Shown here one piece after another: positions 1 to 64,000 of a stretch of DNA of 64,000 bases. The translations under genes and the position numbers were made by a program. How positions within the stretch are numbered: position 1 is the first letter of the stretch; every line of letters starts with the position of its first letter. Location of the stretch: positions 248,001 to 312,000 of the forward strand of contig NZ_CAMZOF010000003.1 of NCBI RefSeq assembly GCF_947331435.1, given 5' to 3'. This DNA comes from Pelagibius sp. Alg239-R121. GTDB taxonomy: Bacteria > Pseudomonadota > Alphaproteobacteria > Kiloniellales > Kiloniellaceae. The notes under the pieces are model-generated. The model was given only the letters and a program-made list of their open reading frames with translations, had not been told where the DNA came from and searched no databases.

Positions 1-426
1 GATGCGGGCCGTTCCATCAATCCGGCGATCGATCTGGGACAGATCGAAGGCGGCTTCATACAGGGTTACGGGTGGCTGACGAGCGAAGAGCTGGTCTGGG
101 ATGAAAACGGGCGTCTGCGCACCCACGCACCTTCGACTTACAAAATTCCTGCCTGCAGCGACCGTCCGGAGGATTTCCGGATGAAGCTGCTGGAGAGCGG
201 CCGCAATCGTGAAGACGTCATTCATCGTTCGAAGGCTATCGGCGAGCCGCCACTCATGCTGGCAATCTCGGCGTTGTCGGCCTTATCTGACGCTGTCGCA
301 AGTGTCGGCGATTATCAGCTCCCTCCCGGACTCGATGCGCCGGCGACACCGGAAAAAGTCCTGATGGCGGTCGAAAGACTTCGTCGGACGCAGGCAACGA
401 ACGGTCAGACTGAGGCCGTGCAATGA
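1..426 (+). CDS. xdhB: Xanthine dehydrogenase molybdopterin-binding subunit, C-terminal part
   Basis: Open at the window edge: only the last 141 residues are present, in frame from base 1 to the TGA at 424-426. The visible part has the features of the molybdenum-cofactor subunit of xanthine dehydrogenase: GQIEGGFIQGYGWL near the start, and later KAIGEPP, whose Glu corresponds to the conserved active-site glutamate of the xanthine oxidase family. The enzyme oxidises hypoxanthine and xanthine to urate in the cytoplasm. The stop overlaps the start of xdhC, which helps insert the cofactor into this subunit, so the assignment is supported by context as well as sequence. The FAD/FeS subunit gene would be expected just outside the window. 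Confidence 0.93.
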   Translation, partial: DAGRSINPAIDLGQIEGGFIQGYGWLTSEELVWDENGRLRTHAPSTYKIPACSDRPEDFRMKLLESGRNREDVIHRSKAIGEPPLMLAISALSALSDAVASVGDYQLPPGLDAPATPEKVLMAVERLRRTQATNGQTEAVQ

Positions 427-1478
427 CCAGCCGAACTTCTAATTTCCGAGCGTCCGGCATGACCTGGCTTGCTGATTTGAAACGACTTGCAGATGCCGGA
501 GAGTCGGCCGTTCTGGTGACGGTAACAGCCGCGCGCGGATCGACCCCCCGGGAGGCCGGAACCAAGATGGTCGTAACGCGCGATCGCTTCTTCGGCACGA
601 TTGGTGGCGGGCATCTGGAATACCGTTGCCTCGAGATTGCACGGGAAATCTTGGGTGCTGAGCCGGTTGCACGTATTCGCCGCTTTGAGGTTTTTCCACT
701 TGGTCCGGCCTTGGGGCAATGCTGTGGGGGAGCCGCGGACGTATTGTTCGAAGCTGTAGCAGCACAAGATCTGCTGGAGATCGATCCGTCGAATGCGGAG
801 ACACCGTCAGTTCTTGTGACCCCGCTCGCGACGGAGGGTGGTGCGATGTATCTGAGGTCAGGCTATCCGGCCGATGATCTCGAACAAATGCCCTGTGTTA
901 CGAGCGAAGGGGGCCGAGCGGTTTTGATCGAGCGGGTTTGCGACGATCGCACGCAAGTTCTTTTGTTTGGTGCAGGACATGTTGGACAAGCCGTTGTTGC
1001 AGCGCTTGCGCCTCTACCTTTTGCTGTGAGCTGGATTGACAGCCGCGCCGACAGCTTTCCGCCAGAGATGCCGTCTAACACCGTCATCGAAGTTGTCGAC
1101 AGGCCGACGCTCGAAGTCGATTACACATTGCCTGGTGCTTTTTATCTGGTGATGACCCACAGCCATCAGCTTGACCTTGAGATCTGCGAGGCGGTTTTGC
1201 GCCGGGGGGATTTCGCTTATCTCGGTTTGATAGGTTCTGCGACCAAGCGCGCGCGTTTCAATCGCCGATTGCTGGCGAAGGGATTGCCGGCAGATCGCCT
1301 GGGACGCTTGACCTGTCCGATTGGCATTGCCGGAATTTCTGGGAAGCATCCAGCGGAAATCGCCGCTTCCGTTTCCGCGCAGCTGTTGGCCGAACGCGAA
1401 GCCCAAAGCCTGTTTGAAGCGCGTGAAGCGCCGGATAGAGATGGATTGAAGAGAAACATTTCGGGACAAGGATCATGA
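423..1478 (+). CDS. xdhC: Xanthine dehydrogenase accessory protein XdhC
   Basis: Maturation factor that binds sulfurated molybdenum cofactor and delivers it to xanthine dehydrogenase. The 351-residue product has the two-part architecture of the family: an N-terminal XdhC/CoxI domain (ARGSTPREAGTKMVV near 37-51, the Cys pair in QCCGG at 100-101) and a C-terminal Rossmann-like domain with GAGHVG near 182. The ATG overlaps the xdhB stop as ATGA, which argues for translational coupling. An internal ATG at 459 would remove 12 poorly conserved residues and is a possible alternative start. The gene ends overlapping guaD in the same way. Confidence 0.93.
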   Translation: MTSRTSNFRASGMTWLADLKRLADAGESAVLVTVTAARGSTPREAGTKMVVTRDRFFGTIGGGHLEYRCLEIAREILGAEPVARIRRFEVFPLGPALGQCCGGAADVLFEAVAAQDLLEIDPSNAETPSVLVTPLATEGGAMYLRSGYPADDLEQMPCVTSEGGRAVLIERVCDDRTQVLLFGAGHVGQAVVAALAPLPFAVSWIDSRADSFPPEMPSNTVIEVVDRPTLEVDYTLPGAFYLVMTHSHQLDLEICEAVLRRGDFAYLGLIGSATKRARFNRRLLAKGLPADRLGRLTCPIGIAGISGKHPAEIAASVSAQLLAEREAQSLFEAREAPDRDGLKRNISGQGS

Positions 1479-1945
1479 GCCGGGAAGATTTTATGCGACA
1501 GGCGATCGATCTGTCCGGAGAACGTATGCGCGCTGGCCTGGGAGGCCCCTTTGGTGCCGTGATCGTCAAGGACGGCAAGGTGATTGCCGAGGGATCCAAT
1601 CAGGTCACTTCGACCAGTGATCCGACGGCTCATGCTGAGGTGGTCGCGATTCGTGCCGCCTGCAAAGTGCTCGATAGTTTCAGCCTCGAAGGCTGCGAAA
1701 TCTACACCAGCTGCGAGCCTTGCCCCATGTGTCTCAGCGCGATCTATTGGGCGCGGCTCGATCGCATTTTCTATGCGAACGGGCGTGAGGACGCGGCTGC
1801 GATCGGATTCGACGACGATCATATCTACCAGGAAATTCCGAAGGCGCTTGAGTTGCGGGAGATCCCGACAGAGCGCCTGCTTGCGGGCGAAGCCTGGTTG
1901 GTCTTTGCGGAGTGGCAGGAAAAAACCGACAAAATCATGTACTGA
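1475..1945 (+). CDS. guaD: Guanine deaminase (nucleoside-deaminase fold)
   Basis: Zinc deaminase of the cytidine-deaminase-like fold, converting guanine to xanthine, the substrate of the neighbouring dehydrogenase. The zinc site is plain: HAE at residues 53-55 (H53 ligand, E55 proton shuttle) and PCPMC at 82-86 (C83 and C86). The length of 156 residues matches the Bacillus GuaD type. TadA has the same motifs, but the operon position (ATGA overlap with xdhC, followed by a purine-type importer) strongly favours guanine deaminase. The link to guanine is inferred from family and context. Confidence 0.88.
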   Translation: MSREDFMRQAIDLSGERMRAGLGGPFGAVIVKDGKVIAEGSNQVTSTSDPTAHAEVVAIRAACKVLDSFSLEGCEIYTSCEPCPMCLSAIYWARLDRIFYANGREDAAAIGFDDDHIYQEIPKALELREIPTERLLAGEAWLVFAEWQEKTDKIMY

Positions 1946-2023
1946 TCGAGCAACTATTAGCCATACGGCCGGAAGATCGCGTTAAGCGGCGGCAGGTGTA
2001 TTTTTAGGGAGAGGTGGGAGCAG

Positions 2024-3595
2024 ATGGAGCTTGAAGTGGCGCGGAGTGACGCTGCGGAACCCGTGGTTCCAAGGCTTGAACTCAGGGGGATCGATAAGTC
2101 CTTTCCCGGCTGTAAAGCCAATGACGGTGTGGATCTGTCGATCCTTCCGGGCGAGATACACGCACTCTTGGGAGAAAATGGAGCCGGCAAGAGCACATTG
2201 GTGAAGATCATCTACGGGATCCTCCATGCGGATGCCGGAACGATTGCCTGGGAAGGGCAGAAAACCCACATCGCCGGTCCGAGCTTTGCCCGAAACCTGG
2301 GTATCGGCATGGTGTTCCAGCACTTTTCCCTGTTCGAGGCCCTGACTGTTGCGGAAAATATAGCGCTCGGTGTCGAGGGCGATCATGACATGAGCCGCCT
2401 GGAAGCCAGGATCGAAGAGGTTTCGGCCGCCTATGGCCTGCCATTGGATCCACGTCGTCATGTGCATTCTCTTTCTGTTGGAGAACGGCAGCGGATCGAG
2501 ATCGTACGTTGCCTGCTCCAGGATCCGCGGCTCCTGATCATGGACGAGCCGACGTCGGTCCTGACTCCCCAGGAGGTCGACACGCTCTTTGGGACGCTGC
2601 GTCGTCTTTCATCTGAAGGCTGCTCTATTCTCTACATCAGCCATAAGCTCGACGAGATCAAACAGCTCTGTGATACGGCTACGGTTCTGCGCGGCGGAAA
2701 GTTTGTCGGTGCCTGCGATCCGAAGGAAGAATCGCCGCAAAGTATGGCGCGAATGATGATTGGCGACGACGTGAAAGAACCCAAGCCCCAAGGCGATGCG
2801 CAAGTTGGCGAAGTGGTGTTGTCCGTCGCGGATCTGTCCCTGCAAAGCCAAGATCCCTTCGGCACTGATCTCAAGGCTGTCACATTCAATGTGCATGCAG
2901 GGGAGATTTTCGGCATCGCCGGAATCGCAGGAAACGGACAAAACGAGTTGTTGGCTGCGCTCAGCGGCGAACAGCTTGTGCCCGACGGTGCGGCTGTTGT
3001 GATCGGTGGGCAGCCCTCCGGAAGGCTTGGCCCGAGGCGCCGCAGATCCCTGGGGCTTAGTTTCGTGCCTGAGGAACGTCACGGTCACGGCGCCGTACCG
3101 GCGTTGCGTTTGACAGAGAATGCCTTTCTTAGCGGACACCTGCGAGAAAAGCTGGTGCGTTGGGGTTTGATCGACTTCCCCAAGACGGCGGAATACGCGC
3201 AAAAGATTTGCGAGTCCTTTGATGTTCGCACCTCAGGCATCAATGCTGAAGCCAGCAGCCTGTCCGGGGGCAATCTTCAAAAATTCATTATCGGGCGGGA
3301 AATTTTACAGCGGCCGAACTTGATGATCGCAGCTCAGCCGACCTGGGGCGTGGATGCAGGGGCGGCTGCTTCCATTCATCAGGCGTTGATCGATCTGGCG
3401 GCGTCCGGCGCCGCGGTTCTGGTGGTCTCTCAAGAGCTCGACGAACTGTTTGCGATCAGTGACAGGATCGCCGTGATGTCTTCAGGTCATCTCTCGGCAG
3501 CGCGTCCGACCGCTGCGACGACGCTCGAGGAAATCGGTTTGCTTATGGGCGGCGACGGTGGTGCTGCAGGGGAGCGGATGATCAATGTTGCTTAA
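2024..3595 (+). CDS. BMP-family ABC importer, ATP-binding subunit (two ABC domains)
   Basis: Cytoplasmic ATPase of a nucleoside/purine-type (BMP) importer, 523 residues with two fused ABC domains. The first is canonical: Walker A GENGAGKST at 50-58, signature LSVGERQR near 149, Walker B LLIMDEPTS near 170. The second has a degenerate Walker A (GIAGNGQNELL near 300), signature LSGGNLQK near 412 and the AAQPTWGVDAGA Walker B region normal for the ribose/BMP class. The ATG follows a GGGAGAGG-type ribosome site. The last codons overlap the first permease start by 11 bases. The neighbouring xdhC and guaD suggest a purine nucleobase or nucleoside substrate; this is not shown by the sequence itself. 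Confidence 0.93.
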   Translation: MELEVARSDAAEPVVPRLELRGIDKSFPGCKANDGVDLSILPGEIHALLGENGAGKSTLVKIIYGILHADAGTIAWEGQKTHIAGPSFARNLGIGMVFQHFSLFEALTVAENIALGVEGDHDMSRLEARIEEVSAAYGLPLDPRRHVHSLSVGERQRIEIVRCLLQDPRLLIMDEPTSVLTPQEVDTLFGTLRRLSSEGCSILYISHKLDEIKQLCDTATVLRGGKFVGACDPKEESPQSMARMMIGDDVKEPKPQGDAQVGEVVLSVADLSLQSQDPFGTDLKAVTFNVHAGEIFGIAGIAGNGQNELLAALSGEQLVPDGAAVVIGGQPSGRLGPRRRRSLGLSFVPEERHGHGAVPALRLTENAFLSGHLREKLVRWGLIDFPKTAEYAQKICESFDVRTSGINAEASSLSGGNLQKFIIGREILQRPNLMIAAQPTWGVDAGAAASIHQALIDLAASGAAVLVVSQELDELFAISDRIAVMSSGHLSAARPTAATTLEEIGLLMGGDGGAAGERMINVA

Positions 3596-4676
3596 GCTGG
3601 AGCCGCGCGGCGAAACCTCACGCGCGATGATTTACCTGACGCCTTTACTGGCTATTTTACTAACTCTGATTATGGGGGCGATTCTCTTTGCGCTGCTGGG
3701 GCACAATCCGCTGGAGGCCATGTACGCCTTTTTCATCTCACCGATTTCGAACAGCTATGGACTGGGCGAACTTGCTGTTAAGGCAACACCCCTGATCCTT
3801 TGCGCGATCGGGCTTGCGCTTGGCTTTCGAGCCAATGTCTGGAACATCGGGGCGGAGGGGCAACTGACGCTAGGAGCCATCTGCGGTGGAGGACTCGCAC
3901 TCTGGTTCTATGACAGCGAAAGTGTCTTTCTATTGCCTGCCATGGCCTTGGCAGGGGCTTTAGGTGGTCTTGCCTGGGCGGCTATACCCGCCTTTTTAAA
4001 GCTACGCTTCAATGCCAACGAAATTCTGACCAGCCTGATGCTGACCTATGTAGCAACCTTGCTGTTGAGCTTGCTGGTGCATGGTCCCTACCGTGATCCG
4101 GATGGATTCAATTTTCCAGAGTCCAGGCTCTTTGCCGATTCCGCCTTACTCCCGGTGATGGTCGAAGGCACCCGCCTTCATTTAGGTGCGGCCGTGGCAG
4201 TGTTCGTGGTCCTTGTGGCCTGGCTGGTCGTCAGCCGCAGTTTTATTGGATTTCAGATTAAGGTCATCGGCCTGACGCCGGCCGCCGCCGGTTATGCGGG
4301 TTTTCGGCACCACAGTCTGGTCTGGCTGACACTGTTGACTGGTGGTGCCTTGGCCGGCTTGGCCGGCCTGTTTGAGGTTGCCGGCCCGATCGGTCAAATC
4401 ACTCCGGTGATTTCGCCGGGCTACGGTTTTACCGCAATTATTGTTGCCTTCGTCGGACGGCTGCATCCAATTGGCATTCTGGGCGCAGGGCTCCTTATTG
4501 CCCTGTCTTACCTGGGGGGTGAGACAGTGCAGATCGAGATGGGACTGCCACAAGCGGTGACGGGTGTTTTCCAGGGGATGCTGTTGTTCTTTCTGCTCGC
4601 CTGCGACGTCCTGATTCGTTATCGCGTGCGATGGTCGATCGGGGCCTCACAGGAAGCGCGGGGGACGGCATCATGA
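3585..4676 (+). CDS. BMP-family ABC importer, first permease
   Basis: Integral membrane permease of 363 residues, mostly hydrophobic, with about ten segments and the GLALGFRANVWNIGAEGQ stretch (near residues 80-97) typical of the YufP/RbsC-like permeases of BMP importers. It would pair with the second permease encoded directly downstream to form a heterodimeric channel. Its start lies inside the 3' end of the ATPase gene, and its stop shares ATGA with the next permease, so all three subunits are probably translated in coupled fashion. Confidence 0.92.
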   Translation: MLLKLEPRGETSRAMIYLTPLLAILLTLIMGAILFALLGHNPLEAMYAFFISPISNSYGLGELAVKATPLILCAIGLALGFRANVWNIGAEGQLTLGAICGGGLALWFYDSESVFLLPAMALAGALGGLAWAAIPAFLKLRFNANEILTSLMLTYVATLLLSLLVHGPYRDPDGFNFPESRLFADSALLPVMVEGTRLHLGAAVAVFVVLVAWLVVSRSFIGFQIKVIGLTPAAAGYAGFRHHSLVWLTLLTGGALAGLAGLFEVAGPIGQITPVISPGYGFTAIIVAFVGRLHPIGILGAGLLIALSYLGGETVQIEMGLPQAVTGVFQGMLLFFLLACDVLIRYRVRWSIGASQEARGTAS

Positions 4677-5605
4677 TGGGAATGATCGACACTCTCGCCG
4701 CGATCCTTGTCACGGTCGTGACAGCCGCGACGCCTTTGGTTTTTGCAGCAACCGGCGAATTGGTGAATGAGAAAGCCGGCGTTCTGAACCTGGGCGTCGA
4801 GGGCATGATGTTGGTCGGCGCGGTCAGCGGCTTCGCCGCGGCGATCGCGACCGGCAACCCGGTTATCGCCATCTTCGTGGCGATGCTTGCCGGCGCCTTA
4901 ATGGCGTTTCTCTTCGGAGTTCTAACGCTCTCGCTGATGGCCAACCAAGTCGCTACGGGATTGGCGTTGACTATGTTCGGCGTCGGTCTTTCCGCCTTGA
5001 TTGGGCAGGATTATGTGGGAACGCCGATTAAAGGCTTGGCAAAGCTCAGCATACCGGTTCTGACGGACTTACCTCTGATCGGACCGGTCATTTTTGGCCA
5101 GGATTTTCTGGTCTATCTCTCGCTGGTTTTAGTTGCAGCGGTTGCTTGGTTCCTGAAATCGACGCGGGCAGGGCTCATTCTGCGTGCCACGGGTGAATCC
5201 CACGATGCGGCCCATGCTCTCGGATACTCGGTTATTGGGATCCGCTATCTGGCGGTTATGTTCGGAGGCGCTATGAGCGGATTGGCCGGCGCTTACCTCT
5301 CTCTCGCCTATACACCGATGTGGGCGGAGAACATGTCGGCCGGACGGGGCTGGATCGCGTTGGCGCTGGTGGTCTTTGCGACCTGGAAGCCCGGCCGTGT
5401 CCTCGTGGGGGCCTATCTCTTCGGCGGTGTTACGATTCTGCAGCTTCATGCCCAGGGCGCCGGTTTCGCTGTTCCATCTCAAGCACTGTCGATGCTGCCG
5501 TATTTGGCAACCATCGTCGTCTTGGTGGCGATTTCCAGAGATTCCACGCGTATTCGGTTGAATGCACCGGCCTGTATTGGCAAGGTTTTCCATCCGGAGA
5601 CATAA
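4673..5605 (+). CDS. BMP-family ABC importer, second permease
   Basis: Second membrane subunit (310 residues from this start), YufQ-like, with the family stretch NEKAGVLNLGVEGMMLVGA near residues 31-49 and about eight to ten hydrophobic segments. A longer frame from 4631 exists, but the ATG at 4673 overlaps the preceding stop as ATGA and begins right before the first hydrophobic segment, so it was preferred. The C-terminal tail after the last membrane segment is short and polar. About 100 bases separate it from the binding-protein gene. Confidence 0.92.
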   Translation: MMGMIDTLAAILVTVVTAATPLVFAATGELVNEKAGVLNLGVEGMMLVGAVSGFAAAIATGNPVIAIFVAMLAGALMAFLFGVLTLSLMANQVATGLALTMFGVGLSALIGQDYVGTPIKGLAKLSIPVLTDLPLIGPVIFGQDFLVYLSLVLVAAVAWFLKSTRAGLILRATGESHDAAHALGYSVIGIRYLAVMFGGAMSGLAGAYLSLAYTPMWAENMSAGRGWIALALVVFATWKPGRVLVGAYLFGGVTILQLHAQGAGFAVPSQALSMLPYLATIVVLVAISRDSTRIRLNAPACIGKVFHPET

Positions 5606-5706
5606 ATCCCGGCTGCATGCAGGGAACGCGAACAACAGACTGGCTTTTCGCTGCAGAGTGCAAATCGGGGCAAGAACGAAAACAGGGAATTATGACAAGG
5701 AGTTAC

Positions 5707-6798
5707 ATGATGATACAGGGAGTATTCAAGACACTCGGTGCGACAGTCGGCGCTGCGGCGCTGGGGTTTGCCGTCACGCTGGGAGCTGCGTCGGCGGAGC
5801 CGACCAAGGTTGGTTTCGTCTATGTCGGACCTATCGGAGATCATGGTTGGACCTACCGCCATGACAAAGGGCGGCTGGCGATCGAAGAAGCCTTTGGTGA
5901 CAAGGTCGAGACCAGTTTTGTCGAAAGCGTGCCAGAAGGCGCTGATGCCGAGCGGGTGATCCGCAAGCTGGCGTCGAGCGGGCACGATCTGATTTTCACG
6001 ACCTCGTTCGGCTACATGAACCCGACGGTAAAGGTAGCCAAGCAGTTTCCGAACGTGAAGTTTGAACATGCTACCGGTTATAAACGCACCAAGAACGTCG
6101 GAACCTACGCAGCACGCTTTTACGAGGGACGCACGATTGCAGGAATTCTGGCTGGTCGCATGACCAAGTCAAATGTCATCGGCTATATCGGGTCCTTCCC
6201 GATTCCCGAAGTTGTGCGTGGTATCAATGCCTTTACGCTCGCGCTGCGGAAAGTCAATCCAGAGGCCGAAGTCAAGGTGGTCTGGGTGAACTCCTGGTAC
6301 GACCCGGGCAAAGAAGGCGACGCTGCCAAAGCTCTGATCGACCAGGGCGCTGACGTCATTCTGCAGCATACCGATTCCCCAGCACCTCTGCAGGTGGCGC
6401 AGGAACGCGGTGTCTTCGCCGTTGGCCAGGCGTCTGATATGACCCATTTCGGTCCTAAGGCGCATCTAACATCGATCGTCGATATTTGGGACGGTTACTA
6501 CATTGCGAAGACAAAGGCAGTGATGGAAGGAACCTGGTCGTCCGAAGATACCTGGGGTGGCTTGAATGCCGGCATGCTGAGCATGGCGACCTACAACGAA
6601 GCCATTCCAGCCGAAGTTGTTGCGGAGGCTGAGGCCGCGCGTGTGGCAATCGAAGATGGAAGCCTGCATCCCTTCCAAGGTCCGATCATGGATCAGGACG
6701 GCAAGGAAGTGGTTGCCGCGGACGCGGTTGTTGAAGACGGCGTTCTGCTTTCCATGGACTGGTATGTCCAGGGCGTACAAGGCAAACTGCCGAAGTGA
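5707..6798 (+). CDS. BMP-family ABC importer, periplasmic substrate-binding protein
   Basis: Solute-binding protein of the basic membrane protein (Bmp/PnrA) family, about 363 residues. A Sec signal peptide is visible: hydrophobic core LGATVGAAALGFAV, likely cleavage after ASA in GAASAEPTKVG. There is no lipobox Cys, so it should be soluble in the periplasm. Family signatures are VGFVYVGPIGDHGWTY at the mature N-terminus and GADVILQHTDSPA in the C-terminal lobe. The frame is open far upstream, but AAGGAG at 5697-5702 places the start at 5707 or 5710 and the signal peptide begins there. A strong terminator follows. By context the ligand is probably a purine or purine nucleoside. Confidence 0.93.
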   Translation: MMIQGVFKTLGATVGAAALGFAVTLGAASAEPTKVGFVYVGPIGDHGWTYRHDKGRLAIEEAFGDKVETSFVESVPEGADAERVIRKLASSGHDLIFTTSFGYMNPTVKVAKQFPNVKFEHATGYKRTKNVGTYAARFYEGRTIAGILAGRMTKSNVIGYIGSFPIPEVVRGINAFTLALRKVNPEAEVKVVWVNSWYDPGKEGDAAKALIDQGADVILQHTDSPAPLQVAQERGVFAVGQASDMTHFGPKAHLTSIVDIWDGYYIAKTKAVMEGTWSSEDTWGGLNAGMLSMATYNEAIPAEVVAEAEAARVAIEDGSLHPFQGPIMDQDGKEVVAADAVVEDGVLLSMDWYVQGVQGKLPK

Positions 6799-6846
6799 TC
6801 AGGCCCGGACTATGCAGTGAATTCTAAACGCTGCATGAGGTTTACA

Positions 6847-6884
6847 AAACACCCTCGCGGTTATGTTCCGCGGGGGTGTTTTTT
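6847..6884 (+). terminator. Rho-independent terminator of the purine/BMP operon
   Basis: A 13-bp stem (AACACCCTCGCGG paired with CCGCGGGGGTGTT, one G-U) around a short loop is followed by a run of T. It lies about 50 bases after the stop of the binding-protein gene and has the classic intrinsic terminator form. Confidence 0.9.
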
Positions 6885-6912
6885 GGATAAAAGTCTTCCT
6901 TAAACGAGAAGA

Positions 6913-6930
6913 GCCGCACTTTTGTGCGGC
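6913..6930. other. Second short hairpin downstream of the operon terminator
   Basis: GCCGCAC and GTGCGGC form a perfect 7-bp stem around TTTT, with CCTTT after it. It may be a back-up terminator for the plus-strand operon. The T-tract is weak, so the role is uncertain. Confidence 0.45.
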
Positions 6931-7140
6931 CCTTTGGCGATCCGGCTTTCTGCCTAAGCGCCAAACCTCGTCATGCGACTGTTTAGCGCAAAGACATTGA
7001 GGTTTTGTTTCTGTTCTGTGCAATTATCGATATTTCGATGTTATCAGACGATCGTATGGACGCCGAGCGCCATCGCTCTTGATTGAATTCGTCAAGAATC
7101 ATTGCATTTCGGGCGCACAGAGCGTGGACAGAGGTAAGTC

Positions 7141-8310
7141 GTGGCAGCTAGCGAACCAGCCCCTAAAACTCCGATCTATCTGGATTATCAGGCGACCACA
7201 CCGACGGACCCGCGAGTGGTGGCGGCCATGCAGCCCTTCTTTTCCGGCAGTTACGGCAATCCTCACTCAACGCAACATGCCTATGGGCGCGAAGCGGAGC
7301 AGGCCATCGAGGCAGCTCGTGCGGAAGTTGCGAACCTAATTGGTGCGAGACCGGGCGAAGTGATCTTCACGTCTGGCGCGACCGAAGCCAACAATTTGGC
7401 GTTCTTCGGTGCTCTGGCGGCTCTAAACGGTGAGCGACGTCATCTGATCACACTTACTAGCGAGCATCCCTCTGTTTTGGCCTGTTTCGAAGAGCTGACA
7501 CAGCGCGGTTACGACGTGACGATCCTTCCGGTCGACAAAGAGGGCCTCATTGACTGTGGGGCCTTGGAGGGGGCTCTCAGGCCGGATACTGCGTTGATGT
7601 CGGTTATGGCAGTGAACAACGAGATCGGTGTCCTTCAGCCCTTGGAAGCGATCGGTGCACTATGCGCTGCCCGTGGCATCCTTTTTCATTGTGATGCGGC
7701 TCAAGCAGTCGGGAAGCTACCCCTCGACGTAAAGAGGGCCAACATTGATCTGCTGTCGCTCTCCGGGCACAAACTTTATGGACCCAAAGGAATCGGTGCG
7801 CTTTACGTGGGCCGGCACGTCCGCATGAAACCTGTCCTATTCGGCGGCGGACAGGAACGCGGTTTACGCTCTGGCACTTTACCGACCCCGCTTTGTGTCG
7901 GATTGGGACATGCCTGCAGATTGGCGCAGACAGAACTGGCCGAGGAAGTCCGGCGTCTGACCTTTCTTCGGGAACATTTTCTGTCGCTTCTTGCTGGCTC
8001 GCTTGAGGGGTGGTGGCTCAATGGCAGTGCGACCGCGCGTCTTCCCGGCAACATCAATCTTAGCTTCGAACTCGAAGATATCGAATTGGTGCTGACTCAT
8101 CTCGATGATCTGGCGCTCTCCACCGGCTCGGCCTGCAGCTCTGAAACATCTGGTCCGTCCCATGTCCTTACGGCTTTGGGATTGAATACCCAGGCAGCTC
8201 ACAATTCGCTACGTATCGGTTTTGGCAGATTTACCAGTCAAGACGATGTCGAGCAGGCAGCGCGAAGAATCGCACAGGTCGTATCCAGCGTTCGAAGCGG
8301 GGAAATTTAA
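7141..8310 (+). CDS. Cysteine desulfurase (class V aminotransferase fold)
   Basis: PLP enzyme taking sulfur from cysteine, 389 residues. The family run is intact: IYLDYQATTPTDPRV at the N-terminus, TSGATEANN, CDAAQAVGK, the PLP lysine in SGHKLYGPKG (near 209) and the mobile-loop cysteine in GSACSSE (near 333). It is NifS/IscS-like, but it is not next to iscU or suf genes. Given the upstream xanthine dehydrogenase genes, a role in sulfurating the molybdenum cofactor is an attractive inference; tRNA thiolation or Fe-S assembly are equally possible. The start is GTG, preceded by AGAGGT; the first structured residues follow at about 11. Confidence 0.88.
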   Translation: MAASEPAPKTPIYLDYQATTPTDPRVVAAMQPFFSGSYGNPHSTQHAYGREAEQAIEAARAEVANLIGARPGEVIFTSGATEANNLAFFGALAALNGERRHLITLTSEHPSVLACFEELTQRGYDVTILPVDKEGLIDCGALEGALRPDTALMSVMAVNNEIGVLQPLEAIGALCAARGILFHCDAAQAVGKLPLDVKRANIDLLSLSGHKLYGPKGIGALYVGRHVRMKPVLFGGGQERGLRSGTLPTPLCVGLGHACRLAQTELAEEVRRLTFLREHFLSLLAGSLEGWWLNGSATARLPGNINLSFELEDIELVLTHLDDLALSTGSACSSETSGPSHVLTALGLNTQAAHNSLRIGFGRFTSQDDVEQAARRIAQVVSSVRSGEI

Positions 8311-8312
8311 TC

Positions 8313-8386
8313 TAGGGCCGGCAGGACTCGAACCTGCGACAGCACCGTTATGAGCGGTGAGTTCTAACCAACTGAACTACGGCCCC
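8313..8386 (-). tRNA. tRNA with anticodon CAU, probably tRNA-Ile2 (or elongator Met)
   Basis: A full cloverleaf can be drawn on the minus strand: acceptor GGGGCCG against CGGCCCU (first pair G-U), D arm UAGUUCAGUUGGUUAGAAC, anticodon stem CACCG/CGGUG with loop CUCAUAA, T arm GCAGGTTCGAGTCCTGC, discriminator A. CCA is not encoded. CAU occurs in Met tRNAs and in the isoleucine tRNA whose C34 is changed to lysidine. The C29-G41 pair and A37-A38 fit the isoleucine type, and it lacks initiator features, but the identity is an inference. Confidence 0.9.
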
Positions 8387-8814
8387 AGATAAGGGAAACC
8401 GATACACGCTCACCGGCTGGCGTTCAAGCGGTAACTCTCAACTGAACCTGTTCTAGGAACGTTCCTGGAACAGTGGTAGGCCATTGACTTGATTCAATGA
8501 TATGAATTCGTAGTCTTTTTGCCGGGGTCGATTTGGAGATTTACAACTAAAAAAAGAAACCCCCGCAACAGTGTTGTGGGGGTGCCCGAAAGCAAGTTGT
8601 ACAGGGAGACTCAGGAAAACTGAGTGAGGCAAAGATAACCTCATATGGTTAACAATAGGTTAACGAAAATTAAGAAAAAAAGCGAGCAAAAAATGTATGG
8701 GTCTTTATTTTGTCATAGATTGCAGAATTAGCACTTCGAATCTCAAAATTATTGAGATTAGTTGAATTTATGGCGATTCTGTGGCCGTGTAATACTTTGA
8801 TTTGCCTGTAAATT
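8387..8814. other. Intergenic region between the tRNA gene and the patatin gene
   Basis: No convincing ORF. It should contain the tRNA promoter on the minus strand and the 3' untranslated region of the patatin gene. Structures visible are the terminator at 8549-8583, a small hairpin CTCAG/CTGAG near 8610-8625, a direct repeat GGTTAAC at 8647-8653 and 8658-8664, and an 8-bp inverted repeat AATCTCAA/TTGAGATT at 8739-8759. The part 8640-8815 is clearly more AT-rich than the flanking genes. Confidence 0.6.
8549..8583 (-). terminator. Rho-independent terminator, minus strand
   Basis: Read on the minus strand, a ten-position stem (CCCCCACAAC against GTTGCGGGGG, one mismatch) is followed by TTTCTTTTTTT. 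It lies about 230 bases after the patatin stop and upstream of the tRNA gene, so it should end the patatin transcript or a short RNA starting in the AT-rich stretch. Confidence 0.82.
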
Positions 8815-9774
8815 TTAGAATCCGCCAGAACCCGGAGCAAAAACTGAGAGAGCATCTCGCAGGTCCGGAAGGACCCTCTCAACCGAGGCCTCGCCTTCGG
8901 CGATAATTTCGTCGGCCCGATCGAACTCGAAAAGACCTATCTGTCCGAGGCGAGGTGTAATGTGCACATCCGGGGGCTCGCCGGCGAGCCGTGAGCGCGC
9001 GATTCGATCTTGAACGATGTTCAATGAAGAGATCATGACGCCGAAGAGGCTGGGTTGGTTCGGCTCTCTTTTGAAGGTACGGCGGGCCAGCGCATCGAGC
9101 ATCGAGCCAGAAGATGCAGGCGCGTTTTCCTTCATCATTTCAAGCAGGTCGAAGCCGGCGACGGTCGCAATCTTTCCGCCGGGCTGCCGGGCTTTGCCGA
9201 TGATGTCAGCGTTGAGGTTAACCGCAATGATCATCTGCGCGCCCAAGGCCTGGCATACAGAGACGGGGACGGGGTTGACCAACGCGCCGTCGACAACCCA
9301 ACGGTCATTGACAAGCGTTGGCTGAAATACGCCAGGCAGGGAAAAGGAGGCGCGGACGGCGTCAACCAGTTTCCCATCGCGCAGCCACACTTCGTGACCT
9401 GTTACGAGATCTGTTGCGACCGCTACGAAGGGCGTTTCATAGTCTTCAAAGGTCGCATCACCCAGGTGTTTTTGCATGATCTCGACCAGATGCCGTCCAC
9501 CCATCAGTCCGCCGCTGCTGACTTTGAAGTCCATATAGGAAAGCATGCGCAGCTTGGTCATGGAGCGCGCCCAGTCTTCGAGGGTATCGAGCTCGTTGGT
9601 GATGTAGGAGGCGCCAACCACGGCGCCGATTGACGTGCCGGAGATAATGTCGGGCCTTATTCCACAGCGTGCCAGCGCTCTGATGACACCGATATGGGCC
9701 CAGCCACGGGCGACCCCGCTACCCAATGCCAGCCCTATCCTCGGGCGCCAGCTATGTTCGGAATCCTGTGACAC
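8815..9774 (-). CDS. Patatin-like phospholipase, RssA/NTE type
   Basis: Serine lipid acyl hydrolase of 319 residues. The oxyanion motif GSGVARGWAHIG is at 18-29, the nucleophile elbow GTSIG puts the catalytic Ser at 48, and the dyad Asp lies in VVDGALVNP (near 162), with DGA in place of the commoner DGG. No signal peptide or transmembrane segment is seen, so it is probably cytoplasmic or peripheral. The start is GTG, with GAGAGGA a suitable distance upstream. The likely substrates are phospholipids or acyl esters; the physiological role of this bacterial subgroup is not known. Confidence 0.87.
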   Translation of the reverse strand: MSQDSEHSWRPRIGLALGSGVARGWAHIGVIRALARCGIRPDIISGTSIGAVVGASYITNELDTLEDWARSMTKLRMLSYMDFKVSSGGLMGGRHLVEIMQKHLGDATFEDYETPFVAVATDLVTGHEVWLRDGKLVDAVRASFSLPGVFQPTLVNDRWVVDGALVNPVPVSVCQALGAQMIIAVNLNADIIGKARQPGGKIATVAGFDLLEMMKENAPASSGSMLDALARRTFKREPNQPSLFGVMISSLNIVQDRIARSRLAGEPPDVHITPRLGQIGLFEFDRADEIIAEGEASVERVLPDLRDALSVFAPGSGGF

Positions 9775-10020
9775 GACCTATCCTCTCAGCCCATTCACCT
9801 AATCATTGGCCGAGTCCCGGGCAAGATCGGTCACGATCTATTGTATGGCGGGCCCAGCTTAGATCCTCAACTCTAGCGCAAAGATATTAACCAAAATACG
9901 AACAGCCTGCGTGTGTAAAAGACTAAAAGACGCCGACGCAGAATGTGGCTGGGAATTTGGTGCTGGAACAACTTGTCTTTGTTTGCGGCCGGACTACACT
10001 TTGTTTGAAAGGTGCCAAGA

Positions 10021-10527
10021 ATGCTGGGGCTCTTCAAAACGCTGTTGCGTCCGGATCTTGAGGAAGATCCGGAGCGCACCATTATTGCAACGGCTGCGAA
10101 TATCATTCAGGTCGGAGAGTTTCAGCTTCTCCAATTGGCCTATCACAGCTGGTACGGAGAAGACATGACACCGGCGCAAAGCGACGTCATGTTTCGGGCC
10201 TATATGCTACGCGGCGATGTTCCTTCCTGGGCAAGGCATTACGCCCGCCATATCATTTCAAGCTCCGACAAGGGCCAGTTAGACGAGAACAGCCCAGATT
10301 ATCATCGCTACGACCATGATTACGTAACGGACGTACCCAAGGGGGTGCGTCACTTTTGCCTGGTGTCCATGGTCTTGGCAGGCGTACTTGTTGGCGGGCT
10401 CTTGATTGGTCACGTATCCGGCAGTAGTCCGACATCGGTGTTGCCGCCGTACTTCGAGGCGGATGAGCTGCTTCCCGCAACCGAGACGGAAAAAGCCGGT
10501 AGGCTTAGGAATATGGTCGTGGAATAG
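10021..10527 (+). CDS. Hypothetical protein with one C-terminal membrane segment
   Basis: Not recognised. The 168-residue product has a soluble, charged N-terminal part (about 1-110, largely helical in appearance, with a HYARHIISS stretch) and one clear hydrophobic segment, VSMVLAGVLVGGLLIGHV, near residues 117-135, followed by a short polar tail. This suggests a membrane-anchored protein with the larger part in the cytoplasm. AAAGG at 10008-10012 supports ATG 10021 over the GTG nine bases upstream. It is followed at 80 bases by another small membrane protein. Confidence 0.72.
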   Translation: MLGLFKTLLRPDLEEDPERTIIATAANIIQVGEFQLLQLAYHSWYGEDMTPAQSDVMFRAYMLRGDVPSWARHYARHIISSSDKGQLDENSPDYHRYDHDYVTDVPKGVRHFCLVSMVLAGVLVGGLLIGHVSGSSPTSVLPPYFEADELLPATETEKAGRLRNMVVE

Positions 10528-10606
10528 ATCTTCCGGGCCGTCGGCATCACCGTCATAATCCTGATGCGTGCTTGTGCACGCAGATAGTAATGGACAGAGG
10601 TGGGCG

Positions 10607-10810
10607 ATGTTCGAATTTGCGGGTGACTGGGAAAAACCCATCAACTACCTTTTTCTGGCCGTTACGGCTGTGATCGCCGTTCACGCAATCCGCTACCGCA
10701 CCGAAGATGGTAAAACGGACGTTGTGCGTCTTCTGTTCGGGTGTATTGCAGCAACCTTTTTCATGCTGGTGCTGTTTCAGGATGTCCTGGGAATTGTTGA
10801 GTTCGGTTGA
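10607..10810 (+). CDS. Small membrane protein, two hydrophobic segments
   Basis: A 67-residue product not recognised by family. Two hydrophobic stretches (YLFLAVTAVIAVHAI and LLFGCIAATFFMLVLF) are joined by a charged loop RYRTEDGKTD, as in a hairpin membrane protein. The start at 10607 follows AGAGGTGG at a good distance; the frame is open further upstream but without a better site. Probably cotranscribed with the preceding membrane protein gene. Confidence 0.62.
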   Translation: MFEFAGDWEKPINYLFLAVTAVIAVHAIRYRTEDGKTDVVRLLFGCIAATFFMLVLFQDVLGIVEFG

Positions 10811-10846
10811 CCGAAGTTGCTGGAGGTCAGCGCTAATTATTGAAGA

Positions 10847-11458
10847 TTAGGGTTTATGCATGCGCTGGCGAGCGTCCAGCTTCGGAATTCTCAGCACTCT
10901 TTCTGATTCCGGCAGTTTCAGCTGTTTCTGCAGATAGATTGCCCGCTTGCGCACCGTCGAAAAATCATCCGAATTATGAAGAATTTTATCAATGATGCCT
11001 GGCCCTTCGACGGCGCCGGCATCCGTATTCAAGGCTTGAACGTAGCTCGCCAAAGCTTCTTCGTAACGTTCTGTTCGATCAAGCACGATCCCTCGGTTTG
11101 CATAGGCGGCGGCAAGAACGCCGCGTCCGGTCTCATCGTCCTCAGCCAGATTGTCGCTTAGGAAATCGATCAGGTGCTCGAGCTCGGCCTGCGCTTTTTC
11201 ATAGCGCTGGGTCTGAATGAAAACCAGCGCCCGCCCCATTAGAGCGCCGCGATGGTTTTTTTGCTCCTCAAGCGCCTTGTCGAAATGAGCCAGGGCCTCG
11301 GCATACAATCCATCCTCCAGGCGCAAGGTGCCAGTTTCGGTCTCGTAATTACCTGGCGGCCGATCGAAGTATCCTGGCACGAGCGTCCAGAAAAGAAACC
11401 CGCCGAGCGTCAACAAGGCCATAAGAAAGATGAAACGGCGCAACACTCGAGGGTTCAT
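10847..11458 (-). CDS. TPR-repeat protein with N-terminal membrane anchor
   Basis: About 203 residues from this start. One hydrophobic segment (FIFLMALLTLGGFLFWTLV, about 8-26) is followed by helical repeats with TPR character, for example LYAEALAHFDKALEEQ, GALMGRALVFIQTQRYEKAQ and YANRGIVLDRTERYEEALAS. TPR proteins serve as protein-binding scaffolds; the partner is unknown. The ATG at 11458 overlaps the stop of the upstream membrane-protein gene as ATGA, which sets the start and implies coupled synthesis. The frame is open further upstream but lies inside that gene. Confidence 0.75.
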   Translation of the reverse strand: MNPRVLRRFIFLMALLTLGGFLFWTLVPGYFDRPPGNYETETGTLRLEDGLYAEALAHFDKALEEQKNHRGALMGRALVFIQTQRYEKAQAELEHLIDFLSDNLAEDDETGRGVLAAAYANRGIVLDRTERYEEALASYVQALNTDAGAVEGPGIIDKILHNSDDFSTVRKRAIYLQKQLKLPESERVLRIPKLDARQRMHKP

Positions 11459-11694
11459 GGTTGGCCTTGGAACAGATGATGACTGTAGAGCACCGCGAAG
11501 ACGAAGCACAAAAGAGCGGCCGTTACATTGGCGCGGCGGCGTAAACGCCTGGTTTCGGTTTCATCCAGATCGCTTACCCTCTGTGCGCGACGGACATAGA
11601 GGACGTGAAGCAACTGCCTGACCGGCAGGAACAGCAGCAACATTAGGGCCAGGGCCCAGAGGTATAAGTAGTCTCTGGAAAAAAGCGCTTCCAT
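11455..11694 (-). CDS. Small membrane protein, coupled to the TPR protein
   Basis: A 79-residue product with hydrophobic segments at about 9-29 (LYLWALALMLLLFLPV) and 57-72 (VTAALLCFVFAVLY), separated by a strongly charged, Arg-rich region. Not recognised. The 4-base overlap with the TPR gene suggests that the two act together at the membrane. Confidence 0.68.
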   Translation of the reverse strand: MEALFSRDYLYLWALALMLLLFLPVRQLLHVLYVRRAQRVSDLDETETRRLRRRANVTAALLCFVFAVLYSHHLFQGQP

Positions 11695-11882
11695 GGTCGA
11701 TCCGCAGGCGGGGGATGACCTCAGGAGTTTAGCGAAATTCGAGTGGCTGGCAAAGGGTCCGTCGATTTCCTGATCTGCGTGAACGCAAGTCCATTGGGGT
11801 ATTTGAGTGAGCTTTGCAAGGGTGAGAGGAATTCAATGCTATAGTGGGAACGGCTTCAATCTGCGAGGACGCGTCCAGCCGC

Positions 11883-13343
11883 ATGATGTCCCAAACCAGA
11901 ATTTTCTCTGAACTGGTGCGCGACCACCTGCGTGATGACTGTCTTATGGTGCGCAGCAAGACGCCGCTTGCTGAACTGCTGTCAAAAATGACCCTTGCCA
12001 AGGCGACGAGCGCGATGGTGGTGGACGGGGACGAGCGGTTGCTTGGATTGATCACTGAACAGGACGTGACCCGTCGGATCGCCCTGCGTTGTGAGGGGAA
12101 CGAGCTCGTCGATTCGGTGATGACGACTCCGGTCCGAACCATCGGCGCGACCGATTATCTCTATAGTGCAATCGCCCGTATGCGGCGCTTTGGATGGCGT
12201 CATATGCCGGTCGTGGAAGAGACTGGGCGTGTCGCCGGCGCCATCGACCTTTGCGATGCGCTGGCAGCAGCGGGAGAAGATATGCTGCGCCGCGTGGACA
12301 CCATCGCGCATGAGCATAGCAAGGATGGCCTTCGCGAGGTCAAATCGGCACAGGTGGCACTGGCAGCGGATCTCATTGCCGACTCTGTTCCCGCGCCGGA
12401 GATCCAGAGCCTTTTGACACGAATTAACGGCGACATCCATCGGCGGATCCTGGATCTCGAAATCACCGATATGAAACGGACCGGATGGGGCGATCCGCCG
12501 GTTGCCTTTTGCGCTATAGTCATGGGATCGGGAGGCCGGGGTGAGAACTTTCTCTATCCGGATCAGGACAACGGTTTCATTCTGGACGACTATCCGGACG
12601 ACCGGCATGGGCAGGTCGATGCGTTTTTCGTTGAGCTGGCGACAAGAATGACGCGGGATCTCGACGACATAGGTTTTCCCTACTGTAAGGGCTATGTCAT
12701 GGCGACCAATCCGCTGTGGCGCAAGAGCCGGACTCAATGGCGAGACCAGATTGGCAGATGGGGGCGTAAGCGCAGCACAATCGCGATCCAACTGGCGGAT
12801 ATCTTTTTTGATTTTCGACCGGTTTACGGAAAGGCGGCTATGGCCGGGGAACTCCGCCAACGTGTCACCGGGATGGCGCGTTCCAGCCCAGCGTTGCTGA
12901 CCGAGTTGAACCGGGAAACAGAGCGTATGGATGTTGCTCTGGGATGGTTCGGCCGGCTGGTAACGGAAAAGGAGAATGTGGCTTTCAAAGGTAAGATCAA
13001 CCTCAAGCACATGGGTACTTTACCATTAGTATCGGCGATTCGGCTGCTTTGCCTGCAGGCTGGAATCGCCGAAACATCGACATTGGAACGGATCGCGGGC
13101 CTCCACGAACGCGCGGTGTTAAACAACAATGAGGCGGACTATCTGAGGGGCGCCTTTGTCCATGTCACCGGTTTGCTGTTGAGACAGCAGATCGCCGATT
13201 TCACGGCTGGTCGGGAGGTCAACAACTACGTGCATCCCGACGCCATGAGCAAGCGTGAGAGAGATATTTTGATCGGTTCCTTTAAAGCGATTTCAGATCT
13301 TAAAGACCGGGTTCGCGCGCGTTTTACCGGCGAGATCTTTTAG
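11883..13343 (+). CDS. CBS-pair protein with DUF294 nucleotidyltransferase-like domain
   Basis: Two CBS motifs (about 20-140: SAMVVDGDERLLGLITEQDV and HMPVVEETGRVAGAIDL) precede a DUF294-type domain of the GlnD/nucleotidyltransferase superfamily, with GSGGRGENFLYPDQDNGF near residues 215-232, and a C-terminal helical DUF294_C region. CBS pairs usually bind adenine nucleotides, so this looks like a nucleotide-sensing transferase, but no substrate is known. The start is uncertain: a GTG at 11844 would add 13 residues and neither has an ideal ribosome site. It is followed after 16 bases by a DnaQ-like exonuclease gene, a pairing also seen in other proteobacteria. Confidence 0.85.
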   Translation: MMSQTRIFSELVRDHLRDDCLMVRSKTPLAELLSKMTLAKATSAMVVDGDERLLGLITEQDVTRRIALRCEGNELVDSVMTTPVRTIGATDYLYSAIARMRRFGWRHMPVVEETGRVAGAIDLCDALAAAGEDMLRRVDTIAHEHSKDGLREVKSAQVALAADLIADSVPAPEIQSLLTRINGDIHRRILDLEITDMKRTGWGDPPVAFCAIVMGSGGRGENFLYPDQDNGFILDDYPDDRHGQVDAFFVELATRMTRDLDDIGFPYCKGYVMATNPLWRKSRTQWRDQIGRWGRKRSTIAIQLADIFFDFRPVYGKAAMAGELRQRVTGMARSSPALLTELNRETERMDVALGWFGRLVTEKENVAFKGKINLKHMGTLPLVSAIRLLCLQAGIAETSTLERIAGLHERAVLNNNEADYLRGAFVHVTGLLLRQQIADFTAGREVNNYVHPDAMSKRERDILIGSFKAISDLKDRVRARFTGEIF

Positions 13344-13359
13344 TGATCGAGATTGGCCA

Positions 13360-14709
13360 ATGACCGGTACGGGACGAAAGCTGATCCTTGTGTTGGTCCT
13401 GGCGGCGCTTATGTGCGGCCTTAGTCTAATGATGAGTCTGTTTGTCCTGAACCGGGATGATTTCGGATGGTTGTTTCTCGCCCTGACGGGGCTTCAAGGT
13501 CTTGCGCTGCTGCTGCTCTGGTACGTGGTGGATCGTCTCAGGATACATTTTCAAAACCTGGAACGACTGCAGGGCGCGGTACTAACATTAGCTGGAAGTC
13601 AAGCGGTCACTGATCTGCCCGAAGTGGTCGTCGAGGGAGAATTGGAGCTTGGCCGGCTCGCGAAGGCGATATCAACTTTGACCCGGCGCAGGCAGAGGCA
13701 GCAACTCTCCTCTGCAGATCGCATGGAGCGGATCCTCGCGACGCGAAATGAAGCGATTGTGGTTATCACCGAGCAAGGACAGGTCAGCTTGGTGAACCAT
13801 GCCGCGAAGGCACTCCTGGGCGGTGAACAGGTGCGGCTGGGAACCTCAGTCTTTGCTGCTCTGGAACGCAAGACTCTGTTGCAGGCAATTGCGAAGGCGC
13901 ATCAGGCTGAGCGGCCGATCAAGGTCAATCTTCATTCGGTCGACGCCGAGGTTTTGTCCGCACAGGTGGCCAGTCTTGGACAGGGTGAAGGCGGGGTATT
14001 GTCCTTCGAGGACAGGAGAATTGAATACACGGCCGCTGTCGAGCATGACCTTGCGCTGCATGACCGGCCGCCGCCGTCGCCGCCGGCTGGCGATGCAACA
14101 CTGCTAGATGCCCTTCCGGCATTGGTGTTGGACTGCGAGACGACGGGTCTGGACGTGCAGCTTGACCGGATTGTCTCCATAGGGGCCGTACGCCTCTACG
14201 GCGGTCGGACCTATCCGGGCATTTCCTTCGACAGACTGGTCAACCCCGGTATCGCAATTCCATCCGTGTCGCAGGCGATTCACGGTATCAGTGACGATAT
14301 GGTCTGCGGTTTGCCCGGTTTTGCCGAAGTCTACGGGGAATTGCAGCCGCTACTCACGAATTGCGTCGTGATCGGGCACAATGTCTCGTTTGATCTTGCC
14401 ATGCTCAGGCGCGAATTCGAATTGGCTGGCTTGACGTGGGAGCAACCGCTGTTTCTGGACAGTTTGCTGTTGGCGAGCACGCTGGACCCAGTCTCCACGT
14501 CGCTCGAACTCGAGGCGCTTGCAGCCGAGTACGGGGTCGATGTTCATGGTCGGCATACGGCTTTGGGTGACAGTCTGGTAACTGCTGAGATCTATTGCCG
14601 GATGTTGCCGCGACTGGCCGACCGGGGTATCCGCACCCTTGGCGAAGCGATAGCTTTCTCGAGCAATGCGACCCAACTGATCGCAAAACAGAAAGCTGCA
14701 GGCTGGTAG
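13360..14709 (+). CDS. Membrane-anchored DnaQ-like 3'-5' exonuclease
   Basis: The 449-residue product begins with two hydrophobic segments (about 8-27 and 34-55), then a charged linker, a PAS-like region (NEAIVVITEQGQVSLVNHAA near 128-147) and a C-terminal DEDDh exonuclease domain. Catalytic motifs are visible: DCETTG (near 257), HNVSFDL (near 340) and HTALGDS (near 398). It resembles the epsilon proofreading subunit only in the last third, so it is not dnaQ itself. The sensor-like N-terminal part and the neighbouring CBS-DUF294 gene suggest a signal-controlled nuclease; substrate unknown. Confidence 0.85.
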   Translation: MTGTGRKLILVLVLAALMCGLSLMMSLFVLNRDDFGWLFLALTGLQGLALLLLWYVVDRLRIHFQNLERLQGAVLTLAGSQAVTDLPEVVVEGELELGRLAKAISTLTRRRQRQQLSSADRMERILATRNEAIVVITEQGQVSLVNHAAKALLGGEQVRLGTSVFAALERKTLLQAIAKAHQAERPIKVNLHSVDAEVLSAQVASLGQGEGGVLSFEDRRIEYTAAVEHDLALHDRPPPSPPAGDATLLDALPALVLDCETTGLDVQLDRIVSIGAVRLYGGRTYPGISFDRLVNPGIAIPSVSQAIHGISDDMVCGLPGFAEVYGELQPLLTNCVVIGHNVSFDLAMLRREFELAGLTWEQPLFLDSLLLASTLDPVSTSLELEALAAEYGVDVHGRHTALGDSLVTAEIYCRMLPRLADRGIRTLGEAIAFSSNATQLIAKQKAAGW

Positions 14710-14870
14710 TTCGTCTGGAGCAATTGCACCGAGGCAGATGATGGGGTAAAACCCGCGCCCGTAATCATGCTTCGCAGTCTTTCCGCGCCTCAGCTAATTT
14801 GGCACCAAAGCTGCAATTTATTGTCAGAGTCGTCCTTTCCCTGGGAGAGACGCGCAGTTCGGAGTGCTTC

Positions 14871-16547
14871 ATGGCCGCTTATCAATACATCTATCACATG
14901 GACCGGGTTTCGAAGACCTTTCCCGGCGGTAAGCAGGTTCTCAAGGACATTCGCCTAAACTTCCTGCCCGGCGCGAAGATCGGTGTTTTAGGCCTTAACG
15001 GCTCCGGTAAATCCACGTTGATGAAGGTCATGGCCGGTCTGGATCAGGATATAAATGGCGAAGCCTGGGCGGCGGATGGGGTCAAGGTCGGCTATTTGCA
15101 GCAAGAACCAGAGCTTAATGCCGACAAGGATGTTGCCGGCAATGTTTTCGAAGGTGTGGCTGAAACCAAATCCCTCATGGACCGTTTCGAGGCGGTCAAT
15201 GCGAAATTCGCCGAGGTTGATCCCGACGAAATGGACGATCTGTTGGCTGAGCAGGCAGAATTGCAGGAGAAAATCGATGCTGCGGACGCCTGGGACCTGG
15301 ACCGTCAGGTCGAGATCGCGATGGATGCGCTCCGTTGCCCGCCGGGTGACAGCGATGTGAGCAAGCTTTCGGGCGGTGAGCGACGTCGTGTGGCTCTCTG
15401 CAGGCTTTTGCTGCAGCACCCCGACATGTTGCTCCTCGATGAGCCCACCAACCATCTGGATGCTGAGTCCGTTGCCTGGTTGGAGCGTTTTCTGGAGGAA
15501 TATACGGGAACCGTGGTGGCTGTCACTCATGACCGCTACTTCCTGGACAACGTTGCCGGCTGGATCCTGGAGCTTGACCGTGGTCAGGGGTTACCCTTTG
15601 AGGGCAACTACTCTAGCTGGCTCGAACAGAAGCAGAAGCGTCTGGCGCAGGAGGAAAAGTCGGAATCTGCCCGCCAAAAGGTCTTAAGCCAAGAGTTGGA
15701 ATGGGTGCGCCAGGGACCGAAGGCCCGGCAGGCAAAATCCAAGGCGCGTCTTCAGGCGTATGATACCCTTCTGGCGGAAGCAGCGAACAAAGCGCCCGAA
15801 CCCGGCCAAATTAAAATCCCTCCGGGGCCACGCCTGGGCGATTTGGTGATCGATGCCGTGGGTGTCACCAAGGCCTTCGGCGATAAGCTGCTTATGGAAG
15901 ACGTCAATTTCAAGATTCCCAAGGGCGCCATTGTCGGCATTATTGGCCCCAATGGGGCGGGTAAGACGACCCTCTTCCGGATGATCACTGGACAGGAGAC
16001 ACCGGACAGCGGGGCCATGACGGTTGGCGAGACGGTTAAGCTCGGCTATGTCGATCAAAGCCGCGAGTCTCTCGAAGCAGGTAAAACTGTCTGGGAGGAA
16101 ATCTCGGGCGGACACGACGTTATCGAACTTGGAAAACATAGCATGGCATCGCGCGCCTACGTTGGCGCGTTTAACTTCCGCAGCGCCGATCAGCAGAAGA
16201 AAGTCGGGCAACTCTCGGGTGGTGAACGCAACCGCGTACATATGGCCAAGATGTTGAAACGCGATGCGAACGTTCTGCTGCTTGACGAGCCGACCAACGA
16301 TCTGGACGTCGATACCTTACGCTCGCTGGAAGAGGCTTTGTTGGAATTTGCCGGTTGCGCGTTGATTACCAGTCATGATCGATGGTTCCTTGACCGCATT
16401 GCAACGCACATTATTGCCTTCGAGGGCAACAGCCAGGTGGTTTGGTTCGAGGGCAACTATGAGGACTACGAAGCTGACCGTAAACGACGCCTTGGCGCCG
16501 AGGCGGATCAGCCGCACCGGATCAAATACAAGCCGCTGACCCGTTAA
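14871..16547 (+). CDS. ettA: Energy-dependent translational throttle protein EttA (ABC-F)
   Basis: Soluble ABC-F ATPase that binds the ribosomal E site and gates entry into elongation according to ATP/ADP level. The 558 residues carry two ABC domains: GLNGSGKST near 41 and [13 protein letters not shown] near 165; GPNGAGKTT near 358 and [13 protein letters not shown] near 447. The charged linker between them (15600-15780) has the interaction-motif character of ABC-F proteins. There are no membrane segments. The start at 14871 gives the conserved N-terminus [15 protein letters not shown] and has GGAG six bases upstream; the frame is open to 14799 but without family similarity. Confidence 0.95.
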
Positions 16548-16549
16548 TG

Positions 16550-17569
16550 CTAGAATGCGGTCGCGCTTGAACTATCCTGTGGTGTCGCGAGGACGCCGTA
16601 TTCGCTTCTGGCGCGGTCATTTGCAGCAAGTTCCAGGATCCAGTCTCGAAAGGCTTTGACCTTGGGATTTCGCAACTTGTCCACGGTAGTAACCAAGTAA
16701 TAGCCGAAGCTGGTGCGATAGCTGACGTCGAACAGCTTGACCAGCCGCCCGGCAGCGAGATCGTCCGCAGCCAGCAAGTGGGTTGCGAGTGCGATCCCCT
16801 GGCCTTGAAGCGCAGCTAAAACTGCAAAATCCTCATAACCGACAACGAGAGCGGTTTTTTCCAGCACGCCTTCGATTCCTGCGGCGCGAAACCAGAGATC
16901 CCAGGACAAATCGTATTGCGATGGTTCTGACGGCCGGTGAATGAGCGTGTGGCGGGACAGATCTTCCGGTGTCTGCAATGCTATCTCGCCGTGAAGTAGT
17001 TCTGGGCTGCAAACCGCGATGATCTCCTGATTGGCAAAGAGCGTGTCAACCTCAAGGCCCGGGAAACGGCCGGAACCAAAGCGCAATGCTATATCAACGT
17101 CGCCGTGATGAAGGTCGGCGACCGCATGGGTGGGATCGATGCGTATGGTGATGTCGGGGTGCAGAGAACGGAAGTTCTCGAACCTTGGCATAAGCCATTT
17201 AGTCGCGAATGAGGGTTCCACCGAAACGATCAAGGGCAGGTCCCGGTCGCGTTTTTGAAAATCGGAGAGCGTTGTCGCTAGCCTCCTGAAACCCGCAGTT
17301 AGGCCTGGCAGCAGAATGCTGCCGTCCCGGGTCAGTTCCACCGTTCTGTTGAGCCGGCGAAACAGTTTGGTGCCGAGATAGTTTTCCAGTCCCGAGATTA
17401 AATGACCGACAGCACTTGGGCTGACATTGAGTTCTTCCGCAGCGGCCTTGAAACTCATGTGCCGCCCGGCGGTCTCGAAGGCACGTAAGGCGTTCAGAGA
17501 TGGTAGAGGATGACTGCTTGTCGGCTCTTGAGATTCAGTGGAATTTTTCTCGTCTGATGGTGAATTCAT
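16550..17569 (-). CDS. LysR-family transcription regulator, GcvA-like
   Basis: About 339 residues: a Ser/Pro/Glu-rich start, then a winged HTH (SLNALRAFETAGRHMSFKAA, AEELNVSPSAVGHLISGLE, LFRRLNRTVELT) and a C-terminal effector domain (PLIVSVEPSFATKWLMPRFE). These phrases are typical of the GcvA subgroup. The frame is open to a TTG at 17599, but the ATG at 17569 is more likely. It ends two bases from ettA, which converges on it. It is divergent from the genes at 17652-20389, with an operator-like palindrome between, so the hydrolase/aminotransferase pair is the probable target. Effector unknown. Confidence 0.9.
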   Translation of the reverse strand: MNSPSDEKNSTESQEPTSSHPLPSLNALRAFETAGRHMSFKAAAEELNVSPSAVGHLISGLENYLGTKLFRRLNRTVELTRDGSILLPGLTAGFRRLATTLSDFQKRDRDLPLIVSVEPSFATKWLMPRFENFRSLHPDITIRIDPTHAVADLHHGDVDIALRFGSGRFPGLEVDTLFANQEIIAVCSPELLHGEIALQTPEDLSRHTLIHRPSEPSQYDLSWDLWFRAAGIEGVLEKTALVVGYEDFAVLAALQGQGIALATHLLAADDLAAGRLVKLFDVSYRTSFGYYLVTTVDKLRNPKVKAFRDWILELAANDRARSEYGVLATPQDSSSATAF

Positions 17570-17592
17570 ATCGTTTGTAAAGTCTATTAATA

Positions 17593-17609
17593 TCTCCAAT
17601 TTGTGGAGA
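17593..17609. promoter_or_regulatory. LysR-type operator candidate
   Basis: TCTCCA and TGGAGA form a perfect 6-bp inverted repeat with a 5-base spacer, and its inner part matches the T-N11-A LysR box (T17595, A17607). It sits between the divergent lysR gene and the next plus-strand gene, where such a regulator normally binds. Confidence 0.5.
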
Positions 17610-17651
17610 ATAGGTGATTTTCAAATTCAATGATAGACGAGAAATATTCAA

Positions 17652-17987
17652 ATGATCACTCTAACCGATCTTTCCCATTCAGCGGCTCGAGCCCGTGAAG
17701 GACGCCTGCTTTACGAGGATCTGGCATTTGTTGCCCATCTAACCGAACTGGACCGGCACGCGGCGCATTATGACCTGCGGCGTCGTAATGTTTTCCCGGC
17801 CAACGGGTTACTGCGTACACTGAAACGGCTTCTCTCATTTGTGCCAAGGCGCAGAAGGGCGAGCGAAGTTCGTGCCGGTGGCAAGACCGTCTCCGACGTT
17901 CGCTTCAAACCAAACGGCGAGGCGCTGGCGCCTTTGAGTTTTCATCTTGCTGTAAAAGATGCTTCGCGCGAACGATGCTGCGGGTAA
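17652..17987 (+). CDS. Small hypothetical protein
   Basis: A possible gene of 111 codons, not recognised. The product is basic, with Arg-rich stretches (FVPRRRRASEVRAGG) and no membrane segment. Support is limited to its position divergent from lysR and an open frame without overlap with other genes. The nearby ribosome site (GACGAG) is poor. It could be non-coding leader of the hydrolase gene that starts 100 bases further on. Confidence 0.35.
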   Translation: MITLTDLSHSAARAREGRLLYEDLAFVAHLTELDRHAAHYDLRRRNVFPANGLLRTLKRLLSFVPRRRRASEVRAGGKTVSDVRFKPNGEALAPLSFHLAVKDASRERCCG

Positions 17988-18087
17988 ATCTCGATAAATC
18001 CACGCCTTGACCCTGCCTTCGACTGCGGATTAAGTGCTCTGGCGTTTTCTGCCCTGCGCATCTATGGGCGGTGCCAAAGGAGCGTCC

Positions 18088-19062
18088 GTGACTCGAAATC
18101 CAGCAAGCACCAGTGATTCCGGTTTTTTCGGAACGTCGGCCTATGGCGGAGAGGGATGGTCTCAGCGCCTTCAGGACCACCAGGACGAACTGGGGAGTAT
18201 TTGGTCGCCTTACCGGTTAGATAGTGAATGGCAAACTTTAAAAGCCGTCTTGTTGCACTGCCCAGGCTCAGAACTTGACGCTTCGGTGGACCCCGATGCG
18301 GTACAGATGCTTGCACCCTTAGACAGGATACGAGCTGCTGCTCAGCATGATGCCTTGGCCGAGGCTTATCGCCAGAACGGTGTCGAGGTTCATTACGTTG
18401 ACCCTTCGGAAACGGCCAAACCTAACCAAATGTTTTGCGCTGATCTGTTTTTCATGACCGCCGAAGGCGCGATTTTGGCGCGTCCCGCTTCGACTGTGCG
18501 CGCCGGCGAAGAGCGCTGGATTGCCCGGCGTCTTGCTGATCTCGGCGTCCCTTTACTACGGTCCTTGACGGGGAAAGCGACCTTCGAGGGCGCTGACGCC
18601 ATGTGGCTCGACCCCATGACGGTTATCCTGGGCAGAGGGCCGAGAACCAACGCCGAAGGCGTGCGCCAGATTGGCGATGCGCTCGCAGATATAGGTGTCG
18701 AGGCAATTGTTGTGGATATGCCATACGGCACCATGCATCTCATGGGGATGTTACGGTTTCCCGATCGTGGATTGGCGGTCGCCTGGCCTCGCCGTACGCC
18801 CCATGCGGCGGTCGAAGCACTGCAGGAACGTGAGTATCGAATCATCTGGTTGCCCGATGAAAATGTCGGATATCTCTACCGTAGCCTTAACTTCGTAACC
18901 CTTGGGCCCGGCCGTATCCTCATGCCTGAGGGCCATGAGGTCGTTCAGCGACTTTATGAAGCCAATGGTATTGATTGCACCACCTTACCAATGGACGAAC
19001 TGGCAAAAGCCGCGGGAGCAGTTGGGTGCTTGACCGGTGTGCTGTGCCGGGAGCGTGGCTAA
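18088..19062 (+). CDS. Amidinotransferase/dimethylarginine dimethylaminohydrolase family protein
   Basis: About 324 residues of the arginine-deiminase fold (COG1834-like), which hydrolyses or transfers the guanidino group of arginine derivatives. Visible marks are WQTLKAVLLHCPG, NQMFCADLFFMT, FEGADAMWLD, the probable catalytic His in YGTMHLMGML (near 215) and the C-terminal nucleophile Cys in AVGCLTGVLC (near 312). The GTG start at 18088 has AAAGGAG five bases upstream; an ATG at 18064 is less well placed. Substrate (dimethylarginine, arginine or another guanidine) cannot be told from sequence. It precedes a class V aminotransferase and lies downstream of a divergent LysR regulator. Confidence 0.8.
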   Translation: MTRNPASTSDSGFFGTSAYGGEGWSQRLQDHQDELGSIWSPYRLDSEWQTLKAVLLHCPGSELDASVDPDAVQMLAPLDRIRAAAQHDALAEAYRQNGVEVHYVDPSETAKPNQMFCADLFFMTAEGAILARPASTVRAGEERWIARRLADLGVPLLRSLTGKATFEGADAMWLDPMTVILGRGPRTNAEGVRQIGDALADIGVEAIVVDMPYGTMHLMGMLRFPDRGLAVAWPRRTPHAAVEALQEREYRIIWLPDENVGYLYRSLNFVTLGPGRILMPEGHEVVQRLYEANGIDCTTLPMDELAKAAGAVGCLTGVLCRERG

Positions 19063-19207
19063 GAGGTCCGGCAACAGGAATGCCTGCGCCTAATGAGTGT
19101 TGCGAGTCTGACTTCATATCATTGTGTGGTTGTCGTCACAGGGCTTGTCTTTACCGACTAGTCGGTCGATAACGGCTGGCGTGTTAGTTGTCGGACAGAG
19201 GGTGATC

Positions 19208-20389
19208 ATGGCGATACAGAGCGGGCGAAATTTTCTTCATACACCGGGGCCTACCAATATTCCCGATCGCGTGCTTCGTGCCATGATGCGTCCTGCCGTT
19301 GATTTGAACGACCCCGAATTCATGGCGATGGCGCTCAGTTGTTTCGGCGACCTCAAGAAAATTTTTAAGACGGGCAGCGACGTTTACATCTATTCAGCAA
19401 ACGGACATGGCGGTTGGGAAGCAGCTCTGGTCAATGTTCTGTCCGCCGGTGATCGCGTTCTCGTGCCGGAAACCGGCCACTTTTCGTTCAACTGGTCGGC
19501 CATGGCGAGCTCACTCGGCCTCGAAGTGGATTATGTTGAGGCTGACTGGCGCCGGGCAGTGGACCCGAATGCGGTTGCTGAACGCCTGCGAGCCGACACC
19601 AATCAGTCAATCAAGGCCGTTTTAATAGTGCATACGGATACGGCGACGTCGGTAACCAGTGACATCCCCGCGGTCCGCAAGGCACTTGACGATACGGGGC
19701 ATCCGGCCTTGTTAATGGTCGACACCATTGCGGCATTGGCGACGGTTCCTTTCGAGTTCGATGCTTGGGGGGTCGACGTCGCAGTGGCTGCGTCTCAGAA
19801 GGGATTAATGCAGCCGCCCGGACTAGCGTTCAATGCGGTCAGCAAAAAGGCGCTCGCGGCGGCGGAGCAGGCGACCTTGCCACGAAATTACTGGGACTGG
19901 CAGCGCCGGCATGGCCGCGAGTTTTACTCGCACTTTTGCGGTACAGCACCAGAACACCAGCTGTTTGCATTGCGTGAGGCACTGGATATGGTGCTTGAAG
20001 AAGGGCTGGATGCTATTTTGACGCGTCACCAACGCCTTTCCAATGCGGTTCGAGCTGCAGTTGAGGCCTGGAGTCAGAATGGTGCACTCTCGTTCAATGC
20101 TATCGAGCTGGAACAACGGGCCAACTCCGTCACTACGATTCTCGTTGATGAGCCATATAACGCTGATGCTTTACGCGAAACTTGTTCGTCTCGTTTCAAC
20201 GTATCGCTGGGGGCAGGGTATGGGCGCCTTCAGGGGCGTGCGTTTCGCATCGGCCACATGGGCTACTTGAATGAGCCGATGATCCTGGGAGCTCTGGCCA
20301 GTGTCGAGAGCAGTTTGGCTCTCTGCGGCATTCCCCATGGCTCGGGAGGCACGGACGCCGCCATTGCTTCACTGTCGGCGGAAAAGTAA
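19208..20389 (+). CDS. Class V PLP aminotransferase (alanine/serine-glyoxylate type)
   Basis: PLP enzyme of 393 residues. The N-terminal FLHTPGPTNIPDRVL and the glycine-rich YSANGHGGWEAAL are typical of the AGAT/SGAT/PucG group, and the PLP lysine is in ASQKGLM (near 198). Members transfer amino groups from serine, alanine, aspartate or ureidoglycine to glyoxylate. Substrate choice is not visible. Because the same window has purine degradation genes, a ureidoglycine-glyoxylate role is conceivable, but those are 13 kb away. The start at 19208 has GAGGG upstream; the longer open frame from 19124 lacks family similarity. Confidence 0.82.
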   Translation: MAIQSGRNFLHTPGPTNIPDRVLRAMMRPAVDLNDPEFMAMALSCFGDLKKIFKTGSDVYIYSANGHGGWEAALVNVLSAGDRVLVPETGHFSFNWSAMASSLGLEVDYVEADWRRAVDPNAVAERLRADTNQSIKAVLIVHTDTATSVTSDIPAVRKALDDTGHPALLMVDTIAALATVPFEFDAWGVDVAVAASQKGLMQPPGLAFNAVSKKALAAAEQATLPRNYWDWQRRHGREFYSHFCGTAPEHQLFALREALDMVLEEGLDAILTRHQRLSNAVRAAVEAWSQNGALSFNAIELEQRANSVTTILVDEPYNADALRETCSSRFNVSLGAGYGRLQGRAFRIGHMGYLNEPMILGALASVESSLALCGIPHGSGGTDAAIASLSAEK

Positions 20390-20502
20390 AGGCTGAAGTT
20401 GGAGAATCTGATGTCTCTCGCAGCTAACCTAAGTCTCGACGCTGCGTTTGGCTCTAGAGCCTGATAGTGGCCAGAATATGTAATGAAGAGGCTGGTTCAC
20501 GA

Positions 20503-20523
20503 ATTTCACTGATTCTGTGAAAT
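20503..20523. other. Hairpin between convergent genes
   Basis: ATTTCAC and GTGAAAT form a perfect 7-bp inverted repeat with a 7-base loop, located between the converging aminotransferase and mlaC genes. It may act as a bidirectional terminator, but there is no clear T-run on either side. Confidence 0.35.
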
Positions 20524-20539
20524 ACGGTCAGGCAATGGG

Positions 20540-21178
20540 TTATTTGGGGGCGAAAGCGCCTGCCTTGATCTTTCGGCGCAGCAGTTTGGATAGCTTGCTG
20601 ACATTGCCGCTGTTGTTCTTCAAAAAGGACGAATATTCGGATTGATAGGTAATCCGCAGGCTGATTCCCTCAGCCTTGACGTCCGAAATCTGGAATTTAC
20701 CTCCGGATTCCCGAACCCGCCAGAGAACCTGGGCATCCGCCCCTTTGGGCTGACTCACGCGCGAGACCACCGTGCTGAACTCGGGCCTTTTGGCATCCGC
20801 CCGAACCGAGTCGACACTGAAGCTGCGATCGACATAGTCATCGAACAAAGGCAAAAAGCGCTGGACTAAAACGTCTTCGAAGACCTTGAGAAATTCGTCC
20901 CGGTCTGCCGCAGAGGCTTTACGCCAATATCGGCCGATAACGAACTTACCAATGTCTTCGACTTCGAAATTGTTGTTTAAGAGTTTCCGGAAGCGTTGCT
21001 CCTTTAGCGCTTCGTCGCCGTTAGCTTCACTCAGCTGTTTGACTGCGTCGTCTTTAAGAGCCACGACGAAAGCGGCTGCGTCACCTGCGGCCGACGCACT
21101 GTGAACCGGCAACAAGGCTTGCGCCAGCAACGTGGTCGCGGCAAGAACGGAAAGAAGTTGTCGTTTCGAAAGCAACAT
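20540..21178 (-). CDS. mlaC: MlaC/Ttg2D-type periplasmic phospholipid-binding protein
   Basis: Periplasmic carrier of the Mla pathway, which moves phospholipids between outer and inner membrane. The 212-residue product has a signal peptide (LLSVLAATTLLAQALLPV core, cleavage probably after ASA) and the family body: LLNNNFEVEDIGKFVIGRYWR, FLKVFEDVLVQRFLPLFDDY, and VLWRVRESGGKFQISDVKAEGI in the C-terminal half. The start is four bases after the stop of mlaA, so the two are cotranscribed. The inner-membrane MlaFED genes are not in this window. Confidence 0.9.
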   Translation of the reverse strand: MLLSKRQLLSVLAATTLLAQALLPVHSASAAGDAAAFVVALKDDAVKQLSEANGDEALKEQRFRKLLNNNFEVEDIGKFVIGRYWRKASAADRDEFLKVFEDVLVQRFLPLFDDYVDRSFSVDSVRADAKRPEFSTVVSRVSQPKGADAQVLWRVRESGGKFQISDVKAEGISLRITYQSEYSSFLKNNSGNVSKLSKLLRRKIKAGAFAPK

Positions 21179-21182
21179 GGAT

Positions 21183-22034
21183 CTATTCGCTCAGGGGAGC
21201 CGTGCGAGGGACAAAACCGAGCTGCGCATTGCCGGTTCCTTGCTCCAGGAAAGTCAGGCCCGGCCGCAGGAAGTCGTCTTCTTCGACACCGTTACTGATT
21301 TCGTTTTCGCGGCGTTGCCGGTAAAGCGAGCGCACTCGTGCGTAGTAATCGATGGAATCGCGTTTGATTTCTTCAACGAGTTCAATGTTACGAGAGCGCG
21401 TATCAACGCTTGAAATGCCCCGTCTGGCGATCGCGGCCTCGGTGGACAAAATGTAGGTCAGAGGATCCAGCAGGCTGTCGACGATCAACCCGGCACCGTC
21501 CCGAAGCGACGAAGGGCCGACGAGTGGAAGAACCAGATACGCGCCTTCGCCGGTCCCATAGGTCGCCAAGGTCTGACCGAAGTCTTCATCGTGATAGTCG
21601 TACCCCATATCCTTAGCGACATCGAACAGGCCTGCCACACCGATGGTGGAATTAACGAAGAAGCGGGTCGTCGTGGCCTCAGCGCGTTCCCATTCGCCTT
21701 GGAGTAGGTCGTTGGCAAGAATCACGGGAGTGGAGATATTACGCATGAAGTTGCGGACCGAGTCGCGAACTTCTTCCGGAAGCGCAAAGCGGTAGAGAGC
21801 AGATGCGGGCTGGAAAAGCGTTACGTCGAGCGCGTCATTGAAAGCGAAGACGAAGCGGTTGAGCAGCTCGATGGGATCGTTGTCCGAAGGCTCCGAGGCG
21901 CTGACGGTTCCGTCGCTCTGAGCCCACTGATCGTCTGTGTTTTTCGGGGCGCTGGCGCAACCCGAAACAACCAGCAAAATAGCTAACGCTCCCAGCATCT
22001 TGCCTGATACGTGAGAGAAAAATAGCTTAACCAT
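21183..22034 (-). CDS. mlaA: MlaA/VacJ outer-membrane lipoprotein
   Basis: Outer-membrane partner of MlaC, extracting mislocalised phospholipids from the outer leaflet. The lipobox LVVSGC puts the lipidated Cys at residue 26. The body shows the family motifs DPIELLNRFVFAFNDALDV, FMRNISTPVILANDLLQGE, FFVNSTIGVAGLFDVAKDMG and DFGQTLATYGTGEGAYLVLP. The frame is open to 22163, but the ATG at 22034 gives a normal lipoprotein signal. Total length 283 residues, slightly longer than E. coli MlaA. It is first in the mlaA-mlaC unit. Confidence 0.92.
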   Translation of the reverse strand: MVKLFFSHVSGKMLGALAILLVVSGCASAPKNTDDQWAQSDGTVSASEPSDNDPIELLNRFVFAFNDALDVTLFQPASALYRFALPEEVRDSVRNFMRNISTPVILANDLLQGEWERAEATTTRFFVNSTIGVAGLFDVAKDMGYDYHDEDFGQTLATYGTGEGAYLVLPLVGPSSLRDGAGLIVDSLLDPLTYILSTEAAIARRGISSVDTRSRNIELVEEIKRDSIDYYARVRSLYRQRRENEISNGVEEDDFLRPGLTFLEQGTGNAQLGFVPRTAPLSE

Positions 22035-22330
22035 CTGTGGAATCACGATATGCCGCCCCGATTTCAAAACTTGCCAGAACAAAACACCACCTCTCGATGC
22101 CCGATCGCATAATGATCCGGACAGTTTTAAGATTGGTTTATGAAACGATCGCAAATCGCTCATTCTGCGAATTACCGATACGACTCCACCAACCTGAGGC
22201 AGATCTTCTTCCGTCTAACCTTCCGGAAAGTGCCTATCACACCGAACCAGGAAACGCTAGTGGAGACAAAAAGTAGACTGTCGTCAATTTGCATCACTGT
22301 TGCATATATGCAGCAGGTTTTAACAGAGAT

Positions 22331-23284
22331 TTAACCAAGATTCTGGGTTGTGTTCGTGTTGCGGTTCAGGAGCCGCCGATAGAACGGCACCATAAGCACG
22401 GGAAGCATGTACATCGGAAGCTGGGCGATCGCGAAAAACAGCAAGACGTCCGCATCCTTTTCGGCGGGCAGGGCAGCCAAAAGCAAACCCATGTTACAGT
22501 TCCCGCTGAGCAATCCGATGCTAAGTGCCTTGCGCAGGCCCAGCCAGGAAAATGCGGCGATTCCGAGAAGCTGCAGAACCGGGTTTGCGACAAAGGCGGC
22601 TACAGTCCATAGGGCGACGGTTTCAGGACGCTCGAAAATCGCATCGGTCACACCAGCCATGATCGCAATCGCAAAGATCAGCATGACGGTCACGACGATG
22701 CCATCAAGTAATTGAGCGCGAGCTGCTAAGGCTTCCGGGGAGATGAATCGGCGTACGATCAGTGCACCTGCAAAGGCAATCGCGACGACCAGCCCAAGCC
22801 GACCCATGAAGGCGCCAAGCCCGATATCCAGTTGAATCCCCAGCAACTGCAGCGCCAAAGGCGGGACGGTCAAGGGAGTTAAAAGCGTTGCCAGCAGGGC
22901 TCCGACCACGACCAGTGCGCCATCGAGCCCGAGGATCATCGCAATGGAAGCCGATCCCAGGATCGGCGGTGCCGCAGCCATCAGGACCACCGCCGCGCTC
23001 AGCGATTCGGGAATCGGGAAGAAATCCAGCAGGAGCCAAGTTAAGATCGGGGATACCAGCAACAGCCATATGGTTAGAAGACCTGTTACCCCCGGTTGCC
23101 GGAAATAAGCTGCCATCGCGGCCCAGTTAACCCGCAACAGAGCGGCGAACAACAGGATGATAACTGCTGGCGCCAGCAGGGGACGGAATAGACTTGCCAG
23201 GCTGGGCAGGGCCAAACCGATAAAAACACCGACAAATAGGACTTGCGTGGCGTGCCGCCCCAGCTTCGTAAGGAGCCACACCAT
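22331..23284 (-). CDS. Bile-acid:sodium-symporter-like (BASS fold) membrane protein
   Basis: About 317 residues with roughly nine to ten hydrophobic segments and a fold-typical pattern: LAPAVIILLFAALLRVNW near the N-terminus, AAPPILGSASIAMILGLDG in the middle and GNCNMGLLLAALPAE in the C-terminal half, where BASS proteins have substrate or sodium ligands. Substrate unknown. The ATG at 23284 was preferred to an upstream TTG (23317) because it immediately precedes the basic, hydrophobic N-terminus. It stands alone, divergent from the thioesterase. Confidence 0.75.
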   Translation of the reverse strand: MVWLLTKLGRHATQVLFVGVFIGLALPSLASLFRPLLAPAVIILLFAALLRVNWAAMAAYFRQPGVTGLLTIWLLLVSPILTWLLLDFFPIPESLSAAVVLMAAAPPILGSASIAMILGLDGALVVVGALLATLLTPLTVPPLALQLLGIQLDIGLGAFMGRLGLVVAIAFAGALIVRRFISPEALAARAQLLDGIVVTVMLIFAIAIMAGVTDAIFERPETVALWTVAAFVANPVLQLLGIAAFSWLGLRKALSIGLLSGNCNMGLLLAALPAEKDADVLLFFAIAQLPMYMLPVLMVPFYRRLLNRNTNTTQNLG

Positions 23285-23480
23285 TACACGCTGTTCATTA
23301 TTGCTATTCCCCGACAAGTGATGAAGGCGACGCTATCTGCTTTGTCCGCATTAGCCAATGAACTATCTTGCGGGGCGGCCATGCAGACGACGATGCACAG
23401 TTACGGTTCGCGTGTGGCCGGAACAATGCAGGGGTGACCTGTCCGGCCGGCAGCGGTCGACAGAATTTGGGGAGCAATCG

Positions 23481-23969
23481 ATGGAAATTGAGGCGCCGTT
23501 CGACCAGCATCGTGCCGAGGTACTGCCGGAATGGATCGATTACAATGGTCATATGAACGTGGCTTACTACGTCCTGGCGTTCGATCAGGCGACGGATGCA
23601 TTTTTCGACTACATCGGCTTGGATGAGGCTTATCGCCGAAATACGGGCGGATCGACTTTTGCAGTAGAGTCCTTTGTTACCTATCAGCAGGAGGTAGTGC
23701 AGGGAGATCCCTTGCGATTTACTACGCAGCTGCTGGCTCACGATTCGAAACGCCTCAGGTTTTTCCATCGGATGTATCACGCGACCGAAGGCCACCTGGC
23801 CGCCACGTCGGAATGGTTGAGTCTGCATGTCGATCTGAACATCCGTCGAGTCGCGCCAATGCCGCCGGCACTTCAGGACCGGCTTGCAGACATTTGGGAA
23901 AAACACCGGAATCTGGCTCTGCCAGAAGAAGCAGGGCGGTCCGTTCGTGGGCTGGAATTGCCCGGATAA
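23481..23969 (+). CDS. Hotdog-fold acyl-CoA thioesterase
   Basis: A 162-residue 4-hydroxybenzoyl-CoA-thioesterase-type protein. WIDYNGHMNVAYYVLAFD near residues 18-35 is the hallmark, with the Asp typical of the catalytic helix; VESFVTYQQEVVQGDPLRF and FHRMYHATEGHLAATSEWL follow in family order. It resembles the thioesterases linked to carnitine/betaine metabolism, but no such genes are adjacent, so the substrate is open. GGGGAG six bases before the ATG fixes the start. Confidence 0.85.
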   Translation: MEIEAPFDQHRAEVLPEWIDYNGHMNVAYYVLAFDQATDAFFDYIGLDEAYRRNTGGSTFAVESFVTYQQEVVQGDPLRFTTQLLAHDSKRLRFFHRMYHATEGHLAATSEWLSLHVDLNIRRVAPMPPALQDRLADIWEKHRNLALPEEAGRSVRGLELPG

Positions 23970-24041
23970 CGCGTTTGTGTCGTGGTCGCCTGACACGTGA
24001 AGACCCTGTTTTTGACATTTGTCGTTGCCGTCACGGTCAAG

Positions 24042-24563
24042 ATGGCCAAATCTATGCAGATGAAATCCAATTGCATTCTGAAACTGGCCCTCTTCTCCTG
24101 CCTGTTTTTCACCCCTTCCATTGCCCAGGCTGCCTGCACCGATCCTCCGGAGCAGGGCGTCAACTGGAAGCGCTGTCTGTTCGACAGTCAGGACCTCAAT
24201 GGCGTGGACCTCCGGGATTCGCGTCTGCGGGACGCAAGCTTCTTTCGTGCAACGCTGGTTGAGAGCGATCTGAGCGGTGCTGACGCGTTTAGGGCGAAGT
24301 TCGTGAACGCGACGATGACTGGCGTGCGATTTGAGTCGGCGAAGCTCTCAGAGGCTGATTTCACCAAGGCCGACCTGAGCAATGCATCTTTTGTCGGCAG
24401 CGATATGCGCCGGGCCCGGCTCAACCGTGCCAATCTTCGGGGCGCCGACCTGTCCAACGCCCGGCTTCAGGGGGCCGATCTCGCGCGCGCTGATCTTTCA
24501 GGTGCCACCTGGACGACCGGCGACAAAGTTTGTGCAGAAGGCTCGATCGGCCGCTGCAATTGA
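24042..24563 (+). CDS. Exported pentapeptide-repeat protein
   Basis: A signal sequence (LKLALFSCLFFTPSIAQA) precedes about 24 pentapeptide units of the A(D/N)LXX kind, for example DLNGVDLRDSRLRDASFFR and ANLRGADLSNARLQGADLAR, which fold as a right-handed quadrilateral beta helix. Two Cys pairs bracket the repeats (CTDPP..RC at the start, VCAEG..RC at the end), suggesting disulfides in the periplasm. Start choice is open: ATGs at 24042, 24054 and 24060 all lie before the signal core. Function unknown. Confidence 0.75.
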   Translation: MAKSMQMKSNCILKLALFSCLFFTPSIAQAACTDPPEQGVNWKRCLFDSQDLNGVDLRDSRLRDASFFRATLVESDLSGADAFRAKFVNATMTGVRFESAKLSEADFTKADLSNASFVGSDMRRARLNRANLRGADLSNARLQGADLARADLSGATWTTGDKVCAEGSIGRCN

Positions 24564-24598
24564 GAAGCTGAATTTCCTCGTAAAGTTACCAAAAGCGG

Positions 24599-25081
24599 TC
24601 AGAAAGCCTCGGCTAAGCTTTTGAGGCTGTCTCCATTGACGCGATACGGCAGCCAGTCTTCCTGCTGCATGAAGCCTAATTGGTCGTAAAACGTGCGGGC
24701 TGGGTTCCAGTGGAGAACTGACAGCTCCAGGCGGGCGCAGTTGCGCTCCAGAGCGAGTTTTGCCAATTCACACATCAATTTGCGGCCGACTCCGATTCCG
24801 CGCGCGTCTTCAAGAACGAACAGGTCTTCAAGATAAAGACCGGCGCGGCCCTCGAAGGTCGAATAACTGTGGAAGAAGAGTGCAAATCCGATTGCCTTGC
24901 CATGACGCTCTGCAATCAGGCATTCAAAGCGTGGAGATGCGCCGAATCCGTCGCGCAGGATGTCTGCTTCTGTTGCGCGAACCTCATCGCTGAGATGCTC
25001 GAAGGCAGCCAATTCCTTGATCAGTTGAAGAATGGCGGCAGCGTCGTTGGACCTGGCAAGCCGTACGAGGGTTTCTGTCAT
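24599..25081 (-). CDS. GNAT N-acetyltransferase
   Basis: A 160-residue acetyltransferase. The acetyl-CoA site is visible as LFVLEDARGIGVGRKLMCEL near residues 90-109 and the preceding YLEDLFV strand; LSVLHWNPARTFYDQLGF completes the family end. It resembles the diamine/polyamine acetyltransferase subgroup (LIKELAAFEHL start), but the substrate cannot be fixed. The frame is open upstream to 25186; the ATG at 25081 has AGGA upstream and matches the usual N-terminus. The decayed GNAT gene lies immediately upstream on the other strand. Confidence 0.85.
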   Translation of the reverse strand: MTETLVRLARSNDAAAILQLIKELAAFEHLSDEVRATEADILRDGFGASPRFECLIAERHGKAIGFALFFHSYSTFEGRAGLYLEDLFVLEDARGIGVGRKLMCELAKLALERNCARLELSVLHWNPARTFYDQLGFMQQEDWLPYRVNGDSLKSLAEAF

Positions 25082-25152
25082 ATTCTCATTCCTGAAGTTC
25101 GCTTTTAACCTAAAACAATAATTCTGCGAGTGGGAGCCCAGTAGCTTGCTAA

Positions 25153-25530
25153 GCGACCAAGTTACTTGGAATTGGACGTTTTGCACTTGAAGTCGGGGAA
25201 AGTGGTGATTTAGTCGGTTTCACGGGTCTCTCCAGGTCAGGTTTCTAAGCGGATTTTCTGTCGGCAGCCGAGATCGGTTGGCGCTTGTGGGCATCTGCAT
25301 TGGGTCATGGTTGCGCGAGTGAAGCGGCGGATGTCTGCTTAAACTATGGCTTTAACGATCCAGGTTTGAGGGAGATCGTTGCCCTTAATTCGCGACTGAA
25401 TAAACGCTCAATTGCAGTCATGAAGCGGATCGGTATGACAAGCAAACGCGAAGATGATTTCGATCATCCTGACGTCGCGGAACGGCACGGTTTAAGGCCC
25501 CATGTCCTCTACCGCATTTCGGCGCTGTAA
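25153..25530 (+). pseudogene. Remnant of a RimJ/RimL-type GNAT acetyltransferase
   Basis: One plus-strand frame carries the last two thirds of a ribosomal-protein-type acetyltransferase: LGIGRFALEVGESGDLVGFTG, then LSRSGF, a TAA stop at 25246-25248, then SAAEIGWRLWASALGHGCAS, a family-typical stretch, and VMKRIGMTSKREDDFDHPD near the end. There is no N-terminal third before 25153, where the frame meets TAA, and no start. Homology continues across the internal stop in the same frame, so this is a decayed gene. The C-terminal part alone (from TTG 25285) is unlikely to fold. Confidence 0.8.
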
Positions 25531-25670
25531 GGGCTTGATCATCTTCAACGTGAGTGCCGCTTGCCGGATAAGACTAAGCTGTCCGTGCTATCAAATTTCC
25601 GTTTCTGCTCAACAGGCCCTTAACTCCTACGCGGTTATGCTTTATACGGCGTTGGAGCAAGGGTAGCCCT

Positions 25671-27461
25671 ATGGCCGAAGTAAAGCCGCAGAAAATCTCC
25701 TTAAAAAGAACCGTCAGTTCTCTGAAGAAGTTTGGCAGGAACGATCAGGTTATCCTATCGGTGCTCGCGTTGGTAATCGGCGTGGCTGCAGGACTGGCAG
25801 AACTTGCCTTTCGTTCGGGTATCGGCCTGGTTCAGAGAATGGGTTATGGGTTTTCGAGCGAGAAGGTCGCCAGCCTCGCATCGAACCTTCCCTGGTGGCA
25901 GCTTTTACTTGTTCCTGCCGTTGGCGGTTTGCTGATCGGCTGTTTCATTCATTTCTTCATGCCTGGCCGCCGCCCTCAGGGCGTGGCCCAAGTGATCGAA
26001 TCCAGCGCCCTACGTGGTGGACGGATGTCGCTCACCCTCGGCATCAAGTCGGCTGTTGTCAGTGCGGCATCGATCGGTGTCGGCGCGTCGGTCGGCCGTG
26101 AAGGGCCTATCGTCCATCTCGGTGCAAGCCTGGGCGCCTGGGTCTCTAAGCGCCTACATCTGGGCCGGTCTCTGTCGCGCACCTTACTTGGCTGCGGAGT
26201 TGCAGCGGCCGTTGCCGCTTCCTTCAACGCGCCGATTGCCGGCACTTTCTTCGCGCTCGAGGTCGTGGTCGGTCACTATGCCATTTCGGCATTCGCACCG
26301 ATTGTGATCGCGTCCGTCGTCGGGACCATCGTCAGCCGCATGAACTACGGCGACTTTCCTGCTTTCATCCTGCCGGAATCCTGGACCATTGTGTCCTTCT
26401 GGGAGTTTCCTGCCTTTGCTCTGCTTGGCGTTGTTTCTGCCGCAGCCGCAGTCCTTTTCATGCGGTCGGTTATGTTCACTGAAGACACGGTGCAGCGCAT
26501 TGGCCTTCCGGTTTGGGCGCAGCCGGCCATTGGCGGCCTGATCGTTGGTATCATTGCCATCGGCTTCCCCCAGGTTCTGGGTGTCGGCTACGAGGCGACC
26601 GACGCAGCACTCTCAGCAAGATATGAACTTTGGCTCTTAATTGCCTTGGTGGCGACCAAAACCGCGGCGACGGCGGTTTCGATCGGATGCCGTTTTGGCG
26701 GCGGTGTGTTCTCGCCGTCGCTCTTTATCGGTGCGATGGTGGGTGGCGCATTCGGCGTAATCGCTACTACGGCCTTTCCTGAACTTTCGTCGGGTCACGG
26801 CGCCTATACCATGATTGGCATGGGCGCGGTCGCGGGAGCAGTATTGGGGGCGCCGATTTCGACCATTCTGATGATCTTCGAACTCACCAATGACTACACC
26901 CTGACCATCGGCGTGATGGTCGCGACCGCCATTGCCAGCATCATTACGCAACAGGCGTTCGGGCGCTCCTTCTTTGCCTGGCAGTTGGAGCGGCGGGGGA
27001 TTATCATTAAGGGCGGCCAGGAACTGGGGCTGCTGCGCTCAATCAAAGTCGGGACTGTGCTGGACGGCACTTACGAGATCGTTAATCCCGATACTGATCT
27101 GCCGACAGTGCGCGAACGCCTGCAGGAGGCGCCCTGGGGCGAACTCTTCGTCATTGACGAAAAGGGGGCGCTGGTCGGCACCATCACATTCTCGGATCTG
27201 CATGAAGCGGCGTTTGACACCTGTCACGACGCGGAATGGACTGCAATCAACGTTGCACGGGAACATCCGGTTGTGCTGAAACGGCATGATGATCTGGAGA
27301 CGGCAGTCAAGGTCTATGGCTCGACGGGCGAAGTTCATGTGCCGATCGTTGAAGACAGCACCTCCATGATCATGTGCGGCGTTGCCCACGAGCACGAAGT
27401 CATGCTGGCCTACCACCGCGCACTGAACCAGGCGCGTGCGGAAGAACGCGGCGAAGCCTGA
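25671..27461 (+). CDS. ClC-family chloride channel/transporter with C-terminal CBS pair
   Basis: A 596-residue membrane protein. ClC hallmarks are GREGPIVHLGASLG near 142-155 (the Glu is the gating residue of exchangers), the GGGVFSPSLFIG selectivity loop near 344, and GMGAVAGAVLGAPIST. The usual GSGIP loop is replaced by RRPQGVAQV near 105. About 10-12 membrane segments are followed by two CBS domains (about 455-590), which commonly bind adenine nucleotides. The intact gating Glu suits a chloride/proton exchanger. GGAGCAAGGG lies upstream of the ATG. No operon partners. Confidence 0.92.
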   Translation: MAEVKPQKISLKRTVSSLKKFGRNDQVILSVLALVIGVAAGLAELAFRSGIGLVQRMGYGFSSEKVASLASNLPWWQLLLVPAVGGLLIGCFIHFFMPGRRPQGVAQVIESSALRGGRMSLTLGIKSAVVSAASIGVGASVGREGPIVHLGASLGAWVSKRLHLGRSLSRTLLGCGVAAAVAASFNAPIAGTFFALEVVVGHYAISAFAPIVIASVVGTIVSRMNYGDFPAFILPESWTIVSFWEFPAFALLGVVSAAAAVLFMRSVMFTEDTVQRIGLPVWAQPAIGGLIVGIIAIGFPQVLGVGYEATDAALSARYELWLLIALVATKTAATAVSIGCRFGGGVFSPSLFIGAMVGGAFGVIATTAFPELSSGHGAYTMIGMGAVAGAVLGAPISTILMIFELTNDYTLTIGVMVATAIASIITQQAFGRSFFAWQLERRGIIIKGGQELGLLRSIKVGTVLDGTYEIVNPDTDLPTVRERLQEAPWGELFVIDEKGALVGTITFSDLHEAAFDTCHDAEWTAINVAREHPVVLKRHDDLETAVKVYGSTGEVHVPIVEDSTSMIMCGVAHEHEVMLAYHRALNQARAEERGEA

Positions 27462-27484
27462 CTTTCTTCAATTTTTCCAAGGAT

Positions 27485-28645
27485 CTAGTCCTCGAGCAGG
27501 TAACCGCCGTCACGGCCCTCGATGAGATCCTTGCCGACGATCTTGGCGATCGAATCTTTTGCCGACACGTATTTGTGGCTATTGCGCGACAGTACCAAAC
27601 CGCTCGTACCCGCTTTGATAGCCTGTCGGCCCTCCAAGGGCTGCTCGGCGGCCGGGTCGATCAGCCAGGCGACCACTTCGCCTTTCCGGATCTGATCGCC
27701 AATGTCGACGTTATACGCCAAGATTCCGGCGGCGGGTGATCGCACGACGTCGGTGGCAGCAAGATCTGTTGCTTCGCAGAGTAACGCCGGGATCTCGGGA
27801 TCAGCGCCTTCGCTACGGATAAAACCGCGATGTCGCAGAAAATTGAAAAGCGCCGCGGCGTCCTTGCGCCCCAACTCGTCTGAAACGTCGTTTCGGCCGC
27901 GTAGTTCGACTGTTGCGGCAAGACAGGCCGGCAAAATAGAGCAATCAGGATAGCGCTTTGCCAATTTGATCCAAGGAGTCGAAAAGGCCTCGTCGAAAGA
28001 AGCTCCGCCCGAATCCTCGGCAAGGAGGGCCGCACGGCATTCTAATTCGGCGACCAGGTCCGCCGCTTCTGGCCAATGCTGCGGGATCAAAAAGGCATGC
28101 ATCAAGGCGTCGTCGTCGCAATGCAGATCGAGCACGATGTCGGCATCAACGGCTTCGCGGGCCAAAGTGAGTCGCAGGCTCTCCAGAAGATCGCGCGGCT
28201 CCCGTTCTAGTAGAACTCTGCGGAACAGCTGTCTGATTGCGATCGTATTTTTCAGCGCATCGTCGGATAGCTTCCTTTCCAACTCGTCCAGCGCAGTGTC
28301 ACCGGCCAGTGCGACCAGATCGGGCCAGTTGCGATTGAAATTGCCGTCCCCGTTCAAGGCATAGCGGCCAAGCTGGCTTTGATTGACGATCTGCCCGAGG
28401 CCAATAGGGTTGGCGTAGGGAATGACGACGATTTCACCAGACAGTCTTCCCTCTTCGTCGGCGCGATCCAGCAGGGGAATGAGATGATGCATTACCATCA
28501 TGCCCGGCGTTTCGTCGGCGTGGAGCGAGGCCTGAAGGTAGGCCTTGGGTCCATTGCCTGGGCTGCCATAGCGATGCAGCATCACTTCCTGGCCGGTGCC
28601 GGGGGAGTTGCCCTTTAGGGGGAGGCGTTCGGTCGTTCGTGCCAT
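27485..28645 (-). CDS. Succinylglutamate desuccinylase/aspartoacylase family deacylase
   Basis: A zinc carboxypeptidase-like hydrolase of 386 residues. Zinc ligands are visible in LHADETPGM (His42, Glu45) and VLDLHCDDDALMHAF (His near 176). The C-terminal 80 residues carry a lipoyl/biotin-like beta barrel segment (GILAYNVDIGDQIRKGEVVAWL). Relatives remove acyl groups from N-acyl amino acids, including ectoine precursors, but no ectoine genes are seen here. It converges on the ClC gene with a gap of about 23 bases. Substrate unknown. Confidence 0.85.
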   Translation of the reverse strand: MARTTERLPLKGNSPGTGQEVMLHRYGSPGNGPKAYLQASLHADETPGMMVMHHLIPLLDRADEEGRLSGEIVVIPYANPIGLGQIVNQSQLGRYALNGDGNFNRNWPDLVALAGDTALDELERKLSDDALKNTIAIRQLFRRVLLEREPRDLLESLRLTLAREAVDADIVLDLHCDDDALMHAFLIPQHWPEAADLVAELECRAALLAEDSGGASFDEAFSTPWIKLAKRYPDCSILPACLAATVELRGRNDVSDELGRKDAAALFNFLRHRGFIRSEGADPEIPALLCEATDLAATDVVRSPAAGILAYNVDIGDQIRKGEVVAWLIDPAAEQPLEGRQAIKAGTSGLVLSRNSHKYVSAKDSIAKIVGKDLIEGRDGGYLLED

Positions 28646-28861
28646 CTGAAGAAAACCTATTATCGATTGCTGGGATCGCCATTTCGCGATCTATCCTGAA
28701 ATTCGGAGCCAGCGACGTTACCTCTTTTGCCTGTCTATTGTCGAAGCCAGCTGGTGTTTCTCCGGGTATTTGCCTTTGCTGACTACGCGGTCTTGCTTTT
28801 TCCGGTTTATGTGGCTTTTGTGGCTGAGGTCTTGGTGGTGCTGAGGTATAAACGGCGGATC

Positions 28862-31192
28862 ATGATCGAATCCAACTCCGCCACGTCAAATCCGCCGCTG
28901 CCCTTGGCTGCTCCACAAAGCTCAGAGCAAGGAAATCTCAGTGCGCCTGCTGTCCGTTACCCTTATTTGGAGGGATTGAACGAGGCGCAGCAACAGGCTG
29001 TCGAAACGCTGGAAGGTGCTGTCTTGATGCTGGCCGGAGCCGGTACCGGGAAGACCCGCGCTCTGACGACCAGACTAGCACATCTCCTGAACACCGGAAC
29101 GGCATTCCCAGGTCAAATTCTCGCAGTAACCTTCACAAACAGGGCCGCGCAGGAGATGAAGGAGCGGGTAGCTGCGCTGGTAGGACAGCCTGTGGACGCC
29201 TGGTGGCTGGGCACTTTTCACTCCATTGCCGCCAAGATGCTCCGGATTAACGCTGAACGGGTCGGTTTACAGCCAAACTTCTCTATTCTCGATACCGACG
29301 ATCAATTGCGTTTGATCAAGCAGTTGTTGCAGGCAGCGGGCATCGACGACAAGAAATCCCCCGCGCGCACGGTTTTGGCGGTCATCCAGCGTTGGAAGGA
29401 TCGCGGTCTGCTGCCCGACAAGGTGTCGGCAGGTGAGGCGGGTGATCTGGCGAATGGACGGTTGGTCGAGCTTTACAGAGATTATCAGGAGCGGCTGCGG
29501 ACGCTCAATGCCTGTGACTTTGGCGACCTGCTGCTGCACTGCCTGACTTTATTTCAGAACCATCCTGATGTGCTCGCCGGCTACCACCAGCGTTTCAAGT
29601 TCATTCTGGTCGACGAATACCAGGATACCAATGTGGCTCAGTACCTCTGGCTTCGTCTGCTGGCGCAAGGGCACAAGAACCTCTGCTGCGTCGGTGACGA
29701 CGACCAATCGATCTATGGCTGGCGCGGAGCCGAAGTAGGAAACATCCTGAAATTCGAGCAGGATTTTCCAGGTGCCAAAGTGATCCGTCTGGAGCGGAAT
29801 TATCGCTCGACCGGGAACATCCTGGGGGCGGCATCGAGCCTGATCGCGCACAATGAAGGTCGGCTCGGGAAGACGCTCTGGACCGAAGACGAGGACGGCG
29901 ATCTGCTGCGTGTACGTGGGCTCTGGGACGGAGAGGCCGAGGCCCGATTTGTCGGAGAGGAAATCGAAGATTTCCAGCGGCGCGGATGTTCGCTCAGCCA
30001 GATCGCCATTCTGGTTCGGGCCGGATCCCAGACCCGTGAATTCGAAGAACGCTTCATTACCCTGGGCCTGCCTTATCGGGTGATTGGCGGTCCCAGGTTC
30101 TACGAGCGTATGGAGATCCGCGACGCGCTGGCTTATCTGAAACTCTTGATCGTGCCGGAACACGACCTGGCATTCGAGCGGATCGTGAATACGCCGAAAC
30201 GTGGTCTTGGAGACGCAACCGTCCGTGTTCTGCACCAGATCAGCCGGCAAAATGAAATCCCGCTCAGTCAGGCGGGCCGAATGGTGATTGGAACCGACGA
30301 ACTGCGGCCCGCAGCGCGGAAGTCGTTAGGAAATTTGCTGAGTGATTTCGAACGCTGGCGCAATTTGTTGGAGGATTTGCCTCATCACGAGGTCGCCGAG
30401 GTCGTCCTGGATGAATCGGGCTACACCCAGCTCTGGATGAATGACAAATCACCCGAAGCCCCCGGACGTCTGGAAAACCTGAAAGAACTGGTCAACGCCA
30501 TCGCTGAGTTTGAGAATCTGCCGGCCTTCCTTGAGCACGTGGGACTGGTCATGGAAACGCTGGAAAGCGATAGCAACGAGATGGTGAGCATCATGACCTT
30601 GCATGCTGCCAAGGGTCTCGAGTTCGATACGGTCTTTCTGCCGGGTTGGGAGGAAGGACTCTTTCCAAATCAGCGGGCGTTGGACGAATCCGGATTACGG
30701 GCACTGGAGGAGGAGCGGCGGCTGGCTTACGTGGGGCTGACTCGGGCGCGTCAGCGCGTGATCCTGAGCTTCGCGGCCAATCGCCGGATGCATGGTTCCT
30801 GGGCGTCGGCAATACCCTCGCGGTTTGTCGAGGAACTTCCGGATGACCGGGTTGAGCGCGAAAGCGACGTCGGCGTTTACAGCGGTCAACAGATGCACAG
30901 TGGTTATAGCGGCGGCGGATTCAGCGAAAACTGGGGGCAGAAAAGCCTGAGTCCGGGAATGGTGCGTGCCCAATCGTACCGGACATCGGCCAGCACAACA
31001 CGGGCGCCAAAGCAGACGTCAACCGCTTCGTCCGGCAGCGGGTATAAACGTGATGATCGCGTTTTCCATCAAAAATTCGGTTACGGAACAATTGCCGCCG
31101 TTGAAGGGGATCGCTTGAGCATTTCCTTTGACATTGCCGGGGAGAAAAAAGTGATTGCGAGCTTCGTCGTTCCTGCCGATCAGGCGGGCTGA
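28862..31192 (+). CDS. ATP-dependent DNA helicase UvrD/PcrA
   Basis: Superfamily I 3'-5' helicase of 776 residues used in nucleotide excision and mismatch repair. Motifs in order: LNEAQQQAVETLEG (Q motif), GAGTGKT near 58, AVTFTNRAAQEM (Ia), VDEYQDTN near 250 (II), GDDDQSIYGWRGA (III), LERNYRST (IV), TLHAAKGLEFDTVF (V) and VGLTRARQR (VI). The C-terminal end has a PcrA-like Tudor domain (DDRVFHQKFGYGTI). The ATG at 28862 was chosen because the upstream TTG-started extension is hydrophobic and unlike the family. Five bases before prmA. Confidence 0.93.
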   Translation: MIESNSATSNPPLPLAAPQSSEQGNLSAPAVRYPYLEGLNEAQQQAVETLEGAVLMLAGAGTGKTRALTTRLAHLLNTGTAFPGQILAVTFTNRAAQEMKERVAALVGQPVDAWWLGTFHSIAAKMLRINAERVGLQPNFSILDTDDQLRLIKQLLQAAGIDDKKSPARTVLAVIQRWKDRGLLPDKVSAGEAGDLANGRLVELYRDYQERLRTLNACDFGDLLLHCLTLFQNHPDVLAGYHQRFKFILVDEYQDTNVAQYLWLRLLAQGHKNLCCVGDDDQSIYGWRGAEVGNILKFEQDFPGAKVIRLERNYRSTGNILGAASSLIAHNEGRLGKTLWTEDEDGDLLRVRGLWDGEAEARFVGEEIEDFQRRGCSLSQIAILVRAGSQTREFEERFITLGLPYRVIGGPRFYERMEIRDALAYLKLLIVPEHDLAFERIVNTPKRGLGDATVRVLHQISRQNEIPLSQAGRMVIGTDELRPAARKSLGNLLSDFERWRNLLEDLPHHEVAEVVLDESGYTQLWMNDKSPEAPGRLENLKELVNAIAEFENLPAFLEHVGLVMETLESDSNEMVSIMTLHAAKGLEFDTVFLPGWEEGLFPNQRALDESGLRALEEERRLAYVGLTRARQRVILSFAANRRMHGSWASAIPSRFVEELPDDRVERESDVGVYSGQQMHSGYSGGGFSENWGQKSLSPGMVRAQSYRTSASTTRAPKQTSTASSGSGYKRDDRVFHQKFGYGTIAAVEGDRLSISFDIAGEKKVIASFVVPADQAG

Positions 31193-31196
31193 TTCC

Positions 31197-32090
31197 ATGG
31201 CCAAGTTACACTCAAAGGCGTCGAGCGCGGCCTGGTGCCTTGCTTTTTCTGTCGAAGCCGGAGCCCTGCCGCTGTTCGAGACGATTTTCGAGGTTTTGGA
31301 TGGTGCGATGGTAACCGGTGCCCCTGGCAGCGGCGGATTGATGACGCTTGAGATCTACCTCGCAGAACCGCCGCCTGACCAGCGGATCGGGGAATTGCTG
31401 GCGACTGCTTCCGAGATCGCCGGAGTGCCGTCACCCAAATATACGTTGACGCAATTGCCGGACGTCGATTGGGTCGCGGAAAGTCAAAAGGCTCTTCCGC
31501 CGATCTCTGCAGGTCGTTTCTATGTTTACGGTTCGCATGTTACCGGTCTTCCGCCAGCAGCCAGCATTCCTCTTTTGGTCGAGGCAAATGTTGCTTTTGG
31601 CACGGGACGGCACGAAAGCACTTATGGTTGCCTGCTGGCGTTGAGCCAACTGGCCAGGCGTCAGCGGCCGCGCAACGCACTGGATATGGGCTGCGGGTCC
31701 GGTATTCTCGCGATGGCAATGGCCCATCTTTGGCACTGTCCGATCCTGGCGGTGGATAACGACGCGGATTCCGTGCGTGTCGCAGGCGAAAATGCCCGGG
31801 AAAACAGGGTGTCGGACTGGATTGAGCCCCACTGCGGCGATGGCTACCGAAGCCATCTGGTTGCGCGAAGGGGGCCATTTGATCTGATCGTGGCGAACAT
31901 TCTGGCCGAGCCGCTTTGCGCAATGGCGACGGATTTAAAACGCCATCTAGCACCTGGCGGCCATGTTATCCTTGCCGGCTTGCTGACCAGCCAACAGCGT
32001 CAGGTTCTGGCCAGACACCGTGGACAAGGCATGCATCTTGTTCGCCGGCTTCATTTCGGGGAATGGACAACACTCGTCTTGCGGGCTTGA
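31197..32090 (+). CDS. prmA: Ribosomal protein L11 methyltransferase
   Basis: SAM-dependent methyltransferase of 298 residues that methylates ribosomal protein L11 on several lysines and the N-terminus. The SAM motif is DMGCGSGILAMA near 161. VAFGTGRHESTYGCLLAL before it is the PrmA signature, and DLIVANILAEPLC after it contains the NPPY-equivalent of the family. The start (MAKLHSKASS) is four bases after the stop of the helicase gene, so the two are probably one transcription unit. Confidence 0.93.
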   Translation: MAKLHSKASSAAWCLAFSVEAGALPLFETIFEVLDGAMVTGAPGSGGLMTLEIYLAEPPPDQRIGELLATASEIAGVPSPKYTLTQLPDVDWVAESQKALPPISAGRFYVYGSHVTGLPPAASIPLLVEANVAFGTGRHESTYGCLLALSQLARRQRPRNALDMGCGSGILAMAMAHLWHCPILAVDNDADSVRVAGENARENRVSDWIEPHCGDGYRSHLVARRGPFDLIVANILAEPLCAMATDLKRHLAPGGHVILAGLLTSQQRQVLARHRGQGMHLVRRLHFGEWTTLVLRA

Positions 32091-32134
32091 GGAACAGCAT
32101 TTCGAATGGCAGTGGTTCTGCTCAGACAAGCGCT

Positions 32135-32175
32135 CCAAAAAAGGAAACGGCGGCTTCCTCTCGGAAAGCCGCCGT
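32135..32175 (-). terminator. Rho-independent terminator of the DUF1127-like gene
   Basis: A perfect 10-bp stem (ACGGCGGCTT / AAGCCGCCGT) with a 9-base loop is followed, on the minus strand, by TTCCTTTTTTGG. It lies about 40 bases after the stop of the minus-strand gene at 32214 and between it and the converging prmA. Confidence 0.88.
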
Positions 32176-32213
32176 GCAAGTCGATAACTTAAAGATCTGC
32201 AATATAAAGCCGG

Positions 32214-32699
32214 TTAAGCGGCGCGGTGCGAAGCCGCGTTGCTGTTAGCGGCAGTCTTCGGTGCAACGGCCATCTTCGGTGCGACAACCGCGATCTCGGC
32301 GGCCGGATTCTGGACTGCGACAGGCTCGGAAGCCGCCTGCTCAGCCACAGAAGCCTTGGTATGGTCGGCTTTAGGATCGACGGCAACCAGTTGGTTGACA
32401 ACGTCGGTCATAACGGCGCGCTCGATGCCAATATCCGCCAAGAGCCGGTCGTCCAGCTGCTGAAGGTCGGCAAGAGTCCGGCGACGAAGCAAGGACATAC
32501 GAAGCGGATCGATCACGGCCTCTTTCACGACGCGGCCCATCGCTCCAAGCCCCGTCACGCGCAGGACCCAGCGTTTGGTCTGTGCGGCGAGCTTAAGCGT
32601 GGCTTCGCTCTGGCGACGGCGGGTATCAACCATCATCCATTCAAGGTCGTGCGGCTGGTTCGAAAAATCAAACTCCTTTGCAGCGTTTACTTTGGGCAT
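32214..32699 (-). CDS. DUF1127 (YjiS-like) domain protein with Ala-rich tail
   Basis: About 161 residues from this start. The middle holds a DUF1127-like motif, RTLADLQQLDDRLLADIGIER, preceded by a basic helical region. The C-terminal 50 residues are Ala/Val/Pro-rich and of low complexity. DUF1127 proteins are small alphaproteobacterial proteins, some involved in phosphate, RNA or stress responses; this one is longer than most. GGAG eight bases upstream supports 32699; an ATG at 32765 is an alternative. Ends with a clear terminator. Confidence 0.72.
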   Translation of the reverse strand: MPKVNAAKEFDFSNQPHDLEWMMVDTRRRQSEATLKLAAQTKRWVLRVTGLGAMGRVVKEAVIDPLRMSLLRRRTLADLQQLDDRLLADIGIERAVMTDVVNQLVAVDPKADHTKASVAEQAASEPVAVQNPAAEIAVVAPKMAVAPKTAANSNAASHRAA

Positions 32700-33010
32700 C
32701 TCTCGGACTCCATCTCGTTGGTTTTGAGCGGCTTGGGTTGCAGATCTTTGGTGCCGCCGTGTCATGAAAAGGAATCTAGGCTCTTTTATCTTCCTGAACA
32801 GAGGATTTATTGCAGCGCAGCATTGCGTTTCAAGCATGGGAAAAAATGGCGGAAAATATACGAATTTTTAACTTCTGGGCGGCTGGTTTGGTTAATGCAG
32901 CCGATTTCTAAGCGCTCTTGTCAAGGAGAGGTCCTACGCTTAGCTTTTAAGATCACCAGGGCGAGATCGCTCTGTCACTCATTGAACGAGAGTCTGATCA
33001 CGAGGTTGCC

Positions 33011-34876
33011 GTGCCATCATCATCCATGACTTCGTCCGCCGAAGTTTCGCCAGCGCAGGAATCCAAAGCCGGAACGGGGGACGGCGACCATCTGGCCGCT
33101 CTGCGGGCGGAATTGGACCGACGCAATCTCCAGGGTTTTGTCGTACCCAGGGCCGATGAACATCAAGGCGAATACGTGCCGGCCCGGGCTGAGCGGTTGG
33201 CATGGCTGACTGGGTTTACCGGATCCGCGGGTAGCGCCGCCGTTCTGCCGGACAAGGCAGCCGTCTTTGTCGATGGGCGCTATACCGTTCAGGTCCGCGA
33301 GCAGATAGATCTGACCCAATTCGCACCGCGGCATGTGACTGAGGAACCGCTTTCTGATTGGTTGAAAGAGAATTTGACTGACGGACAGCGTGTTGGATTC
33401 GACCCTTGGCTCCATACAGACAGCCAGGTTCTGCAGCTTCGCAATGCCGTGTCCGCAGCGAAGGGTGAACTTGTCGCCTGCGAGACGAATCCGCTGGATA
33501 GCGCCTGGCAGGATCAGCCTGAGGCCCCGCTTGCGGAGATCGTGCCCCACCAGATCGATTTTGCCGGACAGGCCTCCTTCGAAAAGCGCGCGGAGATCGC
33601 AGCCAAGATCAAGCAAGCCGGTTGCGCTGCGGCGGTGTCGACTCTGCCTGACTCGATAGCATGGCTTTTAAACGTGCGTGGCGGAGATGTGCCATGTACG
33701 CCATTGCCGTTGTCTTTTCTCATTCTGGCTAATGATGGGGTCGCGACTTGGTTCGTCGACGACCGAAAGCTCTCCGATGGTCTGCGCGAAGAACTGGGCA
33801 ATGGGGTCGATCTGCGAGCTCCTGCCGAATTGGCCGATGCGCTTGAAGAATTGGGAAGACGCAAAAGCAGTGTGATGGCGGATCCGGCATCTGCGCCAAA
33901 GTGGGTGTTTGAGCGATTGGAAGGGGCAGGCGCAGAGATTGTTAAAGCCAGCGATCCCTGCCAATTGCCTAAAGCTCAAAAAAATACGATCGAGCTTCAG
34001 GGCACTCGGAATGCGCACTTGCGCGACGGCGCCGCCTTAACCCGGTTCTTATCCTGGCTGGATCGGGAAGCACCGGCACAAGTTGCAGCTGGTAATCTCA
34101 GCGAACTCGATCTGGTGGAAAAGCTCTTGTCATTTCGCAAGGGAGATTCCTTGTTCCGGGACTCGTCCTTTGAGACCATATCGGCCTCAGGTCCGAATGG
34201 CGCTCTCTGCCATTACCGGGTGACGCCCGACAATGACAGGCGGCTCGGGACGGGTGAGCTGTATCTGGTGGATTCCGGCGCTCAGTATCTGGACGGTACC
34301 ACCGACGTTACGCGCACCGTTGCGATCGGCGAGCCATCGGCAGAAATGCGTGACCGCTACACCCGCGTACTGAAAGGTCACATTGCCCTTGCGCTGGCGC
34401 GTTTTCCTAAAGGAACCAATGGCGGACAGCTTGACAGTCTGGCGCGGTATCCACTTTGGCAGGCCGGCCTGGACTACGACCACGGCACTGGCCATGGCGT
34501 CGGCAGTTATTTGAGTGTCCATGAGGGGCCGCAGAGGATCGCCAAGGCAGGCTCGAATGTCGCCCTCCTGCCGGGCATGATCCTGTCAAATGAGCCTGGC
34601 TATTATAAGGCCGGCGGTTATGGAATCAGGATCGAAAATCTAGTCGCCGTTATTGAGCAGGAACAGCAGCCGGGAGAGGATCGGGCTATGCTGGCGTTCG
34701 AGACGCTGACGCTGGCACCGATTGACACCACTTTGGTCGAACCCGCACTTCTGACGGATGGCGAGGTCGCCTGGCTGGATAGTTATCACGCGCGGGTGCG
34801 GGCTTCGCTGATTGAAAACCTCGAAGGCGATGACGCGACGTGGCTGGAGAAGGTCACTCAGCCGTTGGCGCGGTAA
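33011..34876 (+). CDS. Xaa-Pro aminopeptidase (M24B, aminopeptidase P)
   Basis: Dinuclear metallopeptidase removing N-terminal residues before proline, 621 residues, the long three-domain type. The N-terminal creatinase-like domain has RADEHQGEYVPARAERLAWL, a phrase typical of this subgroup. The metal ligands of the pita-bread domain are visible: DSGAQYLDGTTDVTRT (two Asp, near 420 and 431), GTGHGVGSYLSVHEGP (His near 494), NEPGYY (Glu) and RIENL (Glu). The start is GTG with CGAGG upstream; an ATG 15 bases later is an alternative. Cytoplasmic. Confidence 0.92.
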   Translation: MPSSSMTSSAEVSPAQESKAGTGDGDHLAALRAELDRRNLQGFVVPRADEHQGEYVPARAERLAWLTGFTGSAGSAAVLPDKAAVFVDGRYTVQVREQIDLTQFAPRHVTEEPLSDWLKENLTDGQRVGFDPWLHTDSQVLQLRNAVSAAKGELVACETNPLDSAWQDQPEAPLAEIVPHQIDFAGQASFEKRAEIAAKIKQAGCAAAVSTLPDSIAWLLNVRGGDVPCTPLPLSFLILANDGVATWFVDDRKLSDGLREELGNGVDLRAPAELADALEELGRRKSSVMADPASAPKWVFERLEGAGAEIVKASDPCQLPKAQKNTIELQGTRNAHLRDGAALTRFLSWLDREAPAQVAAGNLSELDLVEKLLSFRKGDSLFRDSSFETISASGPNGALCHYRVTPDNDRRLGTGELYLVDSGAQYLDGTTDVTRTVAIGEPSAEMRDRYTRVLKGHIALALARFPKGTNGGQLDSLARYPLWQAGLDYDHGTGHGVGSYLSVHEGPQRIAKAGSNVALLPGMILSNEPGYYKAGGYGIRIENLVAVIEQEQQPGEDRAMLAFETLTLAPIDTTLVEPALLTDGEVAWLDSYHARVRASLIENLEGDDATWLEKVTQPLAR

Positions 34877-34892
34877 GCCGGCACGATGACCA

Positions 34893-35438
34893 TTACTTGC
34901 CGTCGGTAAATAGCACGTTCATGTAGGCGTGCTGGATGTCGTTGATGTGCCGGACGATGTCTGCGAGATCCTGGCCGATGCGCTCGGCCATTTGAAGATT
35001 TTCATCGACAAAGAGATCCGTTGGCTCCGCCCAGCGCTGGATCATATGGATCATAGCGCGGTAGGCTGCCCGCTCGTGCGGTTGGTTGCCTCGGCCAAGC
35101 TCGTGAATCTTGTTGAGAATGAATTCGAGACTGTCCTGCGCCTTCAGCATGTTGTTTTTGCCCAGGCCAGTGAGTCGTGCTTTGTGGGTGGTTTTCGATG
35201 CCCTGCGCGATTGCATCCGCATAATCTTGGCCTGCTGCGTTGCTGCAGCTGTGATCTGCTTGCTGTTCCGTTGCGCCGAATGGAAGGGCCGGGCGACGGC
35301 TGCAGCGATCTGATCGTTGGCAGTCGTTGTTGTTCTCGGTCCCGCCGTGTCATTGGACGGCGGGGCGATACCGGTCGGGATTGCGGCGCCCTTGGGCACG
35401 AGCAAGGATCCGGTCAGGCTTGCTGCTTTCAAAGTCAT
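34893..35438 (-). CDS. ParA-associated hypothetical protein with paralogous C-terminal domain
   Basis: A 181-residue product, not recognised. Residues 1-96 are basic and Ala/Thr-rich (GSLLVPKGAAIPTG; MRMQSRRASKTTHKARLTG) and probably disordered. The last 85 residues, beginning MLKAQDSLEF, are helical and 80% identical (68 of 85) to the whole of the separate protein at 37012-37269. The gene follows the ParA stop by 13 bases, so it is very likely the ParA partner. The start is uncertain: ATG 35438 has AAGGAG only one base away, and a GTG at 35462 overlaps the ParA end. A basic N-terminus is common in ParA-stimulating partners. Confidence 0.75.
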   Translation of the reverse strand: MTLKAASLTGSLLVPKGAAIPTGIAPPSNDTAGPRTTTTANDQIAAAVARPFHSAQRNSKQITAAATQQAKIMRMQSRRASKTTHKARLTGLGKNNMLKAQDSLEFILNKIHELGRGNQPHERAAYRAMIHMIQRWAEPTDLFVDENLQMAERIGQDLADIVRHINDIQHAYMNVLFTDGK

Positions 35439-35451
35439 GCTCCTTGCCACT

Positions 35452-36147
35452 TTAATGCACACCTACGTTAAAAGACGGTTTTTCGATTACGGAAGCGGTT
35501 GACGACGGCATGATCGTCTTGCGTCGGCCCGAGATCAGTCGAGCGTCTATATATTCCCATAGTTTCGTGATTTCGCTTGCCGCGCGCGCCGCCTTGGAAA
35601 CCTCCATGACGGTGCGGCCGTCAATCATGCTGGCGGCAAAATCGGCCCGGTGATGGATGATGACCGGCGCCACTGTTCCGTGCTGCGACAGGGCGCAAGC
35701 GGCATCCGACGTCATGCGAGCACGGGGAGTGGCCGCGTTGATAACGAAGATCAACGGCTTGCCTAAATTCTCGACCAGTTCGACCGTGGCGCCGGCTGCA
35801 CGCAGATCATGCGGACTGGGGCGGGTCGGGATGATAATCAGATCGGAGACGTGGACCACATCGGCGATGGTGTCGGTGATTGCCGGTGGCGTGTCTACTA
35901 CGAGAAGTTTGATCCCCGCGTCGCGCATGCGCTCGATATCCGCGGCAAGGCGCGAGACATATGTGCTGACAAAAACGGGCGTCTCATCCTGTCGCTCATT
36001 CCACCAATCAGCCAGGCTGCCTTGAGGGTCGGTGTCGACCAGCGCTACGGGACCCGCACCCATCTTCTGAGCCTGAACGGCTATATGGCCTGCCAGGGTC
36101 GTCTTGCCCGAGCCGCCCTTTTGGGAGGATATCGCCAACACTCGCAT
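35452..36147 (-). CDS. ParA/MinD-family ATPase without adjacent ParB
   Basis: A deviant Walker A ATPase of 231 residues. KGGSGKTT at 10-17 has the signature lysine (Lys10) and the P-loop Lys15; DTDPQGSLADWW follows at 38-49 and LLVVDTPP near 83-90. It lacks the extra N-terminal DNA-binding domain of plasmid ParA. Such solitary ParAs position non-DNA cargo (chemoreceptor clusters, carboxysomes, polar factors) or act on the chromosome. No ParB-like gene is adjacent; instead the partner-like gene follows within 13 bases. AAAGGAG lies 11 bases before the ATG. This is not the usual chromosomal parAB locus. Confidence 0.88.
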   Translation of the reverse strand: MRVLAISSQKGGSGKTTLAGHIAVQAQKMGAGPVALVDTDPQGSLADWWNERQDETPVFVSTYVSRLAADIERMRDAGIKLLVVDTPPAITDTIADVVHVSDLIIIPTRPSPHDLRAAGATVELVENLGKPLIFVINAATPRARMTSDAACALSQHGTVAPVIIHHRADFAASMIDGRTVMEVSKAARAASEITKLWEYIDARLISGRRKTIMPSSTASVIEKPSFNVGVH

Positions 36148-37011
36148 TTATCTCTTGCTCCTTTGTCGTACGGCCCCTGATAGGGCCCGCCTACGCAATC
36201 GGGCCTGATGTCCTAATGGCGCCGAATCAGCTGCATGGTTTTACGAACTCGTGTCAGTCGGGAAGCCTTTTTCTAGTCGGATGGTGGCTTCGCTCCCTTA
36301 TTGACTGGCTTGCCTCAACAACCTAAGCAAGAGCTCTTAACAAGGTGTTACCGCGAGATTAATAGCAGAATCTTCAGGAGTAAAAGAAGCTAAAAATGTA
36401 GATAAATTTATATATAATCGAACTAAAGTAATAGTATAGTATGATATGAAATTCAATTATATTTCAATAGTTGATGGTTAAATTCCATTGTATGGCACAA
36501 GAAATTGAAGTGATATAGAATTATTGCGTTATGATTAGAGTTGTTTTTAGAGGTTATGTGTTTTTTGAGAGTTGTTTTGTGCCCCCAGATGCATTTTTAC
36601 ATACTATCGATCTAACAAGAACTGCATCCGTGAGGTAGAAACCGGAGTGGCGAAAGGTTCAAAATAGCGGATGATGCTGCAAGAGAATTCTTCTGGGGAT
36701 AGAAATTTCGTCAGATTCAGAGAATTGACGGGAGCGTCGATATCTCAAGGATCCGGTCTCACGCGCAATTATTCGATTGAACGCAAACGTTCTTGACGGA
36801 AACGGTCTGGAAGTATGCTGCGAGGGGAGGTCCTGGTCGGACGGAATCGCCTTGGGCGATCTATCGTATAGGTGAATCTACTCTAACCATATGAGGTGAA
36901 GTGGAATCACGTGCTTTGACAAGTCCGAGATATGGAGCCGACAAGCCTTGAACCGTTTGGTCGGAGTATTAATTGAGAGCTATTCAGGTGAACGAGAACG
37001 AACGGGCGGGA
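36148..37011. other. Long intergenic region with an AT-rich island
   Basis: 864 bases without a credible gene. From about 36330 to 36600 the sequence is conspicuously AT-rich; 36361-36540 has 45 G+C in 180 bases (25%), against well over 50% in the flanks. No tRNA, integrase or IS end is seen. The right half is closer to the normal composition but not coding. A 6-bp inverted repeat GAAGCC/GGCTTC (36262-36291) lies between the ParA start and the island. The island may be a remnant, a centromere-like site or a regulatory region. Confidence 0.6.
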
Positions 37012-37269
37012 CTATTTCGCGTCTGAAAACAGAGCTTTCATGTAGGCGTGTTGGATGTCGTTGATATGGCGGGCGATATCGGCAAGATCCTGGCCGATTC
37101 GTTCGGCCATCTGCAGATTTTCATCGATGAAGAGGTCGGTTGGTTCGGCCCAACGCTGACACATATGTATCAAGGCACGGTATGCAGCGCGCTCGTGCGG
37201 TTTGTCACCGCGACCCAGCTCCTGAACTTTCTCGAGAATAAACTCGAGGCTCTCTTCCGAATTAAGCAT
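37012..37269 (-). CDS. 85-residue helical protein, paralogue of the ParA-partner C-terminal domain
   Basis: Entirely collinear with the C-terminal domain of the protein encoded at 34893-35438: ESLEFILEKVQELGRGDKPH and RWAEPTDLFIDENLQMAERI are shared nearly unchanged, and 68 of 85 positions are identical. The start Met aligns with an internal Met of the longer protein. All-helical, acidic/basic, no membrane segment. Possibly a competitor, co-oligomer or the ancestral form of the ParA partner. An operator-like palindrome lies about 47 bases upstream of the start. Function unknown. Confidence 0.8.
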   Translation of the reverse strand: MLNSEESLEFILEKVQELGRGDKPHERAAYRALIHMCQRWAEPTDLFIDENLQMAERIGQDLADIARHINDIQHAYMKALFSDAK

Positions 37270-37315
37270 CTTGGTTCCCGCCCCGCTATACTTACCAAGG
37301 TTTTAAGCCTTCATA

Positions 37316-37332
37316 GTAAACACTTGGTTTAC
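37316..37332. promoter_or_regulatory. Operator-like palindrome upstream of the 85-residue gene
   Basis: GTAAAC and GTTTAC form a perfect 6-bp inverted repeat with a 5-base spacer in the 235-base gap between this small gene and the end of ligA. It would be close to the promoter of the small gene. No regulator is identified. Confidence 0.4.
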
Positions 37333-37504
37333 GGAGCCCCGTGAGAACCAAAAACACGGAGTTATTATGGATTTTTTGCAGATGAAAGTTGTAGAGATTA
37401 CGCAACCTCTTCCCCAGAGCTGTCTTCTATTCGAAGAAACCCTCTCACGCCAAGCATCCTGCGATTTTATTGCCTGGGCGATGGGGCATGTTCCAGTCTC
37501 CGCT

Positions 37505-41322
<3,818 letters not shown>

Positions 41323-41352
41323 CTGGCCGGAACCTTAGTGCGTCTTCGAGTT

Positions 41353-42225
41353 CTAGATGACGGAATTCCATACCCTGGAAATCCAGGAACCTTCAGCCTC
41401 TTCCGGCCGCAGATCCTCACCGGTCAGCAAAGCATAGCTGTCTACGTACCATTCGCTGCCTGGGAAGTTATAGCCCAGTACAGATGCCGTCGCCTGTGCT
41501 TCGGTGATGACTCCAAGCGACATGTAGCACTCGACAAGCCGATGCAGGGCTTCGGGAACGTGCGTTGTGGTCTGGTAGTCTTCGATCACCTTGCGGAACC
41601 GGTTGATTGCAGCGAGGTATTCGCCGCGATTCAGATAGTAACGGCCGATTTCCATGTGCTTGCCCGCAAGATGGTCGCGGGCAAGGTCAATTTTCAATTC
41701 AGCATCGCGGGCATATTTGGTCTCGGGAAAACGCCGGACCACTTCATCAAGGGAATCGAGTGCCTGCCGGGTCGTTTTCTGATCCCGGGCAACATCGGAG
41801 ATCTGTTCATAGAAGCTGATCGCCTTAAGATAATAGGCGTAGGCGATGTCTTTGTTACCCGGGTGAAGTTGGATGAAGCGGTCGAGCGTGTTGATCGCAT
41901 CGTCGTATTTGTTGTCCTGGTAGAAGGCGTAGGCCGCCATCAGCTGCGCTTTGGACGCCCAGACGGAATAGGGATGCTGGCGTTCGACCTCGTCGTAGAG
42001 TCGGGCCGCTTCGTCGAAGTTCGACTGCAGCAACTGGTCGGTAGCACCGTTGTAAAGCTCTTCGACCGGCTGTTCGATATAGGGCTCTTCATCGTCAGAA
42101 CTGCAACCGGCGGCAAGGCCCAGGATTCCCAGCGCCGCGAAAACGTGGATTGCTGTTCTGCGCCATGGGCTGCGAGAGCTAGCGGCAGCGCTTGGGTGCG
42201 ACAACTCGAATAGTGCTTGTTTCAT
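41353..42225 (-). CDS. bamD: Outer-membrane assembly lipoprotein BamD
   Basis: Essential lipoprotein of the beta-barrel assembly machine. A lipobox (LAAGC) places the lipidated Cys at residue 41 after a long N-region. The remainder is TPR-like: YNGATDQLLQSNFDEAARLY, YAFYQDNKYDDAINTLDRF, and YLNRGEYLAAINRFRKVIED. 290 residues, slightly longer than E. coli BamD because of the signal region. Its end lies 30 bases before the recN start and it should be cotranscribed with recN and ligA. Confidence 0.95.
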   Translation of the reverse strand: MKQALFELSHPSAAASSRSPWRRTAIHVFAALGILGLAAGCSSDDEEPYIEQPVEELYNGATDQLLQSNFDEAARLYDEVERQHPYSVWASKAQLMAAYAFYQDNKYDDAINTLDRFIQLHPGNKDIAYAYYLKAISFYEQISDVARDQKTTRQALDSLDEVVRRFPETKYARDAELKIDLARDHLAGKHMEIGRYYLNRGEYLAAINRFRKVIEDYQTTTHVPEALHRLVECYMSLGVITEAQATASVLGYNFPGSEWYVDSYALLTGEDLRPEEAEGSWISRVWNSVI

Positions 42226-42251
42226 GCGTCCCTAAAGTCTGATCGATTTGC

Positions 42252-42299
42252 TTAGAGCATTCAAACTACGTCAAACATGACGCCGTATGAATGCTCTAA
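42252..42299. repeat. Composite intergenic palindrome (TTAGAGCAT type)
   Basis: A perfect 12-bp inverted repeat (TTAGAGCATTCA / TGAATGCTCTAA) encloses a second perfect hairpin (CGTCA aaca TGACG) with 5-base asymmetric loops on each side. The outer ends resemble the TTAGAGCAT...ATGCTCTAA palindromic elements scattered between genes in many Alphaproteobacteria. This is the only copy I see in the window. It lies 27 bases upstream of the bamD start. Confidence 0.75.
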
Positions 42300-42375
42300 C
42301 GCTTTGAAGTAGAGCGGATTAGCGACATATAACCGGTTCAGATTAAGTGTCGTCCGCTGCTGAATCAAAGTGAAA

Positions 42376-42418
42376 CGTGAACCAGCCTCTTACCCAGTCT
42401 ATTTCAGGGAGGTTCACG
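42376..42418 (-). terminator. Inverted repeat, possible lpxC terminator
   Basis: CGTGAACC and GGTTCACG are perfect arms with a 27-base loop. On the minus strand the right arm is followed by TTTCACTTTGATT. It is about 195 bases after the lpxC stop. The large loop and interrupted T-run make the assignment tentative. Confidence 0.4.
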
Positions 42419-42612
42419 CTCCGCATTGTCCCAATCGAGAGCGACCGCGCTCCAGGCCCTCGTCAGGTCAACTAGGCGGACGACCGATATGCCTCATTCG
42501 TGACTATAATGCCAACAACCGAAGCTCTCAAGCGACGCGGATGTCTTTTGGGATTGTTTGGAGGAGTGTCTGTCGGCCGGACCGAGTGCCTTGTCAGGCT
42601 CAAGGAGACCTA

Positions 42613-43572
42613 TCAGGCTTGCGCGGCAACAGCGGGTTGAAGTCTTGCCGGCGCGGCGAGAGGGGGCATCAAATCGCTGTGGGTCATATCAACCCATTCC
42701 CAGGCACTTTCCTGTGCAAACAAAGACTTGATTAGACGCAACGTCAGGGCATGTCCGGCGCGAACACCGTGGAAATGCCCAATTATCGGGCCGCCGATCA
42801 GATAGAGATCACCGATTGAATCGAGGACTTTATGCCGGACGAACTCGTCATCGTACCGTAGGCCGCCTTCGTTCATGACCGTGTCACCGGAAATAACAAC
42901 TGCGTTATCCAGCGAACCGCCACGGGCAAGGCCAAGCTCAAGCAGCTTATCAAACTCCTGCAAAAAGCCGAAGGTCCGTGCGCGCGAGACTTCCCGCTTA
43001 AAGCTCGTTTGAGAGACCTCGACGAACCATTCCTGGCGGCCAACCGCCCGGCTGTCGAAATCGATCTCAAAGTTGATGGAAAAACCTTTGCCCGGTGCAA
43101 CGGATGCCGAGCGATGGCTCTCCGATGTTTCGACGTGTTCGATAATGCGAAGCGCCCGGCGTGGCGTATCTTGCTCAACAGTGCCGGCACATTCGATCAG
43201 GAAGACAAAGGGAGCTGCGCTGCCGTCCATGACGGGAACTTCAGCACCGTTCAGTTCGACAACGACATTGTCGATCTCGTAGCCGGCAAGCGCGGACATA
43301 AGATGTTCGATTGTGGCAATCTTGATGCCATCCTGTCCAACCAGCGTTGTGCATAGGGGCGTCTCGACAGCATTTTCCCAGCTTGCCTTGACTTCGTTAT
43401 TGCCGCCATTGATGTCGACGCGCCGAAATACAACACCGGTATTCGCCGGTGCCGGAAGCAAAGTCATGTTGATCTTGGCACCCGAATGGAGGCCGACTCC
43501 CGAGCAGTGAATGGAGTTTTTCAGGGTTTTTTGGCGAACAAACTCGCCGGAGATCCCGCTTTGACCTGTCAT
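42613..43572 (-). CDS. lpxC: UDP-3-O-acyl-N-acetylglucosamine deacetylase
   Basis: Zinc amidase committing UDP-sugar to lipid A synthesis. About 319 residues with zinc ligands in TIEHLMSAL (His) and HKVLDSIGDLYL (His and Asp), and the general base His in GHFHGVRAGHA. RQKTLKNSIHCSGVGLHSG is the family N-terminus, here after a 12-residue lead. A GTG nine bases upstream is an alternative start. It is separated from ftsZ by 555 bases and so likely has its own promoter. Confidence 0.96.
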   Translation of the reverse strand: MTGQSGISGEFVRQKTLKNSIHCSGVGLHSGAKINMTLLPAPANTGVVFRRVDINGGNNEVKASWENAVETPLCTTLVGQDGIKIATIEHLMSALAGYEIDNVVVELNGAEVPVMDGSAAPFVFLIECAGTVEQDTPRRALRIIEHVETSESHRSASVAPGKGFSINFEIDFDSRAVGRQEWFVEVSQTSFKREVSRARTFGFLQEFDKLLELGLARGGSLDNAVVISGDTVMNEGGLRYDDEFVRHKVLDSIGDLYLIGGPIIGHFHGVRAGHALTLRLIKSLFAQESAWEWVDMTHSDLMPPLAAPARLQPAVAAQA

Positions 43573-44127
43573 GATCTTCACTAACTATCCGCTTCCTGCG
43601 CTTGCCCGACGATCTTAATTCGGCAAACTCATGTTCAAACCAACCGTCTCAAGCTTTACGATCACTGCCGTATCGCTCGTTGCATCTTGCGTCGTGTTTT
43701 CTGAAATCCCCCCGGACCGAACGCATTAATAGACTTGCTTAACAACACAGTAAGTGGCCCCGTGCAGCAACTCAAATCACTCTTTGTTGCAATATGTTAC
43801 CGTTTGTAACGCGGTTTTATATTGCGATGCACAATAGGTTTGAACAGCGAGCCTTTCATTCGAACCAATGTGTCTGAACGGATCCATATCGCCGTAATTC
43901 ACAGCTGAGAGATTCTCTGAGATAGCTTCATAGCGTCTCAAAAACAGACCGCCACCGAAGAGCAGGAAGCGCTCGACAGTGGCGGTTTTTGCGTGGGTTG
44001 ACCTAAAGCAGTTTTAGATCAATGCCTTAGAGGTCAGGTTCGAAACCGTAACTCCTTGACGAAAGGCCTTGCCGTCGGAGCGACACGACGTCAAAGCCCC
44101 CTTGAGCTTCGCGACGAGAGCTGACCG
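43573..44127. other. Intergenic region between ftsZ and lpxC
   Basis: About 555 bases with no credible gene. Contains the ftsZ terminator hairpin (43948-43990), a GTTAC/GTAAC inverted repeat at 43796-43810 and, nearer lpxC, AT-rich stretches suitable for a promoter (43730-43830). Confidence 0.6.
43948..43990 (-). terminator. Terminator downstream of ftsZ
   Basis: ACCGCCAC / GTGGCGGT form a perfect 8-bp stem with an inner GAGC/GCTC stem. On the minus strand CTGTTTTTG follows; on the plus strand TTTTT follows too, so it could work in both directions. It lies about 140 bases past the ftsZ stop. Confidence 0.72.
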
Positions 44128-45870
44128 TCAGTTAGCCTGACGACGCAGAAACGCCGGAATGTCGAGCAGGTCTTCGTCTGTTTGCCTGGTCCCAATCCGT
44201 TCAGATGGATCCAGACCCGACAGCCTGGGCTGCTGACTTGACGTTCCTTGCAGGGTCGATGCCGGTGCAGAAACCGGTGCCGGCTGAGGCATCGGCGGCA
44301 TCGGAGTCGCCTGAGGTGCCGTCGCCGCTGGCAACTCCGGGCTTGCCGGGCGGGCAAGCGGAGAGAGGCTTTGGCTTGTCTGTGCCAATGGCTTTCCGGC
44401 ATTCAATGCCCTAGCGGCACCGGTCATCTTGGCGAACAGGCCCCTTGGGCGCTTTGGGGCTACCTTGGAGGTTTCTTCATCCACGCTGGCAGCAGGTGCC
44501 GTCCGGACCGCGGGCAGCTCCGGCATTGCTTCTGGTTCCGAAACCACTGTGGCCCTGGGCTCTTCAATTCGCACCGACGAAGCTTCCTCTGCAGTAACCG
44601 GCGCCGGGGCGATGAAGCTGTCCGTAACCGACTCGCGTTCTACCGGTTGTGGCACCGCGAAGTTTTCGACAGGTGCTTGCTCGGGCTCTTCGAACAACTG
44701 ACTTTCCAGCTCTGGCTCGTACTCTGCGACCTGCGCTGTTGCGGCAGCCGATGCAAAGGGAGCGCCCGAGACTGCCGGCATGGCGGCGACGGGTGCTGCT
44801 GCGATGGGTGCAGCAGCGGCAGGTTCCAGCGAAGCAGCCGGTGTTGATTCTGCACGAGCAGAAACCAGGCTGATCGCTGCCGGGCGTGGCGAGATCGCTT
44901 CGTCGACGTCGATGCCGGTTGCGACAACAGAGACCCGCATTTTGCCTTCCATTGTCGGTTCGAAGGTAGAGCCGAAGATGATGTTGGCGTCCGGGTCGAC
45001 TTCGTCGCGGATCCGGTTGGCGGCTTCGTCGACTTCGAACAGGGTGAGGTCTGGACCGCCGGTGATGTTGATCAGCACACCGCGTGCACCCTTCATGGAG
45101 ACTTCGTCCAGCAAAGGATTTGAGATCGCAGCTTCCGCTGCATCAATGGCACGAGTTTCGCCGTCGGCTTCGCCGGTGCCCATCATGGCCTTGCCCATTT
45201 CGGTCATGACGGCCCGGATATCAGCAAAGTCCAGGTTGATCAGACCTGGCATGACCATCAGATCGGTAACGCCGCTGACGCCGGCCTTCAGAACATCGTC
45301 CGCCATCTTGAAGGCGTCCGCGAAGGTTGTCTTTTCGTTTGCCACCCGGAAGAGGTTTTGGTTCGGAATGATGATCAGGGTGTCGACATACTGGGTCATG
45401 TCGTTGATGCCGGCTTCCGCGAGACGCATGCGGTGCACGCCCTCAAAGTGGAAGGGTTTGGTTACGACACCAACGGTCAGGATACCTGATTCCCGGGCTG
45501 CCCGGGCGATCACCGGTGCTGCGCCGGTACCAGTGCCACCGCCCATACCAGCGGTGATGAAGACCATATTCGAGCCTTCGAGGTGACCCAGGATTTCGTC
45601 CATGGCCTCCTCGGCAGCGGCCCGTCCGATGTCGGGACGGGAACCGGCACCCAGACCCTGGGTGATATTCCGGCCGAGCTGGATGCAGCGATCGCAGTTG
45701 GATCCGTTGATCGCCTGAGCGTCGGTGTTCGCAATCAGGAACTCCACGCCTTCCAGGTTGGATTGTATCATGTTGTTGACGGCGTTGCCGCCGGCTCCCC
45801 CGACACCGATAACGGTGATGCGGGGGGATAGGTCGGACTTTAATGTCGGTACATTCAAATTCAGCGTCAT
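44128..45870 (-). CDS. ftsZ: Cell division protein FtsZ
   Basis: Tubulin-like GTPase forming the Z-ring. 580 residues: [18 protein letters not shown] near the N-terminus, the tubulin signature [13 protein letters not shown] near 110, and a core ending near 330. A very long Pro/Ala/Glu-rich linker of about 240 residues follows and the conserved C-terminal peptide [11 protein letters not shown] binds FtsA and other partners. Long linkers are typical of Alphaproteobacteria. The start at 45870 has GGAGG about six bases upstream; an in-frame GTG overlaps that site and is not the start. Confidence 0.97.
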
Positions 45871-45989
45871 TGTCGCCTCCACTTACCCACGCAATAGTTT
45901 GAGTCTGCTACTGTTTAACTTTGCCGCTCTGGCAGTCTGCTCTTCGTTCCGATACGGCCGGAACAGCCGTAGATACCGCTTTGCTTTCA

Positions 45990-47261
45990 CTAAAAATGCT
46001 CACGAAACCAATGGCCCATACGGCCCATCAGGTTTCCCGGTTCCTTGACTTGCTGAGGGACATCGAGGGGAACCGCGATGTCCGACGCGATGGCATATAG
46101 AAGGAGCCCAGCGCAGGTGGCATAAGCCGCACCTGCTGTGGCTTCTGCCAAGCCTGCAACACGTAGGGGCCGCCCGATGCGGACCTGCTTGTCGAGAATA
46201 AGTCCGGCCAGGTCTCCGATGCCGGAAAGCTGGCTTCCTCCGCCGGTCAGAACCACCCGGCGTCCGGCGATTTTGTCGAAACCGCTTGCCTCCAGGCGGG
46301 AGCGCACCAACTCGAAGGTTTCTTCGAGGCGCGGCTGGATAATGCCGACCAGCAACGACCGCGGAACCTGCTGCGTCGCGTTCTGTGCATCTTCGCCGAC
46401 CTGCGGCACGTCGATAACCTCGCGGTCATCTGCGGACGCGGCCAGTGCATGTCCGTACAGGGTTTTCATCCGCTCGGCGTGCACCAAGGGTGTCGAGAGC
46501 CCTCTGGCGATGTCGTTGGTGACATGCAGTCCGCCGATCGGAACAACGTCGGTGTAGATCACGTTGCCTTCGAAGAAGACGGCGATCGTCGTCGTGCCGC
46601 CGCCCAGGTCAATGACGGTCACGCCCAGATTCATCTCGTCTTCGACCAATGCCGACAAGCCGGCCGCGTAGGGTGAAACAACAAACCCGGCAATGTCCAA
46701 GTGGCAACGCCGGATGCAGGTCGCCAGATTACGCACGGCGCCGGCGGCGGCCGTGATGATGTGCATATGGACGCCAAGCTGTTCGCCGTGCATGCCGCGC
46801 GGGTCGCGGATGCCACGACTGCCGTCGATGCTGTATTCGGTCGGGATCGAATGGATCAACTGTCGTCCCGGCTCGGCGTGGCCGTTCGTGGTCTGAAGCT
46901 CCTGACCGTATTCCAGTGCGCGCCGAAGGTCTGCATCTCCGACCTCGTGGCCGTTAATCGACACCTCGACACCGACCGAGCTCGAAGCCGGATACCCGCC
47001 AGAGAGGTTGACCACAACGCGGTCGATGGTTTCGCCCGCCATCTGTTCGGCGGCATGAACGGCATTCAGGATGGAGGTTTCAAGCTCCTCCATATCGACA
47101 ACTGCGCCGGCCTTGAGGCCACGGCTTTCCTGCTGACCGATGCCGACGATCCGTGGACGCTGGTCCGTCTCGACCTTGGCGATGAAACAACAGACCTTGC
47201 TGCTGCCGACGTCCAGTGCGGCAACCAGGCCGTTGTGAATTTTATCCATTCGCTTGTTCAT
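45990..47261 (-). CDS. ftsA: Cell division protein FtsA
   Basis: Actin-like protein that anchors FtsZ to the membrane and links it to septal synthesis. About 423 residues with the actin-fold phosphate motifs (VAALDVGSSKVCCFIAKVE; VIDLGGGTTTIAVFFEG; VVLTGGGSQLSGI) and the 1C domain between them (INGHEVGDADL). The C-terminus GNLMGRMGHWFREHF is an amphipathic membrane-binding helix. The frame is open upstream into ftsQ; ATG 47261 or 47249 fits the family N-terminus. Confidence 0.95.
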   Translation of the reverse strand: MNKRMDKIHNGLVAALDVGSSKVCCFIAKVETDQRPRIVGIGQQESRGLKAGAVVDMEELETSILNAVHAAEQMAGETIDRVVVNLSGGYPASSSVGVEVSINGHEVGDADLRRALEYGQELQTTNGHAEPGRQLIHSIPTEYSIDGSRGIRDPRGMHGEQLGVHMHIITAAAGAVRNLATCIRRCHLDIAGFVVSPYAAGLSALVEDEMNLGVTVIDLGGGTTTIAVFFEGNVIYTDVVPIGGLHVTNDIARGLSTPLVHAERMKTLYGHALAASADDREVIDVPQVGEDAQNATQQVPRSLLVGIIQPRLEETFELVRSRLEASGFDKIAGRRVVLTGGGSQLSGIGDLAGLILDKQVRIGRPLRVAGLAEATAGAAYATCAGLLLYAIASDIAVPLDVPQQVKEPGNLMGRMGHWFREHF

Positions 47262-47322
47262 CGTTTGTCGACCAAAGGCGTGCTGTTGGTTGCTGTGCAG
47301 GGCTTTTGCGTTTTTCCGGTCA

Positions 47323-48192
47323 TCAGGTTTCTTCCCCGTTCCCGGAACGCTTTGTCTTAGGTTTTGTCTTTGAATTCGTGCGGACAACGAGGCGATCTGG
47401 CAGACGAAGATCGATCACCACGACGTCTCGCTCCAGGACACCTTGTTCGCGCTCGATCCTGGCGAGCTGCGCCCAGGCGCCGGCTGCATCGGTTTCGGGC
47501 AGTTGAACGTCGATCCCACCCTGAAGCCTCAGATTCCAGCGCCGGCCACTCACGCGAACGGCAGCGGTGACCAGTTCACGAAGGCGGGGCTCGCTGTCCA
47601 CCACGGCCAAGAGGGCAGCGGTGTGTTCCGGGGCGTCGGCACCAACCACAAGCGGAAGCTGGTTAAAGCGGTCTACCCGGACGTTGGGGATCAGATCACC
47701 GCTCTGATCAATAACCGCCGTGTTGCCTTCGTGCTGCCACAGTGCCAGCGGTTGACGCTCGACAATCCGCACGTAAACATCGCGGGGAAAGCGGCGCTCA
47801 ACAGCAGCGCTCTTCACCCAAGGTAGGGATTCGAGCTTCACCTTGGCCGCTTCCGGGTCGAAGGCAAGCATCGGGAAACCGCGTTTTACGCCAAGTGTTT
47901 TCAGCATCTGTTTGGCCGGTGTGCGGTTGCGACCTTCAACAAGAACGTCATCGACACCCAGGCCGGCATCGACGCTCATTGCGTAGAAGCCCTCGACCGC
48001 GGCATCCGCCTGTCGGCTGAACCAGCCGTCGATCGACAACCAGGAAACACCGCCGATAAAGGCGGTTGCTGCGAGCAGCATCCCGCCAATGCGTACACGC
48101 CGCCAGGTCAGCAGGTTTCGCTGCGGGCGCCGGGCGGGGCGACGGCTCTGTTTGGCTTTTTTACGGGCCTGCGGTTTGGCGTTGGGGTTCAT
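47323..48192 (-). CDS. ftsQ: Cell division protein FtsQ
   Basis: Bitopic division protein bridging early and late divisome members. 289 residues: Arg/Lys-rich cytoplasmic tail (about 1-35), one membrane segment (GMLLAATAFIGGVSWLSI), a POTRA domain (VDDVLVEGRNRTPAKQMLKT ... LPWVKSAAVERRFPRDVYVR) and the FtsQ beta domain. The C-terminal end is basic. The ATG overlaps the ddl stop as ATGA. Confidence 0.94.
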   Translation of the reverse strand: MNPNAKPQARKKAKQSRRPARRPQRNLLTWRRVRIGGMLLAATAFIGGVSWLSIDGWFSRQADAAVEGFYAMSVDAGLGVDDVLVEGRNRTPAKQMLKTLGVKRGFPMLAFDPEAAKVKLESLPWVKSAAVERRFPRDVYVRIVERQPLALWQHEGNTAVIDQSGDLIPNVRVDRFNQLPLVVGADAPEHTAALLAVVDSEPRLRELVTAAVRVSGRRWNLRLQGGIDVQLPETDAAGAWAQLARIEREQGVLERDVVVIDLRLPDRLVVRTNSKTKPKTKRSGNGEET

Positions 48193-49184
48193 GCTGACTC
48201 TCCGGCAGGCTCGACAAATTCAGGTGCGGCAATTCCAGACTCGGTCATCTCAGATTTGGACATCGCCGACTCGCTCACCGCAGACTCGACAATCCACGCG
48301 CAAAGTTCAGGGAACGACATGCCCTTGTAAGCGGCTTGTTCGGGCACCAGACTGAGGGCTGTCATCCCTGGTTGCGTGTTGATTTCCAGGAAGTAGAGTT
48401 TGCCAGGTGCGCCTTTTGTGTCGTCGTAGCGGAAGTCTGAGCGGCTCACGCCGTGGCACCCCAGGATCTCGTGAACCTTAGCGGCAGCGTTCAGAGCCTC
48501 TTCGTAAATCTTCTCCGGAATCTGGGCTGGAACTATGTGCTCGGTCTTGCCCTCAGTGTACTTGGCTTCGTAGGTGTAAAAGCCCACCTTCGGACGCAGT
48601 TCGGTGACTGCGATGGCCTTACCGTTCATGACGCTGACCGTAAGTTCCCGGCCAGGAATGTATTCTTCCACCAGCCATAAGTCGTCACTGTCGGCGGAGT
48701 CCGCAGGCAATGCCGGCCCGTTGTCACCGACGTCCACAATTTGAACGCCGACGCTGGAACCTTCATCGAGAGGTTTGGCCACATAAGGTCGAGGTAGAAC
48801 GTCTTCACCAGCCAACCGTTGAGCCGGAACCACGACACCATGGGGAACGGTGATGCCGGCTTCGGCGGCAAGTGTTTTCGTGCGGTCTTTGTTCATGGCC
48901 AGCGCCGAGGCGAGAACACCCGAATGTGTGTAACGCAGCCCCAGCATATCCATCAGCCCTTGGATACAGCCGTCCTCGCCCCAACGGCCATGCAAGGCGT
49001 TGAAGATCACGTCGGGTTTTGGATCGAGTGCAGCAATCAAAGCGGCCATGTCGCGGCTGACGTCGACTTCTTTGACCTCATAACCGGCTTCGCGCAGCGC
49101 ATCCGCACAAGCGCGGCCGCTGGTCAACGAGACTTCCCGTTCGGCGGAAAATCCACCCATCAGCACAGTGACCCGCTTGGTCAT
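48189..49184 (-). CDS. ddl: D-alanine--D-alanine ligase
   Basis: ATP-grasp enzyme making D-Ala-D-Ala for the peptidoglycan stem. About 331 residues; VLMGGFSAEREVSLTSG at the N-terminus, RPYVAKPLDEGSSVGVQIV for ATP binding, FLEINTQPGMTALSLVPEQA for metal and D-Ala binding. The C-terminal tail is Glu/Ser-rich and unusual. ATG 49184 overlaps the murB stop as ATGA and follows GGAGGGG, so it was preferred to the longer frame. Confidence 0.95.
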   Translation of the reverse strand: MTKRVTVLMGGFSAEREVSLTSGRACADALREAGYEVKEVDVSRDMAALIAALDPKPDVIFNALHGRWGEDGCIQGLMDMLGLRYTHSGVLASALAMNKDRTKTLAAEAGITVPHGVVVPAQRLAGEDVLPRPYVAKPLDEGSSVGVQIVDVGDNGPALPADSADSDDLWLVEEYIPGRELTVSVMNGKAIAVTELRPKVGFYTYEAKYTEGKTEHIVPAQIPEKIYEEALNAAAKVHEILGCHGVSRSDFRYDDTKGAPGKLYFLEINTQPGMTALSLVPEQAAYKGMSFPELCAWIVESAVSESAMSKSEMTESGIAAPEFVEPAGESA

Positions 49185-50131
49185 ACAGCCCCTCCCTGGG
49201 AGTCGGGAGAGGGGCGGGCTCCGATCCGTCGAATCTCCCACTCTAAAGTAACGCCGGAATCTGCGAGCACTTTTGCGCGAACCTCCTCACCGAGCTGCTC
49301 GATATCTTCTGCGGTTGCCGAGCCCGTATTGATCAGGAAATTGCAGTGCAGTTCGGACACCATGGCGCCGCCGCGCTTCAGGCCGCGGCAACCGGCACGA
49401 TCGATCAGCTGCCACGCTTTTTCTCCTGGCGGGTTTTTGAAGGTGCTGCCGCCTGTGCGGGTTCTGATGGGTTGGCTTTCCGAGCGCGAGGCTTGGATCT
49501 TACTCATCTGCGATGCAATTGCAGCTGGATCGCCCGCATGACCATGCAGACGTGCGCCCAGAAAAATCCAATCGGCGGGAACAGAGGATTTGCGGTAGGC
49601 AAAGCCCATATCTTCCGGTTGAAGGCGATGGATCTTGCCCTGTTGGTCGATGGCTTCGGCCCAGACCAGGACGTCCTTGGTTTCTCGCTCGTAGGCACCG
49701 GCGTTCATGCGCAGCGCACCGCCAATCGTGCCAGGAATGCCGCAGAGAAACTCAAGACCACCGATGTTTGCCAGTTTTGCGGCGGTTGCAACGTTGAGGT
49801 CGAGGGCGGCTGCGCCGCTGATGATATCGTGCCCCTCCGCCTCAATGTCTGCGAAACCGCGGCCTAGACGCAAGACGACGCCGGGAATGCCTCCGTCACG
49901 AACCAACAGGTTAGAGCCGACCCCAAACACCGTGACCGGGACATCGGACGGCTTGTTGCTCAGGAAGGAGATCAGATCGTCGCGATCGGCAGGGCGGAAC
50001 ATGATTTCAGCCGTTCCGCCGACCCGGAACCAGGTCACACCATTCAATGGCGCATCGGCGGTGTAGCGGCCACGCACCTCTGGCAGCCGGTCGATTAGAC
50101 GGATATCCGGAGTTTGCTTCATGATCATCAT
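49181..50131 (-). CDS. murB: UDP-N-acetylenolpyruvoylglucosamine reductase
   Basis: FAD enzyme reducing UDP-GlcNAc-enolpyruvate to UDP-MurNAc. 316 residues with [18 protein letters not shown] and [18 protein letters not shown] (FAD site), [20 protein letters not shown] and [20 protein letters not shown] (catalytic Ser in GGSTF). Start overlaps the murC stop as ATGA; two further ATGs follow in the first four codons. Confidence 0.96.
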
Positions 50132-51555
50132 TGCCCCGCGCCTTCCTGGTCCGACAATCCGTCCAGGGCTGCGGGCAATGTCTGTGCCCAGGCAGTGATG
50201 TTGCCGGCGCCCAGGCAGACCACAAGGTCGCCGGATCGGGCAAGTTCATGGATCATTTCCGGCAACGCCTCCGCGTCCGGCAGAGCCGCGACATGGCGGT
50301 GTCCCCGGTCACGCAAACCAGCGACCAGATCGTCTCGGCTCGCGCCTTCGATCGGCTGTTCGCCGGCTTCGTATACGTCGGCGATAATGACGTGATCGGC
50401 ATCATTGAAGCAGCTGCAGAATTCTTCGAAGAGATCGTGGAGCCGGGTGTAGCGATGTGGCTGCATGACCGCGATGACCTGCGCATCCGTGGCTTGCCTT
50501 GCGGCTTTCAAAACCGCGGAGATCTCAACAGGATGATGACCATAATCGTCAATCACGGTTACTCCGCCGGAGACGCCGGTCTTGGTGAAGCGCCGTTTGA
50601 CACCGCCAAAGCTTGCGAGAGCTTTGCGGATGGCCTCGTCCGTCATACCCATTTCTTCCGCGACCGTAATGGCAGCCAAAGCATTGAGAACATTGTGTTC
50701 GCCGACCATCGGTAGTTTGCAGTCGCTGATTGTGCGGCTTTGCTCGCCGCTGCGGTCGGTGATAATGACGTCGAAACGGGTCTGCACGCCAGTGACGCTG
50801 AGTTCAACGGCGCGTACATCCGCCTGCGGTGATGTGCCGTAAGTGATCAGGCGCCGGTCCTGAATCCGTCCGATCAGTGACTGCACGACCGGATGATCGA
50901 TGCAGACAACGGCGAAGCCATAGAAAGGGATATTCTTAACGAAGGTTTCGAAGGCTTCGTGAAGGGCCTCGACAGATCCGTAAAAATCCAGATGTTCGGG
51001 GTCGATGTTGGTGACCACGGCTATGGTGGCGGGCAGCTTGGTAAAGGTACCGTCGCTTTCGTCCGCCTCGACCACCATCCAATCACCGGCACCGAGACGT
51101 GCATTGGTGCCGTAGGCGTTGATGATACCGCCGTTGATCACGGTTGGATCGAAGTCGCCGCCATCGAGTAGTGCGGCCACCAGAGAGGTCGTGGTGGTTT
51201 TGCCGTGGGTGCCGCCAACAGCGACCGACCACTTCAGGCGCATGAGTTCGCCGAGCATTTCTGCACGCCGAACGATAGGTACGAATTTCTCTCGCGCTGC
51301 AGCGACTTCCGGGTTTTCGAGTTTGATCGCGGAAGATACGACCACGACTTTGGCGTTTTCGACATTTTCCGCACGATGGCCGATCTGGATTTCGATGCCC
51401 ATGTCGCGCAGGCGCTGAACATTCGCGCTTTCGGCGATGTCGCTGCCCTGAACCTGATAACCCAGGTTATGCAGGATCTCGGCGATCCCGCTCATTCCAA
51501 TGCCGCCGATGCCGACGAAGTGGACGATACCGATGTCGAGAGGCAGGACCTTCAT
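50128..51555 (-). CDS. murC: UDP-N-acetylmuramate--L-alanine ligase
   Basis: Cytoplasmic Mur ligase adding L-Ala to UDP-MurNAc. 475 residues; [20 protein letters not shown]-terminal UDP site, [21 protein letters not shown] loop near 117, [10 protein letters not shown] and [16 protein letters not shown] further on, all MurC-specific. ATG overlaps the murG stop as ATGA. Confidence 0.97.
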
Positions 51556-52751
51556 GCCGTGACCTCCCTATTGGAGCTTTTATGTTCGTTGATGTTGTCT
51601 TTGGTTTTCACTTCTCCGCCGCCATCGTTCACGCTCATCTCCACGGCGCCCTGAAAGGTTCCGCAAACCACATCTGCAAGCCGTCCGGCTGCATTAACTT
51701 CCGCACAGGACGATGCCCCTTGTGATGCCTGTTTGAGCAGCGCCGGTGTTGAGAGCAGGCAGGTCAGACGTTCAGCCAGGCTTTCCGCTGTCAGCGAACT
51801 TTGCGGCATCAGCCAGCCTCCACCAGCGCCGGTCAGGGCTTGCGCGTTGGCGGTTTGATGGTTGTCAGTCGCGTAGGGATAGGGGACCAGGATCGCCGGG
51901 CGGCCCGCGGCGGCCAGTTCGCAAACCGTTGATGCTCCCGAACGGCAGATCACCAGATGCGCGGTTTTCAATCTTTCGGGCATGTCGGTGAAGAACGCCG
52001 CCAAATCGTGTTTGACTTCAGAGTTCTCGTAGCTTCGGGCGACAATTTCGATCTCGCCGCCGGGGACCTGCTGCGTCACGGTCAGACGGCTTCGGTGTTC
52101 TGCGGACAGCTGAGCTGCGGCCGCCGGTACGAGTTCGTTGAAGACCTTGGCGCCTTGACTCCCGCCGATCACCAGCAGGCGAACGGGATCCGAGGCTTCA
52201 GGCGATTGATAAACGCTGGCGCCGACCTCGGCGATGGTGGCACGGACCGGGTTCCCGGTCTGAACGACTTTGTCTTGGTCGCTGCTGGAAATGGCATCCA
52301 CCTTGTCGAACGAAGTCGCGATCGCATCTGCGCGTCCGGCAAGCAAACGGTTGGCGCGTCCCAACACTGCATTCTGTTCGTGCAGGATAACGGCTTGGCC
52401 AAGGTGTGCTGCCGCCAAGACGGTTGGGACGGAAGGGTAGCCACCGAAGCCAACCACCGCATCGGGCCTGCGTGATTTCAAGATCTTGCGGGCCTGCAGG
52501 TAACCGATCCCGAGTTGGGCAACACCCTTGAGCTTTCGGATGATGCCGCCGCCTGCAATGCCTGCCGCCGCAATGCGAAGAGTTTCGATTTCGGGTAACT
52601 TGTCCCCGAACCCGCCGCCACGCTGATCGGTGATCAGGAGGACTTCAATACCACGCGCAAGCAGTTCTTGCGCCAGCGCTTCGGCCGGGAACAGGTGTCC
52701 GCCTGTGCCGCCGGCTGCAAGGATGACGCGGCGCGGGTTCTGCAACGTCAT
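51552..52751 (-). CDS. murG: Undecaprenyldiphospho-muramoylpentapeptide beta-N-acetylglucosaminyltransferase
   Basis: Peripheral glycosyltransferase converting lipid I to lipid II. GT28 signature: [21 protein letters not shown]-terminal, [16 protein letters not shown], and [20 protein letters not shown] with [19 protein letters not shown] near the C-terminus. 399 residues, with a hydrophilic tail of about 30 residues longer than usual. Overlaps ftsW upstream and murC downstream by ATGA. Confidence 0.96.
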
Positions 52752-53872
52752 ATCGCTTCCCCCATGCTGACCCGCCGCCGCGTCAGGGCAAGAACCATGC
52801 CCATTCCCATCGCCAGTGCGAGCAAGGAGGACCCGCCGTAGCTGATGAAGGGCAAGGTCATGCCTTTGGTTGGAATGAGGTGCAGTGCAGAGCCCATATT
52901 GATGAGGGCTTGCAGCCCGAATTGCGCCAGAAGTCCGCTGCTGGCAAGCATGACAAACAGGCTGCTTTCGCCCAACAGATGTGTGAAGCCGCGCAGCACC
53001 ACGAAAGCGAAAAGACTGACGATCACCAGACAGGCAATCAGTCCCATTTCCTCACCGGCAACGGCAAAGATGAAATCGGAATGAGCGTCGGGCAGGTGGG
53101 CTTTCACCGTTCCTTCACCAGGACCGCGACCGAAGAAACCGCCGTTCATGAAGGCTTCCATGGAACGGTTGATCTGATAGCGGTCGCCGGCGGCCGGATC
53201 CAAGAAACCGTCGATCCGTGCAGCAACGTGGGGCAGCGAAAAGTATGCACCGAACAGAGCCGCGACTCCCAGCGCAGCCAGCAACGCGACCCACAGCATA
53301 GGTAGGCCCGCGAGGAACAGCTGCACGCCGCCGATTGCCGTGATCAGGACGCTCTGGCCAAGATCGGGCTGCAGAAGCAGAAGCGCTACTATGACCAGCC
53401 AGATCCCCAATGCGATGGGAATGCCCGGCACCTTCGGGTCGCTCTTGGCCATGGCCAGGATCCAGGCAATGGAAACGGCAAAGAAGGGCTTGATGAACTC
53501 CGACGGTTGCAGAGAAAAGCCAGCAATGTTCAACCAGCGTGACGCGCCTTTGATTTCTGTGCCGGTGAGCAGAGTGAGTACCAGCAACACCGTCGTTACC
53601 AGGAGGCCGACGACAGCACAGCGGCGTACTCCCCGCGGCGAGAGCAGCGATGCACCGATGACGATCATCAAAGCGAAGGGCAGGAGGGCCAGTTGACGTT
53701 GCGCCAATTGAAACGAACCAATCCCAATCCTGTCGGCCGCCGCAGGTGAAGCCGCCAACATCAGGACGCCACCGAGTGCCATCAGGATGACCAATGCGAT
53801 CAAAGTCCAGCGGTCTACTGTCCACCACCAGCGCCCGAGAACACTTGTATCTGTGCGGGCAAAACTGCTCAT
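52748..53872 (-). CDS. ftsW: Lipid II glycosyltransferase/polymerase FtsW
   Basis: SEDS-family septal peptidoglycan polymerase partner of FtsI. 374 residues and about ten membrane segments; motifs ASRWLNIAGFSLQPSEFIKP, QPDLGQSVLITAIGGVQLF, GEEMGLIACLVIV and LIPTKGMTLPFISYGGSSLL. Overlaps murD and murG by ATGA. Confidence 0.96.
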   Translation of the reverse strand: MSSFARTDTSVLGRWWWTVDRWTLIALVILMALGGVLMLAASPAAADRIGIGSFQLAQRQLALLPFALMIVIGASLLSPRGVRRCAVVGLLVTTVLLVLTLLTGTEIKGASRWLNIAGFSLQPSEFIKPFFAVSIAWILAMAKSDPKVPGIPIALGIWLVIVALLLLQPDLGQSVLITAIGGVQLFLAGLPMLWVALLAALGVAALFGAYFSLPHVAARIDGFLDPAAGDRYQINRSMEAFMNGGFFGRGPGEGTVKAHLPDAHSDFIFAVAGEEMGLIACLVIVSLFAFVVLRGFTHLLGESSLFVMLASSGLLAQFGLQALINMGSALHLIPTKGMTLPFISYGGSSLLALAMGMGMVLALTRRRVSMGEAI

Positions 53873-55317
53873 GCGGCGTCACCCCCCACCGCGTGTTTGC
53901 CGGCGTCGCCATCATTTGCAGCGTCTGATTTCCGGATCAGCGCAACGGCATCCTTGAACGCTGTGCCGCGAGCTTCGAAGTTCGGGAATTGATCGAACGA
54001 GGCGCAGGCAGGTGACAGCAATACGACGGGTGCGGCCGCCTGGCTTTGTTTCGTCGTGTTGGCAGCTGTCGCGGCAGCCCTTACCGCCTTCGCCAAGGTA
54101 CCGCAACGGGTCACAGGGACCCGTCCTTCCAGCACCGAGGCGAAGGCGGCTTCGGCTTCGCCAATCAGAAAAACCTCAGCAATGCGCGGATAAAATTCTT
54201 CGAGGCCGTCCAGACCGCCTTCTTTGGCCCGACCACCTGCGATCCAGTAGATCAGGTCGTAGCAGGCAAGGGCGCGGGCTGCAGCGTCGGCATTGGTTGC
54301 TTTGGAATCGTTGACGTAGCGGACGCCGTCGATTTCGTCGACCAGTTCTTGACGATGTGGCAAGCCACCAAAGCTGCGCAAGCCGTCAACGACCTCTTCA
54401 CGCGTGACGCCAAGCGCTCTGGCAACTGCATAGGCCGCCGCTGCATTCTGGCCATTGTGATCGCCAGGCAGGTTCGGTAAGTCGCTCAGATCGAGAACGG
54501 TCTCCGCGCTGCCATCACGGTCGTCGATCAAGGTTCCTTCAGAGACGTAGAGCCCACCGTCCACAATGCGATTGCCAGACACAGGAACGATGGTCTGGTC
54601 GTTTGCAGCGGCCAAAGCTTCAAAGAGTCCGCGACTGGTATCGTCATCGGTTCCAACAACAGCTGTGCAGGCTTTACTCTGGCGATGGAAAATCAGCTTC
54701 TTTGCGGCGACGTAGCCATCGAAACCACCGTGTCGATCCAGGTGATCCGGGCTGATGTTCAAAAGGACCGCGACATCGAAGGTGATCGAACGGGTAATTT
54801 CGAGCTGATAGGATGACATCTCCAGAACATAGATTCCGTCCTGTGTCAGAGGTTCGAGCTCGAGCGCAGGGATGCCCAAGTTACCACCCACAGCGACCCT
54901 GCGGCCGGATTGCTGCAGGATATGCGCGATCAGAGCCGTCGTTGTCGATTTCCCGTTGGTCCCCGTGATGCCGACGAACCTCACACCACGCTGCGCACGG
55001 GCGAGGAGTTCAATATCGCTGATGATTTCGCAGCCGTTGTGGCGGGCCAGGTCGGTGACCGGGTGAGGCATAGGAAAACTGTGGGGAATGCCCGGCGAGA
55101 GCACTAAGCTGACCGGCTGCGACCAGTCGCAATCTTGCAGATCGACGATCGGCAGGCCTTCAGCGGCTGCGCGCTCCCGGCCGGCCTCGTTGTCGTCCCA
55201 GGCCCAGACCTCGGCTCCGGCAGTCTTCAACGCACGCGCAGCCGAGAGCCCGGACTTGCCCAGACCCAGTACCGCTACCGTTAAACCACCAAAGAAACCG
55301 AGATCGATCGCTGTCAT
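53869..55317 (-). CDS. murD: UDP-N-acetylmuramoylalanine--D-glutamate ligase
   Basis: Mur ligase adding D-Glu. 482 residues; VAVLGLGKSGLSAARALK N-terminal, GITGTNGKSTTTALIAHIL ATP loop near 117, MSSYQLEITRSI, SPDHLDRHGG, NDSKATNADAAARAL and WIAGGRAKEGG in the expected order. The start is four bases after the mraY stop. Confidence 0.97.
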   Translation of the reverse strand: MTAIDLGFFGGLTVAVLGLGKSGLSAARALKTAGAEVWAWDDNEAGRERAAAEGLPIVDLQDCDWSQPVSLVLSPGIPHSFPMPHPVTDLARHNGCEIISDIELLARAQRGVRFVGITGTNGKSTTTALIAHILQQSGRRVAVGGNLGIPALELEPLTQDGIYVLEMSSYQLEITRSITFDVAVLLNISPDHLDRHGGFDGYVAAKKLIFHRQSKACTAVVGTDDDTSRGLFEALAAANDQTIVPVSGNRIVDGGLYVSEGTLIDDRDGSAETVLDLSDLPNLPGDHNGQNAAAAYAVARALGVTREEVVDGLRSFGGLPHRQELVDEIDGVRYVNDSKATNADAAARALACYDLIYWIAGGRAKEGGLDGLEEFYPRIAEVFLIGEAEAAFASVLEGRVPVTRCGTLAKAVRAAATAANTTKQSQAAAPVVLLSPACASFDQFPNFEARGTAFKDAVALIRKSDAANDGDAGKHAVGGDAA

Positions 55318-55321
55318 TACC

Positions 55322-56410
55322 TCACCTCAGTTTCAGGGTCGCGAGACCCACAAGTGCGAGGATCATGGCGATGATCCAAAAGCGGATGACGATCGTCGGC
55401 TCGGCCCAACCCTTCTTTTCGAAGTGATGGTGCAGCGGTGCCATGCGGAATACACGCTTGCCGGTCAATTTGAAGGAGGCCACCTGAACGATGACTGAAA
55501 CCGTCTCCAATACGAAGAGGCCACCGATAATTGCCAACACCAATTCGTGTTTGGTGACGACTGCGATACCGCCGAGGGCGCCGCCCATGCTCAAAGAGCC
55601 GGTGTCGCCCATGAAGACCATGGCAGGCGGGGCATTAAACCAGAGAAATCCGAGACTTGCTCCGACCAGAGCAGCACAGAATACGGCGAGCTCACCGCTG
55701 CCGGGAACGAAGTGCAATTGCAGGTACTCGGCGAAGACGGCGTTACCGACAAGATAGGCAATCAGCGCGAAACAGACTGCGGCGATCATCACCGGTACGA
55801 TTGCGAGGCCATCCAGACCATCGGTCAGATTTACGGCATTGGACGCGCCGACCATCACCAAGACCGCAAAGGGTAGAAAGAACCAACCCATGTTGATGAG
55901 CAGGCTTTTGAAGAAGGGAACTGCCAGATGCGTCGACATGGTATCGGGGCCGAGCTGCATCACCCAGAAGGTTGCGGCACCGCCGATGATCACCTGTGCA
56001 ACCAATTTGACTCGTCCGGGAAGGCCTTTTGTATTCCGTTGCGTGAGCTTCAGGTAATCGTCGACGAAACCAACCATGCCGAACCCGCCGGTTACCAGCA
56101 AAACTGCCCAGACATAGCCGTTCTTCAGGTCGGCCCAAAGGAGCGTGGAGATCGTGATGGCAATCAGGATCAAAAACCCGCCCATGGTGGGCGTGCCTTT
56201 TTTGGTCAGGAGATGACCTTCCGGGCCGTCTTCGCGGATCGGCTGACCCTCACCCTGTTTCGATTTCAGCCAGGAAATGACCTTGGGACCCAAAATGAAA
56301 CTGATGATAAGGGCTGTGATGACGGCGCCGCCGCTGCGGAACGTCAGATATCGGAACAGATTGAAGATGATGAAATCGTCGGAAAGCGGGACGAGAAAAT
56401 TAAACAGCAT
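55322..56410 (-). CDS. mraY: Phospho-N-acetylmuramoyl-pentapeptide-transferase
   Basis: Integral membrane enzyme forming lipid I from UDP-MurNAc-pentapeptide and undecaprenyl phosphate. 362 residues, about ten segments; [35 protein letters not shown] (catalytic Asp pair), [33 protein letters not shown] and [15 protein letters not shown] are all present. Its first codons overlap the last 11 bases of murF. Confidence 0.97.
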
Positions 56411-57812
56411 TGGTGCCCTCCAATGCTTTCAGGGCCTCGACGATTACGGCCATGCGGCTACCCAAAGATCCCTTCACCAGTATGACGTCTCCTTTTGCCA
56501 CGGCTTCGGTCGCAATTGGCGCCAGCATTGCGGAATCTTCCGCATGTGCGCCCTGCATCCTTGCGGGCAGGTTTTTGTGAAGCGTTTCCATCAACGGGCC
56601 GCAGGTGAACACCAGATCGACGTTCGCATCGATAAGCGGCTCGACAAGATCGCCATGGAGTTTCGAGGCATCTTTGCCGAGCTCCAGCATGTCACCGAGC
56701 ACTGCGATGCGACGGCTGTCTTTGGCCGGTTTGCTGTACGCCAGGACTGAAATCGCAGCACGCACGGAGGCTGGGTTGGCATTGTAGGCGTCGTCGATCA
56801 GCAGGAAGTCGCCGTTAGGGCCGTTGATCTCATGGCGTTCTCCGCGCCCTGCGAGTCCGGGGAGCGCGGCAAGCGCCTGGGCGGCACGCGCGACATCGGC
56901 CCCGCAAGCATCAATGGCGGTCAGAACGGCGAGTGTGTTCATAACCCAGTGATCGCCCGGCTGACCGACGCGATAGTTGAATTCCTGCTCACCGACGACG
57001 GCCGTTACGTCGCTTCCATTGTCTGCAGGTGTTACCTCGAGCAAGCGGTTGTTCGCTGACTCGTTGCGCCCAAAGCTGACGATCTTCTTGACGCCGGCTG
57101 CTTTTGCTTTTGCGACCAGATGGTCGAACATCCCGTTATCGGCATTCAGAACTGCTGTGCCGTCCGAACGCAGCGATTCGAAGATTTCCGCTTTGGCATC
57201 GGCGATGGCTTCGAGAGATTCGAAGAACTCCATATGAGCGGCTTCGATCGTCGTGATGATGGCGACGTCGGGCTTCACAAGACGCGCTAACTCGCGAATT
57301 TCACCAGGGTGGTTCATTCCAAGCTCGAAGACGCCATACACGGTATCGCGCAGCATACGCGCGAGGGAGAGTGGAACGCCCCAATGGTTGTTCAGGCTCT
57401 TTGCGCTGGCAAAGGTCGCGGCTTGGGGTGAGAGGCAGGTGCGCAGCGCTTCCTTCGTACCGGTTTTCCCGACACTTCCCGTCACCGCGATGAATTTTGC
57501 CGAACTACGATCGTGTGCCGCTGCACCCAAGCGCCAGAGTGCACCTAATGTGTCGTCGACCAGGATGAGCGGTGCGGCTTCGTCCAGGTTCTCCGGACGG
57601 CGATGCACCAATGCAGCCGCTGCACCTTTGGCCAGAGCATCTGCGATGAAGTCATGACCGTCGAAGACTGGCCCCTGCAGTGCGATAAAGAGTTCGCCAG
57701 GTTCGATCGTGCGCGTATTGATCGACAGGCCGTCGGCCTGCCAGGCGCAGGTATTGATTCCGCCTGTTGCGGCAGCGACTTCTTCAGACGTCCAGAGAGG
57801 TTGGGCGTTCAT
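56400..57812 (-). CDS. murF: UDP-N-acetylmuramoyl-tripeptide--D-alanyl-D-alanine ligase
   Basis: Completes the pentapeptide by adding D-Ala-D-Ala. 470 residues; [17 protein letters not shown] loop near 110, [34 protein letters not shown] and [16 protein letters not shown] typical of MurF. ATG overlaps murE stop (ATGA); the 3' end overlaps mraY by 11 bases. Confidence 0.97.
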
Positions 57813-59317
57813 TGTCCTGCACCTCCGCTCTTGGTCTGCTTAGCAATCGCGGCAATGGCTTCCCGCGCGACATCCCGATCATCGAAGGGATGAACGATGT
57901 CGCCGACTTTCTGGCCGCTCTCGTGCCCTTTGCCCGCGATCACGAGCAGATCGTCCGCAGCAAGCTCTCGAACCGCAGTGAATATTGCTTCGCGGCGGTC
58001 GCCGATTTCCCGGCCGTTTGGGGCAGCAGTCATCATGGCCGCGCGAATGCTTGCCGGATCTTCGCTGCGCGGGTTGTCGTCCGTGATAATTGCCACGTCC
58101 GCTATGCGCTCGGCGATTCCACCCATCATTGGACGCTTACCGGGATCTCGGTCACCACCACAACCGACCACCACCCAAAGCCTGCCATCGCAATGCGGAC
58201 GCAGGGCTGTCAGAACAGTTTCAAGAGCGTCGGGGGTATGGGCGTAATCCACATAGATCGCGCCGCCTTTCGGACTGTCACCGACATACTCGACCCGACC
58301 GGATACGCCCGAAAGGGAAGGGATCACAGCAATTGCTTTTTCCGCTGCAATTCCGCCTGAAATTACCAGGCCGAGAGCCGCGAGCAGGTTCCAGGCCTGG
58401 AACGACCCGGCGACGGGAAAGGTTGTCTCGTAAGTTTCGCCAAGGACTTCAAGTTTCAGACTCTGTCCAGCCGGCGTCGGCGTCCGCGAAACCAGTTTGA
58501 GGTCTCCGCCATTGCTTCCGTAGGACAGGATCGGGAGACCGCGGCCGTTACAGATTTCGACCAGTTGTTCGAACTCTGGCACGTCGGCATTGAGAACGGC
58601 GGTTCCACCGGGTGTCATCAGCGTGTCGAAGAGACGGCACTTGGCGGCTAGATAACCTTCCATGCTGCCGTGATAATCGAGATGATCGCGTGACAGGTTT
58701 GTGAAAGCCGCTGAGGTAACTGCAACGCCGTCCAAGCGCGACTGGTCCAGGCCGTGGCTGGAGGCCTCGACCGCAAGATGGTTGAAGCCGTCGCGCGCCA
58801 GTTCAGCCAGACAGCGCTGAAGTTCCACGGGATCCGGCGTAGTCAGGGCAGCTGGCGCGTTTGGTCGCTCTGGCTCAATGCCGAGGGTTCCAAGACTTGC
58901 GGCTTCATAACCAAGACGCTGCCAGATCTGCCGGGTGAAGGTTGCGACTGACGTCTTGCCGTTGGTTCCTGTGACCGCTGCGATCACGTGTGGCTGCGCA
59001 CCATAAAAGCGTGCTGCCATCAGGGCGATCGTCCGGCGCGGATTGTCGTTGGTGATTAGACTCACCGGCGTGTCGAACTTTTTCAGGTTCGTTCCGGTCA
59101 CCGCAAGTACTGCAACCGCACCGTTATCGACGGCTTGACCGATGAATTCGCGACCATCCACCTGAAAGCCAGGCAGGGCACCGAATAGGTACCCTGGTTT
59201 AATCTTCCGGCTGTCAAGTGCGAGGCCCTTTACCTCGACGTCAGGGCCCACAAAGGGAGGTGCCGCGGCGGGGCTATTCTGTTGGGGCCATTCCCGGGTC
59301 AATTCACTGAGACGCAA
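57809..59317 (-). CDS. murE: UDP-MurNAc-tripeptide synthetase (meso-diaminopimelate-adding)
   Basis: Adds the third residue of the stem. 502 residues from this TTG start; AVTGTNGKTSVATFTRQIW near 112, and the DNPR motif in TDDNPRSEDP near 412 marks meso-diaminopimelate rather than lysine enzymes. The longer frame (GTG at 59383) was rejected: TTG 59317 has GGGAGGG seven bases upstream and begins MRLSELTREWP, the normal MurE N-terminus. The start lies 14 bases inside the ftsI end. Overlaps murF by ATGA. Confidence 0.95.
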   Translation of the reverse strand: MRLSELTREWPQQNSPAAAPPFVGPDVEVKGLALDSRKIKPGYLFGALPGFQVDGREFIGQAVDNGAVAVLAVTGTNLKKFDTPVSLITNDNPRRTIALMAARFYGAQPHVIAAVTGTNGKTSVATFTRQIWQRLGYEAASLGTLGIEPERPNAPAALTTPDPVELQRCLAELARDGFNHLAVEASSHGLDQSRLDGVAVTSAAFTNLSRDHLDYHGSMEGYLAAKCRLFDTLMTPGGTAVLNADVPEFEQLVEICNGRGLPILSYGSNGGDLKLVSRTPTPAGQSLKLEVLGETYETTFPVAGSFQAWNLLAALGLVISGGIAAEKAIAVIPSLSGVSGRVEYVGDSPKGGAIYVDYAHTPDALETVLTALRPHCDGRLWVVVGCGGDRDPGKRPMMGGIAERIADVAIITDDNPRSEDPASIRAAMMTAAPNGREIGDRREAIFTAVRELAADDLLVIAGKGHESGQKVGDIVHPFDDRDVAREAIAAIAKQTKSGGAGQ

Positions 59318-61142
59318 GGCTTTGCCCTCCCGCCCGTGCTTGGACTTCGACCAGGAGCTGTTCGATGCGATCGTCGTCGGCACCGTCGTCGATGGGCTCT
59401 AGCGCAACCAATGGACCCATTCGCTCGACCAGGCGCTTGATGACAGGCGCCGCAACCCAGCCGCCGGTTGCAAAGCCGTGGGTTTCCTTCGTGCCCTTGG
59501 GCTCGTCGATCATCGCAAAGACGACATAACGCGGATCGTTCATCGGGAAGGCGCCAAGGAAAGACGACATGCGCGCATTCCGGACGTAACGGCCGTTGCG
59601 CAGTTTGTCGGCCGTACCCGTCTTGCCACCCACCATGAAGCCTTCTGCATTAGCCTTTCGGCCCGTCCCATGCAGGACGACCAAACGCATCAGCCGCCGC
59701 ATCTGCCGCGAAGTTTCTTTACTGATGACTCTTGTGCCCGTGACCAGTTCGTCGGGGGACCGTTTGATCAGGCTTGCCGATTTGAGTTCGCCACCGTTCA
59801 CCAACGCACCGGCGGCCCGTACCAGCTGCAGCGGGCTGACCGAGATCCCATGGCCATAGGAGATCGTCATGGTGTTGATCTCACGCCATTTGCTTGGGAA
59901 GCGCGGCCGCCCGATCTCAGACAATTCGAAAGAGGCGGGGCGGGTCAGGCCGAGATTCGAAAGAAAAGCCTTCTGCTTGGAGGTTCCGGCCTCCATGGCC
60001 ATGTGAACGGTGCCTATATTACTGGAATAGATCAGAATTTCAGGAATCGAGAGCCAGCGTTTCTTAGGCTTGTAATCGCGAATTGTAAAACGGCCGGCGC
60101 GGATCGGGTCCGTTGTATCGTAACCGTCGTTAACGCTGACAACGCCTTCGTCGAGCGCCATTGCGGTGGTGAAGAGCTTGAACACCGAGCCCATCTCGTA
60201 GACGCCCAATGTTGCCCGGTTGAAGCGGGCGTCGTCCACCGCGTTGCCGGCGTCATTTGGGTCGTAACTCGGTAGCGAAACCATGGCTACGACTTCACCG
60301 TTGCGAACGTCGTACACCATGCCTGCCGCACCGACCGCCCTGAATTCGCTCATTGCGCCGGAGAGTTCTTCGGCCAGGATATGTTGAATTCGAACGTCGA
60401 GGCTAAGCTGCAGCGGTTCGGCCGTACCGGTCAGCAACTCATCGAAAGACTGCTCGACACCGGCCAAGCCCTGATTGTCGATCGACGTAAAGCCCACCGC
60501 GTGTGCCGTCAGCGCACCATGCGGATAGAAGCGGCGCTGTTCCCGGCGGAAATTAAGACCAGGGATACCGAGACCGTTAATCTGGACCTGCTGCCTTGGA
60601 GTGAGGTGACGCTTCAACCAAACGAATTGTTTTGACGATTTCAGCTTCGCGAACAGTTCCGCCTGTGGTTTTCCGGGCAATATCCGATGAAGCTCGCGGG
60701 CGGCGAGCTCAGGGTCCGGAACAAGGCGTGCATCGGCAAAGAGGGAAGCTGTCGGTAGGCTCGTGGCCAGAATGACGCCATTGCGGTCGGTAATGTCACC
60801 ACGGACTTGATCGCCGGAGAACTGAGTGGCGGCGTGTTTGGCGCTGGTCCGCCCACTGTCTTGCAACAGAGTTAGGTCGACTAGGCGAACACCAATGGCG
60901 AAGAAAGCAACAGTGAGCACCAGACCGGTTGCAATCAAGCGGGTTTTGCCGACCTCAAGCGCCTGCTTTACCGTTCCGTCCAGAACAGTATAGGAGGACT
61001 GATCGATGTGCCTGTCCAACCCGCAAGGATGGCAAGGTTTGCCCGGCTGTTCCGAATCCCTACCGCTGCCCTGCCTGTCAAAGCGGGGGCTGCCATCGCC
61101 GGGACCGCCGATGCGGTCATGCTGATGAACACGGATGGTCAT
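59304..61142 (-). CDS. ftsI: Septal peptidoglycan transpeptidase FtsI (PBP3)
   Basis: Class B penicillin-binding protein cross-linking septal murein. 612 residues. After an unusually long, Gly/Arg/Asp-rich cytoplasmic region (about 68 residues) comes the membrane segment (LIATGLVLTVAFFAIGVRLV). Catalytic motifs: SVFK (Ser near 319), SSN in YSSNIGT (near 368) and KTGT in VGGKTGTADK (near 504). The ATG overlaps the ftsL stop as ATGA, which supports the long N-terminus, although internal starts would shorten it. Confidence 0.95.
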   Translation of the reverse strand: MTIRVHQHDRIGGPGDGSPRFDRQGSGRDSEQPGKPCHPCGLDRHIDQSSYTVLDGTVKQALEVGKTRLIATGLVLTVAFFAIGVRLVDLTLLQDSGRTSAKHAATQFSGDQVRGDITDRNGVILATSLPTASLFADARLVPDPELAARELHRILPGKPQAELFAKLKSSKQFVWLKRHLTPRQQVQINGLGIPGLNFRREQRRFYPHGALTAHAVGFTSIDNQGLAGVEQSFDELLTGTAEPLQLSLDVRIQHILAEELSGAMSEFRAVGAAGMVYDVRNGEVVAMVSLPSYDPNDAGNAVDDARFNRATLGVYEMGSVFKLFTTAMALDEGVVSVNDGYDTTDPIRAGRFTIRDYKPKKRWLSIPEILIYSSNIGTVHMAMEAGTSKQKAFLSNLGLTRPASFELSEIGRPRFPSKWREINTMTISYGHGISVSPLQLVRAAGALVNGGELKSASLIKRSPDELVTGTRVISKETSRQMRRLMRLVVLHGTGRKANAEGFMVGGKTGTADKLRNGRYVRNARMSSFLGAFPMNDPRYVVFAMIDEPKGTKETHGFATGGWVAAPVIKRLVERMGPLVALEPIDDGADDDRIEQLLVEVQARAGGQSLASQ

Positions 61143-61552
61143 TGGGCTGCCCCCGTGCGCATCAACGGTGCGCTGTTGGCGCCACCGGCTTTTTCGCTGC
61201 TCTTTTTACCGGACTTGTCCGGTGCGTTGCGCAAGATTTCCTCGATGATGTCTTCGAGGCCCTCACTGTCCTGGCTTTCACGCTCTGGCAAGTCATCCGT
61301 ATGAACAACCTGTGTGGCCAGCATCGGCGCAAAGTCGAGATGGCGTTCTGCGAGGTCGGCAAGATGTGACGGCTGGTTCAGGAAGCTCCACTCAGCTTCG
61401 AGAATCTTAATAGCCTCGCGGTCCTGCTGCATTTCGGCGCGGGCTATACCAAGCTCGGCCTCCAGTTCCTGGACCTTGTATTTGATATGAAAGGCGAACC
61501 AGATCGATACGGCGCAGGCGGTGAGCCAGGCAATGAGGGCAACTTTGTTCAT
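61139..61552 (-). CDS. ftsL: Cell division protein FtsL
   Basis: Small bitopic divisome protein. About 137 residues: one membrane segment (VALIAWLTACAVSIWFAF), then a coiled coil (KVQELEAELGIARAEMQQDR, AIKILEAEWSFLNQPSHLAD) and a polar tail. Identified mainly by position between rsmH and ftsI and by this topology. ATG 61552 has GGAGGAAG upstream and overlaps the rsmH stop as ATGA; a start 18 bases upstream is possible but less likely. Confidence 0.9.
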   Translation of the reverse strand: MNKVALIAWLTACAVSIWFAFHIKYKVQELEAELGIARAEMQQDREAIKILEAEWSFLNQPSHLADLAERHLDFAPMLATQVVHTDDLPERESQDSEGLEDIIEEILRNAPDKSGKKSSEKAGGANSAPLMRTGAAQ

Positions 61553-62577
61553 GCCGCTTCCTCCGCCCATGGCGCAGCCGAGGTGCGTTGCGCCGCGCGC
61601 AGACGGGCCGACCGCGAGCGCGGATTGACGGCAATTTCATCTTCGGCGGGGCCCTGCGCTCCCTTGAACAACAGCTCAAAGGTTGCAGCCGGCGATTGGC
61701 TGTCGGCGTTTGCCGGTAGATGCCTCGAGCCACGAGGCGCGGCGCCACAACGCTCGACCAGGAAGCGTTTTACGGCGCGATCTTCAAGGGAGTGAAATGA
61801 GACAACGATCAGGCGACCGCCTGGTGCAAGCAGACGTTCGGCTGCGCGCAGGCCGCGGTGCAGCTCGCCCAACTCGTCGTTTACATAGATCCGCAGACCT
61901 TGGAACGTGCGGGTAGCCGGGTCGATCTCGTCCCGCTTCTTGCCGCTGGCCCGGCCTGCCGGTCGCACCACCTTGCGAACGATGTCGGCCAGTTCGCCGG
62001 TACGCTCGATCCTGCCGTTTCGCCGTGCATTGACGATGGCGCGAGCGACTTGTCGGGCCCGGCGTTCCTCGCCGAGATGAAAGATGATGTCGGCCAGCTC
62101 GCCTTCGGACAAACTATTGATCACGTCTGCCGCGGACGGGCGGTCGCTTTCTTGAGTGCCCTCCATACGCATGTCCAGATCAGCGTCTTGGCGGAAGGAG
62201 AATCCGCGTTCAGCCTGATCGAGCTGCATGGAGGAGACGCCGAGATCCAGCACCACGCCGTCGACCTGCTCGATGCCTTCGTCTCGCAGCAGACTGTCCA
62301 TTTCGCCGAAACAGCCCTCTACGATAAGAAGCTTGCCGTTGAAGCGCGCTGCCAGCTCCCGCCCCGCCTTGATGGCTGAGACATCCCGGTCAATCGCGAC
62401 GACGCGGCAATCAGCGCTTTCCAGGATTGCGCGACTGTAGCCGCCGGCTCCCAGGGTCCCGTCGCTGTAGGTTTCGCCGTCCTGAGGCGCAAGCGCGGCG
62501 AGCACTTCACGTAACATGACCGAGATGTGGTCACTGTCCTTGGCGAGTGTAAATTCTTGCGAACGCGGCTCCGTCAC
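61549..62577 (-). CDS. rsmH: 16S rRNA (cytosine1402-N4)-methyltransferase
   Basis: SAM-dependent enzyme modifying 16S rRNA C1402 (formerly MraW). 342 residues; HISVMLREVLAALAPQDGE, YSDGTLGAGGYSRAILE (SAM motif), GVVLDLGVSSMQLDQAERGF and VVSFHSLEDRAVKRFL are all diagnostic. Start is GTG, overlapping the mraZ stop as GTGA. Confidence 0.97.
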   Translation of the reverse strand: MTEPRSQEFTLAKDSDHISVMLREVLAALAPQDGETYSDGTLGAGGYSRAILESADCRVVAIDRDVSAIKAGRELAARFNGKLLIVEGCFGEMDSLLRDEGIEQVDGVVLDLGVSSMQLDQAERGFSFRQDADLDMRMEGTQESDRPSAADVINSLSEGELADIIFHLGEERRARQVARAIVNARRNGRIERTGELADIVRKVVRPAGRASGKKRDEIDPATRTFQGLRIYVNDELGELHRGLRAAERLLAPGGRLIVVSFHSLEDRAVKRFLVERCGAAPRGSRHLPANADSQSPAATFELLFKGAQGPAEDEIAVNPRSRSARLRAAQRTSAAPWAEEAA

Positions 62578-63038
62578 TTTGCGGCGCCTCCGTTATCGCC
62601 CATGGGAACGGTCAGGCCTTGAGCCCGGGCACGGTCGCGGGCAACAGTCTTGTGGGCCTCAAGGGCGTCGGGTTGCCAGATCTGAAATTGCCGGCCTTTG
62701 CCGACGAAGGCTGCACGCTCCGTGATACCGGCGTGCTCAATCAGAGACGCAGGCAAAATAATGCGGCCTTCGCTGTCAAAAGGCAGCTGTAGCGAATCAG
62801 CGAAAATCATGGTCGCCAAGTCGTCCTGGGTTTCCGAAAAAAAATCGTAACTCGAAACCCGTTCGTTCAATTTTTCAATGAAATCCATGCCGCAGGCTTC
62901 AATGGCGTCCACCCGATACGACCGGAAGGCGATGATTCCATTAAATGACTGGGACGCGAGCGTTTGGCGGAACGTCGCAGGAACGGAAACCCGTCCCTTA
63001 CGATCCACCTTGTTCTCGAAGGTGCCGATGAACACCAC
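62574..63038 (-). CDS. mraZ: Transcriptional regulator MraZ
   Basis: AbrB-like DNA-binding repressor of the division and cell-wall cluster; 154 residues. Two SpoVT/AbrB-type repeats: GTFENKVDRKGRVSVPATFR at the start and LPFDSEGRIILPASLIEHAG in the second half. The start is GTG (63038) with GGAG about eight to ten bases upstream; the next codon is also GTG. Four TGGGN boxes about 100-130 bases upstream are its probable binding sites. Confidence 0.95.
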   Translation of the reverse strand: MVFIGTFENKVDRKGRVSVPATFRQTLASQSFNGIIAFRSYRVDAIEACGMDFIEKLNERVSSYDFFSETQDDLATMIFADSLQLPFDSEGRIILPASLIEHAGITERAAFVGKGRQFQIWQPDALEAHKTVARDRARAQGLTVPMGDNGGAAK

Positions 63039-63081
63039 GACCCGTCACTCCTGCGGCAGATGCCGCTCCATTCACAAACCC

Positions 63082-63099
63082 GGTCCGGATATCCGGACC
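63082..63099. promoter_or_regulatory. Perfect 18-bp palindrome in the mraZ leader
   Basis: GGTCCGGATATCCGGACC is completely self-complementary with no spacer. It lies 44 bases before the mraZ start, in the likely 5' untranslated region. As DNA it could be a dimer-binding site; as RNA it can pair only between molecules or with a strained loop. Role unknown. Confidence 0.6.
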
Positions 63100-63129
63100 C
63101 CAAATCAGGACGCACTACAGGCGTCTAGT

Positions 63130-63170
63130 TCCCATTGGGATCGTTTGGGATATCATGGGATCTGATGGGT
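63130..63170. promoter_or_regulatory. Probable MraZ operator: four TGGGN boxes at 10-bp spacing
   Basis: On the plus strand TGGGA occurs at 63136, 63146 and 63156 and TGGGT at 63166, each exactly 10 bases apart. The first is the right half of a TCCCA-T-TGGGA inverted pair. MraZ of E. coli is known to bind TGGGN direct repeats with 5-base spacers in front of mraZ, so this is very likely autoregulation of the dcw operon. The boxes read on the strand opposite to mraZ transcription. Confidence 0.8.
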
Positions 63171-63460
63171 GTCAATGGCACACAAGTAAAACTATGCGCG
63201 TTAATAAGAGGTTAACAGCCGTTTTTGTGCCTATGGCAATGTAGTTTTTTCTCCTTAAACTTGCCTTCACTTACCGGATGACAGAAGTTTCTACTAAGAT
63301 TGTGGATTAATTGTGTTCACTCTATGTTCTGAGAAAGAAAAATTCCAGTAGAAACCACAGCAACAGTGACAATTCCGTGCCAAGGAATCGCTGATCTTTA
63401 CGCGCCGATCCTGGCCGTTGTGGCCGGCTGAAATCGACCCTGTTCTCTTTACTTTAGTAG

Positions 63461-63936
<476 letters not shown>

Positions 63937-63940
63937 TTCA

Positions 63941-63969
63941 GAGTTAGGCTCTCTCTCGCTTCGCGTCAA
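63941..63969 (-). promoter_or_regulatory. Predicted rnpB promoter
   Basis: On the minus strand TTGACG (63969-63964) is followed after 17 bases by TAACTC (63946-63941), and the predicted RNA 5' end is 5-8 bases further. The -35 match is good, the -10 weak, but position relative to P1 is right. Confidence 0.5.
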
Positions 63970-64000
63970 TAGCTTCGCGGATTATCCGTCGGAGCCGGAG

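Follow-up and report, generated by a model that had tools for sequence, protein, structure and literature searches.

A solitary parA locus in an alphaproteobacterial genome suggests the exchange of cargo modules behind a shared partner tip

Introduction

How partition motors gain new cargo is an open question, because ParA ATPases have partner proteins of great diversity and many ParAs count as orphans (PMC10241942). The question is raised by a locus within the window, by which we mean the whole stretch of 64,000 nucleotides that was analysed (Pelagibius sp. Alg239-R121). The initial annotation described here a ParA without a ParB neighbour, a partner with a basic N-terminus, and a free-standing paralogue of the partner's C-terminal domain, which together might form an undescribed positioning system. 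We find that an answer is readable in the sequence: a constant tip at the start of the partners, changing modules behind it, one exchange that can be placed on a tree, and an old and a new version in one genome. The putative docking tip common to plasmid-type partners, the second parA locus and the fusion event had no place in the initial annotation.

Organization of the locus

On the minus strand, the genes run in the order ligA-like gene, free-standing 85-residue gene, a gap of 864 bp, parA1b and fused partner gene, and a pepP-like gene is convergent (Table 1). The host genome comprises 8.0 Mb in 48 contigs, and its nearest named relatives are Denitrobaculum and other Kiloniellaceae. The coordinates, strands and lengths first assigned to parA, its partner and the 85-residue gene hold. 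The partner gene begins 13 nt downstream of parA1b. Its reading frame extends over 189 codons when counted from a GTG, and the ATG at 35438, with an in-frame ATG at the aligned position in the fused genes of relatives, gives a protein of 181 aa (96 + 85).

Table 1. Features of the parA1b locus (positions in the window)
Feature	Positions	Strand	Basis
parA1b, small ParF-like ParA ATPase	35452..36147	-	231 aa, Walker A KGGSGKTT
Fused partner, 181 aa: docking tip, basic linker and 85-aa domain	34893..35438	-	ORF, alignment, composition
Proposed ParA-docking tip KAASLTGSLLVPKGAAIP, partner residues 4-21	35376..35429	-	Tip in 58 ParA1 loci; profile E 2.5e-11
Basic linker, low in hydrophobics, partner residues 22-96	35151..35375	-	Composition of residues 1-96; BLASTP
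Fused copy of the 85-aa three-helix domain	34896..35150	-	Alignment, conservation, trees
Free-standing 85-aa domain gene, older form	37012..37269	-	Alignment, genome survey, trees, AF2 model
AT-richer intergenic region, 864 bp, 43.6% GC, upstream of parA1b	36148..37011	.	Sequence; repeat and Rfam searches
35-40 bp element upstream of parA1b	36314..36352	-	About 83% identity in 3 relatives with the fused gene
pepP-like Xaa-Pro aminopeptidase, usual neighbour of the domain gene	33011..34876	+	Named by eye
ligA-like DNA ligase, neighbour on the other side	37505..39625	-	Named by eye

The element at 36314-36352 is the sole stretch upstream of parA1b that blastn aligns between the relatives and the window, and it may be an operator or a promoter. 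The five repeat families listed, of the six in 36148-37011, are short and two-copy. The same region has no match to an Rfam or other RNA family, and promoter and terminator predictions at the locus do not exceed those in shuffled sequences. A repeat search at loci L067, L070 and L078 returned no three-copy family. One three-copy family, a 12-nt AT-rich repeat, lies upstream of the RHH-type parA of the host genome (L066:5985-6096) and is possibly a chance occurrence or an operator.

ParA1b, its paralogue and the fused partner

ParA1b matches CbiA/AAA_31 in Pfam. Against the NCBIfam model NF041546 (ParA family partition ATPase) it scores 164.8 bits, under the curated cut-off of 180, and four other members of the subfamily score 162.3-166.0. 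The best PDB sequence matches (E 9e-17) are ParF (4dzz) and a ParA (5u1g) that is presumably also of plasmid TP228. The protein has a deviant Walker A motif, begins at the Walker A region and carries no N-terminal HTH extension.

Residues 1-96 of the window partner contain 14 K/R and 2 D/E (+12) and few hydrophobic residues, in agreement with the basic N-terminus noted initially, and this segment is probably disordered or flexible, as judged from composition. The C-terminus is the 85-residue domain, for which we detected no RHH or other family match in Pfam or NCBIfam and whose net charge is -4 in the fused and -6 in the free copy. An identical architecture of tip, linker and 85-residue domain is present in the three other genomes of the genus, and a copy of parA1b adjoins the fused gene in all four. 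The pair thus resembles ParF-ParG of plasmid TP228 in its small ParA without an N-terminal regulatory domain and in a partner directly downstream, the N-terminal tail of which (flexible, in the window, by composition) bears a conserved K/R tip. Unlike ParG, however, the window partner has an unrelated three-helix domain in place of a C-terminal RHH. Among the repeat families listed upstream of parA1b (36148-37011), no centromere-like array was seen.

We identified a second ParA1 in the host genome (ParA1a, G000:C13:60300-60989) that is 85% identical to ParA1b. Its partner starts with MKAASLTSSLLAPKGAAAPSGIAPP, as against MTLKAASLTGSLLVPKGAAIPTGIAPP in the window partner, with 20 of 25 residues identical; BLASTP found no similarity between the two partners outside this 25-residue tip region. 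The ParA1a partner ends in an RHH-like segment, which scores below the Pfam cut-offs, and the next gene (L066:7653-8819) encodes a PAS_5-like protein; in these two respects this locus differs from that of the window, while ParA and tip are alike. The absence of a ParB neighbour therefore stands for a classical ParB, but the window partner does possess the N-terminal tip of RHH-like ParA1 partners. The host genome keeps, in ParA1a and its RHH-like partner, the likely ancestral version of the system. Given how closely the two ParAs and the two tips resemble each other, cross-talk between the DNA-type and domain-type systems would be likely in the host cell. The PAS_5-like gene, as well as second genes in other RHH-type loci, has its own AASL...RR segment near the start, which in the PAS_5-like protein is possibly a second ParA contact.

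A conserved N-terminal tip in partners of the ParA1 subfamily

The ParA1 subfamily was matched in 53 of the 385 sampled genomes of the class, and also on plasmids. The partner N-terminus has a tip with a consensus of roughly A-x-L-T-x-x-L-L-x-R-K-G-x-A-x-P, found downstream of ParA1 in all 58 loci read. Two of these were recognized by eye, one of them (L074) degenerate, and 56 by a loose pattern that was drawn from the data, a count that is not blind because the partner was picked by the tip itself among up to three overlapping ORFs (the tip ORF is not the top-scoring one in L149, L070, L078, L145 and L075). The commonest residues of the tip occur in nearly all of these 56 partners (Leu 54, Lys 55, Gly 55, Ala 55, Pro 53). 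A strict pattern matches 53 of the 56 versus 1 of 517 other genes, and this sole match is an undeduplicated fused partner that slipped through the filter. The 58 distinct ParA1 represent about half of 60 rows from related genomes (at least 50% identity, fragments included) and 65 rows from the class, five of them shared. ParA1 sharing the same first 140 matched residues were counted once, so that the four genomes of the genus contribute three domain-type ParAs.

As a fairer test than the pattern count, linkage was examined genome-wide: whole genomes, translated in six frames, were searched with a 17-row profile of the tip and with no preselection of genes. The host genome gave two strong matches (E 2.0e-11 and 2.5e-11), which are the two ParA1 partners, and the next match had an E of 0.2. 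Across 58 genomes we obtained 36 matches at E 0.01 in 30 genomes, a sensitivity flattered by the fact that some of the 17 rows came from tested genomes, which leaves the absence elsewhere unaffected. Every one of the 36 lies on the same strand downstream of ParA1, at 20 to 149 nt in 34 cases and at 355 and 1006 nt in the others, and there was no match in the 23 genomes without ParA1. Five of the 35 ParA1 genomes gave no match at E 0.01 (G005, a fragment, and G023, G030, G049 and G052). In G007 the gene adjoining ParA1 is not the one matched; the match lies in a second gene, about 1 kb downstream. On this evidence, the tip is shared among the partners and linked to ParA1.

ParA1 relatives are present in 150 plasmid records, the closest being 62% identical. 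In all five of these 150 records that were opened, the next reading frame has the tip, in one case lacking the final A-x-P, followed by a short end that we read as RHH. Since plasmid relatives carry the tip before such an end, the combination of tip and DNA-binding end is likely the old state. We found no description of the tip or the fused family in the open-licence literature, which was queried by terms other than the tip letters.

Exchange of modules behind the tip

The modules that follow the tip in the 58 partners vary: 39 partners are short, 15 are long with a transmembrane stretch, 3 carry the 85-residue domain and 1 carries DUF2336. These labels were assigned, by script and by eye, on the basis of length, tail and hydrophobic stretch, and several of the long partners are cut by the end of the locus. 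Of the short partners, 38 are RHH-like by eye and one (L156) has an unclear end. RHH families gave Pfam scores on short partners below the cut-off only, and a profile of their ends searched against the PDB matched ORF E73 (E 0.0067), which we take to be an RHH protein. Pfam placed SPOR in all three long partners scanned and DUF2336 in the single partner so labelled.

The ParA tree places the three domain-type ParAs (100/98), together with both RHH-type copies, inside a genus clade (100/97). The labels change 6 times for RHH and 2 times for TM-SPOR on this tree, versus 18.1 and 13.5 times in shuffles. As far as can be read from sequences, modules have been exchanged behind a fixed, putative docking tip, and this exchange is the novelty of the system.

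The ParA1-TM-SPOR loci (Pelagibius and others) have the same ParA subfamily and the same tip as the window, and differ in that the module is a membrane-anchored protein with SPOR and that a MipZ-like gene adjoins in some. One such gene is at L068:9075-9950 (Pfam MipZ, E 3e-89), and others were noted by eye next to the TM-SPOR-type ParA1 in L072, L073, L076, L077 and L079. These neighbours hint at a tie of the TM-SPOR-type ParA1 to division-site control. In two Pelagibius-type loci (L068 and L077), an intracellular PHA depolymerase-like gene, named by eye, is located within about 2 kb of ParA1.

The 85-residue domain

The free gene product and the partner C-terminus are identical at 68 of 85 residues from the aligned Met, without gaps (E 5e-55), which confirms the identity initially reported. 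An alignment of 18 domain sequences has 36 invariant columns among 85. The AF2 model of the free protein, computed from the more diverse of two alignments, has a pLDDT of 85.2 and a pTM of 0.68, with helices at residues 4-19, 24-40 and 50-82; it replaced a model from the less diverse alignment (pLDDT 71.4, pTM 0.39).

The domain was initially not recognized, and this remains so. No Pfam or NCBIfam family scored above cut-off, the PDB sequence search gave nothing below E 0.6, and Foldseek with the model gave nothing at E 0.001. The best VIA-align match has a Z of 5.5 over 49 residues, a middling value for a helical protein, and the PHROG search returned weak matches alone. Plasmid and phage collections contained no match at E 0.01. 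Overall, the 85-residue domain has no recognizable relative of known function.

Distribution of the domain and origin of the fusion

We detected the domain in 18 of 58 related genomes, including the host, and in 10 of the 385 class genomes, of which 9 are believable (the match in G071 is partial, at 28 residues). Within the family it occurs in 12 of 23 genomes, namely the 4 of the window's genus and the 8 of Pelagibius type, without exception. The domain gene lies beside pepP in all 8 Pelagibius-type loci, in 5 of 6 loci of family f7 and in the 3 other loci of the genus. A ligA-like gene is near it in all 6 f7 loci, there on the side opposite pepP, and in 2 of the 3 genus loci with long flanks (L024 and L025); L023 has no ligA nearby. 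In the Pelagibius-type and f7 loci the domain gene stands alone with no ParA1 adjoining, ParA1 being elsewhere in those genomes, and in the other genera read it adjoins metabolic genes. Five of the nine class genomes with a believable domain match gave no ParA1 match at E 1e-45.

The fused form is present in all four genomes of the window's genus and in no other loci read. The free copy is retained in one of these four, the window's own. The DNA tree groups the free copy of the window with the fused copies (95/91) and places it outside them (98/92); in the protein tree, support for grouping it with the fused copies is 83/73 only. The two copies differ with a dN of 0.10 and a saturated dS of 2.45, and the free copy is by this comparison under constraint. 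Searches with tblastn upstream of parA in the three relatives of the genus, covering the ligA-parA gap in two and the equivalent stretch in L023, found no remnant of the domain.

From these sequences, the free stand-alone protein is the older form of the domain and predates the fusion. The best fit is a tandem duplication on the stem branch of the genus, after which the other three genomes lost the free copy. In our best reading, a duplicated partition cassette landed at the locus and its tip became fused to the resident 85-residue protein.

A second, distant ParA

A solitary ParA (ParA2), about 31-36% identical and with a IAQQKGGAGKTT-like Walker A, was noted in loci L098-L113 and in the host genome (G000:C4:308185-308790). 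In 13 of the 14 loci with ParA2, among 16 fetched, it has a sua5/yrdC-like neighbour (named by eye), and no partner gene was noticed next to it in these loci. In genus g59, with the domain in three genomes, the free domain gene adjoins ParA2 in both loci examined (L095 and L097), and in L095 a sua5-like gene follows the two. In L094 the domain gene sits between acyl-CoA dehydrogenase-like and sua5-like genes without ParA2, and in L096 it is beside an acyl-CoA dehydrogenase-like gene (all by eye). Inspection by eye of nine ParA2-side gaps showed no domain-like ORF. Because ParA2 commonly adjoins a sua5-like gene, and L094 has the domain by such a gene without ParA2, a shared neighbourhood may explain the adjacency in g59, which argues only weakly for the free domain working with ParA2.

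Proposed mechanism and alternatives

Given the analyses presented above, we consider it probable that ParA1b and the fused partner work as a positioning system of two components that descends from a plasmid-type (ParF/ParG-like) partition cassette, into which the 85-residue module was swapped as a new link to cargo. ParA1b-ATP dimers would coat the nucleoid, and the tip, held on the long basic linker, would dock on a ParA1b dimer and trigger release. The ancestral RHH-like end, which would have tied DNA to ParA, has been replaced by the 85-residue domain formerly separate at the locus; the cargo would then be the assembly formed by the 85-residue protein, or its binding partner. Where the free copy is kept, it could co-assemble with the fused copy. 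We infer docking, ATPase stimulation, ratchet-like positioning and the identity of the cargo; binding of cargo by the 85-residue domain is suggested by its position, because the domain resembles nothing of known function.

Known ParA partners trigger release through an N-terminal Lys or Arg. By analogy, release may be triggered here by the near-invariant Lys-Gly of the tip, with the long basic linker serving as a tether. Partners of ParA/MinD ATPases are described as engaging the ATPase via a charged, disordered N-terminus while the remainder binds cargo (PMC10241942), and ParG tails as having arginine-finger-like motifs (PMC7308502). The closest likeness with a non-DNA cargo adaptor, by description, is McdA-McdB carboxysome positioning, in which binding of McdA and its release from DNA are reported to depend on the N-terminal 20 residues of McdB and chiefly on Lys7 (PMC12204374, a preprint).

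The tip alone is no proof that the fused protein is mobile, and the protein could instead regulate the other, DNA-type ParA of the host genome. As a regulatory decoy, it would bind either ParA1 without cargo and titrate or reset the ParA1a/RHH system, with the domain as a stabilizer or sensor. The near identity of the two ParA1 paralogues and of their tips, which makes cross-talk likely, speaks for such a role. However, the fusion has its own ParA copy adjoining in all four genomes of the genus, and the invariance of 36 of 85 columns in 18 sequences is beyond the need of a passive stabilizer, and we regard a decoy as unlikely.

It is still less probable, and indeed improbable, that the free 85-residue protein serves the ParA1b partner as its dedicated adaptor, co-oligomer or inhibitor in a three-component system, as the initial annotation proposed in treating the free paralogue as a component. 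In the window the free gene has the fused one as a neighbour, the free copy is constrained, and near-identical domains plausibly co-assemble. Yet three of the four genomes of the genus keep parA1b and the fused gene without the free copy, the free gene has no ParA1 adjoining in other genera, more than half of the class genomes with a believable domain match have no ParA1 match at the threshold used, and the free protein is the older form. The free gene was thus absent from, or unlinked to a parA of this kind in, the relatives whose loci were read, which does not apply to the fused gene. What persists of the initial proposal is a ParA with a charged-N-terminus partner bearing an undescribed domain, for which positioning is the best reading; the free paralogue as a component is not supported.

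We give very little credence to a cargo that is still DNA, bound by the 85-residue domain or the linker of a cassette that remains a partition system: descent from plasmid-type partition modules and the basic N-terminal 96 residues would suit it, but the domain is acidic with no DNA-binding family match, just two-copy short repeats lie upstream of parA1b, and the domain stands alone beside metabolic genes in other genera.

Implications

Returning to the two-component positioning system, the findings suggest that a partner kept its motor-docking tip and swapped its DNA-binding end, so that the motor now moves a different cargo. Whether the near-invariant tip of the ParA1 subfamily is a plug for varied cargo modules, and the window locus an undescribed positioning system for an assembly of the 85-residue protein that arose via cassette duplication in one genus, is in our estimation an evenly balanced proposition. 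The tip provides a simple rule for finding partners of the ParA1 subfamily. We predict that grafting it onto another protein would make that protein a ParA cargo. The 85-residue protein, otherwise the product of an unannotated small gene, gains a testable link to intracellular positioning.
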